Shown one piece after another: positions 1-64,000 of a DNA stretch of 64,000 nt. The notes under the pieces are model-generated. The model was not told where the DNA came from and did not search any database. It saw only the letters and a list, made by a program, of their open reading frames with translations. Where the stretch lies: NCBI RefSeq assembly GCF_001975725.1, contig NZ_CP019434.1, forward strand, positions 62,001 through 126,000, written 5' to 3'. Position numbers and translations under genes: made by a program. The DNA is from Acidihalobacter ferrooxydans. GTDB lineage: Bacteria > Pseudomonadota > Gammaproteobacteria > DSM-5130 > Acidihalobacteraceae. Every line of letters starts with the position of its first letter. The first letter of the stretch is position 1.

Positions 1-554
1 GCGCGCTGCAAACCCTCGTGGTATAGCGCCTGCGGCGGGGTGTTCGAGGTCGTCACCAGCGCGATGCCGCGCGCGAACAGCGCGTCGAGCAGGCCGGCGA
101 GAATCATCGCGTCGCCGATGTCCTGCACCAGAAACTCGTCCAGGCACAGCACCCGCGCCTGCGCGGCGATGGCATCCGCTACCCGCGGCAGCGGATCGGG
201 CTGTGGGCCGAGTTCGCGCATGCGGGCATGCACGTCGCGCATGAAGTGATGAAAATGCAGGCGCAGCGCGACGCCTGTCGGCAGGGCGGCGGCGAACAGA
301 TCGAGCAGCAACGTTTTGCCGCGGCCGACGCCACCCCAGAGATAGACGCCGCGAGGCGCCACCCGAGGCTGGGGGCGCCAGAGTCGGCGCCATGTGCGCT
401 GCGGGTGCGGCGGCGCTTCCAGCAACTGCGCGAATGTGCGATCCAGTTCGCGCAGCGCGGCCTGTTGCGCCGGATCGGCCTGCCAGCGCCCTTGCGCCAC
501 GCCGGCCGCATAGCGTGCGCTGGGGGTCAGCGCCGGGCTGCTGTCGTCAGCCAC
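1..554 (-). CDS. zapE: ZapE/AFG1-family cell-division ATPase, 3' end cut by window edge
   Basis: This is the N-terminal ~184 residues of an AFG1-like P-loop ATPase. In E. coli the family member ZapE acts at the constricting Z-ring. Visible motifs are Walker A GGVGRGKT (about residues 74-81), Walker B LCLDEF (136-141), the family stretch HFHHFMRDVHAR between them, and a sensor-like TTSNTPP near the cut. The start taken is a GTG at 554, giving VADDSSPALTPSARY; it overlaps the end of nfi by 8 bp, which suggests coupled translation. The gene is read leftward and its C-terminal half lies outside the window. Family assignment is secure; the role in division is from the known family. Confidence 0.85.
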   Translation of the reverse strand, partial: MADDSSPALTPSARYAAGVAQGRWQADPAQQAALRELDRTFAQLLEAPPHPQRTWRRLWRPQPRVAPRGVYLWGGVGRGKTLLLDLFAAALPTGVALRLHFHHFMRDVHARMRELGPQPDPLPRVADAIAAQARVLCLDEFLVQDIGDAMILAGLLDALFARGIALVTTSNTPPQALYHEGLQR

Positions 555-1278
555 GGCGATGATGTCCGCGCCGCCGTGCGTGGGCGGGCGCCGAGGCCAG
601 ACTGTCGGCCTGCCGCGTCGTTTCCGGCAGACGGTAGCGGGTGACCGCGCGCATCACTTGCTCGACCGCCGTTTCCAGGGCCACGCGATGGCCGCTGGAC
701 ACGTAGATCGGCTTCACGCCGAGCCGCGTGCGCAGTACCGCACCGATACGCTCCTCGCCGTCGTGCAGGGGCACCCAAGCTCCGCGCCGGTCGGGTACGT
801 CGGCATGTGTGCCGATCAGCCGCGACTTCGCCACGCCGACGCTGGGTCGGTCGAGCAGTACGCCCAGATGCGCGGCGATGCCCAGCCGGCGCGGATGCGC
901 GATGCCCTGGCCGTCGCACAGCAGCAGGTCGGGCGTCATCCGCAGTTGTGCCAGGGCATCGAGCACCGCGGGGATTTCCCGAAACGAGAGCAGCCCGGGG
1001 ACATAGGGGAACTGCGTGGCCCGCCGGGCCAGCACGCGCTCCAGCGGCTGGAGCGTTGTGCTATCGAGCACGACTACCGCTGCGCGCGTCACCGTGCCAC
1101 CGTCCTCGAAGCCGACGTCGACTCCAGCCAGGGTGCGGATGGGGCCGTCGAAGCGATCGACTGTTTCGACGCGTACACGCAGGCGTTCCTGAATCGCCCG
1201 CGCCTCGGCCGGCGCGACGTTCCAGGCGTGTTGGAGCGTCGGGTCGATGGTCAATGGCTGTGCGTGCGGGGGATTCAC
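547..1278 (-). CDS. nfi: Endonuclease V (deoxyinosine 3' endonuclease)
   Basis: This 243-residue protein matches Nfi, which nicks DNA one base 3' of deoxyinosine to start repair of deaminated adenine. Conserved metal and catalytic positions are visible: Asp54 in GVDVGF, Glu101 in YVPGLLSFREIP (the family PYIPG-type motif), Asp122 in LLCDGQGIAHPR and Lys151 in VGVAKSRL. His197 in SSGHRV is the likely counterpart of the late catalytic histidine. The C-terminal tail (about residues 225-243) is Arg/His-rich and beyond the conserved core. The length is slightly above the usual ~225. The stop overlaps the zapE start, and the gene follows the NYN gene by 21 bp, so it is probably part of the recG transcription unit. 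Confidence 0.93.
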   Translation of the reverse strand: MNPPHAQPLTIDPTLQHAWNVAPAEARAIQERLRVRVETVDRFDGPIRTLAGVDVGFEDGGTVTRAAVVVLDSTTLQPLERVLARRATQFPYVPGLLSFREIPAVLDALAQLRMTPDLLLCDGQGIAHPRRLGIAAHLGVLLDRPSVGVAKSRLIGTHADVPDRRGAWVPLHDGEERIGAVLRTRLGVKPIYVSSGHRVALETAVEQVMRAVTRYRLPETTRQADSLASAPAHARRRGHHRRG

Positions 1279-1299
1279 CGGGGCGTGGCGCGTGTGCGG

Positions 1300-1899
1300 C
1301 TATGGCGGCAGATGATACGCGACTTTGCCATCGGTCACCTTGATATAACCGCGTTGTTCGAGCGCATTCACCCGTGTGGCCAACTGCGCGTCGGAGAGGG
1401 TTTCAGCGAGCAGCGAGCGGATGGTGTTGGACAGGGTATTGACCTTGCGCGGTCGGGATTGGCCGCGCCCGGCAAGATTCTTGACGATGGCCTGGAGGGT
1501 GTCTTCGTGCGAAGTCGCGGTGGGTAGACGCAGACCCGGAATTTCCGCCAGGTCGCGCTCGCGTTGCACGCGAATCTTTCGCCCCTTGAGGTGTTTGATG
1601 AGTGGATCGAAGCCGGTATCGCGGGAGATGATGTGGAAATAGGCATCCGGTTCGCGGGCCACGAGTTCGCCGATGTAATACGCAATGTGAAAGTCGAGGG
1701 CGTTTTTGCCCGCGCTGGCGATCTTCACGTAGCGCGCGGCGTCGCCGAGCGTCTGCATGGCGGCAGCCAGATCGAACGGAATTTTTGCCTGATTGGCGCC
1801 GACGAATACGACGACCTTGAAGGCTGGTCGTTTGAGCGCTTCCAGATTGCCCGGTTGCACGTTTTCGAAATCGATCAGAACATAGTTCGTTGCGGCCAC
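1300..1899 (-). CDS. NYN-domain (PIN-like) putative RNase
   Basis: This is a 199-residue protein with an N-terminal NYN/PIN-like domain: YVLIDFENVQ at the start supplies the first acidic cluster, and HIISRDTGFDPLIKHL supplies a later acidic motif. The C-terminal ~60 residues (LSNTIRSLLAETLSD to KVAYHLPP) look like a small winged-helix/OST-HTH-type module. NYN proteins are metal-dependent ribonucleases; the substrate here is unknown. The start is a GTG at 1899 preceded by AAGGTGA. An upstream in-frame ATG exists, but the added residues are antisense noise over recG. The gene lies 41 bp after recG and 21 bp before nfi. Confidence 0.75.
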   Translation of the reverse strand: MAATNYVLIDFENVQPGNLEALKRPAFKVVVFVGANQAKIPFDLAAAMQTLGDAARYVKIASAGKNALDFHIAYYIGELVAREPDAYFHIISRDTGFDPLIKHLKGRKIRVQRERDLAEIPGLRLPTATSHEDTLQAIVKNLAGRGQSRPRKVNTLSNTIRSLLAETLSDAQLATRVNALEQRGYIKVTDGKVAYHLPP

Positions 1900-1940
1900 C
1901 GGATCACCTTGTTTGATCAGAAGCGTGTCTTGCACCCGCG

Positions 1941-4013
1941 CTAGACCTGAGCATACCGCTCCGCGCCGCCGAGCCAGCGCCGGATCAGCGCTTCGGCAGC
2001 CGCCGGCTGTTGTGCCCAGAGCGTGCGCGCGGCCTGCTGTACCTGCGCCAGCAGGTCGGTGTCGCGCACCAGATCGGCGACGCGCAGTTGCGCCATGCCG
2101 GTCTGGCGCGTACCGAGCAGTTCGCCCGGCCCGCGAATTTCCAGATCGAGGCGCGCGATTTCGAAACCGTCGCTCGTTTTGCGCAGGGCCTGCAAGCGGC
2201 GCTTGGCCGTGTAGCCCAGCGGCGGATGATAGAGCAGCACACAGCTCGACGCGGTCGCCCCGCGCCCGACCCGGCCGCGCAACTGATGCAACTGCGCCAG
2301 CCCCAGTCGCTCGGCATTCTCGATGATCATCAGTGAAGCGTTGGGCACGTCCACGCCGACCTCGATCACCGTGGTTGCCACCAGCAGGTCGATGTCGCCG
2401 CGTTTGAAGGCGCTCATCGCCGCCTCCTTGTCCGCAGGTTTCATGCGCCCGTGAACCAGTCCGACGCGCACGTCCGGCAGCGCTTCGGCCAGCTGCGCAT
2501 AGGTCACCTCCGCCGCCTCGCACTGCAGGGCCTCGGATTCGTCGATCAGCGTGCAGACCCAATAGGCCTGACGCCCCGCGCCGACGGCCGCCCGGATGCG
2601 CTCGACCACTTCGGGGCGACGCGTGTCCGGGATCGCCACGGTGGTGACCGGCGTGCGTCCCGGCGGCAGTTCGTCGATCACCGAGTAGTCGAGGTCGGCA
2701 TAGGCGGTCATCGCCAGCGTGCGCGGAATGGGCGTGGCGGTCATCACCAGCTGGTGCGCGTGCAGGCCGGTGCCTTGCGCCTTTTCACGCAGGGCGAGGC
2801 GCTGGTGCACGCCGAAGCGGTGCTGTTCGTCGATCACCACCAGCCCCAGGCGGGCGAAATTGACCGATTCCTGGAACAGGGCGTGGGTGCCGATGGCGAT
2901 CTGCGCCGTGCCGTCGGCAAGCTCGGCAAGACACTGCTCGCGCGCCGCCGGGCGCAGGCGCCCGGAGAGCCAGGCGACGCGGATACCGAGGGCCTCCAGC
3001 CACCCGGCGGCGTTGCGGTAATGTTGTTCGGCGAGCAGTTCGGTCGGTGCCATCAGCGCGGCCTGATAGCCGGCCTCGACCGCCTGGAGGCAGGCGGCGA
3101 GCGCCACCACGGTTTTGCCGGAACCGACATCGCCCTGCACCAGCCGGAGCATGGGTCGGGACTGCGCAAGGTCGGCGGAGATTTCGCCGATCACGCGCCG
3201 CTGGGCGTCGGTCAGCGCGAACGGCAGCGCGGCGCAGAAGCGTTGCGCGAGCGCACCCCCGCGGGGTAGCGGCGGCGCGGCAGTTTCGCGCATCTGCGCG
3301 CGCAGGCGCGCCAGGCTGAGCTGGTGCGCGAGCAGTTCTTCGAAGGCAAGGCGACGCTGCGCGGGGTGTCGGCCGGCTGCCAGTGCCGCCAGATCGGCAT
3401 CGGGGGGCGGCGCATGCAGCAGATCGAGCGCGGCCCGCAGCTCGTAGCGCAGGTGTTGCGGCAGCAGTTCGGCCGGCAGCCATTCGGCCGGGGCGCCATA
3501 CGCGCGCGCCTGCAAAACCAGCCGGCGCAGCACGGCCTGACCGAGTCCTTCCGTCGTGGGGTAGACCGGCGTCAGCGTCGGCTCGGCTTCGGCGCCATCC
3601 GTGGTGGCCACGAGTTGATATTCCGGATGGACCATCTCGAGCCCTTGCGGGCCGGAGCGCACTTCTCCGAACGCGCGCAGCGCTTGTCCGCGGGCCAGTT
3701 GACTGCGTTGTGTGCTGCCGAAATGGAAGAAGCGCAAGGTTATTGCGCCCGTGCCGTCCGTGAGGTGCACGAGCAGCGCCCGGCGGCGGCGTTGTACGAC
3801 TTCGGCATGTTCGACGCGGCCCTGCACCAGTACTTCGAGCTGTGGGCGCAGGCTGCCCAGGGCGACCGCGTGGGTACGGTCCTGATAGCGCAGCGGCAAA
3901 TGAAAATACAGGTCTTCGACGCGCTCCAGGCCGAGCCGCGCCAGCTTTTCGGCCACCCGGCTGCCGACGCCCTTGAGCGCGGCGACGGGGGATTGAAGAC
4001 TCAGTGCGCTCAC
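1941..4013 (-). CDS. recG: ATP-dependent DNA helicase RecG
   Basis: At 690 residues this is full length for RecG, which remodels stalled forks and branched DNA. The N-terminal wedge/OB region (residues ~1-230) begins with the typical SPVAALKGVGSRVAEKLARLG. The helicase core shows Walker A QGDVGSGKT, Walker B VIDEQHRFG (motif II, DEQH type), motif III MTATPIPRT, and motif VI QLRGRVGRG. The C-terminal wedge-contacting region follows. It sits in the common spoT-recG neighbourhood, 31 bp downstream of ridA. Confidence 0.97.
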   Translation of the reverse strand: MSALSLQSPVAALKGVGSRVAEKLARLGLERVEDLYFHLPLRYQDRTHAVALGSLRPQLEVLVQGRVEHAEVVQRRRRALLVHLTDGTGAITLRFFHFGSTQRSQLARGQALRAFGEVRSGPQGLEMVHPEYQLVATTDGAEAEPTLTPVYPTTEGLGQAVLRRLVLQARAYGAPAEWLPAELLPQHLRYELRAALDLLHAPPPDADLAALAAGRHPAQRRLAFEELLAHQLSLARLRAQMRETAAPPLPRGGALAQRFCAALPFALTDAQRRVIGEISADLAQSRPMLRLVQGDVGSGKTVVALAACLQAVEAGYQAALMAPTELLAEQHYRNAAGWLEALGIRVAWLSGRLRPAAREQCLAELADGTAQIAIGTHALFQESVNFARLGLVVIDEQHRFGVHQRLALREKAQGTGLHAHQLVMTATPIPRTLAMTAYADLDYSVIDELPPGRTPVTTVAIPDTRRPEVVERIRAAVGAGRQAYWVCTLIDESEALQCEAAEVTYAQLAEALPDVRVGLVHGRMKPADKEAAMSAFKRGDIDLLVATTVIEVGVDVPNASLMIIENAERLGLAQLHQLRGRVGRGATASSCVLLYHPPLGYTAKRRLQALRKTSDGFEIARLDLEIRGPGELLGTRQTGMAQLRVADLVRDTDLLAQVQQAARTLWAQQPAAAEALIRRWLGGAERYAQV

Positions 4014-4044
4014 TGGCCCGAATTATCGGGCGCGGGGTAGCGCG

Positions 4045-4428
4045 TCAACCGAGCACCATCACGCCTTCGATTTCGACGCCGACGTCCTTCGGCAACGCTG
4101 CCACGCCGAGCGCGGCGCGGGCGGGATAGGGTTCGCTGAAATATTCGGCCATGACCTGGTTGACGACCGGGAAATGGGTGAGATCGGTGAGATAGATGTT
4201 GAGCTTGACGAAATCGGCCAGACTGCCGCCGGCCGCTACCGCCACGGCCGCCAGATTATCGAACACGCGGCGAATCTGTGCCTCGATATCGCCGGCCACC
4301 ACGTCCATGGTCGCGGGGTCGAGCGGGATCTGTCCGGAGCAATAAACGGTGTCGTCGCAGCGTACGGCTTGCGAATAGGTGCCGATGGCTTTGGGCGCGG
4401 CGTCGGTATGGATGATATCGCGGGACAT
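4045..4428 (-). CDS. ridA: RidA family enamine/imine deaminase
   Basis: This 127-residue protein is of typical length for RidA (YjgF/YER057c/UK114). RidA hydrolyses reactive 2-aminoacrylate and related imines made by PLP enzymes. Family marks are GTYSQAV near the N-terminus, SGQIPLDP, and the C-terminal [13 protein letters not shown], where Arg104 is the carboxylate-binding catalytic arginine; the last residues are [10 protein letters not shown]. It lies between spoT and recG on the same strand, a common gammaproteobacterial order, so it is probably co-transcribed. Confidence 0.95.
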
Positions 4429-4485
4429 GGCGGTGACTCCAGGGGGTTGATAGGCGAAGGATAGCCGGAACCGTCGGTGCGGTCA

Positions 4486-6696
4486 TCAGCCGCGCAGGCG
4501 GCTGATTTTATTCACTGCGGGAATCGCGCGCACGCGTCTCATCACCCGCGCCAGATGCACGCGGTCGCGCACACTGATGACGAAGGTTATGGTGGTCAGT
4601 ACGCTGTCGCGCTCTTCGAACGACACGTTGTCGATGTTCGAGCCTGCGTCGGCGATACGCGAGGCGACTTCGGCGAGCAGGCCGCGCTGGTTCGCGGCCT
4701 GCACACGGACAGCGGCATTGAATTCGCCGCTGGTTTCGTCCGCCCACTGCAGCGCCATGCAGCGGTCGGGCTTGCCGCGCAGTTCGGCCACGTTGCGGCA
4801 GTTGTCGCGGTGGATGACCAGGCCGCGGCCGGCGCTGAGAATGCCGATGATCGGGTCGCCCGGGATCGGATGGCAGCATTTGGCGTAGGTCAGCACCATA
4901 CCCTCGCTGCCGCGGATCGCCATTGGCTTGCCGCCTGGCGCAGGGTCGTCATCCCCGGTCGCGCGCTCCCCGTTTTCATCGAGCAGGCGTTTGGCGACGA
5001 GCGCGGCGAGCTGGTTACCGAGGCCGATGTCAGAGAGCAACGCGTCGAAATCGCGCATGCCCAGCGCTTCGAGCAAGGCGTCGATGCGCGGCTGCGGGGT
5101 GGTTTCGAGACTTTGCGCCGTGGCCGACAGGGCCTTGTCGAGCAGGCGTCGGCCGAGCACGATGGCCTCGTCGCCCTGCAGGTTCTTGAGCCGGTGGCGC
5201 AGACCCGCGCGGGCCTTGGCGGTGGCGACGAAACTCAGCCAGGCCGGATTCGGCCGCGCGCCGGGAGCGGTGATGATTTCCACCGTTTGACCGCTTTCCA
5301 GCGGCGTGGACAGAGGGGCCAGACGGCGGTCGATCTTGGCCGCGACGCAGGTGTTTCCAATGTCGGAATGTACCGCGTAAGCGAAGTCTACCGGCGTGGC
5401 GCCGCGCGGCAGTTCCATGATGTGTCCCTTCGGGGTGAACACGTAGACCTCGTCGGGAAACAGATCGACCTTGACGTTTTCCAGGAATTCCAGCGGGCTG
5501 CCGGCGCGCTGCTGCATTTCCAGAATGCCCCTGAGCCATTCGCGCGCCCGCGCCTGCGCGCCGGCGCCGGCCGGGCTGCCGTCGCCGGTCTTGTACAGCC
5601 AATGGGCGGCGATGCCGCTTTCGGCCACGCGATCCATTTCCTCGGAGCGGATCTGCACCTCGATCGGGATGCCGTGCGGGCCGAACAGGACGGTGTGCAA
5701 CGACTGGTAGCCGTTCGCCTTGGGGATGGCAATATAGTCCTTGAACTGGTTGGCCAGCGGTTTGTACAGGTTGTGTGCAACGCCGAGCACGCGGTAACAG
5801 GTGTCGATGTCCGCGGCGACGATACGGATGGCGAAAACGTCGTAGACCTCGGCGAACGACAGGCGTTTGTCGCGCATCTTGCGATACAGTGAATAGAGAT
5901 TTTTCTCGCGGCCCATCACGCGCGCCACGATGCCGGTTTCCTCCAGTCGGCGCACGATGGCCTGCTCGACCTTCTGTATCAGCTCCTTGCGCCGGCCGCG
6001 GGCGCGTTCGACCGCCGCGGACAGTACGCGATGCCGTGCGGGGTAGAGCGCGGCGAAGCCCAGGTATTCCAGCTCGCGGCGCAGCGCGTTCATGCCCAGG
6101 CGCTGGGCGATGGGCGCGTAGATTTCCAGTGTCTCGCGGGCGATGCGCCGGCGCTTGTCCACACGCAGCGCGCCGAGCGTGCGCATGTTGTGCAGGCGGT
6201 CGGCCAGTTTGACCATGATGACGCGCAGGTCGCGCACCATGGCCATCATCATCTTGCGGATGTTTTCCGCCTGTGCTTCGGCACGGGTCTCGAATTTGAG
6301 GTGCGTGAGTTTGCTGACGCCATCGACCAGCTCTGCCACTTCTTCGCCGAAATCCTCGGTCAGCTGCGCCTTGCTGACCGGCGTGTCTTCCATCACGTCG
6401 TGCAAAATCGCCGCTATGATGCTGTGGTGATCCATGTGCATGCCGGCCATGATGCGGGCCACGGCGAGCGGATGAAAAATATAGGGCTCACCCGACTGGC
6501 GGGCCTGCCCCTCGTGGGATTCGGCGGCGAACAGGTACGCCTCATAGACGCCGCGCACCTGCTCGGGGGTGAGGTAGGCGTCAAGCAGGTCGCAGAGGTC
6601 GCTGATCATGAAACGCTGCCCGGCCCCGGTCCCGCTCGGCGGTGCGGAGGGTGCGTTCATGATGGGAGCGACGGTTTCGGCCATGTCGGGCGGCAC
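4486..6696 (-). CDS. spoT: Bifunctional (p)ppGpp synthetase/hydrolase SpoT
   Basis: This 736-residue SpoT/RelA homologue sets alarmone levels in the stringent response. The order of domains is an HD hydrolase (HD pair at about residues 99-100 in AILHDVMEDT), then RelA/SpoT synthetase (GYQSLHT, and EVQIRSEEMD, the SpoT-type acidic signature), TGS (VYVFTPKGHIMELPRGATPVDFAYAVH), a helical/zinc-finger-like region with KCCHPIPGD, and a C-terminal ACT domain (NQRGLLAEVASRIADAGSNI). The intact HD motif argues for hydrolase activity, hence SpoT and not RelA. The N-terminal ~28 residues before MISDLCDLLDAYL are poorly conserved, so a later start is possible. rpoZ is 33 bp upstream. Confidence 0.96.
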   Translation of the reverse strand: MPPDMAETVAPIMNAPSAPPSGTGAGQRFMISDLCDLLDAYLTPEQVRGVYEAYLFAAESHEGQARQSGEPYIFHPLAVARIMAGMHMDHHSIIAAILHDVMEDTPVSKAQLTEDFGEEVAELVDGVSKLTHLKFETRAEAQAENIRKMMMAMVRDLRVIMVKLADRLHNMRTLGALRVDKRRRIARETLEIYAPIAQRLGMNALRRELEYLGFAALYPARHRVLSAAVERARGRRKELIQKVEQAIVRRLEETGIVARVMGREKNLYSLYRKMRDKRLSFAEVYDVFAIRIVAADIDTCYRVLGVAHNLYKPLANQFKDYIAIPKANGYQSLHTVLFGPHGIPIEVQIRSEEMDRVAESGIAAHWLYKTGDGSPAGAGAQARAREWLRGILEMQQRAGSPLEFLENVKVDLFPDEVYVFTPKGHIMELPRGATPVDFAYAVHSDIGNTCVAAKIDRRLAPLSTPLESGQTVEIITAPGARPNPAWLSFVATAKARAGLRHRLKNLQGDEAIVLGRRLLDKALSATAQSLETTPQPRIDALLEALGMRDFDALLSDIGLGNQLAALVAKRLLDENGERATGDDDPAPGGKPMAIRGSEGMVLTYAKCCHPIPGDPIIGILSAGRGLVIHRDNCRNVAELRGKPDRCMALQWADETSGEFNAAVRVQAANQRGLLAEVASRIADAGSNIDNVSFEERDSVLTTITFVISVRDRVHLARVMRRVRAIPAVNKISRLRG

Positions 6697-6729
6697 CCCG
6701 TCTGCCAGCGGCGGCGGGGCGCTCCAGGC

Positions 6730-6990
6730 TCAGATTTCGCGTTCGACTTCGAGATCGGTCACTGGCGACTCAAGGGTGTGCTCGCGCGCGACTACTTCGT
6801 CGAGCACTTCCCTGCCGGTCAGTCCTTCCGAGATCTCGCGCAGCGCCACCACGGTGGGCTTGTCGTTCTCAAGCGCCACGCGGGGTTCGGCGCCCAGTGC
6901 GATCTGACGGGCGCGTTTGGCCGCTACCAGCACCAGTTGAAACCGGTTGTCGACGTGATCCAGACAATCTTCTACAGTAATTCGGGCCAT
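6730..6990 (-). CDS. rpoZ: RNA polymerase omega subunit
   Basis: This 86-residue protein begins [20 protein letters not shown], diagnostic of RpoZ, and contains [14 protein letters not shown] and the conserved [10 protein letters not shown] stretch. Omega helps RpoC folding and contributes to the ppGpp site on RNA polymerase, so the tight rpoZ-spoT linkage makes functional sense. AGGAGA lies about 10 bases before the ATG. It is led by a palindrome that overlaps a possible -10. Confidence 0.96.
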
Positions 6991-7020
6991 GGTTATGCCA
7001 TTCTCCTGACGATGAATTCA

Positions 7021-7041
7021 CCTGCAGTATAAGGCTGCAGG
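7021..7041 (-). promoter_or_regulatory. Candidate rpoZ promoter -10 inside a palindrome
   Basis: CCTGCAG at 7021-7027 and CTGCAGG at 7035-7041 form a perfect 7-bp inverted repeat. Read on the minus strand, the 7-base gap plus flanks contain TATACT (7026-7031), a good -10 hexamer 36-41 bp before the rpoZ start. No convincing -35 is seen. The palindrome would be well placed as an operator, or as a hairpin at the transcript 5' end. Confidence 0.35.
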
Positions 7042-7059
7042 TACACACTTTATCCCAGA

Positions 7060-7331
7060 TATTCCATTAGCAAGGCTGTCGTTGTCTACTCATGCGGCGC
7101 GACAGAACGTCAAAAGCGGGCTTTCGCGCGCATTTACGTGCTGTAAACCGCGTTTTTTCGTGCGATTTTCCTTCTCGCGCAGCCGCCTGCACGACAACAA
7201 CAGCCTTGTTGGGCGAGATGATGCTTGCGCAGAGATTCGGATTCACAGTGAATTTTCTTCAACGAGCGCCATCGTGGTGCGATGCCCGGGCGAAGAAGCA
7301 ATCTGTGGATCCCGGAATCAAGCAAGGGCAC
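7060..7331. repeat. R1 repeat, copy 1 (two-module, non-coding)
   Basis: This fills most of the 381-bp gap between gmk and rpoZ. Module A (about 7072-7210) starts CAAGGCTGTCGTTGT and ends with the inverse ACAACAACAGCCTTG. Module B follows, with an imperfect inverted pair GATTCGGATTCACAG / CTGTGGATCCCGGAATC. The same two modules recur at 44680-44962; module A recurs at 46096-46250. No coding potential is supported. Confidence 0.7.
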
Positions 7332-7371
7332 TGCTCCAAATGGGTTATCCGGGTTTATCCCGCTGGCCGGC

Positions 7372-8004
<633 letters not shown>

Positions 8005-8072
8005 CTAAAACCGCATAGTATAACCAAGCGGACGGGGTGTACCACAAATGGATGGCGGGCGCACGGTCGGGT

Positions 8073-9293
8073 CTACGGTTCGCGCGAGGGATCGTGGGTG
8101 AGGAAAATGCGGCGATAAAAGTACAGGTAGGCGCCCTGCAGCGCTGCGCCCAGCACGAACGGCGCCAGCAGCCAGCCGGCCTGAAAGAACGCACCGGCGA
8201 TCAGCGGGCCGACTGCGAAGGGGAGCATCTGCGAGACGCTGTTGACGCTGGCCGCAAGCCCGCGTCGGTGCGCGCCAACCAGGCTGACGCTCAATGCCTG
8301 GCGCGCCCCGATGGTGCCGCGGCTGATTGCAGAGCGCAGTATGTACAGCCCGCCGGCCCAGGCGAAGGTCGGCGCGAAAGCCATTGGCAGCAAGAGCAGC
8401 AGACCGACCAGCCGTAACCAGACCACCACGTTCACCATGCCGAAAATTCGCGTCAGACTGCCCGACATCAGCGAACCCGCACCGGTCGCGACGAAGGCCA
8501 GTGCCATGGTCGGTGCGATGGTCTGCGGCCCGACGCCGAAACGCAGCTTGAACCAATAGGCCAGCAGCGGCCCGATCAGGCCCACGCCGATGCCGTTGAG
8601 CACATTGACGGCCATCAAGCGGCGCAGCAAGCCGTTTTCCTGGGTCCGCCGGGTCGCCGACTGCCCGGCATCGTCCACGGTGGCCGGTTCGAATTCCTCA
8701 TCATCCCGGGTGCGCCAGAGCAAGACGAGCGACACGCAAGACCCGAGCAGCACGATCAGGAACACTATCCGAAAATCCGCCGGCGCCGGATCGCGACCGC
8801 CCAGCCAGCCCGGCAGTGCCGCCAGCAGGGCGCCGACGCTCATGCCGAAAAAACCCATGGCCGTGTTCAGGCTGAAGATCATGCCGCCGTTGCGGCGGGC
8901 GATGCTGCGCGCCAGCCAGGATTGCTCGACAGGCGCGAACGGCCCCGGGCTACCGTTGGCGCCGCGCCCGAAGCCGCCGATGATGGCAGCCGTGGCCAGC
9001 CAGAGCGGTTGCGCGGTGAACAGTGCGATCAACGCGACGACCAGCTGCGAACACTCATAGGCCAGCAGGAATTGGCGTCGTCCCAGACGATCCGAAAGCG
9101 GCCCGAGCAGCAGGGTCAAGGCCGCGCCGAACACCAGTCCACTCATGAAGAGACCGCCGATGGCCACGCCGGTCCACTGCAGCGCATGCAGGTAAAGCGC
9201 GAAATCGACGACCAGCGCACCTTGTCCGACGCTGCGTGCCAGGCGCGCTGCGATCAGCGCTCGCGCGGTTCGCGGCACGTCGTTCAGGCGCAC
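8073..9293 (-). CDS. MFS transporter, unknown substrate
   Basis: This is a ~406-residue major facilitator protein with about 12 hydrophobic segments. It shows the MFS A-motif variant GPLSDRLGRRQFLL between TM2 and TM3, and a central hydrophilic loop of about 45 residues (RTRDDEEFEPATVDDAGQSA region) splitting two six-helix halves. The start taken is a GTG at 9293 (VRLNDVPRTARALIAARL) with GAGG upstream. The ATG at 9380 would overlap emrB by 56 bp and add Pro/Arg-rich noise. It follows emrB by 31 bp, so it probably belongs to the efflux transcription unit. Substrate cannot be read from sequence. Confidence 0.8.
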   Translation of the reverse strand: MRLNDVPRTARALIAARLARSVGQGALVVDFALYLHALQWTGVAIGGLFMSGLVFGAALTLLLGPLSDRLGRRQFLLAYECSQLVVALIALFTAQPLWLATAAIIGGFGRGANGSPGPFAPVEQSWLARSIARRNGGMIFSLNTAMGFFGMSVGALLAALPGWLGGRDPAPADFRIVFLIVLLGSCVSLVLLWRTRDDEEFEPATVDDAGQSATRRTQENGLLRRLMAVNVLNGIGVGLIGPLLAYWFKLRFGVGPQTIAPTMALAFVATGAGSLMSGSLTRIFGMVNVVVWLRLVGLLLLLPMAFAPTFAWAGGLYILRSAISRGTIGARQALSVSLVGAHRRGLAASVNSVSQMLPFAVGPLIAGAFFQAGWLLAPFVLGAALQGAYLYFYRRIFLTHDPSREP

Positions 9294-9324
9294 CGACGCA
9301 CCCTCGGGTGGCGGCGCCGAAGCC

Positions 9325-10872
9325 TCATTCCGCGGCCGCCGCGGGAGGTCGCCCCTTGGGCGTAAACGGCGGGCGGGCAAGCCAGACCAGGCCGAGCAGG
9401 ACGACGAAAATCCAACCGGACAGCCAGAAAAAGTCGTTGGTCGCGAGCATGAATGCCTGTTGTGAGACGGTGCGCGCCAATACTTCGCTCGCCTGTGCGG
9501 TGGAGAACCCGGCCGCCTGAAGCTGGGCGTAAGCGTGTTCGGCGGCTGGATTGGCCGTGGTGAAGTGAGCCGACAGATTGCTGTCGTGCAGGTCGGCGCG
9601 CCGGTCCCACAGCGTCACGCTCAACGACGTGCCGAAGCTGGCGCCGAGCGTGCGCAGAAAGTTGGCCAGCCCCGATGCGCTGGCGATGCGATCGGGCGTC
9701 AGCCCGGATAGCGACATGGCGGTGAGCGGGATGAAAAAGGTCGCCACGCCAATGCCGAGCAAAATGCGCGGTTCAATCAAATCCCACAACGTGACTTGCG
9801 TGTTGAAGCTGCCGAGCCAGAATGAGCACAGTGCGAAGACCATGAAGGAGATGGTGACGAAAATACGCAGATCGATGCGGTGCAGGGTGCGCCCGACGAG
9901 GGGGGAGAAGACGATGGCCAGCAGCCCGACCGGGGCGGCGGCGATACCGGCCCAAGTGGCGGTGTAGCTCATCTGCGTCTGCAGCCACAGCGGGAAGATG
10001 ACGATGCCGCCGAAATACACGCCGAAACCGAGCGTGATGGCGATGACCGCAACGTTGAAATTGCGGTTGCGGAACAGCGTGAGGTCGATCACCGGGTGCT
10101 GCTCGTACCATTCCCAGATCAAAAAAAGCGTCAGGGCGATGACCGCGACCACGGCGAGTCCGACGATGAAGGACGAGCCGAACCAGCCCATGTCGTTGCC
10201 GTTGTCGAGCATGATCTGCAGCGCGGCAACCCAGGTGATCAGCAGGGCGAGGCCAACGATGTCGATGGGGCGCTTGCGACGCGGCGTTTCCCGGTGGCGC
10301 AACATCAGCCAGGCGATCGAGGCGGATACGATACCGACCGGAATGTTGATGTAGAAAATCCAGGGCCAGCTGTAGTTATCGGTGATCCAGCCGCCGAGGA
10401 TCGGGCCAAGCACCGGCGCGACCACCGTGGTCATGCCCCAGATTGCCAGCGCCAGCCCCCGTTTTTCCGCTGGATAGCTGTTGATTAACAGACTCTGCGA
10501 GAGTGGAATCATCGGCCCGGCCACCGCCCCCTGCAGAATGCGCAGGAACAACAGCGTGGAGAAGCTCCCCGAGAGGCCGCAGAGCCAGGAAAACAGCGTG
10601 AACAGCGTCGTGCAGGCAACGAACAGGCGGACTTCGCCAAACCGTTGTGCCAGCCATCCGGTCAGTGGCACAGCGATGGCGGTGGCGACGACGAAGGCGG
10701 TGATGACCCAGGTGCCGCGGTTCGCGCTGACCGCAAGATCACCCGCGATGGTCGGCACGGCGACGTTGGTGATCGTCGTGTCGAGCACGTTCATGAAGGT
10801 CGCCAGTGCCAGCGATACCGTCAGCAGCGCCAACGCCCCGCCGCGAAAGGGTTGCAGCTCAGTGTCCGGCAT
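9325..10872 (-). CDS. emrB: EmrB/QacA-type (DHA2) multidrug efflux permease
   Basis: This is a 515-residue, 14-TM DHA2-family permease. Typical features are MNVLDTTITNVAVPTIAGDL in TM1 (the family LDxTIVNVALP motif), TAFVVATAIAVPLTGWL, and GAVAGPMIPLSQSLL with motif C-like residues GPILGGWI in TM5. It would pair with the adjacent membrane-fusion protein and an outer-membrane channel to export toxic compounds. The start at MPDTELQPFRGG (10872) is preferred over an upstream ATG because it precedes TM1 directly. It overlaps emrA by 14 bp, which indicates coupling. No TolC-like gene is in the window. Confidence 0.92.
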   Translation of the reverse strand: MPDTELQPFRGGALALLTVSLALATFMNVLDTTITNVAVPTIAGDLAVSANRGTWVITAFVVATAIAVPLTGWLAQRFGEVRLFVACTTLFTLFSWLCGLSGSFSTLLFLRILQGAVAGPMIPLSQSLLINSYPAEKRGLALAIWGMTTVVAPVLGPILGGWITDNYSWPWIFYINIPVGIVSASIAWLMLRHRETPRRKRPIDIVGLALLITWVAALQIMLDNGNDMGWFGSSFIVGLAVVAVIALTLFLIWEWYEQHPVIDLTLFRNRNFNVAVIAITLGFGVYFGGIVIFPLWLQTQMSYTATWAGIAAAPVGLLAIVFSPLVGRTLHRIDLRIFVTISFMVFALCSFWLGSFNTQVTLWDLIEPRILLGIGVATFFIPLTAMSLSGLTPDRIASASGLANFLRTLGASFGTSLSVTLWDRRADLHDSNLSAHFTTANPAAEHAYAQLQAAGFSTAQASEVLARTVSQQAFMLATNDFFWLSGWIFVVLLGLVWLARPPFTPKGRPPAAAAE

Positions 10873-12067
10873 GTGCGTGGGCCGCGTCGCCCTGGTTGGC
10901 GGCGATGATTTTTGCCACGAGCGCCCGGCTCCCGGCCAGTTGCCTCGCATACAGCCCGGCGATGTCGTTCGGGTGCCGTTGCGGCTGGCTGGTGGTGAGC
11001 TGGGTCCCCTTGCGGTCGTGCGTGTTGATGGTCACGTTCATGGACAGACCGAGTCGTAACGGGTGCTGTTTAAGCGCTTTTTCCGGGATCGCGATACGCA
11101 CCGGCAAACGCTGCACGACTTTGATCCAGTTGCCCGTCGCGTTTTGCGGCGGCAGCAGCGAGAAGGCCGCGCCGGTACCGGCAGCGAGGCCCATCACGGT
11201 GCCGTGATAGGTCACTTGCCCGCCATAGAAGTCGGCCTGCAACGACACCGGCTGGCCGATGCGCACATTGGCGAGTTGCGTTTCCTTGAAATTTGCATCG
11301 ACCCAGACGTTATCCAGCGGGACGACATCCATCAGCGTGGCCCCAGGCGCCACCTGTTCGCCGAGTTGCACGCCGCGATTGGCTACGTAGCCGCTGACCG
11401 GAGCCACGATCCGCGTACGCTTGAGCGCCAGATACGCGCGACGCACAGCCGCGGCGGCCTGGCGCACGGCGGGGTTATCGGCCAGATCGGCGCCACCGAC
11501 CGCGGCCTGCGCGCCCTGCAACTGCGCCTCATCCAGCGCCAGACGGCTCTGCGCGACCCGCAGCGCGGTCTGGGCGTGCTGGAATTGCTCCTGCGAATTG
11601 ACGCCGCGCCGGCGCAGATTCTGCTGGCGCTTGAAGTCATCGTCGGCCTGCGTGAGCTGCGCACGGTCCATTGCGACCGTCGCCTTGAGTGCGCCGACGC
11701 GGGCGTAGGCCTGACGCACGCTGCGGACCTGCAGCGCCAGCGCCGCCTCGGCCTTGTCCAGCGCGAGCCGGGCATCGGACGCATCGAGTTCCACCAGCGG
11801 CTGTCCGCGCTTGACGTACTGCGTGTCCTGCGCCAATACCGCGACCACGGTGCCGGAGACTTGCGGCGAGATTGGCACCCGATCGCCGTGTACATAGGCA
11901 TCGTCGGTGCCGACGTAGTATTGTCCGATCAAATCCTGATAGACGTACCAAATGCCGCCGGCGATGGCGAAAATAACGACGGCGATGAGCAGTGCGCGCA
12001 AACGCCGGCGCTTGTTCGACGAGCCATTTTCCGTGGATTGTTCCGAGACCTGTTCTGTGCCCGACAC
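10859..12067 (-). CDS. emrA: EmrA-type membrane-fusion (periplasmic adaptor) protein
   Basis: This is a 402-residue HlyD/EmrA-family adaptor. It has a cytoplasmic start, one TM helix (about residues 24-44, LRALLIAVVIFAIAGGIWYVY), a biotinyl-lipoyl-like half (TDDAYVHGDRVPISPQVSGTVVAVL), an alpha-hairpin region (about 90-200) and the second lipoyl half (RTRIVAPVSGYVANRGVQLGEQV). The C-terminus ends in a His-rich GDAAHAHAGH. It overlaps emrB by 14 bp. Family and pairing are secure; the drug substrate is unknown. Confidence 0.92.
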   Translation of the reverse strand: MSGTEQVSEQSTENGSSNKRRRLRALLIAVVIFAIAGGIWYVYQDLIGQYYVGTDDAYVHGDRVPISPQVSGTVVAVLAQDTQYVKRGQPLVELDASDARLALDKAEAALALQVRSVRQAYARVGALKATVAMDRAQLTQADDDFKRQQNLRRRGVNSQEQFQHAQTALRVAQSRLALDEAQLQGAQAAVGGADLADNPAVRQAAAAVRRAYLALKRTRIVAPVSGYVANRGVQLGEQVAPGATLMDVVPLDNVWVDANFKETQLANVRIGQPVSLQADFYGGQVTYHGTVMGLAAGTGAAFSLLPPQNATGNWIKVVQRLPVRIAIPEKALKQHPLRLGLSMNVTINTHDRKGTQLTTSQPQRHPNDIAGLYARQLAGSRALVAKIIAANQGDAAHAHAGH

Positions 12068-12130
12068 AGTCGCTGCCCTCCCTGGCCGTCAAGATTCAGC
12101 CCGCTTGCTGCAGGCAACTCACACCGCTGG

Positions 12131-12236
12131 CCAGGAGCGCCTGTCGGCGTTGGAAAAAATCGGCTACAGCGAGGGGATAATGGATTCATTCCCCACTTGC
12201 CTCGCGACGATCCTCCAAGTCAGACAGGCTCCCAGG
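12131..12236. repeat. R4 palindromic repeat, copy 1 (short form)
   Basis: This ~106-bp element is bounded by inverted arms related to GGAGCCTGTCGGACTTGGA. Its core resembles the copy at 53284-53387. The left arm has mismatches (GGAGCGCCTGTCGGCG). It lies in the 666-bp gap between emrA and yaiI, 50 bp from an R2 copy. Confidence 0.75.
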
Positions 12237-12285
12237 GCGTCAACCCCGGCCATGAAATACGCGATTACACCGATCACAGGCACTG

Positions 12286-12446
12286 TACCCGGATATTTCA
12301 CAAGTTTGTGCGGATGTCGTGCAGGATATCAATTTCACAAGGGACTACAGAAGGACCGACCTGTCGGCGATGACGGTCGACTGAGGAAAGACCCCTTGTG
12401 GAATCAAGAAACCAGCGAGATCGGTGGTCGTTGTGAAACACCCCGG
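12286..12446. repeat. R2 repeat, copy 1
   Basis: This ~160-bp element begins ACCCGGATATTTCACAAG and ends TTGTGAAACACCCCGG, so its ends are inverted repeats. Core landmarks shared with other copies are TCGGCGATGACGGTCGACTG, CTTGTGGAATCAAGA and GCGAGATCGGTGG. It is non-coding. After it, 12447-12543 shows nothing recognisable. Confidence 0.75.
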
Positions 12447-12543
12447 CTCGTGTTTAGTCATGCCCCAATGGCGAGGCGCATTCAGAACCGCAGCGGGAAA
12501 CATGCAGCCTTCGGTGCTCAACACAAAACTGTAACCCACCGGG

Positions 12544-12579
12544 GTAAAAAGTGGCAAGCCTGCCTTTGCACGGCTTGCC
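12544..12579 (-). terminator. Intrinsic terminator downstream of yaiI-ureG
   Basis: On the minus strand GGCAAGCC (12572-12579) pairs with GGCTTGCC (12553-12560) across an 11-base loop, followed by ACTTTTTACC. An 8-bp GC-rich stem plus five T fits a rho-independent terminator for the leftward ureG-yaiI unit. It lies about 155 bp beyond the yaiI stop; the intervening 12580-12733 has no evident gene. Confidence 0.55.
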
Positions 12580-12733
12580 TTGCGCAATAGCGGCACGCGG
12601 TCGGCGCGGGTGTGTGTTGACGAATGTTTCACAAGCGTCGGCGCGCCCGATAAGCGGCGATGGAAGCGGCGATGGTCGTGGCCGCCTGCGCATGGCTTTG
12701 GGCGATCTGCGACCTCCTGCATTGACGACGCCT

Positions 12734-13192
12734 TCAGCCCGCGCCGCGCGCGTGCGCCGTCAGGATCCGGTCAAGCTGATTGGCGAACGCCTGCCGATCA
12801 CTAGCGCTCATCGTTGCCGGCCCGCCGGTATGGATGCCGCTGGCGCGCAGGGTTTCCATGAAATCGCGCATGCCGAGTCGCGCCCTGATGGTGTCGGGCG
12901 CATAGCGTTCCCCGCGCGGGTTGAGCGCAAGCCCGCCCTTGTCGAGAACCTCGGCGGCGAGCGGGATATCAGCGGTTACGACAAGATCGCCGGGTTCAAG
13001 GCGCGCGACGATCTCATGGTCGGCCACATCGAAACCCTGCGCCACCTGCAGCAGGGTCACGTCGGCCGCGGGCGGTACGCGCATCGGATGGTTGGCCACC
13101 AGCGTCACGGCCACGCCGGTGCGTGCCGCGGCGCGGAACAGAATTTCCTTGATCGGCGCCGGACAGGCGTCCGCATCAACCCATATGCGCAT
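12734..13192 (-). CDS. YaiI/YqxD (UPF0178, DUF188) family protein
   Basis: This 152-residue member of the YaiI/YqxD family begins [22 protein letters not shown], the family signature. It contains [12 protein letters not shown] and LNPRGERY. The fold is PIN-like with conserved Asp residues at the start (VDADACP), but the function is not established. It is 4 bp downstream of ureG on the same strand, so the two are probably co-transcribed. Confidence 0.9.
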
Positions 13193-13196
13193 GATG

Positions 13197-13811
13197 TCAG
13201 GCCACCAGCATGCCCTGTCGAACGATGAAGTCCACGACCTCGGCGACGCCCTGACCCGCGCGGATGTTGGTGAACACGAAGGGGCGTTCGCCGCGCATCT
13301 TGCGCGCGTCGCGATCCATCACCTCCAGCGATGCTCCGACATGCGGCGCCAGATCGATTTTATTGATCACCAGCAGGTCGGATTTGGTAATGCCCGGCCC
13401 GCCCTTGCGTGGAATCTTGTCGCCTGCGGACACGTCGATCACGTAGAGCGTCAGGTCCGAAAGTTCCGGGCTGAATGTCGCGCTGAGATTGTCGCCTCCG
13501 CTTTCCACGAACACCACGTCGAGCGTGGGGAACCGCGTCTGCAGATCGCGCACCGCAGCGAGGTTCATCGATGCGTCTTCGCGGATCGCGGTGTGTGGGC
13601 AGCCACCGGTTTCGACGCCCATGATGCGCTCGGCCGGCAGGGCGGCGTGCTGAATCAGGAACTCGGCATCTTCGCGGGTGTAGATGTCGTTGGTAACCAC
13701 GGCAACTTCGTAATCCGCGCGCAGGTGCTTGCACAAGGCCTCGACCAGCGCAGTCTTGCCTGAGCCGACCGGACCGCCAATCCCGACGCGCAGGGCTGCG
13801 TCTTCACTCAT
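13197..13811 (-). CDS. ureG: Urease accessory GTPase UreG
   Basis: This 204-residue SIMIBI-class GTPase delivers nickel to urease with UreE, UreF and UreD. It shows P-loop GGPVGSGKT at the N-terminus, the Ni-binding Cys-Pro-His motif in [18 protein letters not shown]-type context ([15 protein letters not shown]), [16 protein letters not shown], and NKIDL for base recognition. The start at 13811 has AAGGAG about 9 bases upstream. The gene is normally last in ureABCEFG; here it is about 40 kb from the other urease genes and next to yaiI, which is the main oddity. Confidence 0.96.
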
Positions 13812-14074
13812 GGTGTGTTTCTCCTTGCAGGGCTGCGAATGCCGGGGCCGATCATCTCCCGTTCGTGTATGGCTTGTCGAGGTCTGCCGTCGCGTCGGCG
13901 CGTGGTCATCCGGCTCATGGCAGTGCGCTGCGCCGAGGCGCCGCCTGAAGCGATGGCGTACTGCTCCTGGGCGCCAACCGTTTGCGTACGCACTGCAGGG
14001 CTCTACAATCAGTTGTCGGAACATTGTCTGAACGTTGTCAGAACGATGACTGTCGCGCCGTCAGGAATCATGCC

Positions 14075-14419
14075 GTGCCAACACTGAACGCCAGCCTGAA
14101 CGCCTGGGATACTGCCGCTTTTGCCGATACGCTGTGCGCCGAATTGCGCGCACTCGGCGCCGCGCGGCTGCCATTGCAGGCGGGTATGCGCCACGGCGGC
14201 TATGTACTGGACGACATTCGCGGCGTCATGCTGCTGGGCGCCGCGGCAACGCCCGGCGCCATCGAGGCTACGGTTGGCGTGTTCTTCGCCGGTATCATCG
14301 CCGGGTGCAATTGCGCGGACGATCCCACGCCGGTCGAGGCGCGGGAGGAATACTGCGAACTGCGTGTGCACATACTGCGCACGAATGGCGAGGCGCAGTT
14401 TACGTTATCCGACGCTTGA
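14075..14419 (+). CDS. Conserved hypothetical protein with Cys-rich motif
   Basis: This is a 114-residue protein read divergently from ureG. The GTG start at 14075 has AGGA 7 bases upstream; a longer ATG reading at 13982 is less likely. The C-terminal half contains GVFFAGIIAGCNCADDPTPVE and EYCELRVHI, with three cysteines that could bind a metal. No signal peptide or TM is convincing. I do not recognise a named function. The gap to ureG (13812-14074) shows no other gene. Confidence 0.6.
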   Translation: MPTLNASLNAWDTAAFADTLCAELRALGAARLPLQAGMRHGGYVLDDIRGVMLLGAAATPGAIEATVGVFFAGIIAGCNCADDPTPVEAREEYCELRVHILRTNGEAQFTLSDA

Positions 14420-14499
14420 ACATTCCCTTGCGTCGCCGCAGTCGATTCTTCCCGGGTTCGACAGGCTCCTGGCTGACAGCGTGTTGATGTGCCCTGCTT

Positions 14500-14609
14500 T
14501 AACCCGAATGATTCACCCGTGCGCTGGAAATTACTGATAACTCACTGGTCGAAAGAAGTATTGTCCGTCGATTAGCGAGCGACGAACTGTTACCGGGCGA
14601 ATGCTCGGC
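14500..14609. repeat. R3 repeat, copy 1
   Basis: This ~110-bp element begins ACCCGAATGATTCA and contains ACTGATAACTCACTGGTCGA and a small hairpin TCCGTCG (14564-14570) / CGACGAA (14580-14586), then ends near TTACCGGGCGAA. It is clearly related to 16618-16727. It lies in the 274-bp gap before the DJ-1 gene; a half R4-like arm (CGACAGGCTCCTGG, about 14459) precedes it. Confidence 0.7.
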
Positions 14610-14693
14610 GCGAACATGCGGCTTCGCGGTGGTCGCGTATGTACGGAGCCGACGCGGATTTTGTGCGACTTCGATGCGCGAACAACGGCATCC

Positions 14694-15224
14694 TCAGGGG
14701 CGTTGCAGGGCTGCTTCAACCTGCTCGCGATTGCTGCGGTCGGTCAGTTGTTCGAGCAGGTGCAGCGCAAAATCCATTGCGGTGCCGGGGCCGCGCGAGG
14801 TGAATATCGGCCCGTCGCTTTCGATTGCCGCGCCGCTCGCGTCCGCCACCGCGCCGGGGAATGCGGTGAAGCGCCGGCCTGCCAGCAGGCCGGCGCGTTC
14901 GAGCGCCTTCGGCGCTGCGCAAATGGCTGCGGCCCGCCCGCCGCCTTCGACAAGGCGCCGCAGCATGTCCAGCAGTCGGTCGTCGTCGCGCAGGTGGTTA
15001 GCGCCCGGCATGCCGCCGGGTAGCACGAGCATGTCGAAGGGCTGGCCGAGAACGGCGTCGAGCGGGGTGTCGGGCACGATGACGGTGCCGCGTGAGCAGC
15101 GCACGGGGCCGGCCTCCAGGCCGGCGACGACGACCTCGACGCCGCCACGGCGCAGCAGGTCGATCAGGGTGACTGCTTCGAGTTCTTCGCTGCCGGCTGC
15201 GAGGGGAATGAGTACGCGTGGCAT
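14694..15224 (-). CDS. DJ-1/PfpI family protein (YajL-like)
   Basis: This 176-residue DJ-1 superfamily protein has the conserved acid pair in GSEELEAVT (Glu13/14) and the nucleophilic-elbow cysteine Cys102 in AAICAAPKAL, preceded by VLPGGMPGANHL. The closest characterised type is YajL/DJ-1, linked to oxidative stress, chaperone and deglycase-like activities. It is 4 bp from the upstream protease gene, so it is likely in the same operon. Confidence 0.88.
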   Translation of the reverse strand: MPRVLIPLAAGSEELEAVTLIDLLRRGGVEVVVAGLEAGPVRCSRGTVIVPDTPLDAVLGQPFDMLVLPGGMPGANHLRDDDRLLDMLRRLVEGGGRAAAICAAPKALERAGLLAGRRFTAFPGAVADASGAAIESDGPIFTSRGPGTAMDFALHLLEQLTDRSNREQVEAALQRP

Positions 15225-15228
15225 AGGG

Positions 15229-16560
15229 TCAACCGGCCGCAGCGGCGGTGTTCTGGTGTGCGTACGCCAGGCTTTTGAGTACGGTCAGCGCCTCGTAGAG
15301 CTGGAAATCACGCTGCGCAAGGCCCGTTTCCGCGCTGGAGGCAGCGTCGGCACCCTTGGCATTGGGGTTTTGCAGATGCCCGGAGAGGTCGGCTTCATGC
15401 AGCATGCCGAAGCCGGGGTTGGCGGTTTTGCTGACCTGCAGGGGCTTGATCACGATGTTGGGCTCGATGCCCTTGGCCTGGATCGAACGGCCATCGGGCG
15501 TGTAGTAGAGCGCGGTGGTGATTTTCAGGGCGGTATCGCGCGACAGCGGCAGAATGGTCTGGACCGAGCCTTTGCCGAAGGTTCGGGTGCCGACGATGAT
15601 GGCGCGATGATTGTCCTGCAGCGCGCCGGATACGATTTCCGCCGCCGATGCGGTGCCGCCGTTGACCAGTACGACGATTGGCGCGCCATGCAGCAGGTCG
15701 CCCGCGGTGGCCTTGAAACGCCGGTCGGCGTCGGCGATGCGGCCCTTGGTGTAGACGATGAGGCCTTTGTTGAGGAACGTATTGGATACGCCGACCGCGG
15801 CATTGAGCAGACCGCCGGGGTTGTTGCGCAGGTCGAGCACGAGGCCCTTGAGCGGTGCTTTGTTTTGCGCGTCGAGCGTGCGCAGCGCGCGCTGCAGGTC
15901 GGCGGTGGTGTTCGACTGAAAGCTGCTGATACGCACGTAGCCAAAGCCCGGTTCGAGCATCCGGCTCTTGACGCTGTCCACTTTGATGATCTCGCGTTTG
16001 AGCGTGAAGTTGAGCGGCTTGGCGGTGCCGGGGCGGGCGATCTCGAGCTTGACCGTCGAGCCGGGTTTGCCGCGCATCATCTGCACGGCCTGATCGAGCC
16101 CCATGTCGCGCACCGACGTGCCGTTGATGCGAATGATGATGTCGCCGGCCTTGATGCCGGCGCGTTGCGCGGGCGTGCCGTCGATGGGCGAAATGACCTT
16201 GATGAAGCCCTTGTCGGCGGCGACGACGATGCCGAGCCCGCCGAACTTGCCCGTGGTGTCGATGCGCAATTGTTTGTAGCTTTTCGCGTCGAGGTAGGCC
16301 GAATGCGGGTCGAGGCCGGTCACCATCCCTTTGATCGCATTGTCGAGCAGGGTCTTGTCGCTGACCGGCTCGACGTAGTCCTGTTTGATGCGTTGCATCA
16401 CTTCGACAAAGGTACGCAGCTCCTTGAGCGGCAGGCCGTCGTTGTTTTTGGTGCCGCTGGCTGCGGCAGGCGGGGTGTCGGCATGGGCGGCAGACGGGAT
16501 GCCGAGGCCGGCGCCAAGGCCGACCAGCAGTGCGAGTACGACGCGGTAGCGTGCTTTCAT
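15229..16560 (-). CDS. S41 carboxy-terminal processing protease (CtpA/Prc-like)
   Basis: This is a 443-residue secreted serine protease. It has an N-terminal signal peptide (VVLALLVGLGAGLGIPSAAHA), a PDZ domain (GKFGGLGIVVAADKGFIKVI to GDIIIRINGTSV), and the S41 core with the serine in GGTASAAEIVSGAL and the lysine in TFGKGSVQTI, giving the Ser-Lys dyad. Such proteases trim periplasmic proteins, including cell-wall hydrolases. The envC-ctp order is common in gammaproteobacteria and fits envelope maintenance. Gene symbol left blank because ctpA/prc paralogues cannot be separated here. Confidence 0.93.
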   Translation of the reverse strand: MKARYRVVLALLVGLGAGLGIPSAAHADTPPAAASGTKNNDGLPLKELRTFVEVMQRIKQDYVEPVSDKTLLDNAIKGMVTGLDPHSAYLDAKSYKQLRIDTTGKFGGLGIVVAADKGFIKVISPIDGTPAQRAGIKAGDIIIRINGTSVRDMGLDQAVQMMRGKPGSTVKLEIARPGTAKPLNFTLKREIIKVDSVKSRMLEPGFGYVRISSFQSNTTADLQRALRTLDAQNKAPLKGLVLDLRNNPGGLLNAAVGVSNTFLNKGLIVYTKGRIADADRRFKATAGDLLHGAPIVVLVNGGTASAAEIVSGALQDNHRAIIVGTRTFGKGSVQTILPLSRDTALKITTALYYTPDGRSIQAKGIEPNIVIKPLQVSKTANPGFGMLHEADLSGHLQNPNAKGADAASSAETGLAQRDFQLYEALTVLKSLAYAHQNTAAAAG

Positions 16561-16617
16561 GCATGGCTCCAGGTTGCATGGTCGGCAGATAGGTTGCCGG
16601 TTTTGAAGCGTTGATTC

Positions 16618-16727
16618 TAGCCCGAATGTTTCAGCCGGTCGCTGGAAAATACTGATAACTCACTGGTCGAAAGAGGTATTGTTCGTCAATTAGCGAGTGA
16701 CGAACTTTTACCGGGCAAACGGCCAGC
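16618..16727. repeat. R3 repeat, copy 2
   Basis: It begins AGCCCGAATGTTTCAG, shares ACTGATAACTCACTGGTCGA with copy 1, and has a perfect 7-bp hairpin TTCGTCA (16682-16688) / TGACGAA (16698-16704). It occupies part of the 372-bp gap between the protease and envC genes; the rest (16728-16932) shows nothing recognisable. Confidence 0.7.
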
Positions 16728-16932
16728 TCGGCGCGATCATTGCGTTCCCGGGCGAAACATCCAGACTGGCATTGTGACGGGTGCATCGGGGTAAGGGCGC
16801 TTCTGCTGAACTTTTCGTATGCGGGCGCATCGGCCGAGGCTCCGGTGCCGGGCGCGGGCGTGGCTGGTACGGTAAGCGGCACGCGGCCCGGTCTTGCGCG
16901 GTGTTCGGTCTGGTGTCGCTAATGGGCGCGGT

Positions 16933-18102
16933 TTATGGCCTGCCGCCGCACCAGCGCGACGGATCCAGCGGCGCGCCGTTGTGGCGGATGGCGAAGTACA
17001 GGCCCTGGGTTCTGCGCCCGCCGCTGTCGCCCACGCTGGCGACCGTCTCGCCAGCACGGACCCAGGTGCCGACGCCGCGATAGATGGCCTGGGTGTGTCC
17101 GTAGAGACTCATGTAGCCGTGCCCGTGATCGATGATCAGCAGCAGACCGTAACCGCTGAGCCAGTTGGCGAACACGACGCGCCCTGCGTCGATGGCATGC
17201 ACTGCCTGTCCTTTCGGGGCATTGATGAAAACACCTTGCCAGCGCAAGGTGCCGCCGCTGCCGCTGCGGGGCGTGTTGAAGCGAACCGCGAGTGTGCCGG
17301 CGGTTGGCCAGGGCAGGCGCCCGCGCAACTGGCCGAAGGGGCGCTGCGACAAGGCGTTGAGCGAGGCGTCGCTGACCACCGTCTGGCGGACCGAAGAGAG
17401 CAGTTTCTGCAGGCGCTTTTCGTTTTCCTGCAGGTTCGCGAGGCGGGTGCGTTTGCTGACGATGATCCGGTCCAGCTTGCTCAGCGCAATCCGGCGTCTG
17501 TTTTCGGCCTGTTGCAATGCGGTCTGTTTGGCGCGTTGCGCGTTCAGAGTGGCCTGTAGCTGACGACGCTGCGCAGCGGCCTGCCGGCGGGTGGCGATCA
17601 GCTCGGCGAGCGCCTTGCGGGCCTGCGCAATGTCGGCCGCGCGGGCCTGGTTGAGGTAGTCGTAGTAGGCGAGCATGCGCCCGAGCCGGGCCGGGCCTTG
17701 CTGATTCAAAAACAGCTTGATGGCCGGTTCACGGCCCATGCGGTATGCAGCGATGATCTGGGCGCGCAGCGCGTCGACTTCGCCCTGCACGGCCTGCTGC
17801 TCAGTGGCGGCCCGGCGGTCGAGCCGGTCGAGTTTGGCCCGCTGCCCGGCCAGGCGCTTGCGCGTGTCGCGCAGTGCGGTGGCGGCGTGCGCAATCGCCT
17901 CCTCAGCCCGGCGCAGCTCGGCCGTCAATTTACCGCGTTCGCCCTGCGCGGCTTCGAGTTGCCGGGTGACCTGTTCGATATGCGTCTGCAGCGCCTGGAG
18001 TTGCTGCCGGGTGCTGTCGGCGGCCTGCGCGCGCGCGCCCACGACACTGGCGAGGGTCAGGCATGTGAACAGTAACAGACTGAGCAGGCGGCTTGCGGGC
18101 AC
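16933..18102 (-). CDS. envC: EnvC-like murein hydrolase activator
   Basis: This is a 389-residue protein with a signal peptide (LLSLLLFTCLTLASVVGARAQA), a long Gln/Arg/Ala-rich coiled coil (about residues 28-255) and a C-terminal LytM/M23 domain. The metal ligands of active M23 peptidases are missing: the HxxxD site reads WQGVFIN and the late HxH site reads GLYFAI. This is the degenerate form expected of EnvC, which activates amidases at the septum and does not itself cut peptidoglycan. Length and layout match EnvC. Confidence 0.9.
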   Translation of the reverse strand: MPASRLLSLLLFTCLTLASVVGARAQAADSTRQQLQALQTHIEQVTRQLEAAQGERGKLTAELRRAEEAIAHAATALRDTRKRLAGQRAKLDRLDRRAATEQQAVQGEVDALRAQIIAAYRMGREPAIKLFLNQQGPARLGRMLAYYDYLNQARAADIAQARKALAELIATRRQAAAQRRQLQATLNAQRAKQTALQQAENRRRIALSKLDRIIVSKRTRLANLQENEKRLQKLLSSVRQTVVSDASLNALSQRPFGQLRGRLPWPTAGTLAVRFNTPRSGSGGTLRWQGVFINAPKGQAVHAIDAGRVVFANWLSGYGLLLIIDHGHGYMSLYGHTQAIYRGVGTWVRAGETVASVGDSGGRRTQGLYFAIRHNGAPLDPSRWCGGRP

Positions 18103-18268
18103 GGCGATTTCGCGATGGGCGGCACGGCGGGCATTCTACGCGAGCAGGCCGCCTCGGCTCCAATGAGCCCGCCGCAGTGGCCATTTGCACGGCTGCGATG
18201 TCAGCCTTTGAATAAGTGCTAATATAAAGGTTTGTTGGTATTCGACTTGATAGATGGACGGGGAAGTC

Positions 18269-18586
18269 ATGAGCGTAGTCGGCCAGGAATTGATGACACA
18301 GGACAAAGACATCGATCGCGCTTCGCGTTCGTTGAAAGCCATGTCGCATCCATTGCGGCTCAAGATACTGTGCATCCTGGGCGACCAGGAGGTCAGCGTG
18401 CAGGATATTGTCGACAATGTGGGTACCTCGCAGAGCAATATCTCGCAGCATCTGGCGATCTTGCGTGAAAAAGGCATCCTGGCCGCGCGCAAGGATGCCA
18501 ACAAGGTGTTCTACCGCGTCAGCGATCCGCGCACGCTGCGCCTGATCAGCATGATGCAGGACGTATTCTGCAGCAGCGGGCTGTAA
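18269..18586 (+). CDS. ArsR-family regulator of the BigR/SqrR persulfide-sensor type
   Basis: This is a 105-residue winged-helix regulator with recognition helix SQSNISQHLAILREKG and wing KVFYRVSD. Cys35 (LKILCILGD) and Cys101 (QDVFCSSGL) are 66 residues apart. That equals the spacing of Cys41/Cys107 in SqrR and Cys42/Cys108 in BigR, which form a tetrasulfide when sulfane sulfur is sensed. No ArsR-type metal motif (CxC) is present. The start at 18269 follows GGGGAAG; the ATG at 18254 has no ribosome site. The rhodanese gene follows at 54 bp, supporting a sulfur-linked role (inferred). Confidence 0.85.
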   Translation: MSVVGQELMTQDKDIDRASRSLKAMSHPLRLKILCILGDQEVSVQDIVDNVGTSQSNISQHLAILREKGILAARKDANKVFYRVSDPRTLRLISMMQDVFCSSGL

Positions 18587-18640
18587 GCGGCGCGCGCCTT
18601 GGGCTATAGTTCCCCGCTGTCCGATCCGAGGTTCGTGTTC

Positions 18641-19066
18641 ATGCAAGAATATCTGCAATTCGCATCCAGCCATGTGTTGTTGTTCATGGCGCTGGCCGCC
18701 ATCGTCGGCGCCATCGTCTGGACCGAATTCCAGCGCTTGGCCAGCGGCATCAAGCATCTCAGCGCCAATGAGGCTGTCGTGCTGATGAACAAGGATGACA
18801 CCATCGTGCTCGACGTGCGCGAAGATGCCGAGTTGCGCGAGGGCACCATCGGCAAAGCCAAGCATATTCCGCTGGGCGCATTGGATCAGCGCCTGCGCGA
18901 GCTCGACAAGCACCGCGAGAAAACCATCATCGCCTATTGCCGCAGCGGCGCCCGTTCTTCGCGCGCCTGCGCCAAGCTGCGCAAGGCCGGTTTTGAAAAA
19001 GTCGTCAATCTGCGCGGCGGCATCGTTGCCTGGCGCGAGGCCAAGCTGCCGGTGCGCAAGCGTTGA
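18641..19066 (+). CDS. Membrane-anchored rhodanese (YibN-like)
   Basis: This 141-residue protein has one N-terminal TM segment (HVLLFMALAAIVGAIVWT, ~11-28) followed by a rhodanese domain with persulfide-carrying Cys100 in AYCRSGARS and the CDC25/rhodanese end RGGIVAWREAKLPV. It matches YibN by size and by position before grxC-secB-gpsA. The start MQEYLQ at 18641 is taken; the upstream ATG at 18599 adds an unlikely N-terminus. The stop lies 6 bp before the grxC start taken here. It likely handles sulfane sulfur at the inner membrane. Confidence 0.9.
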   Translation: MQEYLQFASSHVLLFMALAAIVGAIVWTEFQRLASGIKHLSANEAVVLMNKDDTIVLDVREDAELREGTIGKAKHIPLGALDQRLRELDKHREKTIIAYCRSGARSSRACAKLRKAGFEKVVNLRGGIVAWREAKLPVRKR

Positions 19067-19071
19067 ACAAG

Positions 19072-19338
19072 ATGCAGCCCCCTGTGTTGATGTACAGCAC
19101 CGCCTGGTGCCCCTATTGTGTGCGCGCGCGGCATCTGCTGGAGCACAAGGGGGTCGAATTCGAGGATCTGCGCATCGAGGGCCGGATGGATCTGCGCACG
19201 CAGATGCAAATGCGCAGTGGGCGGACCAGCGTGCCGCAGATTTTCATCGGCGAACAGCACATCGGTGGCTGCGACGAGCTGTATGCGCTCGATCATGCAG
19301 GTAAGCTTGACGCCCTGCTGGCCGGCACCGGCGATTGA
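19072..19338 (+). CDS. grxC: Glutaredoxin (GrxC)
   Basis: This is an 88-residue dithiol glutaredoxin with active site CPYC (Cys13-Cys16), the TSVPQIFIG cis-proline motif and the GGCDELYAL glutathione-binding segment. It reduces disulfides and glutathione adducts. The start is an ATG at 19072; a TTG at 19063 overlapping the rhodanese stop would add three residues. The order yibN-grxC-secB-gpsA is conserved in gammaproteobacteria. Confidence 0.95.
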   Translation: MQPPVLMYSTAWCPYCVRARHLLEHKGVEFEDLRIEGRMDLRTQMQMRSGRTSVPQIFIGEQHIGGCDELYALDHAGKLDALLAGTGD

Positions 19339-19432
19339 CGCACGTGATCTGTCAACGTCGGGATTAGCCGCCGACGATCTCAGGCGTTACCATAACGCGC
19401 CCTCAAACACTAAATTCGCGGGTAACTTAACT

Positions 19433-19903
19433 ATGAGCGAGAACGGCAATGCCGCCGAGCAGCAGTTCGGTCTGCAGAAGATTTATCTCAAAGACCTGTC
19501 TTTCGAATCACCGGAAGCTCCGCATGTTTTCACCCAGGACTGGGCGCCGGAAGTCGAAGTGCAGATGCAGGTGGTCAATCAGCAGCTCGACGCCACGACC
19601 TGGGAAGTCGAATTGCAGTTGACGGCCACCGCCAAGACCGAAGAGCACACCGTTTATCTGGTGGAGGTCAAACAGGCGGGCGTGTTCACGCTGCAGAATA
19701 TCCCCGAGGATCAGGTCGCCCCGCTGCTGGGCAGCTATTGCCCCAATCTGCTGTTTCCGTTTGCACGCGAAGCGGTGTCCGATCTTGTCGGCAAGGGTGG
19801 CTTCCCGCAGCTCCTGCTGGCGCCGATCAACTTCGATGCGCTATACATGCAGCAACTGGAACAACAGCAGGCCGGGGAAGAGCCAGCCATCATCAGTCAC
19901 TGA
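19433..19903 (+). CDS. secB: Protein-export chaperone SecB
   Basis: This 156-residue SecB homologue binds unfolded preproteins and hands them to SecA. Recognised by LQKIYLKDLSFESPEAP at the N-terminus, VQMQVVNQQLD, and the C-terminal NLLFPFAREAVSDLVGKGGFP and LLLAPINFDALYMQQ stretches. Length is normal. The gap of ~94 bp after grxC has no gene; there is no clear Shine-Dalgarno within the usual distance. Confidence 0.97.
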   Translation: MSENGNAAEQQFGLQKIYLKDLSFESPEAPHVFTQDWAPEVEVQMQVVNQQLDATTWEVELQLTATAKTEEHTVYLVEVKQAGVFTLQNIPEDQVAPLLGSYCPNLLFPFAREAVSDLVGKGGFPQLLLAPINFDALYMQQLEQQQAGEEPAIISH

Positions 19904-19936
19904 GCGGCGTTATCCGCTGGATCGCCGAGGCTGAGG

Positions 19937-20968
19937 GTGAACGCAAGCGCCTCGACCGTGCGTCCGCTGGCCGTACTCGGAGCGGGTTCGTGGGGCACGG
20001 CCGTCGCCATCCTGCTGGCGCACAACGGCCATCGCAGCCTGTTGTGGGGGCGTGACGCCGCGCAACTTGAGCAGATTGCCAAAACCCGGCGCAACGCCGC
20101 GTATCTCGGCACTGTCGCCCTGCCTGCCGGAATCACGCCTTGCGCCGATCTCGACAGCGTGCTGCGGCAGGCGCGCGATCTGTTCATCGCCGTGCCCAGC
20201 GCGGCCTTTCCGGCGTTCGTGGCCGGGCTGCGGGGGCGACTGCGACCGGATGCGCGGCTGGTCTCCCTCACCAAGGGGCTGGAACTGGAAACGGCGGACA
20301 CGCTCGACAGCGTGGTCGCGCGCTGCCTGGGCGATACCATCGAGCAGGCCGTCGTGTCGGGACCGACGTTCGCCAGGGAAGTCGCCCGGGGGCTGCCGAC
20401 GGCTGTGACCGTCGCCGCGCGTCCGGCGGCTTTTGCCGAAACGGTGGCCGGATGGCTGCACGGCGTGCAATTGCGCGCCTATACGAGCGATGACCTGCTC
20501 GGCGTCGAACTCGGCGGCGCCCTCAAGAATGTGCTGGCAATCGCGGTGGGTATCGCGGACGGTCTCGGCATGGGCGCCAACGCGCGTGCGGCGCTGATCA
20601 CGCGCGGGCTGGCCGAATTATCGCGGCTGTATCATGCGGCGGGTGCGCGCACCGAAACGCTGATGGGACTTTCCGGCCTGGGTGATCTCGTGCTGACCTG
20701 CACCGACGATCAGTCCCGCAATCGCCGTCTGGGTCTGGCGCTGGGTCGGGGCAGTACGCTTGAGATGGCACTCGACGAGATCGGCCAGGCGGTCGAGGGC
20801 GCGACCACGGCGCGCAGCGTCATGCGGCTGGCGCAGCGCTACGCGGTGGAGCTGCCGATCTGCGAATGGGTGCATCGCGTGTTGTACGAAGGGGTCGCTG
20901 CGCGCGAGGCGGTCGCCCAATTGCTGGCGCGCGAACCAAAAGCGGAAGCGGCAACCTTCGGGCTGTAG
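19937..20968 (+). CDS. gpsA: Glycerol-3-phosphate dehydrogenase [NAD(P)+]
   Basis: This 343-residue enzyme makes sn-glycerol 3-phosphate from dihydroxyacetone phosphate for phospholipid synthesis. It shows dinucleotide-binding GAGSWGTAVAILLA, substrate motifs GPTFAREVARGLPT and GALKNVLAIAVGIADGLGMGANARAALITRGLAE with the catalytic Lys, and GLSGLGDLVLTC. Start is GTG at 19937 with GAGG just upstream. It closes the secB operon. Confidence 0.97.
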   Translation: MNASASTVRPLAVLGAGSWGTAVAILLAHNGHRSLLWGRDAAQLEQIAKTRRNAAYLGTVALPAGITPCADLDSVLRQARDLFIAVPSAAFPAFVAGLRGRLRPDARLVSLTKGLELETADTLDSVVARCLGDTIEQAVVSGPTFAREVARGLPTAVTVAARPAAFAETVAGWLHGVQLRAYTSDDLLGVELGGALKNVLAIAVGIADGLGMGANARAALITRGLAELSRLYHAAGARTETLMGLSGLGDLVLTCTDDQSRNRRLGLALGRGSTLEMALDEIGQAVEGATTARSVMRLAQRYAVELPICEWVHRVLYEGVAAREAVAQLLAREPKAEAATFGL

Positions 20969-20987
20969 CCTGAAGATTTCACGAGTT

Positions 20988-21016
20988 TAACCCGGATGTT
21001 TCATAATGAATGCTGA
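20988..21016. repeat. R2 terminal fragment
   Basis: AACCCGGATGTTTCATAA matches the left end of R2 elements but the rest of the element is missing. It sits between the converging gpsA and algR genes. Confidence 0.5.
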
Positions 21017-21058
21017 CATCTTGCGTTCTTCCGCGTGGGGCTGCACGAGCCGCGTCAG

Positions 21059-21778
21059 CTAAAGCGTCAGGACCCGTTCGCGCACGATTGCCGCGTGGCG
21101 GCGACTGACTTCCAGACGGTCGTCGATGCCTTTGAAGGCGACGTAAAGCTGCCCGCTGCGATCACGCTCCAGTCCCGCGAGATGTTCGCGGGCGACCAGC
21201 GCATTGCGATGGATGCGCATGAAACGCTCGCCGAATTCGGCTTCCAGTGCCTTGAGCGGCTCATCGATGAGGGCCTCGCCGTCGCGGTGGCGCACGGTGA
21301 CGTATTTCTGCCCCGCCTGTAGATAGATCACATCATCGATCGGGATCAGTTCGACCCGCTTGTGTCCGCGCGCGCAAATGTGTGCCCGACCTTCCGCTGG
21401 CGCGCTGCGGGCCGGTGTACTGTGGCGCTCGCGCACGCGGTCGAGGGCTTCCGCCAGGCGTTCGCGGCGGACCGGCTTGAGCAGATAGTCCACGGCGCGG
21501 GTTTCAAACGCGGCGAGCGCGTGCTGTTCGTAGGCCGTGGTGAAAATCACTGCCGGTGGCGGGTGCAGCCTGGCCAGTTCGCGCGCGGCTTGCAGCCCGT
21601 CGACGCCCGGCATGCGGATATCGAGCAGCACGACTTCGGGGTGGCATTCGGCCGCCACTTCGAGCGCCATTGCACCGTTGCTGGCTTCGCCGCAGACTTC
21701 GTCTTCGGCACTCTCGCCCAGCAGTGTTTTGAGGCGTTCGCGGGCGAGCATTTCGTCATCGACGATCAGTACGCGCAT
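21059..21778 (-). CDS. algR: LytTR-type response regulator (AlgR-like)
   Basis: This is a 239-residue response regulator with receiver residues Asp8/Asp9 in LIVDDE, phospho-acceptor Asp53 in LLDIRMPG and Lys101 in YLLKPV. It has a C-terminal LytTR DNA-binding domain (VELIPIDDVIYLQAGQKYVTV to FMRIHRNALV). It overlaps the adjacent kinase gene by 23 bp. In Pseudomonas AlgR controls exopolysaccharide and twitching motility; targets here are unknown. Confidence 0.9.
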   Translation of the reverse strand: MRVLIVDDEMLARERLKTLLGESAEDEVCGEASNGAMALEVAAECHPEVVLLDIRMPGVDGLQAARELARLHPPPAVIFTTAYEQHALAAFETRAVDYLLKPVRRERLAEALDRVRERHSTPARSAPAEGRAHICARGHKRVELIPIDDVIYLQAGQKYVTVRHRDGEALIDEPLKALEAEFGERFMRIHRNALVAREHLAGLERDRSGQLYVAFKGIDDRLEVSRRHAAIVRERVLTL

Positions 21779-22823
21779 CGGTAGTCTCCAGCGGCAGTGA
21801 CAGTTCTACGTGGAAGCGGTCGGGTTCGGCGCGAATCTCCATGTTCGCGCCACGGTAGCCTAATTCCAGGCGCTCGCGGATATTCTCCAATGCCATGCCC
21901 TGCCCCGTGTGAGTGCCCTGGCGATCCGCAGCGGGGCGCGGATTGGTCACCGCTATGCGCAGGCGATCCCGGGTGCGGGCGATCGCGATCGAAACACATC
22001 CGCCTGCCGGAATTGCCTGTATGCCATGATAGACCGCGTTTTCGACCAGCGGCTGCAAACTCAGCGCCGGCACGGGCAGGTCTTCGTCGCGTGTGTCGAT
22101 ATCGAGCCGCCATGCGACATCCAGCCGCTCGCCCAGGCGCAGGCATTCCAGGGCAAGGTAATGACGCGCCAGCTCGATTTCGTCGCCGAGGCGCGTCCAT
22201 TCGCCATCGCGCAAGGCCGAGCGGAACATGCATGACAAATCTTCCACCGCCTGTTCCGCATCGTCGGGCCGGCCACGGATCAATGCGGCGATGGTGTTCA
22301 TGCTGTTGAACAGGAAATGGGGCCGGATACGCGCTTGCAGTGCGTGCAGGCGCGCGTCGAGGCGGGCTTCAACGCCACGCTTCCAGGCATGCTGGAGGTA
22401 TAGATAGCGCAGCGCGACGGCAGCCATGATCGCGCTGACGAGCGCGTTGCGCAGCACGAATGCCAGATCGCGATGGAGGTCGATGGCATTCGGATGCACG
22501 TACCAATCGAGAAATGCAGCGGTCAGAATCGAAAACAGCAGCGTCACCAGTAGCACGACGAGGTAGGCGATCAGCGCCGCAGACACGGGCCTGACGCTGC
22601 TGAGCGGCCGGCGCAGCCGGCATAGCAACCCGACGGAGGATAGTGCGACCCATTGCACGAACAGCGATGTCAGTGCCAGCGAGCGCCAGAACGGGGCCAG
22701 TGGCCAGCTCGACAGACTCAGCACCACAGCCAGCAATTCGGCCATCACGACGACCAGCAGCAAGGTCGAATCCAGGCAGAAATTGGGCAGAAAGCCGGTC
22801 GATGGTTCGTGGTCGTTTGACAT
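21756..22823 (-). CDS. algZ: LytS/AlgZ-type sensor histidine kinase
   Basis: This 355-residue membrane kinase has four or so hydrophobic segments in residues 18-140, then a His_kinase domain with the phospho-accepting His169 in RIRPHFLFNSMNT and an ATPase domain (LSLQPLVENAVYHGI N-box, GQGMALENIRERLELGY G-box). It is the partner of the overlapping algR. There is no periplasmic sensor domain of note, consistent with the AlgZ/FimS type. An R2 repeat fills its upstream region. Confidence 0.9.
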   Translation of the reverse strand: MSNDHEPSTGFLPNFCLDSTLLLVVVMAELLAVVLSLSSWPLAPFWRSLALTSLFVQWVALSSVGLLCRLRRPLSSVRPVSAALIAYLVVLLVTLLFSILTAAFLDWYVHPNAIDLHRDLAFVLRNALVSAIMAAVALRYLYLQHAWKRGVEARLDARLHALQARIRPHFLFNSMNTIAALIRGRPDDAEQAVEDLSCMFRSALRDGEWTRLGDEIELARHYLALECLRLGERLDVAWRLDIDTRDEDLPVPALSLQPLVENAVYHGIQAIPAGGCVSIAIARTRDRLRIAVTNPRPAADRQGTHTGQGMALENIRERLELGYRGANMEIRAEPDRFHVELSLPLETTDARTDRR

Positions 22824-22856
22824 GAACAGCCCGTGAAACGTGACTCCGCGAAGCTT

Positions 22857-23019
22857 GACCCGAATCTTTCACAACGATCGCCGATCTTGCAGGTCTCTTG
22901 ATTCCTCAAGAGATGTTTCCTCAGTCGACCGTCATCACCGATGCGCCGCTCCTGCTGAAATCTTCTTGTAAAAACACGGTCAGGCGCGATATCAGCACAC
23001 GTTATGAAGCATTCGGGTT
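22857..23019. repeat. R2 repeat, copy 2 (opposite orientation)
   Basis: This ~163-bp element begins GACCCGAATCTTTCACAA and ends GAAGCATTCGGGTT. Its core carries the complement of the R2 landmarks (for example CAGTCGACCGTCATC), so it lies inverted relative to the copies at 12.3, 53.6 and 56.8 kb. It is in the 332-bp gap between algZ and argH. Confidence 0.7.
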
Positions 23020-23031
23020 GAATGCCTGGTG

Positions 23032-23089
23032 AGAAGCGCCCCGGACGCAAGCTGAGTATACTGTCCGGGCTTTTTTAAACCCGGACAGT
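23032..23089 (+). promoter_or_regulatory. Candidate argH leader with alternative hairpins
   Basis: The segment GTCCGGG (23063-23069) can pair upstream with CCCGGAC, giving a stem followed by CTTTTTT (terminator-like). It can instead pair downstream as ACTGTCCGGG (23060-23069) / CCCGGACAGT (23080-23089). The two structures exclude each other. TATACT at 23056-23061 could be a -10, in which case the transcript would start inside this region and only the second hairpin would form. Confidence 0.3.
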
Positions 23090-23104
23090 CTATCAGGCAA
23101 GGGG

Positions 23105-23139
23105 GCCTCTCCTAACAGCTTGCTAATGGATTATCCGGG
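23105..23139. repeat. R1 terminal fragment (inverted)
   Basis: GCTAATGGATTATCCGGGG is the complement of the R1 left end (copy 1: CCCAGATATTCCATTAGC). Only the tip is present, directly before the argH ribosome site. Confidence 0.5.
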
Positions 23140-23155
23140 GTCAACCGAGGTCATC

Positions 23156-24550
23156 ATGTCAGAATCGAATACCGACAAGCTCTGGGGCGGGCGCTTCAGC
23201 GAGAGTACCGATGCCTTCGTCGAGGCCTTCACGGCATCGGTGATGTTCGACCGCCGGCTCTACCGCCACGACATTCAGGGTTCCAGAGCGCATGCCCGCA
23301 TGCTGGCGCATGTCGGCGTGCTGACCGACGCCGAGTGCGAGGCCATCGTCGAAGGGCTGGATGCGATTCTGAACGACATCGAAGCGGGTCGGTTCGACTG
23401 GGACATCGGCCTCGAAGACGTCCACATGAACATCGAAGCGCGTCTCACCGCGCGCATCGGCGCGGTCGGCAAGAAACTGCACACCGGACGCTCGCGTAAC
23501 GACCAGGTCGCCACCGACATCCGTCTCTGGCTGCGCGAGGAAATCGACCATATCCGCGCTGAGTTGGCGCGCGCGCGGCGCGGTTTGCTCGAATTGGCCG
23601 AGCGCGAGGCCGACACCATCATGCCGGGCTTCACGCACCTGCAGGTCGCCATGCCTGTGACGTTTGGCCATCACCTGCTTGCCTGGTACGAAATGCTCGC
23701 CCGCGACAGTGCGCGACTGCGCGATGTGCGTCGCCGGGTGAACGTGATGCCGCTGGGCGCGGCGGCATTGGCGGGCACGACGTATCCGATCGACCGCGCC
23801 TACGCCGCCAGTCTGCTCGGTTTTGACGAAGTGGCCGCCAATTCGCTGGATGCGGTGTCCGACCGCGACTTCGCCATCGAGTTCTGCGCCGCCGCTGCGC
23901 TGATCATGACGCACCTCTCGCGCACGTCCGAGGAGATGATTCTGTGGTCATCGGCGCAGTTCGGTTTCATCGAACTGCCCGACCGCTTCTGCACGGGGTC
24001 CTCGATCATGCCGCAGAAGAAAAATCCCGACGTGCCCGAACTGCTTCGCGGCAAGGCCGGGCGCGTCAATGGCGATCTGATCACCTTGCTGACCCTGATG
24101 AAAGGCCAGCCGCTGGCCTATAACAAGGACAACCAGGAGGACAAGGAGCCGCTATTCGACGCCGTCGATACCGTGCGCGGCAGTCTGCGCGCGTTTGCCG
24201 ACATGGTGCCCGCTATCGAAGTCAAGCGCGAACGGATGCGCGCGGCCGCGATGCAGGGCTATGCCACGGCCACCGACCTGGCCGATTACCTGGTGCGCAA
24301 GGGCGTGGCGTTCCGCGATGCGCACGAAATCGTCGGCAAGGCCGTGCGTCGCGCCATCGAGCGCGATTGTGATCTCAGCGAGTTGGAGTTGACTGAACTA
24401 CAGGCGTTTAGCGCCGCAATCGACGCGGATGTCTACGCGGCGCTGACACTGGAGGGCTCGGTTGCCGCACGCGCCCATTACGGCGGTACGGCGCCGGATG
24501 CGGTGCGCGCCAGAATCCGGCAGGCGCGGGAGCTGCTCGACAACGAGTAA
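23156..24550 (+). CDS. argH: Argininosuccinate lyase
   Basis: This 464-residue enzyme splits argininosuccinate to arginine and fumarate in the last step of arginine synthesis. Typical features are the N-terminal [36 protein letters not shown], and the superfamily signature [12 protein letters not shown] with the catalytic serine loop. The start is ATG 23156 with CGAGG upstream; an earlier ATG at 23120 is not supported. algR/algZ next to argH is seen in pseudomonads and relatives. Confidence 0.97.
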
Positions 24551-24568
24551 GCCTCGGGCCGCGCGGAA

Positions 24569-24769
24569 TTACTTGCGAAACAGCCAGACGAGCACCGAAA
24601 TAATGATGCTGACGATCACCGAGGTCGTCAGCGGGAAGTAAAACGTAAACCCCTCGCGCCGGACGAGAAAGTCGCCGGGCAGGCGACCGAAGCCCAGGCG
24701 CGAGATCAGCGGCCAGGCGAGACCGGCGACGATGAGCAGCAGGCCGAGCAGTATGAGTGTGCGGGTCAT
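24569..24769 (-). CDS. Small membrane protein, DUF2905 family
   Basis: This is a 66-residue protein with two TM segments: LILLGLLLIVAGLAWPLI near the N-terminus and TTSVIVSIIISVLVWLF at the C-terminus, joined by GRLPGDFLVRREGFTFYFPL. That loop (GxLPGDI-type) is the mark of DUF2905. Function is unknown. Its ATG overlaps the stop of the upstream gene by 4 bp (ATGA), indicating translational coupling. Confidence 0.85.
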   Translation of the reverse strand: MTRTLILLGLLLIVAGLAWPLISRLGFGRLPGDFLVRREGFTFYFPLTTSVIVSIIISVLVWLFRK

Positions 24770-25131
24770 CGCCGGTTCGGCCGCACCTTGCTGCTGACCA
24801 GCATGGCTTCGGGTACGCGCACCTTGACCGCGGCGGCGAGTTCGAGGGTGATGCCGGGCACCGGGCGCACGCTGATCCACAGCACGTTGAGCTTGAGGTT
24901 CATGTCGGCGAACAGCACCACACTGCGGTAGTGCGCGAGCACGGCCTGGATGTCGTCGAGCACCTGTTGGAGCTGATTTCGCGGGCGCCGTCGCAGGCCG
25001 GGGATGAGCATCATGAAATCGCTGGCGAGCTGACCTTCCGGAGTACGCGTCGGAACGCGCTGCCACAGCGGCGTCGCGGGTTCGAGACCCGGATCGATAC
25101 GCAATTCGGTGCGGCGCTCGTCGATATCCAT
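24766..25131 (-). CDS. Conserved hypothetical protein
   Basis: This is a 121-residue soluble protein starting MDIDERRTELRIDPG. It has no TM segment, signal or recognised catalytic motif; the C-terminal part (VLWISVRPVPGITLELAAAVKVRVPEAMLV) is beta-like. An ATG at 25167 would add 12 residues. It is coupled by ATGA overlap to the DUF2905 gene. I do not recognise a function. Confidence 0.65.
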   Translation of the reverse strand: MDIDERRTELRIDPGLEPATPLWQRVPTRTPEGQLASDFMMLIPGLRRRPRNQLQQVLDDIQAVLAHYRSVVLFADMNLKLNVLWISVRPVPGITLELAAAVKVRVPEAMLVSSKVRPNRR

Positions 25132-25200
25132 GCGCCGATCATAGCCCCGCTGGTGGTACATCTCCACTGTTCGCCGTCTGCATGCACCGGGTTTTCGGTG

Positions 25201-25857
25201 TCAGCGTGTGCCGCGAAGCACGCTTGTCAGCCAGTGCGCGAGGTCGTCAATTTCCTCCGGACACACTGCATGCGCCATCGGATACGTCCGCCAATGGGCC
25301 TCGACGCCTGCGGCAACCAGCGCGCGATGGGCGGCGAGCCCGAGCGGCAGCGCAATGACCGGATCGTCCGCGCCGTGCGCCTGAAAAACCGGTGGCGCGC
25401 TATCCGGTTCGCAGACATCGCCCCAGAGATAACCCGATAGCACGATCAGGGCATCAGGGCGCGGCGTGGCGCGCAGACCGGCGACCAGCGTCATCACCGC
25501 GCCCTGGGAAAATCCGCCGAGCAGCAGTTTGCCGCCGGCGGGCAGGCGGGCCCGCTCCCTGGCGAGCAGGGCGTGGACGAGCGCGATGGATTCGGCGATG
25601 TCTTCGGCGGCTTCGCCGCGGCCCAATTCCAGGCTGCGGAAATCGTACCAGGCGCGCATGGGCGTACCGCCATTGATGGTCACGGGACGGATCGGCGCAT
25701 GCGGCAACACAACGCGCAGGCCCAGGTCGGGCGGTCGTTCGAGTTGATCGAACAGCGGCACGAAGTCATGCCCATCGGCGCCGAGGCCATGCAGCCAGAC
25801 GAGGCTGTGGCGCGGCGCGGGGCCGTATTCGCGCAGGACGCTTTCGGGGTTGGACAT
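25201..25857 (-). CDS. Carboxylesterase/phospholipase family alpha/beta hydrolase
   Basis: This 218-residue hydrolase is of the YpfH/EstB-type Abhydrolase_2 family. The catalytic triad is readable: Ser117 in GGFSQGAVM, an Asp in HGADDPVI (164/165) and His196 in YPMAHAVCPEE. The oxyanion HGLGADGHDF motif is near the N-terminus. It probably hydrolyses short-chain acyl or lysophospholipid esters; the substrate is not predictable. It is a separate gene, 69 bp from its neighbour. Confidence 0.9.
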   Translation of the reverse strand: MSNPESVLREYGPAPRHSLVWLHGLGADGHDFVPLFDQLERPPDLGLRVVLPHAPIRPVTINGGTPMRAWYDFRSLELGRGEAAEDIAESIALVHALLARERARLPAGGKLLLGGFSQGAVMTLVAGLRATPRPDALIVLSGYLWGDVCEPDSAPPVFQAHGADDPVIALPLGLAAHRALVAAGVEAHWRTYPMAHAVCPEEIDDLAHWLTSVLRGTR

Positions 25858-25935
25858 GAGGTTTCCGGACGACAGTGAACGGAGGATGATTGTCGCATGC
25901 CGTCACGCTGACCGCATGCGTGGGCCTTGCATTCA

Positions 25936-26020
25936 ACCCGGATAAATCCAAGCCATCAGCAAGACTGTCGTTGTCTGCTCATGCGGTACGACAGGGCGTC
26001 AAGATAGGGCTCCGCTGGCA
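25936..26020. repeat. R1 fragment
   Basis: AACCCGGATAAATCC is followed by AAGACTGTCGTTGTCTGCTC and ATGCGGTACGACAGGGCGTC, matching the left half of R1 module A. The right half is absent. It lies in the gap before ynfA. Confidence 0.6.
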
Positions 26021-26128
26021 TGACGAACCGCCGTTGTCCATCCTGAATACGGCAGTTTGCGATGCGCGCGGGGCCGATAACGAAGCTGAATGATGTTACG
26101 TTTCCAGTCGCTGTCAGTGGAGCCGCTT

Positions 26129-26500
26129 ATGCCTTTGTCTGAACCTGTTCTGCCATTACTTGCCGGCGCACTGACTGTATTGCGCATCGTGCTCCTGTTT
26201 ATCGTCACGGCGGTCGCCGAGATCGTCGGCTGCTATCTGCCCTGGCTCGTGATCAAGCAGGGCAAGCCGCTTTGGCTGCTGTTGCCCGCGGCGGTTTCGC
26301 TGGCCGCATTCGCGTGGTTATTGACCCTGCATCCCACCGCGGCTGGGCGTACTTATGCCGCGTATGGCGGCGTATATATCGCCGTGGCGATCGGCTGGCT
26401 ATGGATGGTCGAAGGGATACGTCCCAGTCTGTGGGATGTTATCGGCGCCCTCGTCGCCCTCACCGGGATGGCCATTATCATGTTTGCGCCCAGGCAGTAG
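26129..26500 (+). CDS. ynfA: YnfA/UPF0060 family inner-membrane protein
   Basis: This 123-residue four-TM protein matches YnfA closely: [52 protein letters not shown] and a C-terminal [13 protein letters not shown]. coli YnfA is ~108 residues and resembles small multidrug resistance proteins. The start at 26129 has GTGGAG 8 bases upstream; the ATG at 26090 is less well placed. Confidence 0.88.
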
Positions 26501-26663
26501 ACCGGTTGTTTTATGAATTTGTGCTGATATCGCGCAGGATACTGATTTCACATAAAATTCATAAAAGAGCGGCGTATCGGTGTTGACGATCGACTGAGGC
26601 CTCATGTGGAATCAAGAGGCTTGTGAGATCGGCAGTAGTCGTAAAATATCCTGCTACGCCGGG
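26501..26663. repeat. R2 repeat, copy 3 (degenerate)
   Basis: It shares GTGCTGATATCGCGCAGGAT, GAGCGGCGTATCGGTG, GACGATCGACTGAGG and TGTGGAATCAAGAGGC with other R2 copies, but its ends are worn. It lies just after ynfA and upstream of the small-RNA promoter. Confidence 0.65.
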
Positions 26664-26748
26664 GCAGCGCGGCAGGCCTGAACGCGATGATTGGCGCCGC
26701 CTGCGAGTGCGACGTTCCGGATGCGCGAAAAATTTTTCGATATTCGGT

Positions 26749-26776
26749 GAACTTTCCCGGAAACCTCCGGTCTGAA
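26749..26776 (+). promoter_or_regulatory. Candidate sigma-E (RpoE) promoter
   Basis: GAACTT (26749-26754) and GTCTGA (26770-26775) are separated by 15 bases. Both hexamers and the spacing match the E. coli sigma-E consensus and the rpoH P3 arrangement as I remember them. Predicted start of transcription is about 26782. What follows is a hairpin-rich stretch ending in a strong terminator, not an ORF. Confidence 0.6.
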
Positions 26777-26781
26777 CTTGT

Positions 26782-26890
26782 AAGCACTTAGCCCGGTGCT
26801 TCCCGCCGCCCCCCTTGGCGGGTTCGACTTGTCTCCCCCCTTCAAGTCGAAAGTACTTGCCCCGGCCATTGGCCGGGGCATTCTTTTTAT
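26782..26890 (+). ncRNA. Candidate sigma-E-dependent small RNA with C-rich loops
   Basis: About 105-110 nt fold into four consecutive hairpins: AGCAC/GTGCT (26783-26800); CCCGCC/GGCGGG (26802-26822) with loop GCCCCCCTT; TTCGACTTG/CAAGTCGAA (26823-26851) with loop TCTCCCCCCTT; and a terminator stem. It has no ORF, is preceded by a sigma-E-type promoter, and lies between ynfA and the convergent cls gene. Pyrimidine/C-rich loops could pair with G-rich ribosome-binding sites. I do not recognise a named family; the closest idea in the literature is sRNAs carrying C-rich anti-Shine-Dalgarno loops. Confidence 0.6.
26858..26890 (+). terminator. Strong intrinsic terminator
   Basis: TGCCCCGGCC (26858-26867) pairs perfectly with GGCCGGGGCA (26871-26880) over a 3-base loop, followed by TTCTTTTTAT. 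It ends the candidate small RNA only 6 bp before the convergent cls stop codon. Confidence 0.85.
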
Positions 26891-26896
26891 CGTCGC

Positions 26897-28333
26897 CTAA
26901 AGCAATCCACCGAACAATCCTGCCGCGTTGAAATACAGCCGTTTCGGCCACGCCAGCGTTTGCCATTGCGTGGCGATAATGGTTGACGATGCTGCCATGT
27001 ATCGGGCCTGTAGCGCGCGCAGTTCCCGCGTGAAGTCTTCGTCGTAGACGATCAGCGACAGCTCGAAATTGAGCTCAAAGCTGCGCCGGTCGAGATTTGC
27101 CGAACCGAGAATGGACAAGCGTCCGTCGACCGACAGCGTTTTGGCATGCAGCAGGCCGTTGAGGTATTCCCGGATGTGTACGCCGCTATCCAGAAAATCC
27201 GAATAAAAACCTCGACTTGCTGCTGCCACGAGTTTCGAGTCATTGCGCGCCGGTACGACCAGGCACACACGCGTGCCACAGCGCGCCGCAGCATGAATGG
27301 CCGCCGCGGTGCCTTCATCGGGCACCAGATAGGGCGAGGTGATCACCACCTCCTCGCGGCCGAGATGCAGCGCGGCCTGCTGTACCTGGCGCATGGCGTA
27401 GTTGTAGGACATCGGTCCGGTGCCGATGACTTGTACATCCACGCCGTCGGGTCGCGGTGCGGGCTGTACCGACAGGACCTCGCCCAGCCATTCGTTGGCA
27501 TCCAGATACCAATCCTCGATGAACAGCCGCTGCAGATCCCAGACGACCGGCCCGCGCACCCGGATCGTGGCATCCACCCAGGGCGCGTAACTGGCCTTGG
27601 GCGCGAAGGCCGCATCAGCGATGTTCTGGCTGCCGGTATAGGCCACGCGCCCATCGATGATCGCCAGCTTGCGGTGATTGCGCACATCCAGTCGCGCGAA
27701 CAGCGCGCGCAGCGGATTGACCGGCAGCGCGGCGCGCACCTGCACGCCCGCCGCCTCCAACTGCGTGCGCAGGGCCGAACCCAGGAAATGTTTCGAGCCG
27801 ACGGCATCGACCAGCACGCGGCAGATCACGCCGCGGCTGGTGGCGCGTTCGAGTGCCTCGGCAACGGCCTGACCTGAGCTATCGTCGAGGTAGATATAGG
27901 TTGTCAGATGACAATGCTGCTCGGCGGCGTCGATGTCCGCGACCAGCGCATCGATCATGCGGGCGGAATCGCTGAGCAGCGTCAGCGCATTGCCGTGCCG
28001 CGCCGGCGTTCCGCCCACCGATTCGGCGAGTTTGGCGATCGGGCGATGGTCGACCGGCAATTCGGCCGCGTTATCGGCATGGGGCGCTTCGAGCAATTCG
28101 GTCTGCCAGCGCCGCAGTCGTTTATGCCGCCTCACCCGGCCTCGGCCCAGCCGCACCTCGCCGAACATGAAATACAGGACGGGGCCGGCGATTGGCACCA
28201 ACAGCACAACCACGATCCACGACAAGCGCGAGCTCGGTGTGCCCTGGCGGCGCAGCAGAATGCGTACCACGATGGCAAGCCGAATCAGCAGTTCAAAAGA
28301 GACTACCAGCGATGGCAGCTCATAATTGAGCAT
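26897..28333 (-). CDS. cls: Cardiolipin synthase (phospholipase D superfamily)
   Basis: This 478-residue membrane enzyme condenses phosphatidylglycerol (or PG with PE) into cardiolipin. It has two N-terminal TM segments (about 8-27 and 37-58, including WIVVVLLVPIAGPVLYFMFGE) and two HKD motifs: His220-Lys222-Asp227 (NHRKLAIIDG) and His396-Lys398-Asp403 (LHAKTLSVDG), with GSANLDRRSFELNFE after the second. Length is standard for ClsA. Which of the ClsA/B/C subtypes it is cannot be fixed, though the two TM segments favour ClsA. Confidence 0.94.
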   Translation of the reverse strand: MLNYELPSLVVSFELLIRLAIVVRILLRRQGTPSSRLSWIVVVLLVPIAGPVLYFMFGEVRLGRGRVRRHKRLRRWQTELLEAPHADNAAELPVDHRPIAKLAESVGGTPARHGNALTLLSDSARMIDALVADIDAAEQHCHLTTYIYLDDSSGQAVAEALERATSRGVICRVLVDAVGSKHFLGSALRTQLEAAGVQVRAALPVNPLRALFARLDVRNHRKLAIIDGRVAYTGSQNIADAAFAPKASYAPWVDATIRVRGPVVWDLQRLFIEDWYLDANEWLGEVLSVQPAPRPDGVDVQVIGTGPMSYNYAMRQVQQAALHLGREEVVITSPYLVPDEGTAAAIHAAARCGTRVCLVVPARNDSKLVAAASRGFYSDFLDSGVHIREYLNGLLHAKTLSVDGRLSILGSANLDRRSFELNFELSLIVYDEDFTRELRALQARYMAASSTIIATQWQTLAWPKRLYFNAAGLFGGLL

Positions 28334-28607
28334 GCACAGACCTCATATTTGTCTCGATACCCTTCGCATCGGCCGCAAGTGTGCCACAGTGCTCACAGGG
28401 AACGCGCGCCGCGTTCGTATGCCGATTGTACGCACCGTTTCGTACGATCCTGGCCGCGCCGCCATCGGCTCCGCTGGCATCGCCGGGCCTGTAGGATTAT
28501 CGTTTCGACTTCTGGATCACGTTATTCGTGTGCCAGCGGGTTCGCGGGCGGCAACGGCGCCAACCCGCCACGTGATTCTCCATCTGTCCCGCCGGAGGGC
28601 TTCTCAC

Positions 28608-29168
28608 ATGCATCGTCAGCATGCTTTGGACCGATTCGTAAGCGCCTTGGCGCCACGTCGCGCAGCTCTGGTGCTGGGCGGGCTCGCCACCGCCATGCTC
28701 GGCGGTTGCGCGAGTGTTGCGTTGCAACCCCCCGGCCCTTACGCAAACATGACTCCGACACAGGCGGTGAACACGGATTACGTCGGCGCCCGCGTGCGCT
28801 GGGGCGGCAAACTCATCGCCACCGAACCGCAGGCCAAACGGACCTGTTTCACCGTGCTCGCTCTGCCGCTCTACAGCAGCGGTGAGCCGCGTGTTGCGCA
28901 AACCCGCTCGCTCGGCCGCTTCGTCGCCTGCAGTCACGGGTTTTACGATCCGGCGCTGTACGCCAGAGGACGCCTGATCACGCTTGCCGGGACCATCACC
29001 GGGTTCACGACGCACAAGGTCGGCGGTTATGCCGACCGCATACCGACTCTGAAAGCCGGCGCGCCGCACCTCTGGCCCATCGAGCCGCCGGTGCGTTATG
29101 TCACCGTACCCGCCGCGCCGCTCTGGTATCCGATCTATATCGTGCGTCCACCGCCGCCCAAGCCCTGA
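28608..29168 (+). CDS. slp: Slp-family outer-membrane lipoprotein
   Basis: This is a 186-residue lipoprotein with lipobox AMLGGC (Cys34) after a hydrophobic segment. The mature part VGARVRWGGKLIATEPQ and GRFVACSHGFYDPALYARGRLITLAGTITGF matches the Slp family, starvation/acid-linked outer-membrane lipoproteins in enterobacteria. GGAGGG lies about 10 bases before the ATG at 28608. Its 3' end overlaps the convergent EamA gene by 34 bp. The C-terminus is Pro-rich (VRPPPPKP). Confidence 0.85.
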   Translation: MHRQHALDRFVSALAPRRAALVLGGLATAMLGGCASVALQPPGPYANMTPTQAVNTDYVGARVRWGGKLIATEPQAKRTCFTVLALPLYSSGEPRVAQTRSLGRFVACSHGFYDPALYARGRLITLAGTITGFTTHKVGGYADRIPTLKAGAPHLWPIEPPVRYVTVPAAPLWYPIYIVRPPPPKP

Positions 29169-30048
29169 ACGACCAGGCCGCAGAGGATCAACGCGCCGCC
29201 GCCGAGGGTCCACAGCGTCAGTTGTTGGTGCAGAAAAACCCACCCGAACCCGGTCGCGAACACCGGCGTGGTCAGGCGGATCAGGGTGTTCAGAAACGCC
29301 GGCAGCCGACTCGACGCTACCGCTACGGCGAGAGTTGGCAGCGCGGTGGAAACGACGCCGAGACCGAGCACCGCCAGCACCGCCAGCGTCTGCCTGGGCA
29401 TGACCGCGCCGCCGCCGGCGAATCCGGCGCCGAGCAGCAGTATCAACCCCAGCGGGAGAAATGCGGCGCGCCCGACTTCGGCGCCACTCGGGCTGCGCGC
29501 GCGCAGCGCAAGCGCGCGATGGGCCGTGGCGTAACCGGCGGTCAGCGCCGCGGCGACCAGCGCCGAAAGCAGCCCGACCCAGACGCCCGTCTGACTGCCG
29601 TCCGTCATGCTCGGCCAAAGCATCACACCCAGCCCGGTCAGGGTCAGCGTGACGGCGGTCAGTTCACCGAGCAGCGGGAATCGTCCGCCCAGCGCCTGAT
29701 ACAACAGGACGAACAAGGGCGCGCAGCCGATACACAGCGACACTTCCCCGACCGGCGCATGCTGAAACGCGAAGACCGCCGCCAGATAGTAGGCGACGAG
29801 CATGCTTCCCAGGCCCCATGCCGCGCCGGTGAATCCCCGGCGCACGCGCGGGAAAAAGAGCCTGAATAACAGCGCCGCCAGCAGCACGCGCCATGCCACC
29901 AGCGCCATCGGCGAGAGCCCCGGCGCCAGATTTACCCACACCCCGGTCGCCCCCAGGATATCGATGTGATGAGCGCGCCAAGCACGCCGCGTGAATCAAT
30001 GTGCGGGGTGTTGGCGCGGGTCGGGCGGGGCAGCGGTCTATGCGACAT
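29135..30048 (-). pseudogene. EamA/DMT-family transporter gene with apparent 1-bp frameshift
   Basis: The main frame (GTG 29941 to 29135, 268 residues) gives nine or so TM segments of an EamA drug/metabolite transporter, but lacks TM1 and a good start. In the neighbouring frame an ATG at 30048 gives MSHRPLPRPTRANTPHIDSR, then GVLGALITSISWG, a normal TM1 ending in the family's WG motif. The two frames join at a run of five C (29950-29954, + strand); one more base there would yield SWGATGVWVNLAPG, exactly the family pattern. This is either a recent loss-of-function change, a sequencing error, or slippage-dependent expression. The substrate is unknown. Confidence 0.7.
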
Positions 30049-30170
30049 CCTTCAGACCTCCTGTGAGCCCGACTCTCCGTGTCATCCTTACCCGGAAGCC
30101 TCTGAGCGAACCGGCCAGTGCCCAACATACATCAAGCGCTCCGATCTCATTGATCCGCCTTCGGCGCGCC

Positions 30171-30338
30171 CAGGGAGCCTGTCGGACTTGGAAAGATCGG
30201 CTGCGGCGATGGGATAACGGATCCACGCCACGCTCTTTTTCGTGGAATAGAACCACTCGTCCTCAAAAGAGCGAGAAACTGGCCTCCGTTTCCCACTCGC
30301 CTCGCTTCGATCCTCCAAGGCCGACAGGCTCCTGGGGT
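30171..30338. repeat. R4 palindromic repeat, copy 2 (long form)
   Basis: Arms GGAGCCTGTCGGACTTGGA and its inverse (one mismatch) bound a ~168-bp element. It holds an extra block of about 60 bp containing its own inverted pair CGCTCTTTT / AAAAGAGCG. It fills the centre of the 439-bp gap between EamA and xthA; 30339-30487 shows only a half-arm-like GGCAGGCTCCCGGGG near 30461. Confidence 0.8.
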
Positions 30339-30487
30339 ATGGCCATCAGGATCTTTCCGTCTCACTGTGCATCGGGTTGGCGCATTGCCCAAGAGGGCTG
30401 ATGCGCGTTCCTGATTATCGGGTTTGAATGATCGCCATCCGTGTATTGCGCCATTACGCAGGCAGGCTCCCGGGGCGCATGAACCGG

Positions 30488-31270
30488 TTACCACGACCAC
30501 GCGTAATCGATGGTCAGCGGCGCATGATCCGAAAAGCGTTGTTCGCGGTAGATGTGTGTGGCCAGCACCTTGTCCGCCAGCGTTGGGCTGACGACCTGAT
30601 AGTCGATACGCCAGCCGACGTTCTTCGCCCAGGCCTGACCGCGATTCGACCACCAGGTGTACTGTTCGGGCGCCTGTTCGAGCTGCCGGAATGCGTCGAC
30701 ATAACCGAGTTCGCCGAACAGCCGATCCAGCCAGGCGCGTTCTTCGGGCAGACAGCCGGAGTTTTTCTGGTTGCCACGCCAGTTCTTGATGTCGGCGGCA
30801 GTGTGCACGATGTTCCAGTCGGCGCAGACAATGTAGCTGCGGCCGTTGCCGCGCAGCGCGTCGAGATGTGCGTACAGGCAGTCCATCAGCCGGTATTTGA
30901 TCTGCTGGCGCTCTTCGCCCGATGATCCGGACGGCATGTACAACGAAATAACGCTCAGCGCGCCGAACCGCGCTTCCAGCCAGCGGCCTTCAGTCTCGAA
31001 TTCGGGGCACGCCGGGCAGCCGAGCGCGGCTTCGACGGCATCGGGCTTGCGGCGCGCATAGAGTGCGACGCCGCTATAACCTTTTTTCTCGGCATCGGAG
31101 TAATAGCAGTTCCAGCCTTGCGGCCAGAAGATCGGGTCCGCGAGCTGCGCGACCTGCGCTTTCGTCTCCTGAACGCACACCACGTCGGCCTGTTGAGCGG
31201 GCAGCCAGTCGAAAAATCCCTTGCGGGCGGCGGAACGGATGCCGTTGGCATTGAAGGTGATGATGCGCAT
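30488..31270 (-). CDS. xthA: Exodeoxyribonuclease III
   Basis: This is a 260-residue AP endonuclease/3' exonuclease for base-excision repair. It has MRIITFNANGIRSAARKGFFDWL at the start, VCVQETKAQ (metal-binding Glu), YMPSGS, CADWNIVHTAADIKNW, GWRIDYQVVSPTL, and the catalytic FSDHAPLTIDY near the end. The start at 31270 is taken; a longer reading to 31522 is antisense noise. Length is normal. Confidence 0.96.
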   Translation of the reverse strand: MRIITFNANGIRSAARKGFFDWLPAQQADVVCVQETKAQVAQLADPIFWPQGWNCYYSDAEKKGYSGVALYARRKPDAVEAALGCPACPEFETEGRWLEARFGALSVISLYMPSGSSGEERQQIKYRLMDCLYAHLDALRGNGRSYIVCADWNIVHTAADIKNWRGNQKNSGCLPEERAWLDRLFGELGYVDAFRQLEQAPEQYTWWSNRGQAWAKNVGWRIDYQVVSPTLADKVLATHIYREQRFSDHAPLTIDYAWSW

Positions 31271-31300
31271 GCGAAGACTCCGGGCAAAAGGGCGGCAGTT

Positions 31301-31335
31301 TAGCCCGAATGCTCCATAAATTCGTGCTGGTGGCG
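31301..31335. repeat. R2-like terminal fragment
   Basis: AGCCCGAATGCTCCATAAAT followed by TCGTGCTGGTGGCGC resembles the left end of R2 copy 3 and copy 6. It is a short remnant upstream of xthA. Confidence 0.35.
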
Positions 31336-31379
31336 CACCCGAATGCGCCGATGGCTGGAGCCGGTCGGGCAGCGGGAAC

Positions 31380-33194
31380 TCAGGCTGCGGGCGGTTTGGC
31401 TTCTGGGCTGACCAGTGCGAGCAGTACGGCGCCGACGCCGGGTTTGATCTCGGCGTCGGCGGTGAAGATGCGCAGCTTGCCGCGCGGGTCGATGGCGAAC
31501 AGCGCAATCGCCCGTTCGGCATTTGCCGCGCACCATGCGGCGTAGTCGAATTGCTCGCTCAGCGTGGTGGCGCGGATTTCTGCGCCTTGCCGGAGGCGTT
31601 CGGCAAGTTTGCGATACGACACGCCTTTGCCGAACAGGGGGCGACCGTGGAATTCGGCGGCGACGCCGTGTTTGCTTTCGCGCTGATCGTCTTCGAGCGA
31701 GGCGGTCAGGGTGAACACGCCCCGATCGCCGAATTCGCGGCGGTAGTAGCGTGCGGCGAGCACGTTGAGATCGCGTTGGGGCGACAGCCCGAACAAATGG
31801 CCGATGCCGACCAGATCGAGGCGGCGGTCGGCATGCTCGGATACCGGATTGCCGTGGTATGTGCTGAGTCCGTCCATGCGCGCGGCGCTGACGTGTTCCC
31901 AGGAGCTGTCGGCAAGTATCACCGGGAAACCCTGCTTAAACAGGGCGCGGCCGATGGCGCGCGCGACCGGATTGGCGCCGACGATCAGCACGCCGCGCGG
32001 CTCCGGTTCGGCCACGCCGAGCAGCCGCGCCAGCGGGCGGGCGGTGAGGCTCTGCAACACTACTGTGCCGATGATGACCAGGAAGGTCAGCGGCACCAGC
32101 AGCTTGGCCTCCGCGTAGCCATGCTCCTGCAGGCGTAGCGCGAACAGCGCCGAAATCGCCGCGGCGATAATACCGCGCGGCCCGATCCAGCCGAGCAGGA
32201 CGCGCTCGCGCCAGCTCAGCGTCGACCCGACGGTCGCCAGCGCGACCTTCAGCGGGCGGGCGATCAGCTGCATCACGGCGAGCACGCCGAGCGCGCCCCA
32301 GCCCATCAGGGCCATCTCGCCTGGGTGCAGGCGCGCGGCGAGGATGATGAACAGCCCGGAGATGAAGAACATGCTGAGGCTTTCCTTGAAATCAAGAATC
32401 GCCTCGACCGGTACGCGTTTCATATTGGTCAGCCACATGCCCATCACCGTGACCGCGAGCAGGCCGGATTCGGAGGCCACGGCATTCGCCCCGGCGAACA
32501 CCGCGAACACCAGCCCGAGCGTGACGACGTTATGCAGATACTCCGGAATCAGATAGTTACGCAGCAGCAGGCCGAGCAGATGCCCGGTGGCGACGCCGAG
32601 GGCAATGCCTGTGCCGAGAATCAGGGCGAACACCAGCGCGGCGTGGCCGAGCGCGTCGCCGGCCTGACTGGAGATGATGAACTCGAACACCAGCACCGCG
32701 AGCAGCGCGCCGAGCGGATCGATGACGATGCCCTCCCAGCGCAGCGCCTTGGCCACCGCCGCATTGGGGCGCACGGTGCGCAGCATCGGCACGATCACCG
32801 TCGGGCCGGTGACTGTCATCATCGCGCCGAACAGCGCCGCAAGCGGCCAATCGAAGCCGAACAGCCAATGCGCGGCGGCGGCGGAGATCGTGCCGCTGAT
32901 CAGCATGCCGAAGCTGACCAGATTGCGCACCACGCGTTCGAGTCCGCGAATTTCGTCCAGCTTCAGCGTGAGACTGCCCTCGAACAGAATCACCGCGACG
33001 GCCAGCGACACCAGCGGAAACAGCAGGTCGCCAAACAGCCGGTCAGGATTCAGCCAGCCGGTGACCGGGCCGGCGAGGATGCCGGCAATCAGCAGGAACA
33101 GGATCGCCGGCAGCTTCGCCCGCCAGGCAAGCCACTGGCAGGCGACGCCGAGCAGGCCGATGCCGGCCAGCGCGATCAGAGCGTGTTCGTTCAT
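31380..33194 (-). CDS. CPA1-type Na+(K+)/H+ antiporter with nucleotide-binding-like C-terminal domain
   Basis: This 604-residue protein has about 12 TM segments in residues 1-385, including GAMMTVTGPTVIVPMLR and WEGIVIDPLGALLAVLVFE, the antiporter core with its conserved Asp. A Rossmann-like/TrkA-N-type segment follows (RGVLIVGANPVARAIGRALF, then DGLSTYHGNP). It probably exchanges cations for protons, aiding pH or salt homeostasis; ion specificity is not readable. Start ATG 33194 begins directly before TM1. It diverges from polA, 150 bp away. Confidence 0.88.
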   Translation of the reverse strand: MNEHALIALAGIGLLGVACQWLAWRAKLPAILFLLIAGILAGPVTGWLNPDRLFGDLLFPLVSLAVAVILFEGSLTLKLDEIRGLERVVRNLVSFGMLISGTISAAAAHWLFGFDWPLAALFGAMMTVTGPTVIVPMLRTVRPNAAVAKALRWEGIVIDPLGALLAVLVFEFIISSQAGDALGHAALVFALILGTGIALGVATGHLLGLLLRNYLIPEYLHNVVTLGLVFAVFAGANAVASESGLLAVTVMGMWLTNMKRVPVEAILDFKESLSMFFISGLFIILAARLHPGEMALMGWGALGVLAVMQLIARPLKVALATVGSTLSWRERVLLGWIGPRGIIAAAISALFALRLQEHGYAEAKLLVPLTFLVIIGTVVLQSLTARPLARLLGVAEPEPRGVLIVGANPVARAIGRALFKQGFPVILADSSWEHVSAARMDGLSTYHGNPVSEHADRRLDLVGIGHLFGLSPQRDLNVLAARYYRREFGDRGVFTLTASLEDDQRESKHGVAAEFHGRPLFGKGVSYRKLAERLRQGAEIRATTLSEQFDYAAWCAANAERAIALFAIDPRGKLRIFTADAEIKPGVGAVLLALVSPEAKPPAA

Positions 33195-33344
33195 ACGGGT
33201 GCGGGCGTGCGGATGCGTGGATGCGCAGTGTGCCAGATCGCGCGCGCGCTGCGCCATGCCGACGCCGCAGGGCAACAAAAACAGACAATCCGGGCGCTGA
33301 CCGCTACCCTATACGGCCAAGTCCCGCAAGAACATCCAGCGCCT

Positions 33345-36038
33345 ATGTCCAAACCTGCCCTGATCCTCGTCGACGGTTCCTCGTATCTGTACCGCGCCTT
33401 CCACGCCCTGCCGCCGCTGACCAATGCGCACGGCGAGCCCACCGGCGCGGTGTACGGCGTCATCAACATGCTCAAGCGCCTCATCAAGGACTACGCGCCG
33501 GAGCATGTCGGGGTGATTTTCGACGCCAAGGGCAAGACCTTCCGCGACGACCTGTACGCCGACTACAAGGCCAACCGCCCGCCGATGCCGGACGCGCTGC
33601 GGGCGCAGATCGAACCGCTGCACGCATTGATTCGCGCCATGGGCCTGCCGCTGCTGGCGGTCGAGGGCGTCGAGGCCGACGACGTGATCGGCACGCTGGC
33701 CTGTCAGGCCGCCGCGCAGGGTCGTGACGTGCTGATTTCCTCCGGCGACAAAGACCTCGCGCAGCTGGTTGACGAGCACGTCACCCTGGTCAACACCATG
33801 AGCAACACCACGCTCGACCGCGCCGGCGTGATCGACAAGTTCGGCGTGCCGCCCGAGCGCATCGTCGACTACCTTGCGCTGGTCGGCGACAGCGTGGACA
33901 ACGTGCCGGGTGTCGAGAAGTGCGGCCCCAAAACCGCCGTCAAATGGCTACAGGCCTACGACTCGCTCGACGGCATCATGGCGCACGCCGACGAGGTCAA
34001 GGGCAAGGTCGGCGACAACCTGCGCGCCGCGCTGGCGTGGCTGCCGCAGGCGCGCGAACTGGTCACCGTGAAGCTGGACGTACCGCTGGAGCAGGGGCCG
34101 GACGACCTCGTGCCCAGCGCGCCCGATACCGATACCTTGCGCGCGCTGTTCACCCGGCTTGAGTTCAACACCTGGCTGCAGGAGCTGAACGGCGGCGGCG
34201 AAACCGCCGAGGACACGGCTACGCAGGCCACCGGGCACTACGAATGCGTGCTCGACGATGCCGAACTGGCGGTCTGGATCGAGCGTCTGAAGCAGGCCGA
34301 AGTGTTCGCCTTCGACACTGAGACTACCAGCCTGGATTACATGCAGGCGCGCGTGGTCGGCCTGTCCTTTGCCGTCGAGCCGGGCGCGGCGGCCTACGTG
34401 CCGCTCGCTCACGACTACCCCGGCGTGCCCGAGCAGCTCGATCGTGAGGCCGTGCTCGAACGCCTGCGGCCGCTGCTGGAAAGCCGCGAACACGCCAAGG
34501 TCGGTCATCACCTCAAGTACGACCGCAACGTGCTCGCCAACCACGGCATCACGCTCGAAGGCATCCGCCACGACACCATGCTCGAATCCTACGTGCTCGA
34601 CGCCACGGCCAACCGTCACGACCTCGACACGCTGTGCGCCGCCCACCTCGACCACCGCAACATCAAATACGCGGACGTTGCCGGCAAGGGCGCCAAACAG
34701 ATCCCCTTCGCCGCCGTCGGGCTCGAAGAGGCCACGCCCTACGCCGCCGAGGACGCGGATATGACGCTGCGCCTGCACCGCCTGTTCTGGCCGAAACTGG
34801 AAGCCGAGCCGGGCTTGCGCAAGGTTTACGAGGAGATCGAAATCCCGCTGCTGCGCGTGCTCTCGCGCATCGAGCGCAATGGCGTGCGCATCGACGCCGA
34901 GCGCCTGCGCAAGCAGAGCGCCGCACTCGCCGAGCGCATGTCCGCCATCGAGAAGCAGACCCGCGAAATCGCCGGCTGCGCCTTCAATCTCGGCTCGCCC
35001 AAGCAGATTCAGGAAATCCTCTACGACCGCCTCAAGCTGCCCGTGCTGCGCAAGACGCCCAAGGGCCAGCCGTCCACCGCCGAGGACGTGCTCGAAGAGC
35101 TGGCCGCGCAGCACGAACTGCCGCGCCTGATCCTCGATCACCGCAGCCTGGCCAAGCTCAAGTCCACGTACACCGACCGCCTGCCCGAGCGCGTCGATCC
35201 GGACACCGGCCGCGTGCACACCTCGTATCACCAGGCCGTCGCCTCGACCGGCCGCCTGTCCTCGTCCGAGCCGAACCTGCAGAACATTCCGGTGCGCACC
35301 GAGGAGGGCCGGCGCATCCGTCAGGCCTTCGTCGCCGAGCCGGGCAACATCCTGATTGCCGCCGACTACTCGCAGATCGAACTGCGCATCATGGCGCATC
35401 TGTCGGCCGACCCCGGCCTGCTCAAGGCCTTCGCCGAAGGTCAGGACATCCACCGCGCAACCGCCGCCGAAGTCTTCGGCGAGACGCTGGACACGGTGAC
35501 CACCGACCAGCGCCGCGCGGCCAAGGCGATCAATTTCGGCCTGATCTACGGCATGTCCGCCTTCGGCCTCGCGCGCCAGCTCGACATCGGTCGCGCCGAG
35601 GCGCAGGACTATGTCGAGCGCTATTTTGCCCGCTACCCCGGTGTGCGCGAGTACATGGACCGCACCCGCGCGCGTGCGAAAGAGGACGGCTACGTCGAAA
35701 CGCTCTTCGGCCGCCGGCTCTACCTGCCCGACATCAACGCCCGCAACGGCCAGATCCGTGCCCAGGCCGAGCGCGTGGCGATCAACGCGCCGATGCAGGG
35801 CAGCGCGGCCGACATCATCAAGCGCGCGATGATCCGCGTGGATCGCTGGATCGAGACGCAGGCTCCGAACGTGCGCATGATCATGCAAGTGCACGACGAA
35901 CTCGTGCTGGAAGTTCCCGATTCACGCCTGGACGAAACCCGTGCGGCGCTGCGCGAACACATGGAAGATGCTGCAGAACTGGCCGTACCGCTGATCGTCG
36001 ACATCGGGACCGGCCACGACTGGGAGGCGGCGCACTGA
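33345..36038 (+). CDS. polA: DNA polymerase I
   Basis: This is an 897-residue three-domain polymerase. The 5'-3' exonuclease covers residues ~1-290 (ILVDGSSYLYRAFHAL, VEADDVIGTLA, GVEKCGPKTA). The 3'-5' exonuclease has FDTETTSLDY (Exo I), HHLKYDRNVL (Exo II, with His where E. coli has Asn420) and YAAEDADMTL (Exo III). The polymerase domain has DYSQIELRIMAHLS (motif A), RRAAKAINFGLIYGMSAFGL (motif B) and VHDELVLE (motif C). All proofreading acids are kept. The start at 33345 gives the usual N-terminus; the long upstream extension of the frame is antisense to the antiporter. Confidence 0.97.
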   Translation: MSKPALILVDGSSYLYRAFHALPPLTNAHGEPTGAVYGVINMLKRLIKDYAPEHVGVIFDAKGKTFRDDLYADYKANRPPMPDALRAQIEPLHALIRAMGLPLLAVEGVEADDVIGTLACQAAAQGRDVLISSGDKDLAQLVDEHVTLVNTMSNTTLDRAGVIDKFGVPPERIVDYLALVGDSVDNVPGVEKCGPKTAVKWLQAYDSLDGIMAHADEVKGKVGDNLRAALAWLPQARELVTVKLDVPLEQGPDDLVPSAPDTDTLRALFTRLEFNTWLQELNGGGETAEDTATQATGHYECVLDDAELAVWIERLKQAEVFAFDTETTSLDYMQARVVGLSFAVEPGAAAYVPLAHDYPGVPEQLDREAVLERLRPLLESREHAKVGHHLKYDRNVLANHGITLEGIRHDTMLESYVLDATANRHDLDTLCAAHLDHRNIKYADVAGKGAKQIPFAAVGLEEATPYAAEDADMTLRLHRLFWPKLEAEPGLRKVYEEIEIPLLRVLSRIERNGVRIDAERLRKQSAALAERMSAIEKQTREIAGCAFNLGSPKQIQEILYDRLKLPVLRKTPKGQPSTAEDVLEELAAQHELPRLILDHRSLAKLKSTYTDRLPERVDPDTGRVHTSYHQAVASTGRLSSSEPNLQNIPVRTEEGRRIRQAFVAEPGNILIAADYSQIELRIMAHLSADPGLLKAFAEGQDIHRATAAEVFGETLDTVTTDQRRAAKAINFGLIYGMSAFGLARQLDIGRAEAQDYVERYFARYPGVREYMDRTRARAKEDGYVETLFGRRLYLPDINARNGQIRAQAERVAINAPMQGSAADIIKRAMIRVDRWIETQAPNVRMIMQVHDELVLEVPDSRLDETRAALREHMEDAAELAVPLIVDIGTGHDWEAAH

Positions 36039-36162
36039 GCGGTGATCTCGTGGGTGCCGCTGCTGCCGATGCGTGCCTGAGCGCGTCACGCGACCACGTA
36101 CACTGAGGCGGCGTTGCCCCACTGCGCCGGTCACCGCTGCCTTGCGCCCTTGCCGGGCTTGT

Positions 36163-37065
36163 TCAGTCCACGATGCCTTCCAGCCAGTCGCGTCGGCGCA
36201 GACGTTCGGTGAACCAGGCCAGCGCGCGACCTTCGGCGCCTTCGCGCCAGGCCAGCGAGATCAGCGGCGCATGCAGTTCATTGCTGACCTGCCTGGCCAG
36301 CAGACGACCGGTTTTCAGATCGGCGGTAACGTAGTGGCGGGGTATATAGCCGACGCCGAGTCCGCGCCGGTGCGCCTCGCACTTGCTTTCCATATCCGGC
36401 ACCGTGAGCACGTCCTGCGTACCGGCCAGGCTGGAGGTGCGCGGCGGCAGATGACGCGAACTGTCAGCCGCGGCGACGGCGCGGTGTTTGATGATTTCGG
36501 CTTCGGCGAGTGGTTCGGGCACTCTGGCCAGCGGGTGATGCGGCGCGACCACGAAGACGAAGGGCACCCGGCCGAGCGTGGCGGTCGTGTAGCCGCCATA
36601 GGGGTGATCGTCGCCGGAGGCGCCCACCACGAGTTCGGCACGGCCGCCGACCAGCGCGTCCCAGGTGCCGCCAAAAACCTCGCGGCTGATGCGGATACGG
36701 GTGGCGTGCCCGGCCGCGTAAAACGCTTCGATGACCGGATACAGCCGGGCGATAGGCACGAGATCGCCGACGGCGATGCGCAGCTCGGTTTCCCAGCCGC
36801 TGGCAACGCGTTTGACCAGCGCCTCCAGGTCCGTTGCCGCATGCAGCAGATGGCGACCCTCGGTGAGCAGCTTCACGCCGGCTGGCGTGAGCTGCGCCCG
36901 GTGTTTACTGCGGTCGAACAGTTGCACGTCGAGGTCTTGTTCGATTTTCTGCACCGTGTAGGTGATCGCTGAGGGCACGCGATGCAGCGCCTCGGCCGCG
37001 GCGGCGAAGCTGCCGTGGCTGTCGATGGCATCGATGACGGCAAGAGCGTCGAGGGTCAGGCGCAT
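36163..37065 (-). CDS. LysR-type transcriptional regulator
   Basis: This is a 300-residue LTTR: a helix-turn-helix at residues 1-65 (LTLDALAVIDAIDSHGSFAAAAEALHRVPSAITYTVQ) and a periplasmic-binding-protein-like effector domain to the end. It resembles YhaJ-type regulators, but the effector and targets are unknown. Start ATG 37065 is directly before the HTH. It is transcribed away from yfaZ and lies 55 bp downstream of the small membrane-protein gene on the same strand. Confidence 0.9.
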   Translation of the reverse strand: MRLTLDALAVIDAIDSHGSFAAAAEALHRVPSAITYTVQKIEQDLDVQLFDRSKHRAQLTPAGVKLLTEGRHLLHAATDLEALVKRVASGWETELRIAVGDLVPIARLYPVIEAFYAAGHATRIRISREVFGGTWDALVGGRAELVVGASGDDHPYGGYTTATLGRVPFVFVVAPHHPLARVPEPLAEAEIIKHRAVAAADSSRHLPPRTSSLAGTQDVLTVPDMESKCEAHRRGLGVGYIPRHYVTADLKTGRLLARQVSNELHAPLISLAWREGAEGRALAWFTERLRRRDWLEGIVD

Positions 37066-37120
37066 GGTGGCGGGACGCGATGGCGGAGCGGTCCAGTGTA
37101 GCCCGAGCGCGGCCTGGGCG

Positions 37121-37279
37121 TCACTCGAAGTAGCGGCGCACCAGCCACCAGCCGCCGACCACGCCCGCAATGGAGCCGATGGCGCTGATCAGAAAGGCGG
37201 TGCCGATGCCGACAGGCTGACCCAGATCCCAGCCGGCCCAGCCGCCGAGCGCGGCGCCGGTGAAGGTTGCGAGTCTCAT
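37121..37279 (-). CDS. Small Gly-rich membrane protein (52 residues)
   Basis: An ATG at 37279 (or a second ATG at 37282) opens a 52-residue frame with two hydrophobic segments: FTGAALGGWAGWDLG and IGTAFLISAIGSIAGVVGGW, ending WLVRRYFE. The Gly-zipper-like pattern and charged tail are typical of small inner-membrane proteins. GAGGG lies about 12 bases upstream. The stop is 55 bp before the LysR start. Function unknown; it is short and easily missed. Confidence 0.6.
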   Translation of the reverse strand: MRLATFTGAALGGWAGWDLGQPVGIGTAFLISAIGSIAGVVGGWWLVRRYFE

Positions 37280-37409
37280 CATAGGGGCTAGCCCTCGTCG
37301 TCAGCAGGCGACGCTGCGCGTTCGCCCTTGTGTGGGTGATAGAATCGCGCGGTCGGTTCCGAATCCGTTCGGGATCCCTTCACGCAACGAAGTTCAAAGG
37401 AGAGCATTC

Positions 37410-37976
37410 ATGCGTCTGAGTATCATTGCAGGGACCGTTTTGCTGGCCGCGAGTTCCGCTGCCATGGCCAATGGCCTGGATTTCCAGCTCAGCAACAAAA
37501 CCGCGCAGTTGACCTTTCTGACCGACTCCGGCCTGCTGGGGTACAGCGGGGCGCAACTGAGCTTCGGTGGTTTCACCAATAGCAACAACGATTATATGGG
37601 AGAGGTCGGCCTGCTGGTACAGGGCATCCCGGCGGGCCGATCGCCGCTGACCTTCGGCCTGGGCGTGAATGCCTATGCGGCGCATATCCATCAGTGGCAG
37701 GATAACGTTCAGGCGCTGGCGATCAGCGGTCTGGCCAAATACACGATTCCGAACCGCATGCCGATGGCCGTGGTGCTGGATGCGCATTACGCGCCCGAGA
37801 TCACCACGTTCAGTTCCGGCAAGTCGTTCACGGACGTGGGTTTGAATTACCAGATCGAGGTGACGCCCGGCGCCACCGCGTACGCCGGTTATCGCCTGCT
37901 CCAGACCAACGTGAAGAATCACGGTGAATACAATCTGGACGACGGGTTCCACGTTGGCATCCGGCTCGCCTTCTGA
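37410..37976 (+). CDS. YfaZ-family outer-membrane beta-barrel protein
   Basis: This 188-residue protein has a signal peptide (MRLSIIAGTVLLAASSAAMA, cleavage after AMA). It is followed by alternating beta-strand segments ending in the outer-membrane signature HVGIRLAF with terminal Phe. It fits the YfaZ family of small barrels. AAAGGAGAG lies 7 bases before the ATG. The role is unknown. The 3' end overlaps the next gene's preferred start. Confidence 0.82.
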   Translation: MRLSIIAGTVLLAASSAAMANGLDFQLSNKTAQLTFLTDSGLLGYSGAQLSFGGFTNSNNDYMGEVGLLVQGIPAGRSPLTFGLGVNAYAAHIHQWQDNVQALAISGLAKYTIPNRMPMAVVLDAHYAPEITTFSSGKSFTDVGLNYQIEVTPGATAYAGYRLLQTNVKNHGEYNLDDGFHVGIRLAF

Positions 37977-38748
37977 GCCTGCGCACGGCGCCGGGAGCGC
38001 GCCGTGCGAATCGGTTTCCGAATCGGTTTCCGAACCGATTCCCGAACCAATTCCCGCCCGCATCGCGCAGATCCGCCGCGCCACGCCGACGGTGACCGTG
38101 CTCTGGCTGGAGTACGGCGATCGGCCCTATCGCTTTCTGCCGGGGCAATGGATCGATCTTTACGTGAGCCTGCGCGGCGAACGCCGTGTCGGGGGCTATT
38201 CCATCACTTCGACCCGGCGCACGCCGGGCCGCATCCGTATCGCGGTGAAGGATGCCGAACACCACCCGGTTACGCGCTGGCTCGGGCATGCGGCGCGGGT
38301 GGGCGATGAAATCGCCATCTCCGAAGGGCAGGGCGATTTTCACTATGCGCCAGCGCATGGCGAGCGCCTCGTCCTGCTCGCCGGCGGCATCGGTATCACG
38401 CCGTTGGTCGGCATTGCGCACGAGGTCTGCGAGACACGACCGCAGGCCGTGATCGATCTGTTCTACAGCGCGGCGCGCGCCGAACAATTGCTGTTTCGCG
38501 CGGAACTCGACGCGCTGGCCGCCGCTCATTGTGGGATGCGCTGTCATTACGTGCTGACCCGTCAGAGCGATGCATCGCGGGGCGGTCACCGGGGGCGGAT
38601 GCTCGATGTGTTGGACGCCTGCGGCGATACGCCGCCGCAGGCAACGTACTACTTTTGCGGGCCGCGTGGTTTTGTCGACGATCTGGCCACAGGGCTGGCG
38701 GCGCGTGGCATCCCGCCGGAGCGGCTGATTTACGAGCGCTGGTGGTAG
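37924..38748 (+). CDS. Ferredoxin-NADP reductase-like FAD/NAD(P)-binding oxidoreductase
   Basis: This 274-residue protein has FAD-binding RVGGYSITSTRRTPG (RxYS-type motif), NAD(P)-binding LVLLAGGIGITPLVGIAHE, and YYFCGPRGFVDDLA near the end. No [2Fe-2S] or heme domain is fused, so an electron partner must come from elsewhere. The first ~45 residues are a linker built on a 12-bp near-repeat encoding ESVSESVSEPIPEPIP. The start is uncertain: ATG 37924 (GGTGA 6 bases upstream, 53-bp overlap with yfaZ) or TTG 37954. Confidence 0.82.
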   Translation: MNTIWTTGSTLASGSPSEPAHGAGSAPCESVSESVSEPIPEPIPARIAQIRRATPTVTVLWLEYGDRPYRFLPGQWIDLYVSLRGERRVGGYSITSTRRTPGRIRIAVKDAEHHPVTRWLGHAARVGDEIAISEGQGDFHYAPAHGERLVLLAGGIGITPLVGIAHEVCETRPQAVIDLFYSAARAEQLLFRAELDALAAAHCGMRCHYVLTRQSDASRGGHRGRMLDVLDACGDTPPQATYYFCGPRGFVDDLATGLAARGIPPERLIYERWW

Positions 38749-38767
38749 CCGCTCGGTTCTGCGCCGT

Positions 38768-41698
<2,931 letters not shown>

Positions 41699-41725
41699 TT
41701 TACTTATTCCGCGAACGTGCCGGTT

Positions 41726-41759
41726 CACCCCGCGCACTGTCAGGCGCGCGGGGTGTTTT
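41726..41759 (+). terminator. Intrinsic terminator after the SulP gene
   Basis: CACCCCGCGC (41726-41735) pairs with GCGCGGGGTG (41746-41755) over a 10-base loop, then TTTTC. A perfect 10-bp GC-rich stem 28 bp after the stop supports rho-independent termination. Confidence 0.75.
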
Positions 41760-41782
41760 CCGGCGCGTAGCCGCTGGTGCGG

Positions 41783-42103
41783 CTACTCGGACGAAGGCGT
41801 CAGATGGTCGCGGGTCAGTTCGAGAAAGCGCGGCGTGAGTCCGGCGTCCTCGTAGATCGGGTCGCCGCATTCGTCTTCTCCAACCACTGTTTTTCCCGGA
41901 ACGTAGGGCAGCGCTTCCGTGACTTCGTACAGCGCCGCTTCGAGCAGTTCGCAGGCGAGCGTTTCCACGTCGCGGCCATAAAGATCCGACAGTGCCTGCA
42001 GCTTGGCCAAATCACCTGAGGCGATGGAGAGCTTCAGCTCGCGGTCTCGCGGCGGAGCCTTGGCTTCTTCCTGCCATGTCTCGACGAGTTGTTTGATCTT
42101 CAT
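41783..42103 (-). CDS. Conserved hypothetical protein
   Basis: This is a 106-residue acidic protein starting MKIKQLVETWQEEAK with AAGGA 7 bases upstream. It contains DLYGRDVETLACELLEAAL and GDPIYEDAGLTPRFLELTR. It resembles small proteins annotated in pseudomonads as type 1 pili tip component, a name with weak basis. No signal peptide or TM was seen, which argues against a pilus role. An earlier ATG at 42184 is less likely. Confidence 0.7.
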   Translation of the reverse strand: MKIKQLVETWQEEAKAPPRDRELKLSIASGDLAKLQALSDLYGRDVETLACELLEAALYEVTEALPYVPGKTVVGEDECGDPIYEDAGLTPRFLELTRDHLTPSSE

Positions 42104-42168
42104 TGCGATCCTTAGGTTTTCGGTTGGTTGAGAGCAATCAGTGTAGTGCACCGCAAGCTGATCGGGAC

Positions 42169-42654
42169 TTATGCCCGACGCCACCAGCGATTGGCATAAT
42201 CGATTTCCGGTGAGTTTACGGCAAGAGGGGTGAAACCGCAGCGGCGGAAAAATCCGCTGGCATCGTTCTGCGCCTTGACCAGTAGGCCGTCAAGTTTGTT
42301 TGCGCGAGCGGTCGCGCGAGCCGCATCGACAAGATGTTTGCCGACACCCTGCCGCTGATGATCAGGGTCGATGTAGAGTCCCTGTAGCAACAGTGCGGTT
42401 CGGGTCGGCGGGAGCTCGTTCGGATCGACCGGTTCGAGCGCGGCGACACCGATGATCGCGTCCTGCGCAGTGAGCGCGACCAGAATGTCCATGTAATCAA
42501 AATCATGCGGGCGGTAAAGATAGCTGCTCAGCGCAAGGCGTTTCACGCGGTTCGGCAACTTCCAGCCCATGACGCAGGACTCTACGATGGCGTTGATCGC
42601 CGCGAGGTCGCGGGCGCTGGCAGGGCGGAGAGTGACTGGCGAGGCGGCGCGCAT
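42169..42654 (-). CDS. GNAT-family N-acetyltransferase
   Basis: This 161-residue GNAT protein has N-terminal VTLRPASARDLAAINAIV and the acetyl-CoA-binding motif A LYIDPDHQRQGVGKHLVDAA (Q/RxxGxG/A = QRQGVGK). A tail FFRRCGFTPL follows, typical of motif B. The substrate cannot be predicted. It is 8 bp downstream of the ybaK gene on the same strand, so co-transcription is likely. Confidence 0.88.
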   Translation of the reverse strand: MRAASPVTLRPASARDLAAINAIVESCVMGWKLPNRVKRLALSSYLYRPHDFDYMDILVALTAQDAIIGVAALEPVDPNELPPTRTALLLQGLYIDPDHQRQGVGKHLVDAARATARANKLDGLLVKAQNDASGFFRRCGFTPLAVNSPEIDYANRWWRRA

Positions 42655-42662
42655 GGGCTGGA

Positions 42663-43136
42663 TCAGTCCATTTGACTGAGCTTCGCAAAACGGGCGCCCG
42701 TGAGTTGACGCAGGTCGTCGGCGGCCAGTTCGATTTCCAGCCCGCGCCGACCTGCGCTGACGAAAATGCTGGCATAGTCGCGGGCGCTGATGTCGATCAC
42801 GGTTGGCAGAGCTTTTTTCTGGCCCAGCGGGCTTATGCCGCCGAGCACGTAACCGGTCGCGCGCTCGGCCACAGTTTTGTCCGCCATTGCGGCCTTTCTG
42901 GCTCCGGCAGCCCTGGCGACGAGTTTGAGGCTGAGCGTACAGGAGACCGGCAGCACGGCCACCGCCAGCTTGCGGTCGCCGAGATCCACGACGAGGGTTT
43001 TGAACACGCGGTCTGCCTCGACGCCGAGCTGCGAGGCTGCTTCGTCGCCGTAAGCGGTGCAGGTCGGGTCATGCGTGTAGGCGTGTATGCGGTGCGCAAT
43101 GCCGTGCTGTTTGGCGAGGTCGATAGCCGGTGTCAT
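42663..43136 (-). CDS. ybaK: YbaK/EbsC-type Cys-tRNA(Pro)/Cys-tRNA(Cys) deacylase
   Basis: This 157-residue trans-editing factor clears mischarged Cys-tRNA(Pro). Family marks are the N-terminal AIDLAKQHGIAHRIHAYTHDP, RVFKTLVVDLGDRKLAVAVLPV with the conserved catalytic Lys, GYVLGGISPLGQKKALP, and VSAGRRGLEIELAADDL. Length is normal. The 157-bp upstream gap to the next gene shows nothing recognisable. Confidence 0.94.
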   Translation of the reverse strand: MTPAIDLAKQHGIAHRIHAYTHDPTCTAYGDEAASQLGVEADRVFKTLVVDLGDRKLAVAVLPVSCTLSLKLVARAAGARKAAMADKTVAERATGYVLGGISPLGQKKALPTVIDISARDYASIFVSAGRRGLEIELAADDLRQLTGARFAKLSQMD

Positions 43137-43293
43137 GGCGCGTATTCGGAGGGTGGCAGTCGCAAGAACCCGAGCCGTCAGGCGGGATGACGATCACGCA
43201 GAGCGTTGACTCCAGGGTCAGGCAAGAGCGCTTCGCCGAATGGATCGCCGGGAGCGAGCCAGCAGGACCGAGCCTGTCGTCGGCCAGCCGGCA

Positions 43294-43500
43294 TCAGTCC
43301 TGCAAGGGTGGCGCGTATTCGTGGCGGATATGATCAGGCGCGGGCGTGGGCTCGACCTTGGCTGCACGCAGTTTTTCGACCAGTTCGCTGGCGGCCTCAC
43401 CGAGATCGGGGTGAGCCAGCAGACCAGCCAGCAGATCGCCGGCCCGGTGATCGTCCATGACGATGGTGACGTGTTGTTTGTCCTGGGTCTCGATGCGCAT
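43294..43500 (-). CDS. Small conserved hypothetical protein A
   Basis: This is a 68-residue soluble protein starting MRIETQDKQHVTIVMDDHRA. The ATG is preceded by GGAGGA 6 bases away, and that site overlaps the stop of the upstream gene, so translation is coupled. Residues 1-50 resemble the upstream protein in layout (short beta start, QHVTI, then a long helix). No function recognised. Confidence 0.65.
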   Translation of the reverse strand: MRIETQDKQHVTIVMDDHRAGDLLAGLLAHPDLGEAASELVEKLRAAKVEPTPAPDHIRHEYAPPLQD

Positions 43501-43501
43501 G

Positions 43502-43729
43502 TCAGTCCTCCGCAATCGGGTGGTGGGGCGCCTGGGCGTCGAAGGCGTGCGGGGGTTGATGAAAATCGTCGCGGGCGGCGTAGCAGGCTTCCTGCATCAG
43601 GCTCGCGAAATCGATCGCGGCGTTGGTCATGTCGACGGTGCGACCGTTGATTGCGCCGTACAGTTTCTCGGCGGTCTTGATGTCGATATCGATGACGATG
43701 TGCTGGTCGTCACGGCGTTGCACTTCCAT
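43502..43729 (-). CDS. Small conserved hypothetical protein B
   Basis: This is a 75-residue protein, MEVQRRDDQHIVIDIDIKTAEKL, followed by a helix and a His/Pro-rich tail (HAFDAQAPHHPIAED). A good AGGAGG-like site precedes the ATG. It is 1 bp from protein A. The two may be diverged duplicates. No function recognised. Confidence 0.65.
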   Translation of the reverse strand: MEVQRRDDQHIVIDIDIKTAEKLYGAINGRTVDMTNAAIDFASLMQEACYAARDDFHQPPHAFDAQAPHHPIAED

Positions 43730-43998
43730 GAATGCCTCCTGTGTCAGTGCGGATGACCTGTGGCCGGCGGCTGTCGGCCACAGCTTCTATGGTAGACCTT
43801 ATCTGTCCGCAGGAGTTCGCTTTTATTCCGTCACCGTGTCGATGGGGGCGCGACTGGGCCGTGATTCTGGCGAGTGCGGATGTGGGTCTGCTGTCTTTTC
43901 TTCATCCTCGATTTTTTATCTGGGCCCGACAGGCTCCTGGGCGATAATGTCACGGCGTAGGTGACGGGCATATGAGTCCAATTAATACCTGCGACGCT

Positions 43999-44094
43999 AA
44001 CCCGGATGTTTCACAACGAGGCATGATGAGGCAATATCCCTTGTGGTATCAAGAGCTCCGCGAGATTGGTGGACGTTTGTGAAACATTCGGGCC
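43999..44094. repeat. R2 repeat, copy 4 (short form)
   Basis: This ~96-bp element has near-perfect inverted ends AACCCGGATGTTTCACAA and TTTGTGAAACATTCGGGCC, with core CTTGTGGTATCAAGAG and CGCGAGATTGGTGG. It lacks the middle ~65 bp of full copies. It is in the 421-bp gap before the MscS gene, which also holds an R4 half-arm (CCCGACAGGCTCCTGGG, about 43925) and otherwise nothing recognisable. Confidence 0.75.
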
Positions 44095-44150
44095 AAAGAC
44101 TAAGGTAAGGTAATGAGCACCCGACACAAGAACTGATTGCGGCTGACGCT

Positions 44151-44672
44151 ATGACTGTGCAGACCGACTACGTGCATCAACTCACACTAAGTACTGAAGC
44201 GGCCATCCCAGGCATTTTCGCGGGTTTTATTGTTTTCCTGATTTTTCTGGCCGGTGCGGTGGTTTTTCGCAGGCTCCTGCGACGGCTCATCAATCGGATG
44301 AACCCGGCAAAACGGCCTTTGGTCAACTTGGCGGGAGATACGGTCTACTACGGCTTGGTGACCGTGGGGGGCATCACCGGGCTCGGCACGATGGGTGTTA
44401 ACGTATCCGCCCTGATAGCGGGTCTCGGGCTGAGCGGATTCGCGCTGGGTTTCGCACTTCGGGATGCGGTCTCCAATCTCATCGCAGGCATCCTCATTTT
44501 GCTTTATCAGCCGTTTCAATACGGCGACACCCTCACGGTAGCGGGTGACACGGGCGTGGTCACCGATATTAATTTTCGCTACACGGTTCTGGCTGGTCAA
44601 AACGGCACGCATATTCATGTGCCCAATGGAACGATGTTCAGCAATAGCGTCACGGTAACCCCTAAGCCTTAA
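44151..44672 (+). CDS. Small MscS-family mechanosensitive channel
   Basis: This 173-residue protein has an N-terminal TM (FAGFIVFLIFLAGAVVFRRLL), a second TM region, the pore-lining TM3 ALIAGLGLSGFALGFALRDAVSNLIAGILILLYQPF (MscS signature), and a short beta domain (DTLTVAGDTGVVTDINFRYT to HIHVPNGTMFSNSVTV). It lacks the larger C-terminal cage of MscS (286 residues in E. coli). It would act as an osmotic safety valve. Confidence 0.9.
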   Translation: MTVQTDYVHQLTLSTEAAIPGIFAGFIVFLIFLAGAVVFRRLLRRLINRMNPAKRPLVNLAGDTVYYGLVTVGGITGLGTMGVNVSALIAGLGLSGFALGFALRDAVSNLIAGILILLYQPFQYGDTLTVAGDTGVVTDINFRYTVLAGQNGTHIHVPNGTMFSNSVTVTPKP

Positions 44673-44679
44673 GGCAAGA

Positions 44680-44962
44680 TACGCCATTAACAACTGTTGT
44701 TGTCTACTCGTGCGGCACGCCAGTGCGTCAAAATCAAGCTCTTGTGCTCATTTAAGCGCTGTCAACTGCACTTTTCGCCCGACAATCCTTCTCGCGCACG
44801 CGCCTGAGCGACAAACAACAGCCTTGTCAGGCGAGGCGTCCTTGCTTGAGATTTGAATCCACAGTTTGTTTCTTCGCTGGGGCACCGTGCAACGACGCCG
44901 CTTCACTGGACAAGAGCCCTTGTGAATCCAAATCTCAGCGTAATCATCGCCTCGTCTGATGA
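44680..44962. repeat. R1 repeat, copy 2 (two-module)
   Basis: Module A (about 44687-44832) is bounded by CTGTTGTTGTC and GACAAACAACAG. Module B (about 44833-44962) is bounded by CAGGCGAGGCG ... GAGATTTGAATCCACAG and the inverse pair GAATCCAAATCTC ... CGCCTCG. It fills most of the 520-bp gap between MscS and the ParA-like gene; 44963-45192 shows no gene. Confidence 0.72.
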
Positions 44963-45192
44963 ATTGATGGCACTTCATACGCGCGCGCCGGATTGCTCAA
45001 CCCCGACACCGCAGCCGGGATAACGCCGATTAGCCGGAATGAGTACAGCGGTATTCGAACCGAAGGCGCAAATGCCTCCCCAGTCAGCCTGGCGCCCTCT
45101 ATACTGGCCGCTCATCTCAATCGGGTTTGCAGGTGTGCCGGGCCGATCGCTTTGCGGGCTGTGTGAACCCCCATCCGCTGTAGAGGTACGAC

Positions 45193-45894
45193 GTGAGCGA
45201 GATCCATTTTATCGGGGGCGAAAAAGGTGGCGTTGGCAAGTCTGTGGTCGCGCGCCTGCTGGCCCAGTATTTCATTGACCATGAGCTTGCCTGGCGGGCA
45301 TTCGATGCCGACCTGTCCCACGGCGCCCTGATGCGTTACTACAGCGATTACACGCAACCGCTGGACATCGAGCAACTCGAAGCCATGGACGGCTTGATCG
45401 AAAGCAGTATAGAGGCACCGGATCACAAACTGTTGGTCGATCTCGCCGCACAGAGTGAACGTAAACTGCATGCCTGGGCGGAAGGCGTCGACCTGCAAGA
45501 AATCGCCAGCGAACTGGGGTTGCAACTGGTGTTCTGGCATGTCATGGACGATGGCAAGGATTCACTCCAACTATTGGAGCGCTTGCTACAGCGGTACGGC
45601 GACTCGGTGCGTTATGTGATCGTAAAAAATGGCTTGCGCGGGGATCGGTTCGACCTGTTCGATCAATCGGATGTGCAGGAGACCATCGCCGCGCGCGGTA
45701 TTCCGGTCATCGAACTGCGCGCGCTGCATCGTCCGATCATGCAAAAAATCGACCGCATGGATAAAAGCTTCTGGGCCGCGATCAACAATCAGGGCGAGAC
45801 CGATCATGCGCTTGGATTGATGGAGCGACAGCGAGTCAAAGCCTGGCAAAAGCGTGCCTATCAGGCATTCGACACGCTGGGGCTTAAAAGCTGA
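45193..45894 (+). CDS. Lone ParA/MinD-like P-loop ATPase
   Basis: This is a 233-residue protein with deviant Walker A GGEKGGVGKS (residues 8-17), an AFDADLSHGALMRYY switch region, LLVDLAAQSE as a Walker B-like strand and FDLFDQSDV later. Similar proteins are sometimes annotated as ParA-like or mobilisation proteins. No ParB, parS-like repeats, replication or mobilisation gene is adjacent, so a partition role is not supported. Start is GTG 45193. R1 repeats lie on both sides. Confidence 0.75.
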   Translation: MSEIHFIGGEKGGVGKSVVARLLAQYFIDHELAWRAFDADLSHGALMRYYSDYTQPLDIEQLEAMDGLIESSIEAPDHKLLVDLAAQSERKLHAWAEGVDLQEIASELGLQLVFWHVMDDGKDSLQLLERLLQRYGDSVRYVIVKNGLRGDRFDLFDQSDVQETIAARGIPVIELRALHRPIMQKIDRMDKSFWAAINNQGETDHALGLMERQRVKAWQKRAYQAFDTLGLKS

Positions 45895-46095
45895 GCGTCT
45901 GGAATGTGACCGGGTGTTCGCCCGGATTTGCGCGGATGCGAGAGGTCATGGTTACACAGCGTTGGACTTACGCGGGAGATAACGGACCGGCATCGCCCGA
46001 CGCTGCCGGTCTGAAGAAAACTCCGGTGGATTTGATAAGGGTGAATTTGACAAGGGTGAATTCGACAGGCAAGCCAAGGTGTCTCGCCGGATGGA

Positions 46096-46250
46096 ATATC
46101 CGGGTTAACGAAGCCTGTTGTTGTCTACTCATGCGGCACGCCAGGGCATCAATGTCGGACTCTTGTGCTCATCTGCGCGCTGTAAACAGCGCTTTTTCGC
46201 CCGACAATTCTTCTCTCGCGCTCGCTTGAGCGACAACACCGCACCGGCCT
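46096..46250. repeat. R1 repeat, copy 3 (module A)
   Basis: ATATCCGGGTTAACGAAGCC is followed by TGTTGTTGTCTACTCATGCG and ends near GAGCGACAACACCG. Middle parts (CTCTTGTGCTCAT, CGCCCGACAATTCTTCT) match copy 2 closely. It lies in the 396-bp gap between the ParA-like gene and ackA; 45895-46095 holds only a weak hairpin CCGGG/CCCGG at 45910-45925. Confidence 0.7.
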
Positions 46251-46290
46251 GGTTAATACGCGATTATCCATTCGTTTGGTTGTCGGGCTG

Positions 46291-47487
46291 TTATTGCCCG
46301 ATGAGTGCAGCGGTACTGCGGGCGATTTCCAGTTCCTCGTCGGTGGGCACGACCAGTATGCTGACCGGCGAGGTGGCGGTGGAGATGGCGCGGCAGCCGT
46401 TGCCGGGAGCGGCATTGGCGGTCGGGTCGAGCACGAGGCCGAGCCCTTCCAGGCCGGTGCAGACCTGTTGGCGTATGAAGGCGGCGTGTTCGCCGATACC
46501 GCCAGTGAAGAGCACGGCATCGAGGTGGCCGAGCACGGCGTAGTAGGCGCCGATGTATTTTTTCACGGCGTAGGCGAAGATTTTTTCCGCCAGTCGCGCT
46601 TCGTCGGAGCCGCTCTGGTGGATCGCGCGCATGTCGGACAGGCCGCAGATGCCTTTGAGTCCGCTTTCCTGATTGAGCATGAATTCGATTTCGCCGGAGT
46701 TCATCTGCCCTTCGCGGGCGAGGAAGAACGGGAGGGAGGGGTCGATGTTGCCGCTGCGCGTGCCCATCACCAGACCTTCCAGCGGGGTGAGGCCCATCGA
46801 GGTGTCGACGCTGGCGCCGCCGCGGATCGCCGCCGCGCTGCAACCGTTGCCCAGGTGCAGTGAGATGAGGTTGACCTCGTTGAAGGGTTTGCCGAGCCAG
46901 CGTGCGGCGGCCTTGCCGACGAAATGGTGCGAGGTGCCGTGAAAGCCGTAGCGACGGACTTTGTAATCGGTGTAGAGCTGGGTCGGCAGGGCGTAGCGGT
47001 AGGCCTCCGGCGGCATGGTCTGGTGAAAGGCGGTGTCGAACACGGCGACCTGCGCGAGCCCGGGCCAGCGCTTGCGCGCGGTCTCGATGCCTTCGAGGTT
47101 GGCGGGATTGTGCAGCGGGGCGAGCGAGATGGTGTCGTAGATCGCCGAGAGTACGGACTCGTCGATCCGCACCGGCTGGCTGAACCGGTCACCGCCATGC
47201 ACGACGCGCTGGCCGACGCCGGCGATGTCGTGCGCGTCGCGCACCACGGCGTGTTCTTCCAGGTGGCGCACGATCAGGTCGAGCGCGTCGTGCTGGCTGG
47301 AAATCGGCAGTGTCTCGGCGTGCGCGGCCGGTTCGGGCGAGTCCAGGTGCCAGTGGTGGCTGATGCTGGCGTCAGCCTGGCCGATGCGTTCGGCCTGGCC
47401 GTGGGCCAGGGCGCGCGGCGTGCCGGCCATGTTGAACAGTTTGTACTTGAGCGAGGAGCTGCCGGCGTTCAGTACCAGGATGTGCAT
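46291..47487 (-). CDS. ackA: Acetate kinase
   Basis: This 398-residue enzyme interconverts acetyl phosphate + ADP and acetate + ATP. It has the N-terminal LVLNAGSSSLKYKLF phosphate-binding motif, VFDTAFHQTMP, RYGFHGTSHHFV with substrate-binding His, GNGCSAAAIRGG and NIDPSLPFF. It ends ARSTAALIGQ. It is 3 bp downstream of pta and forms the acetate-overflow/assimilation operon. Confidence 0.97.
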   Translation of the reverse strand: MHILVLNAGSSSLKYKLFNMAGTPRALAHGQAERIGQADASISHHWHLDSPEPAAHAETLPISSQHDALDLIVRHLEEHAVVRDAHDIAGVGQRVVHGGDRFSQPVRIDESVLSAIYDTISLAPLHNPANLEGIETARKRWPGLAQVAVFDTAFHQTMPPEAYRYALPTQLYTDYKVRRYGFHGTSHHFVGKAAARWLGKPFNEVNLISLHLGNGCSAAAIRGGASVDTSMGLTPLEGLVMGTRSGNIDPSLPFFLAREGQMNSGEIEFMLNQESGLKGICGLSDMRAIHQSGSDEARLAEKIFAYAVKKYIGAYYAVLGHLDAVLFTGGIGEHAAFIRQQVCTGLEGLGLVLDPTANAAPGNGCRAISTATSPVSILVVPTDEELEIARSTAALIGQ

Positions 47488-47490
47488 GAC

Positions 47491-49575
47491 TTATGCCTCG
47501 CGCTGTGCCTGTACCGCGGTGATGACTACGGTGTTGACGATGTCCGGCACGAGGCAGCCGCGACTGAGGTCGTTGACCGGCTTGTTGAGACCCTGGAGCA
47601 CGGGGCCGATGGCAATGGCATTCGCCGAGCGCTGCACGGCCTTGTAGGTGTTGTTGCCGGTGTTGAGGTCGGGAAAGATGAACACGGTGGCGTGGCCGGC
47701 CACTTCGCTGCCCGGCAGTTTGGAGCGGGCGACGGCGGCGTCCACTGCGGCGTCGTACTGGATCGGACCTTCGATCTTGAGGTCGGGCCGGCGCGCGTGG
47801 GCGATGCGCGCGGCTTCGCGCACGCGCTCCACATCGGCGCCCTTGCCGGACTCGCCGGTGGAGTAGGACAGCATCGCGGTCAGCGGCTCCACGCCGAAGC
47901 GCTGCGCCGTATCCGACGAGGCGATGGCGATGTCGGCGAGTTGTTCCGCATTCGGGTTCGGGTTGACCGCGCAGTCGCCATACACCAGCACGCGGTCCTC
48001 CAGACACATGAAGAACACGCTGGAGACCAGCGCGGTGCCGGGCCGGGTCTTGATGATTTCAAAGGCCGGGCGGATGGTGTGCTGCGTGGTGTGCGCCGCG
48101 CCGGAAACCATGCCGTCGGCATAGCCGAGGTGCACCATCAGCGTGCCGAAGTAGCTGATGTCTTGCACCGTGTCGGTGGCCATCTCCAGCGAGATGCCTT
48201 TGTGTTTGCGCAGCGCGTAATAGGTTTGTGCAAATTCGGGTAACCAGGGCGAGGTTTCCGGATCGACGATGTTGACGCCGCGCAGTTGCAGGCCGAACTG
48301 TTGTTGTCGCTGGCGTACGCGTTGCGCGTTGCCGAGCAGGGTCAGGCCGACCACGTTGCGCAGGCTGATGATCTCGGCCGCGCGCAGGATGCGCTCGTCG
48401 TCGCCTTCGGGCAACACGATATGCTTGCGTTGCGCCTTGGCGCGTTGAATCAGCTCATACTCGAACATGAGCGGCGTTTTGCGTTGGCTCGATTTGCGCG
48501 CCAGCAGACGCGAGAGCTGCTGAATGTCCACGCTGGATTCCAGCGTGCCGAGCGCCAGTGCGATTTTGCCAGCATCGCTCGGCAGAATGCCGCCCTCGAC
48601 TTCGGCGACTTTCATCGCGGTGGTGAAGGTATCCCACGGCGAGAGCAGTATGGGGACACGCGAGACCTGTAGCCCTTGCACGACCCGCATCACCGATGCG
48701 GCCGGTTCGTCGTTGCCGGTCAACAACAAACCGGCCAGACTGGGCGTGCCCACTGCCGCGTGGCAGGCGAGACAGGCCATTACGATATCCGACCGGCTGC
48801 CGGGCACGATCACCAGGCTGCCGCTTTCCTCCAGGTGGTCGAGAAATTCATCCACCGGCATGGCCGCGATCTTGAAATTCTCGACCACATGGTTCAGCGA
48901 CGCGTCGTCACCGGAGAACGTGTTGCAGTTCAGCGTCCGCGCAATTTCGCCGACCGTCGGCTTGCCCAGCATCGAGCGCTCGGGCAGCACGTAGCAAGGA
49001 ACCGTCGCCTCGGCCAACTGCTCGCGCACGGCTGCGACAATCGCCGGGTCGACCCGGTTGACGAACAGGGCCAGAAGGTCGCACTTCTGGCCTTCGAGGT
49101 ATTCCTCCAGCAGCAGCACGGCATCGACCGTGTCGGCCGGCGTGCGGCCATGCCCTCTGAGAACCGGCAGCAGACGACAGCCGAGCGCATTGGCCAGCTC
49201 CACGTTGAAATCCAGGCCCATCGGCGCGGCGTCGTCGGAGAAATCCGAGCCGACGCAGACGACGATGTCATGCGTCTGCTCGATCGCCTTGTATTTTTCG
49301 ACGATGGTCTTGAGCAGGTCTTCGTACTGGTGATGCGCGATCATTTTCGCCGCGCGATCCTGCGTGACGCCGTACAGGGCTGCGGGCGGCAGGTCGCTCT
49401 TATAGCGCTGTAGGACGATATCGGTCAGCGCGTCCGACACCTGATCCTGCGCGACAATCGGCCGGAAGAACCCGACCTTCGGCATCTTCGCGGTGAGTAG
49501 TTCCAGCATGCCGAGCACGACCATCGACTTGCCGCTGCGGGGTTCGGCCCCCGCAATATAGATGCTGTGGAACAT
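47491..49575 (-). CDS. pta: Phosphate acetyltransferase (long form)
   Basis: This 694-residue enzyme converts acetyl-CoA + phosphate to acetyl phosphate. The N-terminal half is a DRTGG/dethiobiotin-synthetase-like P-loop regulatory region (IYIAGAEPRSGKSMVVLGML). The C-terminal half (from about residue 370) is the PTA_PTB catalytic domain with LPEGDDERILRAAEI, ADGMVSGAAHTT, GDCAVNPNPNAEQLADIAI and the final HATVFIFPDLNTGNNTYKAVQRSA. Length is typical of the two-domain proteobacterial form. It is divergent from the Pat-like gene. Confidence 0.97.
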   Translation of the reverse strand: MFHSIYIAGAEPRSGKSMVVLGMLELLTAKMPKVGFFRPIVAQDQVSDALTDIVLQRYKSDLPPAALYGVTQDRAAKMIAHHQYEDLLKTIVEKYKAIEQTHDIVVCVGSDFSDDAAPMGLDFNVELANALGCRLLPVLRGHGRTPADTVDAVLLLEEYLEGQKCDLLALFVNRVDPAIVAAVREQLAEATVPCYVLPERSMLGKPTVGEIARTLNCNTFSGDDASLNHVVENFKIAAMPVDEFLDHLEESGSLVIVPGSRSDIVMACLACHAAVGTPSLAGLLLTGNDEPAASVMRVVQGLQVSRVPILLSPWDTFTTAMKVAEVEGGILPSDAGKIALALGTLESSVDIQQLSRLLARKSSQRKTPLMFEYELIQRAKAQRKHIVLPEGDDERILRAAEIISLRNVVGLTLLGNAQRVRQRQQQFGLQLRGVNIVDPETSPWLPEFAQTYYALRKHKGISLEMATDTVQDISYFGTLMVHLGYADGMVSGAAHTTQHTIRPAFEIIKTRPGTALVSSVFFMCLEDRVLVYGDCAVNPNPNAEQLADIAIASSDTAQRFGVEPLTAMLSYSTGESGKGADVERVREAARIAHARRPDLKIEGPIQYDAAVDAAVARSKLPGSEVAGHATVFIFPDLNTGNNTYKAVQRSANAIAIGPVLQGLNKPVNDLSRGCLVPDIVNTVVITAVQAQREA

Positions 49576-49762
49576 GGCGCTGATTCACTTTGTCGGTCGC
49601 GGTGGCGTCCATGTTCGGTTTCGCGGCGGCAAATTACAAGCCGGGCAGACCGCCGCCAGCAGGCGTGATCCCGATGCGGACCGAAGCCCGTGTGTCGGGG
49701 TCCTGACACGGCGCTGTGGCGTATGCTGTGCACATCATACTTGCAAGCACTCGGAGGGCGTC

Positions 49763-52453
49763 ATGCACAGCGCGCGCCATTCGCTGGAGACTTTCTTCGC
49801 CGCCAGCAGCATCGCCATTATCGGCGCCAGCGAGCGGCCCGGCGCGGTCGGCACCCGCCTGCTGCAAAATCTCATCGAGGCCGGCTACAAGGGCAAGCTC
49901 TATCCGGTCAACCCGAAATACACCGCGCTGGGCGGGCTGCGGTGCTATGTCAGCGTTACGCAAATCGAAGCGCGCATCGATCTGGCTCTGATCGCAACGC
50001 CCGCGGCCACGGTGCCCGACGTGTTGCGCAGCTGCGCCGGGCAGGACATCGGCGCGGCCATCATCATCTCGGCCGGCTTCGGCGAAGCCGGCGACAAAGG
50101 CAGGCGACTGCAGGAGACGCTGCTCGACACCGCGCGGCGCTATGGTATCCGCCTGCTCGGCCCGAACTGCCTGGGTCTGATCCGCCCGCATCTCGGCCTT
50201 AACGCCACGTTCAGCAAGAATCAGGCGGCCGTTGGTGATCTCGCGCTGATTTCGCAGTCCGGCGCGCTGTGTACCGCGATCATGGACTGGGCCGAACCGA
50301 ACAACGTCGGTTTTTCCGCGGTGGTATCGCTGGGCGATGCCGCCGATCTCGATTTCGGCGACATACTCGATTACCTGGCGCTCGACGCCAGGACGCGCAG
50401 CATCCTGCTGTATGTCGAAGGGATCAAGGACGCGCGCCGCTTCATCAGCGCCCTGCGCGCCGCAGCGCGCATGAAGCCGGTCATCGTCATCAAGTCCGGC
50501 CGCAACCCGGCGGCCTCGCGCGCGGCCTGCTCGCATACCGGCGCGCTGGCCGGCGCCGATGAGGTGTTCGATGCGGCGCTGGAACGCGCCGGCGTGGTTC
50601 GCGCCTGCACCATCGAACAATGGTTCGCGGCGGCGCAGATCGTCGCCAGCACCCAGCACCTGCGCGGCGACCGGCGGGCTATCGTCGGTAACGCCGGTGG
50701 CCCCGGCGTGCTCGCCACCGACCGCGCCGCCGACCTGCACCTCACGCTGGCGCAGCTGAGCCCGGACACGCTGACTCGGCTCGGCGCGGCGTTGCCCGAG
50801 CGCTGGCAGCCCGCCAACCCGGTTGACATCCTCGGCGACGCCGGCCCCGAACGCTACGCGCAGGCGCTGGACCTCATCCTGCGCGATCCGGGCGTCGATG
50901 CCGCGCTGGTCATCCTCACCCCGCAGGGCATGACCGACCCCGAAGGCTGCGCCACCGCAGTCGTTGACGCCGACCGCCATGGCAAACCCGTACTCGCCTG
51001 CTGGATGGGGCAGAAACAGGTCACGTCGAGCCGGGAACGCTTCGCCGCGGCGCACATCCCGTATTTCAATACCCCCGAAGCCGCCATTGATGCCTTCGCC
51101 GCGCTGGTGCGCTACACGCACAACCAGCGCATGCTGATGCAGGCGCCCGGTTCACTGTCCGAGCAGGCGGAGCCGGACATCGAGGGTGCCCGCATGATCA
51201 TCGAAGGCGCGTTGAGCGAGGGTCGACGCCAGCTCAGCGGTCTGGAGTCCAAGGCGCTGCTCAACGCGTTTCGCATTCCGACCATGCCGGCTGCGTTTGC
51301 CCGCGACGCTAATGAAGCGCTGGTCGTCGCCGAGTCGCTGGGCCTGCCTGTCGCGATGAAAATCGCCAGCCGGACGCTCACTCATAAATCCGACATCGGC
51401 GGCGTGCGCCTCAATATCCGTTCGGCGGTCGGCGTGCGCACCACGTTTCGTGAAATCATCGATGCGGTACGCCAAAAATATCCCGACGAGGCCATCGACG
51501 GCGTGACCGTCGAGCGCATGGCCGACACGCACAACGCCCGCGAGCTGATGGTCGGCGTAGCGCGCGATCCCGTATTCGGTCCGACGATCCGCTTTGGCGC
51601 CGGTGGCGGTCAGGCCGATATTCTTGAGGACCACGCCATTGCCCTGCCGCCGCTTAACCCGCATCTGATCGACGCGATGATCGCGCGCACCCGCGTCGCG
51701 CGCCTGCTCGATGAATTCCGCGAGCTGCCCGCCATCGACCATGGCGCGTTGGAACACGCTCTGTTGCGCGTGTCGGAAATGGTCTGCGAGTTGCCGGAAA
51801 TTCAGGAAATGGACATCAATCCGCTGATCGCCACCGAGCACGGCGTGGTTGCGGTAGACGCCCGTTTCGTGGTCGCGCCGGATGCCGCCGGGCCGAACCC
51901 CTATGCGCACATGGCGATCCATCCCTATCCGACACACCTGACCCAGCGCTGGCAGCTCGCCGACGGCACCGAGCTGCTCATCCGTCCGATCCGCCCCGAG
52001 GACGCCGTCGCCGAACAGGATTTCGTGCTTGGACTGTCCGAGGAAAGCAAGTACTTCCGCTTCCGCCAGACGCTCAACGCGCTCACCCCGGAAATGCTGG
52101 TGCGCTTCACGCAGATCGACTACGACCGTGAAATGGCCTTCATCGCCGTCACCGGCCACGCCGGCCACGAAATCGAAATCGGCGTTACGCGCTATATCAT
52201 CAACCCCGATGGTGAGAGTTGCGAGTTCGCCCTGGTCGTCGCCGATGCCTGGCAGGGCAAAGGTATCGGCACGCGGTTGATGGAGCAACTCATGCGCACC
52301 GCCCACGCGCGCGGCCTGCGGCGCATCGAAGGCGAAGTGCTGTCGCGCAACCGTCCCATGCTCAAGTTGATGAGACACCTCGGTTTCAGCGTGAGAGTGG
52401 ACCCCGAGGACCCGGAAATTCACCTCGTGACAAGGTCGCTGGGTAGCTCCTGA
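49763..52453 (+). CDS. Pat/AcuA-type protein acetyltransferase with ADP-forming acyl-CoA synthetase domains
   Basis: This 896-residue protein has a CoA-binding Rossmann domain (SSIAIIGASERPGAVGTRLL), succinyl-CoA-ligase-like domains (to ~450), an ATP-grasp domain (~480-700) and a C-terminal GNAT domain (RPIRPEDAVAEQDFV, DAWQGKGIGTRLMEQLM). The layout is that of PatZ/Pat lysine acetyltransferases that modify acetyl-CoA synthetase. His258 in the CSHTGALAGADEVF loop aligns with the phospho-histidine of ADP-forming acetyl-CoA synthetases, lost in E. coli PatZ as I recall it. Start ATG 49763 follows GGAGGG. It is next to pta-ackA, so acetyl metabolism is shared context. Confidence 0.88.
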   Translation: MHSARHSLETFFAASSIAIIGASERPGAVGTRLLQNLIEAGYKGKLYPVNPKYTALGGLRCYVSVTQIEARIDLALIATPAATVPDVLRSCAGQDIGAAIIISAGFGEAGDKGRRLQETLLDTARRYGIRLLGPNCLGLIRPHLGLNATFSKNQAAVGDLALISQSGALCTAIMDWAEPNNVGFSAVVSLGDAADLDFGDILDYLALDARTRSILLYVEGIKDARRFISALRAAARMKPVIVIKSGRNPAASRAACSHTGALAGADEVFDAALERAGVVRACTIEQWFAAAQIVASTQHLRGDRRAIVGNAGGPGVLATDRAADLHLTLAQLSPDTLTRLGAALPERWQPANPVDILGDAGPERYAQALDLILRDPGVDAALVILTPQGMTDPEGCATAVVDADRHGKPVLACWMGQKQVTSSRERFAAAHIPYFNTPEAAIDAFAALVRYTHNQRMLMQAPGSLSEQAEPDIEGARMIIEGALSEGRRQLSGLESKALLNAFRIPTMPAAFARDANEALVVAESLGLPVAMKIASRTLTHKSDIGGVRLNIRSAVGVRTTFREIIDAVRQKYPDEAIDGVTVERMADTHNARELMVGVARDPVFGPTIRFGAGGGQADILEDHAIALPPLNPHLIDAMIARTRVARLLDEFRELPAIDHGALEHALLRVSEMVCELPEIQEMDINPLIATEHGVVAVDARFVVAPDAAGPNPYAHMAIHPYPTHLTQRWQLADGTELLIRPIRPEDAVAEQDFVLGLSEESKYFRFRQTLNALTPEMLVRFTQIDYDREMAFIAVTGHAGHEIEIGVTRYIINPDGESCEFALVVADAWQGKGIGTRLMEQLMRTAHARGLRRIEGEVLSRNRPMLKLMRHLGFSVRVDPEDPEIHLVTRSLGSS

Positions 52454-52621
52454 TCGGGCGGCGGGCGAATCCGGTTTGGGTTCCTGCACACCCGGGCCGG
52501 ATTGCCGGGCGCTCGTGCAAAGACGCAAACCCGGTTTCGCCCGCCCCTGCCGGTCCGGGTTCAAGCCGCGCCGTGCCGCCTCATCGCGCCATCTCAACGC
52601 TCGATGCGCAGCACGGGCGGC

Positions 52622-52648
52622 TCAATCGATCAATCAATCAATCAATCA
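52622..52648. repeat. Tetranucleotide microsatellite
   Basis: About six tandem AATC units (one altered to AATCG) lie in the 270-bp gap between the Pat-like gene and the next gene. It is not in a coding frame of a supported gene. The rest of the gap, apart from the terminator, shows nothing recognisable. Confidence 0.7.
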
Positions 52649-52678
52649 CCCAGGGTGCCGGAACGGTCCCGGACTTGA

Positions 52679-52700
52679 GCAAAATGCCGCGACGCGGCAC
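52679..52700 (-). terminator. Intrinsic terminator, leftward
   Basis: TGCCGCGACGCGGCA (52685-52699) is a 6-bp stem with a 3-base loop; read leftward it is followed by TTTTGC. It lies 24 bp past the stop of the periplasmic-protein gene. Confidence 0.5.
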
Positions 52701-52723
52701 CTTGCGCCGAAACGGGTTGACCG

Positions 52724-53143
52724 TCACCGATACGCGTAACGGTTGAGGATGACGCGCCATACCTCCTGCTGCTGGCCGCCATGAATGACAAACGGCCCCT
52801 GCCAGTGCTGCGTGTAGCGCCGCTGGTCGTTGTGCCTGAATCGCGCGATCAGGCGACTGTTGCGATCCAGCATGTTCTCCAGGCGGCGGCGTTCCCAGGC
52901 GACCAGGCGGCGGTCGCGTTTGAACTGGCGGAATTTACCCGTGATGCGATGGTGATTGCGATTCAGTCGTCGCGCCTCGCGGTGAGTCAGATCGCCTGTG
53001 CGTACGCCCTGGTGGATGCGATGCTCCTGGCGGTCGATGCGCTGCAAGAAGTGCTTGCCGTTGTGGTCGCGCTGACCGGCCATTGCCGGCAGGCTCAGTA
53101 GGGCAAACAGCGGGGCGATGTAGAGTGCCTTGGCGTATTTCAT
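52724..53143 (-). CDS. Basic periplasmic protein, unknown function
   Basis: This is a 139-residue protein with a signal peptide (ALYIAPLFALLSLPAMAG, cut near AMA-G). A strongly basic, His/Arg-rich helical mature part follows (RIDRQEHRIHQGVRTGDLTHREARRL, RRRLENMLDRNSRLIARF). GAGAGAGGAAA precedes the ATG at 53143, a strong ribosome site. Heptad-like spacing of Leu/Arg suggests coiled coil. I do not recognise the family. Confidence 0.7.
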   Translation of the reverse strand: MKYAKALYIAPLFALLSLPAMAGQRDHNGKHFLQRIDRQEHRIHQGVRTGDLTHREARRLNRNHHRITGKFRQFKRDRRLVAWERRRLENMLDRNSRLIARFRHNDQRRYTQHWQGPFVIHGGQQQEVWRVILNRYAYR

Positions 53144-53283
53144 GCGTGTTTCCTCTCTCGATGACACCGGCGTGCGTGCCGGCTTGGATGTCATCCTGGC
53201 GCGGCGCGACTGAACCGGAACTGAATGTCCGCTTACGGTCGGTCTTTGCGCATGGGGGATGAGCCGGTCGGAGCGGTCGCACT

Positions 53284-53387
53284 CCAGGAGCCTGTCGGAG
53301 CTGGAAAGAATCGGCTGCGGCGATGGGATCATGGGCCCATTCCCCACTCGCCTCGCTACGATCCTCCAAGTCCGACAGGTTCATAGG
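53284..53387. repeat. R4 palindromic repeat, copy 3 (short form)
   Basis: GGAGCCTGTCGGAGCTGGAA on the left pairs with TCCTCCAAGTCCGACAGG on the right across a ~60-bp core containing GGGATCATGGGCCCATTCCC. It opens an 880-bp gene-free stretch (53144-54025) that holds R4, R2 and R4 in turn; 53388-53628 between them is unassigned and somewhat AT-rich. Confidence 0.8.
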
Positions 53388-53628
53388 ATTCACGTTCGCG
53401 CGTGGGAGGGATGGAACCGGCGGCCGCGAGTCGACGTATTGATCGATGCCGCCAGGCGGATTTTTTGGCGCTGACAGGCCGCAATCCGCGCTGCGCAAAA
53501 TCCGTTCATGATGACTGTCAATGCGGCCATCAGGAAATCAAATAGTCTATTTTCAGGGCGTGCTCTTGCAACACTCGCGAAATTATGGTGTTTAGCGAGT
53601 GAAGCGATCAAAACCCAAAGGGTAAGCA

Positions 53629-53793
53629 GACCTGATGCTTCACACTGTGTGCTGATATCGCGCAGGCATGGATTGCACAAGGGAGATTTGCGAAGGTGCG
53701 GCGTATCGGCGATGACGACTGACAGGGGAAATAGCTTTTGTGGAATCAATGGGCCAGTGAGATCGGTAAGCATTTGTGAGACATCCGGGTTAA
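53629..53793. repeat. R2 repeat, copy 5 (upstream of ureA)
   Basis: This ~165-bp element starts GACCTGATGCTTCACA (worn end) and ends TTGTGAGACATCCGGGTT. It has the landmarks GTGCTGATATCGCGCAGG, GTGCGGCGTATCGGCGATGA and TTGTGGAATCAAT. Same orientation as the copy after ureC. Confidence 0.75.
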
Positions 53794-53802
53794 ACCCGAT
53801 AG

Positions 53803-53971
53803 CAAGGAGCCTGTCGGACTTGGAAAGAATCGGCTGCGGCGATGGGATAATGGGCCCACACCCCGCTCTTTTTTGTCGAATAGAACCACTCGTCCTCAAA
53901 AGAGCGAGAAACTGGTCTCCATTCCCCACTCGCCTCGCTACGATTCTCCAAGTCCGACAGGCTCCCAGGGT
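53803..53971. repeat. R4 palindromic repeat, copy 4 (long form)
   Basis: It has perfect 19-bp inverted arms GGAGCCTGTCGGACTTGGA (about 53806-53824) and the complement (about 53947-53965). The extra ~60-bp internal block is the same as in copy 2, with CGCTCTTTT / AAAAGAGCG. It ends about 55 bp before ureA. Confidence 0.85.
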
Positions 53972-54025
53972 TCGTTCGATAAACGGATTTTCTATCCACT
54001 TGATGAGGCAATAAAACGGTCGCCT

Positions 54026-54328
54026 ATGGAACTCACACCTCGCGAAAAAGACAAGCTGCTGCTGTTCACCGCCGCCCTGCTCGCCGAGCGGCGCAAGGAC
54101 CGCGGCCTCAAGCTGAACTACCCCGAGGCGGTGGCCTACATCTCCGCTGCGATCCTCGAAGGCGCGCGCGACGGACGCAGCGTGGCCGAGCTGATGGACT
54201 ACGGCACCACGCTGCTCGGTCGCGATGACGTGATGGACGGCGTGCCCGAGATGATCTCCGAGGTGCAGGTCGAGGCTACTTTCCCCGACGGCACCAAGCT
54301 GGTGACCGTGCATCAGCCCATTCCATAA
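54026..54328 (+). CDS. ureA: Urease gamma subunit
   Basis: This 100-residue UreA begins [39 protein letters not shown] and ends [18 protein letters not shown], fully typical. It is a structural subunit of the (UreABC)3 nickel urease. No clear Shine-Dalgarno is seen near the ATG. The next gene on the operon is cynS and not ureB, which is unusual. Confidence 0.97.
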
Positions 54329-54352
54329 AGAAGCGCCAGCAAAGGAGCCGTC

Positions 54353-54793
54353 ATGACCCGCGAAGACGTTACCGCAGCCATTCTCGAAGCCAGGCGCACC
54401 AGAGGCGTGAGCTGGGCGCAACTCGCCCAGGCCGTCGGCCGCCACCCGGTCTGGACGACCTCTGCATTGCTCGGTCAGCAGTCGATGAGCGAGGACGAGG
54501 CCACTGCCGCCGTCGCTCTGCTCGGGCTGGATCCGGCCTGCGTCGCCGTGCTGACCGAATGCCCGCTCAAGGGCTCGGACGCCGATATTCCTACCGATCC
54601 GCTGATCTACCGCCTGCACGAGATCACCCAGGTCTACGGCAGCACGATCAAGGCGCTGATCCATGAGGAATTCGGCGACGGCATCATGAGCGCCATCGAT
54701 TTCGAACTCGATATCGAGCGCGTGCCCGATCCCAAGGGCGACCGCGTGAAGATCACCTACAACGGCAAATTTCTGCCCTACCGCAAGTGGTGA
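54353..54793 (+). CDS. cynS: Cyanate hydratase (cyanase) inside the urease operon
   Basis: This 146-residue cyanase converts cyanate + bicarbonate to ammonia + CO2 (via carbamate). Catalytic Arg87 and Glu90 (TDPLIYRLHE) and Ser113 (DGIMSAIDF) are present with the same spacing as Arg96, Glu99 and Ser122 of E. coli CynS. The N-terminal HTH-like domain (WAQLAQAVGRHPVWTTSALLGQ) and C-terminal VKITYNGKFLPYRKW are standard. AAAGGAG is 6 bases before the ATG. It lies 24 bp after ureA and 7 bp before ureB, so it must be co-transcribed with them. Confidence 0.96.
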   Translation: MTREDVTAAILEARRTRGVSWAQLAQAVGRHPVWTTSALLGQQSMSEDEATAAVALLGLDPACVAVLTECPLKGSDADIPTDPLIYRLHEITQVYGSTIKALIHEEFGDGIMSAIDFELDIERVPDPKGDRVKITYNGKFLPYRKW

Positions 54794-54800
54794 GTGAGCA

Positions 54801-55108
54801 ATGATTCCCGGAGAACTGCTGCCCGCCGAGGGCGAGATCGAACTTAACGCCGGACGTGTGACCTGCATGATCGAGGTGGCCAATCGCGGCGACCGGCCGA
54901 TCCAGGTCGGCTCGCACTATCACTTCTACGAGACCAACGCCGCGCTGGACTTCGACCGCGAGGCCGCGCGCGGCTTTCGCCTGAACATTGCGGCCGGCAC
55001 GGCGGTGCGTTTCGAGCCGGGGCAGGTGCGCGGGGTCGAACTCGTGGCGCTGGCCGGCGCGCGGGTGGTCTACGGTTTTAACGCGCGCGTGATGGGAGGG
55101 CTGGACGC

Positions 55109-55112
<4 letters not shown>
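54801..55112 (+). CDS. ureB: Urease beta subunit
   Basis: This is a 103-residue Ure[20 protein letters not shown], then [10 protein letters not shown] with the conserved His pair, and [22 protein letters not shown]. It packs against UreC near the active-site flap. The last 4 bp overlap the ureC start (ATGA), so the two are translationally coupled. Confidence 0.97.
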
Positions 55113-56813
<1,701 letters not shown>

Positions 56814-56815
<2 letters not shown>

Positions 56816-56977
56816 CCCGGATGTTTCATAACTAGTGCCGGTATCGCGCCGGATATTGTTTTCACAAGGGGATTTCAGAAGGAGCGGCGTATCGGTGATT
56901 ACGGCCGACTGAAGAAATATCTCTTGTGGAATCAATAGACTAGTGAGATCGGTGAAAATTTGTGAAACATCCGGGTT
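56814..56977. repeat. R2 repeat, copy 6 (downstream of ureC)
   Basis: This ~164-bp element begins GACCCGGATGTTTCATAA, overlapping the ureC stop, and ends TTTGTGAAACATCCGGGTTG. The core has GGTATCGCGCCGGATATTG, GGAGCGGCGTATCGGTGA and TCTTGTGGAATCAATAG. It supplies the last ~13 codons and stop of the opposed amine-oxidase gene. Confidence 0.8.
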
Positions 56978-58088
56978 GAGTGGCGTTGCCGGTCGCGGCA
57001 GGGTTCGGAGCGACCCGTTCGCAGGCTGCGGCAGCCGCCTCCAGCGCGCCTTCGAGATAGCCGCCGTGTCCGGCAGACGCTTCGCTGCCGGCGAACAGCA
57101 GCCGGCCGTCCCAGGCCGTGCGCAGCGCGTCCGGCAGGCCGTAGGCTGGATGCCCGGCGGGAGCCAGCGCATCGGCTGGCGTGGCGGTCAGCGGGTCATC
57201 GCTCCAGTCCTTGATCTCCCAGCCGGTCGGCGCCAGCGCCGCATCGCCGAACAGGCGCTGCAACTGCGCGAGGCTGCGCATGGTCAGCGCGTCTCGCCCC
57301 AGTTGCCGGCGTGCGTTGGCCGGCAGGCCAAAGAAGCCGAACAAGGCATAGGGGCCGCCCTGGGCGGGCGAGGCGTCGTAGATTTCGGTCAGCGGGCCGC
57401 GCCGGCTGAACACTTCGCCGGACAGGCCGGCCTCTCGCCAGAACGGCGTGGCGTAGAAGGCGAGGAACTTGGCGTGCGCCGCCATCCAGGTCGGCGTCGC
57501 GGCGAAATGACGGCGGTGCTCGGCAGGCAGCGCGGGTTCGAACTGCACGCTATCGGCGAGCAGGCGCAGCGGCAGAGTCGAAACGATTTGCGTTGCAACG
57601 AAGGTTTCCTTGCGGCGGTCGGCGGTGACCGTTCGCGCCTCGACGCCGTCCGGCCGCCGGTGCAGTTCGACCACGCGGCGGTCGGTAAGAATCGCCTCAT
57701 CCGGCAGACGTGCTGCCAGTGCTTCGATCAGGCGGATCGCGCCGCCGGCCATGCGCCAGGAGTGCGCATTCGGCGATGGGCCGTCGATGCGCTGCGCAGC
57801 GGGCAGGTTCGGGTCTTCATAAAGCACGGCGCCAGTTGTCTGCTGGGCGAAGAGTTCGACGCCGAGTTCACGGGTCAACCCGGCGATCAGCGGCTGAAAT
57901 TCCGGCCACACCCAGGCAGGACCGAGATCGAAGCGGATGTTGCTGCCGGCCGGCGCGAAGCCGAGGATGCGCCCGCCGAGCCGTTCGCGCGCTTCCAGCA
58001 CGACGCCGCGCAGACCGCGTTGTTGCAACCGAAGTGCGCCGTACAGGCCGCTCAGACCGCCGCCGAGAATGAGACAATCATATTTCAT
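56940..58088 (-). CDS. Flavin-containing amine oxidase family protein
   Basis: This 382-residue FAD protein has the N-terminal dinucleotide motif CLILGGGLSGLYGALRLQQRG, then VVLEARERLGGRI, and the C-terminal FAD motif LLFAGSEASAGHGGYLEGALEAA, typical of monoamine-oxidase-like enzymes. The start is ATG 58088; an upstream ATG adds 14 unlikely residues. Its last residues (about TQPGCFTNFHRSH) and stop are encoded by an R2 repeat, so the native C-terminus was probably altered. It is opposed to the urease genes and splits ureC from ureE. The substrate is unknown. Confidence 0.85.
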   Translation of the reverse strand: MKYDCLILGGGLSGLYGALRLQQRGLRGVVLEARERLGGRILGFAPAGSNIRFDLGPAWVWPEFQPLIAGLTRELGVELFAQQTTGAVLYEDPNLPAAQRIDGPSPNAHSWRMAGGAIRLIEALAARLPDEAILTDRRVVELHRRPDGVEARTVTADRRKETFVATQIVSTLPLRLLADSVQFEPALPAEHRRHFAATPTWMAAHAKFLAFYATPFWREAGLSGEVFSRRGPLTEIYDASPAQGGPYALFGFFGLPANARRQLGRDALTMRSLAQLQRLFGDAALAPTGWEIKDWSDDPLTATPADALAPAGHPAYGLPDALRTAWDGRLLFAGSEASAGHGGYLEGALEAAAAACERVAPNPAATGNATQPGCFTNFHRSH

Positions 58089-58147
58089 GAGGCGCACAGG
58101 GTACCAGTAGATCGGGCACCAGGAACACAATCAGAAACCGAGGTTTT

Positions 58148-58606
58148 ATGAGCAAGACACTGCTGCGTGTCGGCGCGCGTGCAGAAGGCGCGCCGCCGGC
58201 ACAGGAAACACTGACATTGTCCTTCGAGTTTCGCCAGAAGAGCCGGCTGCTGACGCGGCTGGACAGCGGCGAGGAGATCGGCCTGTTCCTGCCGCGCGGG
58301 CAGGTGCTGCGCGGCGGCGACCGGCTACGCGCCGACGATGGACGCGTGATCGAGGTGCGCGCGGCAGCGGAAACGGTGTCCACGATCAGCGGCGGCACGC
58401 CGCTGGAGCGCATGCGCGCCGCCTATCACCTCGGTAATCGCCATGTGCCGCTGCAGGTGGATGCCGACTGGCTGCGCTATGTGCACGATCATGTGCTCGA
58501 TGACATGGTGCGCGAGTTCGGCCTGACGGTGACGGTCGAGCAGGCGCCTTTCGAGCCGGAAGCGGGCGCCTACGGCGGCGGCCATCAGCACAGTCATGCC
58601 CACTGA
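58148..58606 (+). CDS. ureE: Urease accessory nickel metallochaperone UreE
   Basis: This 152-residue UreE has an N-terminal peptide-binding-like domain (TLSFEFRQKSRLLTRLDSGEEIGLFLPRG) and a C-terminal metal-binding domain (AYHLGNRHVPLQVD with the key His). A short His-rich tail GGGHQHSHAH follows. It carries Ni to UreG. GAGG precedes the ATG. It overlaps ureF by 11 bp. Confidence 0.95.
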   Translation: MSKTLLRVGARAEGAPPAQETLTLSFEFRQKSRLLTRLDSGEEIGLFLPRGQVLRGGDRLRADDGRVIEVRAAAETVSTISGGTPLERMRAAYHLGNRHVPLQVDADWLRYVHDHVLDDMVREFGLTVTVEQAPFEPEAGAYGGGHQHSHAH

Positions 58607-59270
58607 CGCGGCGCTGTTGCGCCTGCTGCAACTCGCCAGCCCGGCACTGCCGGTCGGCGCCTACGCCTATTCGCAGGGGCTGGAATACGCGGTCGAGAGC
58701 AGCTGGGTGAAGGACGAGGCGGGTGCGCTGGCGTGGATCGGCGGCGTTCTCGGCGATGTGCTGGCCTGGACCGATCTGCCCATGTTGGCGCGGCTGCACA
58801 TGGCCTGGTCGGCGCAGGACGCGGCAGCGGCGGGCGCGTGGAATGCGCGCCTGTACGCACTGCGCGAGACCGCCGAACTGCGCGCCGAGGATCACCAATT
58901 GGGCAGCGCGCTGGCGCGGGTGCTGCACGACCTGGGCATCGCCGCGGCCGGCGACTGGCTGGAGGCGCGCCCGGTCTGCTTCGCCACGCTGTTCGCGTTG
59001 GCGGCGGTGCAGTGGAACATCGCGCCGCGCGAGGCGATGCTCGGTTACGCCTGGGCCTGGGTGGAAAATCAGGTCACCGCGGCGATCAAGCTGGTGCCGC
59101 TCGGGCAGGCGGCGGGGCAGCGGCTGTTGAGTGCCGTGCAACCGGCGCTGACCCGTGCGGTCGATACGGGGCTGGCGGTCAGCGACGACGACATCGGTCG
59201 CTCGATGCCGGGCATGGTGATGGCCAGCGCGAAACATGCGCAAATGTATTCGCGCCTGTTCCGGTCGTGA
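58596..59270 (+). CDS. ureF: Urease accessory protein UreF
   Basis: This is a 224-residue all-helical protein: LLRLLQLASPALPVGAYAYSQGLEYAVE at the start and NQVTAAIKLVPLGQAAGQRLL near residue 160 are diagnostic. UreF forms the UreDFG complex that gates nickel insertion. ureG does not follow here; a lipoprotein gene converges instead, after a 105-bp gap. Confidence 0.95.
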   Translation: MPTDAALLRLLQLASPALPVGAYAYSQGLEYAVESSWVKDEAGALAWIGGVLGDVLAWTDLPMLARLHMAWSAQDAAAAGAWNARLYALRETAELRAEDHQLGSALARVLHDLGIAAAGDWLEARPVCFATLFALAAVQWNIAPREAMLGYAWAWVENQVTAAIKLVPLGQAAGQRLLSAVQPALTRAVDTGLAVSDDDIGRSMPGMVMASAKHAQMYSRLFRS

Positions 59271-59375
59271 CCCTGATGAACCCTGGCGTCTGCGCGTTCT
59301 TATCCGCGCCGGCAGGGTTGGGTGGGCAGCGCGTTCCTGAAGTTACCGATGCGAACTGGAGGCGGCCCACGCATC

Positions 59376-59669
59376 TCAGAGGCCCATATCCGCACGGCGG
59401 ATGAATTCGCGTGCGCGTTGAGTCTTGTTGATGCAACTGGGGTAACGGTTGAGTTGCTGCTGAATCTTGGCGGCCGACAGTAAACCGGCGGCCTTGATCC
59501 AGCTCACGCTGCCACTGAACCCTTTCGCTTTGGCGTCCTGGAGTTCCGCGAAGCCCCGATTCAGGCCGTTGGCGCAGGCCTCGGCCTGCGACAGAGGAGC
59601 GACATGGGAACAGCCGGCCAGGCCAAGGCACAAGACAGCGCCACCGAGCAGGGAAAGTCTGATTTTCAT
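59376..59669 (-). CDS. Small lipoprotein, unknown function
   Basis: This 97-residue protein has signal and lipobox LCLGLAGC (Cys20) and a mature part with two further cysteines (EACANG, YPSCIN) that could form a disulfide. The start at 59669 is favoured because AAGGGG lies 7 bases away; the ATG two codons earlier is too close to it. It is 11 bp after ppk on the same strand. I do not recognise the family. Confidence 0.7.
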   Translation of the reverse strand: MKIRLSLLGGAVLCLGLAGCSHVAPLSQAEACANGLNRGFAELQDAKAKGFSGSVSWIKAAGLLSAAKIQQQLNRYPSCINKTQRAREFIRRADMGL

Positions 59670-59680
59670 ATGCATGCCCC

Positions 59681-61792
59681 TTACGTGAGGTTAAACCCGT
59701 TGATCTGCGCCAGTAGCCGGCCCTGAGCCGGCCGCGGTTTCTGCTGGCCGGGCTTGACGCGCTTGTAACTGCCGTCGGATTGCAGTTCCCAGGCCTGACA
59801 GTTGTCGTTGAGATAAAACTCCAGCGTCTCGCGCCGTACGCGCTCGGCCAGACGCGCATCCTCGATCGGGAAGGCGACCTCGACACGGCGGAAGAAGTTG
59901 CGCGGCATCCAGTCGGCCGAGGAACAGAAAATTTCCGGTGCACCGCCGTCGTTCTGAAAGTGAAACACGCGCGAGTGTTCGAGGAATCGCCCCATGACCG
60001 AGCGCACGCGGATGTTGTCGGAGACGCCCGCGACGCCGGGGCGCAGTGCGCAGACGCCGCGCACCACCAGGTCGATCTTCACCCCGGCCTGCGACGCCTG
60101 ATACAGCGCGCGGATGATCGGTGGCTCGATCAGCGAGTTCATGCGCGCGATGATGCGCGCCGGGCGGCCATCGCGCGCGGCGTTCGTTTCGCGGTGGATG
60201 CGCTCGACGATACCCTTGTGCAGGCTGAACGGCGCTTGCAGCAATTTTTTCAGGCGCGTGACGCGACCCAGCCCGGTGAGCTGCTGGAATATCTTGTGCA
60301 TGTCGTCGCCGATCACGCGATCAGCGGTGAACAGCCCGATGTCGGTGTAGGCGCGCGCGGTGCCCGCGTGATAGTTGCCGGTGCCGAGGTGGGCGTAGCG
60401 GCGCATGCGGCCTTTGTGGCGGCGCACCACCAGCAACAGTTTGGCGTGCGTCTTGTAACCGACTACGCCATAGACAACGTGCGCACCGGCATCCTGCAGG
60501 CGGCTGGCGAGGTCGATGTTGGCGGCTTCGTCGAAGCGCGCGCGCAGTTCGACCACGGCGGTCACTTCCTTGCCGGCGAGCGCCGCTTCCACCAGCAGGT
60601 CGACGATCAGGGAATTGGAGCCGGTGCGGTAGAGCGTTTGCTTGATCGCCAGTACGTCGGGGTCGCGTGCAGCCTGGCGCAGGAATTCGATCACCGGGGT
60701 GAACGATTCGTAGGGGTGATGAAGCAGCAGGTCGCCCTTGTCCAGCGCATCGAAAATGTTGCTGCCGCCGAAGGCCGGCGGCACCACGGGCGTGAAAGCG
60801 GGGCATTTGAGGTCCGGGCGGTCGACCAGATCGACCAGCGCGGCGAGGCGGTTGAGGTTGACCGGGCCGTTGACCTGATACAGGTCGTCGGCGCCGAGGC
60901 CGAACTGGCGCAGCAGGTATTCGGCAGTGATCGGCGTGCAGTTGTCGGCGACTTCCAGGCGCACGGCTTCGCCGTAGTTGCGCGAGGGCAGCTCGCCTTC
61001 CAGCGCGCGCTTGAGATCGTCGATTTCCTCTTCGTCGACGAACAGATCGCTGTTGCGGGTGACGCGGAACTGGTAGCAGCCGGTGGCGTGCATGCCGGGG
61101 AACAGGTCGCCGACGTGCGCGTGAATGATCGAGGACAGGAACACGAAGCCGTGGTCCTTGCGGCACAGCTCCGACGGCATCTTAATCAGGCGCGGCAGCG
61201 AGCGCGGCGCCTGCACCACGGCGATGCCGCTGTCGCGGCCAAAGGCATCCTTGCCTTCGAGGGTGACGACGAAGTTCAGGCTCTTGTTAAGGGTGCGTGG
61301 AAAGGGATGCGAGGGGTCGAGGCCGAGCGGACTGAGCACGGGCTGAAGCTCGCGGCTGAAATAGCGCTTGACCCACGCGGCCTGGTCGGGCGTCCAGTGC
61401 GTGCGGCGCGCGAAGCGGATGCCTTGTTGCGCCAGGGCAGGCACCAGTTCTTCGTTGAACACGCGGTACTGCTCGGCGACCAGCGCGTGCGCGGCCTCGC
61501 CGATGCGCGCAAGCTGCTCGGCGGCGCTCAGGCCATCGGCGGTAGGGGTGGTGACGCCCAGCGCGATCTGCTGCTTGAGGCCGGAGACGCGCACTTCGAA
61601 GAACTCGTCCATATTGGTGCTGGAGATGCACAGGAAGCGCAGGCGTTCCAGTAGCGGCATGGTTTCGTCGCGGGCCAGGTCGAGCACGCGGCGGTTGAAT
61701 TCCAGCAGGCTGAGTTCGCGATTGATATAAAGGTGTTTCTGCGTCAGATCGATGGCGTCCGACGGGGTGGTTGCGGGGGGATTGGCTGTCAC
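59681..61792 (-). CDS. ppk: Polyphosphate kinase 1
   Basis: This ~703-residue Ppk1 makes polyphosphate from ATP. It shows the N-terminal YINRELSLLEFNRRVL, STNMDEFFEVRVSGL, the first phospho-His domain VYGVVGYKTHAKLLLVVRR and the second, SRVFHFQNDGGAPEIFCSSADWMPRN. The start is GTG 61792 with GGTGA 7 bases upstream; a longer frame to 61891 is not typical. It is divergent from phoU across 161 bp, linking it to phosphate control. Confidence 0.95.
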   Translation of the reverse strand: MTANPPATTPSDAIDLTQKHLYINRELSLLEFNRRVLDLARDETMPLLERLRFLCISSTNMDEFFEVRVSGLKQQIALGVTTPTADGLSAAEQLARIGEAAHALVAEQYRVFNEELVPALAQQGIRFARRTHWTPDQAAWVKRYFSRELQPVLSPLGLDPSHPFPRTLNKSLNFVVTLEGKDAFGRDSGIAVVQAPRSLPRLIKMPSELCRKDHGFVFLSSIIHAHVGDLFPGMHATGCYQFRVTRNSDLFVDEEEIDDLKRALEGELPSRNYGEAVRLEVADNCTPITAEYLLRQFGLGADDLYQVNGPVNLNRLAALVDLVDRPDLKCPAFTPVVPPAFGGSNIFDALDKGDLLLHHPYESFTPVIEFLRQAARDPDVLAIKQTLYRTGSNSLIVDLLVEAALAGKEVTAVVELRARFDEAANIDLASRLQDAGAHVVYGVVGYKTHAKLLLVVRRHKGRMRRYAHLGTGNYHAGTARAYTDIGLFTADRVIGDDMHKIFQQLTGLGRVTRLKKLLQAPFSLHKGIVERIHRETNAARDGRPARIIARMNSLIEPPIIRALYQASQAGVKIDLVVRGVCALRPGVAGVSDNIRVRSVMGRFLEHSRVFHFQNDGGAPEIFCSSADWMPRNFFRRVEVAFPIEDARLAERVRRETLEFYLNDNCQAWELQSDGSYKRVKPGQQKPRPAQGRLLAQINGFNLT

Positions 61793-61953
61793 GTTGGTGT
61801 CACCGGAGGGCTGTAAACTGCAAGATCGTCGTGGCTGTGAATGGCGCCGGCACACGGTTTTCGCCCTGCCGACGCCGCAGGACACTAGCACGGCACCAGC
61901 GAGTTTGCCATTATAACCGTTGGCTTCGATGCCTTAATCCAGCAGGTGATTCC

Positions 61954-62673
61954 ATGCAAGCAGACCCTCTAAAGAAACATATTTCCCAGCAGTTCGACAC
62001 CGAGCTGGAAGACATCCGCAACCGCGTGCTCGCCATGGGCGGCCTGGTGGAGAAAAACGTGGGTGAGGCGATCCTGGCGCTGGTCGACGGCGATGCCAAA
62101 CTCGGCGAGGTCGCGGCCCATTCCGACTACCAGGTCAATCGCATGGAAATCGCCATCGACGAGGAATGCGCGCACATCCTCGCCAGGCGGCAGCCGACGG
62201 CCATCGATCTGCGTCTGGTCATGGCGGTGATCAAGACCATCGCGGATCTTGAGCGGGTGGGCGACAAGGCCGAGAAAATCGCCCGCGTGGCGGTCGAGAT
62301 GGCCTCGCAGGACCGCCCGGGCGCGTTCAAGGAGCTGCGCTACATGGGCGATCTCGCACGCGGTGCGCTGCACAAGGCGCTCGACGCATTCGCGCGCATG
62401 GACGTGGATGCCGCCATGGATGTAGTGCGTGGCGACGACCTGATCGACGAGGCATACAAGGGGCTCACGCGTCAGCTGATCACCTACATGATGGAAGATC
62501 CGCGCAATATCCGCCGGGGTATCGACGTGCTGTGGTGCGCGCGCGCGCTGGAGCGCGTCGGCGACCATTCCAAGAATATCTCCGAATATGTGGTCTACCT
62601 GGTCTGCGGCAAGGATGTGCGCCATACCACGCCCGACGAGGCACAGGAAGAAATCCGCTCCAATCTGCGCTGA
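61954..62673 (+). CDS. phoU: Phosphate-signalling regulator PhoU
   Basis: This is a 239-residue, two-repeat helical bundle. It begins KKHISQQFDTELEDIRNRVLAMGGLVEKNV and carries the paired metal-binding signatures MAVIKTIADLERVGDKAEKIA and WCARALERVGDHSKNISEYVVY. It represses Pho-regulon signalling through PhoR/Pst. The pst genes, which normally precede it, are absent, and ppk is divergent instead. Confidence 0.95.
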   Translation: MQADPLKKHISQQFDTELEDIRNRVLAMGGLVEKNVGEAILALVDGDAKLGEVAAHSDYQVNRMEIAIDEECAHILARRQPTAIDLRLVMAVIKTIADLERVGDKAEKIARVAVEMASQDRPGAFKELRYMGDLARGALHKALDAFARMDVDAAMDVVRGDDLIDEAYKGLTRQLITYMMEDPRNIRRGIDVLWCARALERVGDHSKNISEYVVYLVCGKDVRHTTPDEAQEEIRSNLR

Positions 62674-62919
62674 GCAGGCGGCATCGCGCGTGCGGTATCG
62701 GGCCATCCGCGACCGCACCCCCGGATTGAGGCCGGAATCTGCCGTGACGTCGGCAAAATGGCCTCCATCCGCTCTGCATGCCTCGCCGCGATCTGCCTGA
62801 TCCGACAGGCTCCTGGCGGGGGAGCCCGTATCGATGGACTGTCGGCGGATTATCGGCGGCGCAGCGCATGCCGCAGGCGGCATGTATGATACGTTGATCG
62901 TATTTACGGAGCCTCTTGC

Positions 62920-64000
62920 GTGCCGCGTCCCAGTTATCGTGCGCTTTTGCGCGACATTATCTCCGCCCGCATGATCGTCGCTGCGCTGATGGGATTCGCC
63001 TCCGGTCTGCCGCTACTGATCACCCTGACCCTGCTGCAGGCGTGGTTGACCGAAAATCACCTCTCGCTCGACGCCATTGGCCTGTTTGCGCTGATTACTC
63101 TGCCGTACTCCTTCGAGTTCGTCGCCGGCCCGTTTATCGACCGTTACACCCCGCCCTGGCTCGGTCGGCGCCGTGGCTGGCTGCTCGCAGTGCAGTTGCT
63201 GCTGGCCGGCGCCATCGCCGGGCTGGGTCTGACCAATCCGCACAAAGACCTGATGCTGGTTGCCGTGGTCGCGCTGCTGGTGGCGCTGTTCTCCGCCATC
63301 CAGGACACCGTGATCAATGCCTACCGGCGCGAATCGTTGGCCGACGACGAGCAGGGACTGGGCGCCTCCATGTATATCTGGGGTTACCGCATTGGCATGC
63401 TGGTGGCTTCCGGTGGCGGCTTGATCATGGCCGATTACATTGGTTTTCGCGCCACCTTTGCGATCCTCGGCCTGTTCATGCTGCCCGGTATATTGACCAC
63501 GCTGTTCGCGCCCGAACCGAACGCGCAGGCAGCGCCGCCGCCCTCGTTGCGCGAGGCGGTGGTCGGCCCGTTCGTGGAGTTTTTCACGCAGCGCCGGAAT
63601 GTGGTGCTTATCCTCCTGTTCATCGTGCTGTACAAGCTCGGTGACACCCTAGCCTTGACGATGACCACGCCTTTCTATCTGCAACTGGGCTTCAGTACGG
63701 CGCAGATCGGTGCGGTGGTCAAGCTGTTTGGCTTTTGGGCCGTGGTGCTCGGCGGCGTGCTCGGGGGCATGGCGATCATGCGCATCGGGCAATACCGCGC
63801 GCTGTGGTGGTTTGGTCTGCTGCAGGCCCTGTCGACCGCCGGTTTCGCCTGGCTGGTGCATACCGGCCCTTCAATCAGCTGGTTGGCGGTGGTCATCGCC
63901 GCCGAAAATTTCACCGGCGGGATGGGAACCGCGGCCTTCGTCGGCTTCATGGCCAACCTCACCAATCGCGAGTTCACCGCCACGCAGTATGCCCTCCTCG
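62920..64000 (+). CDS. ampG: AmpG-like MFS muropeptide permease, 3' end cut
   Basis: The first ~360 residues of an MFS protein are visible. It has GFASGLPLLITLTLLQAWLTE in TM1 (AmpG signature), PYSFEFVAGPFIDRYTPPWLGRRRGWLL (A-motif region), SAIQDTVINAYRRE, and AAENFTGGMGTAAFVGFMANLTN at the right edge. AmpG imports anhydro-muropeptides for cell-wall recycling. The start is GTG 62920 with ACGGAG 8 bases upstream. The 246-bp gap to phoU has an R4 half-arm (CCGACAGGCTCCTGG, about 62800) and no gene. Confidence 0.85.
   Translation, partial: MPRPSYRALLRDIISARMIVAALMGFASGLPLLITLTLLQAWLTENHLSLDAIGLFALITLPYSFEFVAGPFIDRYTPPWLGRRRGWLLAVQLLLAGAIAGLGLTNPHKDLMLVAVVALLVALFSAIQDTVINAYRRESLADDEQGLGASMYIWGYRIGMLVASGGGLIMADYIGFRATFAILGLFMLPGILTTLFAPEPNAQAAPPPSLREAVVGPFVEFFTQRRNVVLILLFIVLYKLGDTLALTMTTPFYLQLGFSTAQIGAVVKLFGFWAVVLGGVLGGMAIMRIGQYRALWWFGLLQALSTAGFAWLVHTGPSISWLAVVIAAENFTGGMGTAAFVGFMANLTNREFTATQYALL

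Follow-up and report, generated by a model that had tools for sequence, protein, structure and literature searches.

The intergenic stretch at positions 26749–26890 of the 64,000-nucleotide Acidihalobacter ferrooxydans sequence analyzed here (the window) raises the question of whether it encodes a regulatory RNA and, if so, to which family that RNA belongs. A first-pass annotation, made from the letters of the window, had proposed a sigma-E-dependent small RNA (sRNA) without an open reading frame, located between ynfA and cls. The location is as described, with Pfam identifying an upstream ynfA (UPF0060) gene at 26090–26500 on the forward strand and a convergent cls-like gene of the PLD family (cardiolipin synthase-like) at 26897–28333 on the reverse strand. 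The noncoding character also holds, in that no forward-strand open reading frame longer than 50 aa overlaps 26749–26890 and none fits the element. A small-protein reading was rejected on this ground and on the single-base indels found between copies of the element, which rule out a conserved reading frame.

The promoter of sigma-E (RpoE) type lies at 26749–26775 on the forward strand and reads GAACTT-N15-GTCTGA exactly as first annotated, with GAACTT at 26749–26754, a 15-nt spacer and GTCTGA at 26770–26775. The pattern GAACTT-N15/16-GTCNNA has this single match on the two strands of the 64-kb window, against 0.075 expected from first-order Markov sequences. With a promoter matrix trained on promoters of relatives only, Acidihalobacter being left out, the site scores 22.2 bits and the runner-up in the 64 kb scores 12.2 bits. 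RpoE (311 bits), RseA and Hfq are all encoded in the same genome, a single contig of 3.45 Mb, as are two further ECF-like sigma factors. The region upstream of rpoE itself contains GAACTT with a poor −10 element (best site 6.0 bits with the same matrix), so autoregulation does not serve to calibrate the sigma-E motif.

The sRNA gene, about 109 nt long (26782–26890, forward strand), is predicted to start 6–7 nt past the −10 element and to end in a T-rich tail. The RNA has a folding energy of −52.5 kcal/mol versus −31.3 ± 3.2 for dinucleotide shuffles (z = −6.5), and none of the 200 shuffles folds as well. Hairpin 1 (26782–26801) carries the loop UAGCCC, hairpin 2 (26802–26822) the C-rich loop CCCCCCU and hairpin 3 (26823–26851) the loop UCUCCCCCCUU; in the fold of the window copy these three abut directly, with no unpaired domain between them. 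An intrinsic terminator follows on the same strand (26858–26888), composed of a 10-bp stem (26858–26880) and the T-rich tail. Where the first-pass annotation had counted four hairpins plus a terminator and two C-rich loops, the structured RNA, the 10-bp terminator stem and the C-richness of the loops stand, while the counts are revised: three hairpins and the terminator make up the four, and the C-rich loops number three, the hairpin 1 loop also containing CCC.

Further copies of the element were found by nucleotide search. A second copy in the same genome (C1:353702–353808) scores 89.5 bits with the R2 covariance model described below, whose training set includes it, and directly precedes a 15-bp tandem repeat, GCCAATCGTTTGTCT, of 5.7 copies (L021 4814–4898). 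Other genomes of the taxonomic family hold one to five copies each, and in three sister-genus genomes (G002, G003 and G004) the 4–5 copies per genome form mostly a tandem array directly after polA, with an additional copy next to cls in G003. A pattern scan of genomes returned one true locus, in the congener, together with a chance match in Pusillimonas, and the plasmid collection contained no match to the sRNA. On a tree with weak support, the closest neighbor of the window copy is the congener's polA-linked copy. Across 17 copies aligned within the taxonomic family, the hairpin 3 stem is invariant, the AGCCC loop of hairpin 1 is kept and a sigma-E motif is common to the upstream regions, taking the form GAAACTT or GAACTC for part of the copies. 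Misalignment of hairpins 1 and 2 hid any covariation from RNAalifold in a MAFFT alignment of these 17 copies, a problem that structure-guided alignments solved. Multiplication is also seen elsewhere: G174 has four tandem copies between polA and engB (L129 4168–4703), arrays having arisen outside Acidihalobacter too, and genus g23 has two-copy arrays away from polA and engB (L137 3767–4144 and L138 3988–4352), which in G025 are additional to an engB-linked copy and are dispersed paralogues outside Acidihalobacter as well.

We built a covariance model (R1) from the 17 taxonomic-family copies only, leaving hairpin 2 unmodelled, and with it found distant relatives in the class. These keep the four-hairpin layout; their hairpin 2 ends in a UCCUCCCU-type loop and their hairpin 3 in a CCCC loop. 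A second model (R2), built from 16 sequences with hairpin 2 included, finds hits at E ≤ 0.001 in 154 of the 369 genomes sampled from the Gammaproteobacteria (sensu GTDB), placing the sRNA family in about 40% of them; the initial discovery of the distant relatives by the family-only R1 provides an independent check on R2 membership. The window copy scores 104 bits with R1 and 100 bits with R2, and is itself in both training sets. The stem covariation in homologues that the first-pass annotation had suggested as a check was borne out among 95 aligned members taken from fetched loci. All four stems covary, and compensatory (two-sided) change is observed in 28 of 30 stem pairs, including 7/7 pairs of hairpin 1. 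The proportion of paired cells is 92.1%, compared with 71.8% after shuffling and 33–51% with the partners slid, and the covariation score reaches 0.54 versus 0.18, figures that are somewhat inflated by the fitting of the 95-member alignment to the structure. Hairpin 2 covaries too, even though it was absent from R1, the model that led to the relatives in the first place. The conserved unpaired elements of the family are the C-rich loops, with CCCC within the hairpin 3 loop in 89/95 members and CUCCCU or CCUCC as the hairpin 2 loop in most distant relatives. Hairpin 1 loops lacking CCC (GCAAC type) occur in two related genomes (L084 54–174 and L088 4146–4266), which makes loop 1 the least constrained loop outside Acidihalobacter.

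The promoter is conserved together with the RNA. A strict sigma-E pattern starting between −48 and −24 is found in 67 of the 95 members, 55/78 when only members outside the taxonomic family are counted, compared with 0–7 matches in upstream control windows. Its spacing is near-fixed, with −31 the commonest position and the one near which the window promoter also lies; the handful of matches placed elsewhere probably arose by chance. A real sRNA governed mainly by another sigma factor, with GAACTT/GTCNNA recognized by some other ECF sigma or retained through shared descent, would accommodate the minority of family members without the motif (for example G166, G275 and G013), the missing strict motif at the sX13-like loci discussed below and the two additional ECF-like sigma factors of this genome. 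This explanation is unlikely given that the motif has retained its spacing and position at many loci with widely differing flanks, that the motif is present in 10/15 Pseudomonadaceae polA downstream regions and that the Pseudomonas sRNA ErsA is strictly sigma-22 dependent (PMC7565897). The covariation of four stems (n = 95), the near-fixed upstream motif, the conserved loops and the presence of genes for RpoE, RseA and Hfq thus argue for the sigma-E-controlled sRNA with C-rich loops that was originally proposed.

The genomic neighborhood provides an independent check on this family, as gene context played no part in the covariance-model search. Outside the taxonomic family, polA or engB lies within 3 kb in 57/66 loci (polA in 41, engB in 49), and several of the loci lacking both within that distance are short contigs. 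The sRNA is directly 3′ of polA in the congener and in the three sister-genus genomes. The window copy is adjacent to neither gene, the usual neighbor polA (33348–36038, forward strand) being 6.5 kb beyond the sRNA, and the region following this polA contains no sRNA-like copy. The order polA–sRNA–cls in the congener (G001) points to a local rearrangement that removed polA and left sRNA and cls joined in the window, and cls follows the sRNA in several other relatives as well. The cls neighbor had been taken to support a link to envelope stress; it provides no functional evidence, since in the taxonomic family cls simply comes next after polA and the sRNA. In G244 (two copies; L081 4291–4586) and G018 (L106 1501–1622) the sRNA is flipped with respect to polA and yet keeps its own sigma-E-type promoters, an arrangement that is a local inversion of a self-contained unit. 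The match to the polA gene of G004 (L024 1880–4575) is split between two frames at about aa 304–309, which suggests a frameshift or a sequencing error.

The variable neighborhood also bears on whether the element is a regulator at all. As ynfA precedes it on the same strand and relatives have it in several copies, it could in principle be a terminator region of the ynfA 3′ UTR or a structured repeat element. We consider this highly improbable, as the sRNA has its own promoter, the upstream gene varies (polA in relatives, ynfA here) and the stems undergo compensatory change while the C-rich loops stay constant. Moreover, the same kind of RNA is independently transcribed in Burkholderia (ncS04; PMC5688073), and ErsA of Pseudomonas is likewise an independent transcript.

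Spot 42, sX13 and ErsA also map to the polA–engB region that is home to the family; the window RNA was compared with these and other named RNAs. Searched at gathering scores, Rfam has nothing at 26749–26890. The nearest curated family is RF02837 (anti-hemB; ncS04 of Burkholderia cenocepacia), for which the window copy scores 41.7 bits against a gathering score of 49.5, a threshold that other members of the sRNA family exceed. RF02837 matches 142/369 genomes at E ≤ 1e-4, largely at the places matched by R2, so that the two models identify the same sites in many genomes. The RF02837 model covers hairpins 2 and 3 and the terminator, differs in lacking hairpin 1, and takes its name from the neighboring gene in Burkholderia. 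The engB–sRNA–hemB order in G325, a genome with an RF02837 match, suggests that the Burkholderia RNA sits at that same ancestral position. In B. cenocepacia, ncS04 is a mapped independent transcript that binds Hfq (PMC5688073).

ErsA of Pseudomonas aeruginosa is likely the closest characterized relative. It is encoded in the polA–engB intergenic region (PMC8575079), the locus used by the relatives of the window RNA, and shares with the latter a sigma-E/sigma-22-type promoter, a terminator at its end and a C-rich loop. ErsA depends on sigma-22 (AlgU/sigma-E) and responds to envelope stress (PMC7565897, PMC8395346), and together with Hfq it represses algC and oprD under sigma-22 control (PMC8395346). 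It differs in its length of 132 nt and in a 34-nt U-rich, unstructured pairing domain (PMC8575079), domain II between SL1 and SL2, which is absent from the window RNA. A sigma-E-type promoter follows polA in 10/15 Pseudomonadaceae genomes, in most cases with an ErsA-like RNA after it. R2 gives weak matches at the ErsA place in Pseudomonadaceae polA downstream regions (E 0.003–0.055), none of them significant, the best E over 61 kb being 0.003.

The sX13 RNA of Xanthomonas lies 175 bp after polA (PMC3771888). Location downstream of polA, constant for sX13, is shared by relatives of the window RNA and not by the window copy itself. Common to both RNAs are a highly structured fold and three C-rich apical loops; sX13 differs in having an unstructured 5′ region. 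Two sX13-like loci are matched by R2 (E 1.3e-5 and 7.5e-4), and the post-polA loci of f13 genomes have C-rich loops resembling the 4C, 4C and 5C loops described for sX13; the f13 loci were classed as sX13-like and those of Pseudomonadaceae as ErsA-like from published descriptions (plus, for Pseudomonadaceae, a CrcZ marker match), without aligned reference sequences. In the two sX13-like loci that were read, a strict sigma-E motif was not seen upstream.

Less similar are the Betaproteobacteria toxic sRNA (RF02278) and Neisseria NmsR, which share C/U-rich unpaired anti-RBS stretches and a multicopy arrangement, and differ in their loci; RF02278 has only two hairpins and scores the window copy at 30.6 bits against a gathering score of 50. 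Spot 42 (RF00021) occupies the same genomic locus, polA–spf–engB, in enterics. Homology to it was rejected by score, the window copy reaching 16.7 bits against a gathering score of 80, and none of the 369 class genomes has a Spot 42 match over the cut-off. Spot 42 is controlled by CRP-cAMP and is not known to be under sigma-E control.

These comparisons lead us to favor, by a modest degree, a common origin of ErsA, sX13, the Burkholderia anti-hemB RNA and the RNAs of Acidihalobacter in a single ancestral polA–engB sRNA of beta- and gammaproteobacteria, driven by sigma-E and conserved as an envelope-stress regulator, with Spot 42 as a diverged or replaced occupant of the locus. The window element belongs to a known kind of sRNA, and the unifying family looks new. 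A single model uniting the polA-locus sRNAs with conserved sigma-E control appears to be unreported in searchable papers, and a literature search whose reach excluded most subscription papers found no paper naming both ErsA and sX13.

For the window RNA itself, we consider it very probable that it is a trans-acting sRNA of the polA–engB family, transcribed by RpoE under envelope stress, whose C-rich loops pair with Shine–Dalgarno (SD) regions. The structure, covariation, conserved promoter, locus, copies and presence of RpoE, RseA and Hfq were read from sequence; the transcription, stress induction, Hfq use, SD pairing and repression predicted for it are taken from relatives and known biology. 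Under this model, envelope stress would lead RpoE to transcribe this member of an old beta/gammaproteobacterial family at home between polA and engB, and its three stable hairpins would offer their C-rich loops to the G-rich SD regions of target mRNAs. Stress-induced transcription by RpoE would put it in one functional class with the sigma-E sRNAs MicA and RybB. Such pairing would mainly block translation, probably with Hfq, although the reported Hfq independence of sX13 (PMC3771888) makes Hfq use by the window RNA uncertain. Acidihalobacter relatives have multiplied the sRNA, both in tandem and at dispersed sites, and the window copy would be the one left beside cls once separated from polA. 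The family loops (CCCC in loop 3; CCUCC or CUCCCU in loop 2) complement SD sequences, and repression of mRNAs by sX13 relies on its C-rich loops and on start-proximal G-rich motifs (PMC3771888). The window RNA would, by analogy, most likely act as a sigma-E-induced translational repressor.

The highly structured character of the RNA, which leaves little of it single-stranded, and the multiple tandem copies, which suggest that dose matters, are also compatible with sponging of another sRNA or of a protein, or with C-rich loops that titrate a C-binding factor without RBS pairing. That role is quite unlikely given that the loops are anti-SD-like (CCUCC or CUCCCU) and that sX13 needs its own C-rich loops together with mRNA G-motifs (PMC3771888). 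A CsrA sponge as the main role was rejected, as GGA, the CsrA motif, is found in the loops of only 13/95 members.

For the preferred role in SD pairing, a narrow target search for AAGGGGGG positioned 2–10 nt before ATG returned six sites in the A. ferrooxydans genome versus one in the control. One of the six precedes a MurC-like gene, recognized by eye, and none precedes an obvious outer-membrane protein gene; these candidate sites may be taken as only a lead. Duplex energies at the sites ignore intramolecular folding and were left out of the assessment.

The polA–engB-linked region thus widely encodes sRNAs that have a covarying structure in common, carry C-rich anti-SD loops and mostly possess a sigma-E promoter. 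R2 is a defined family model ready for testing, which would join RNAs known by separate names and predicts envelope-stress control for the sRNAs of many unstudied bacteria; in an extreme acidophile, the multiplication of the sRNA amounts to a natural experiment on dose. Elsewhere in the window, the Rfam family 5_ureB_sRNA (RF02514) matches 55263–55547 on the reverse strand with 104 bits, antisense to the start of the urease alpha-subunit gene (55109–56815, forward strand), a match that is probably due to conservation of the urease coding region and not to an antisense RNA.
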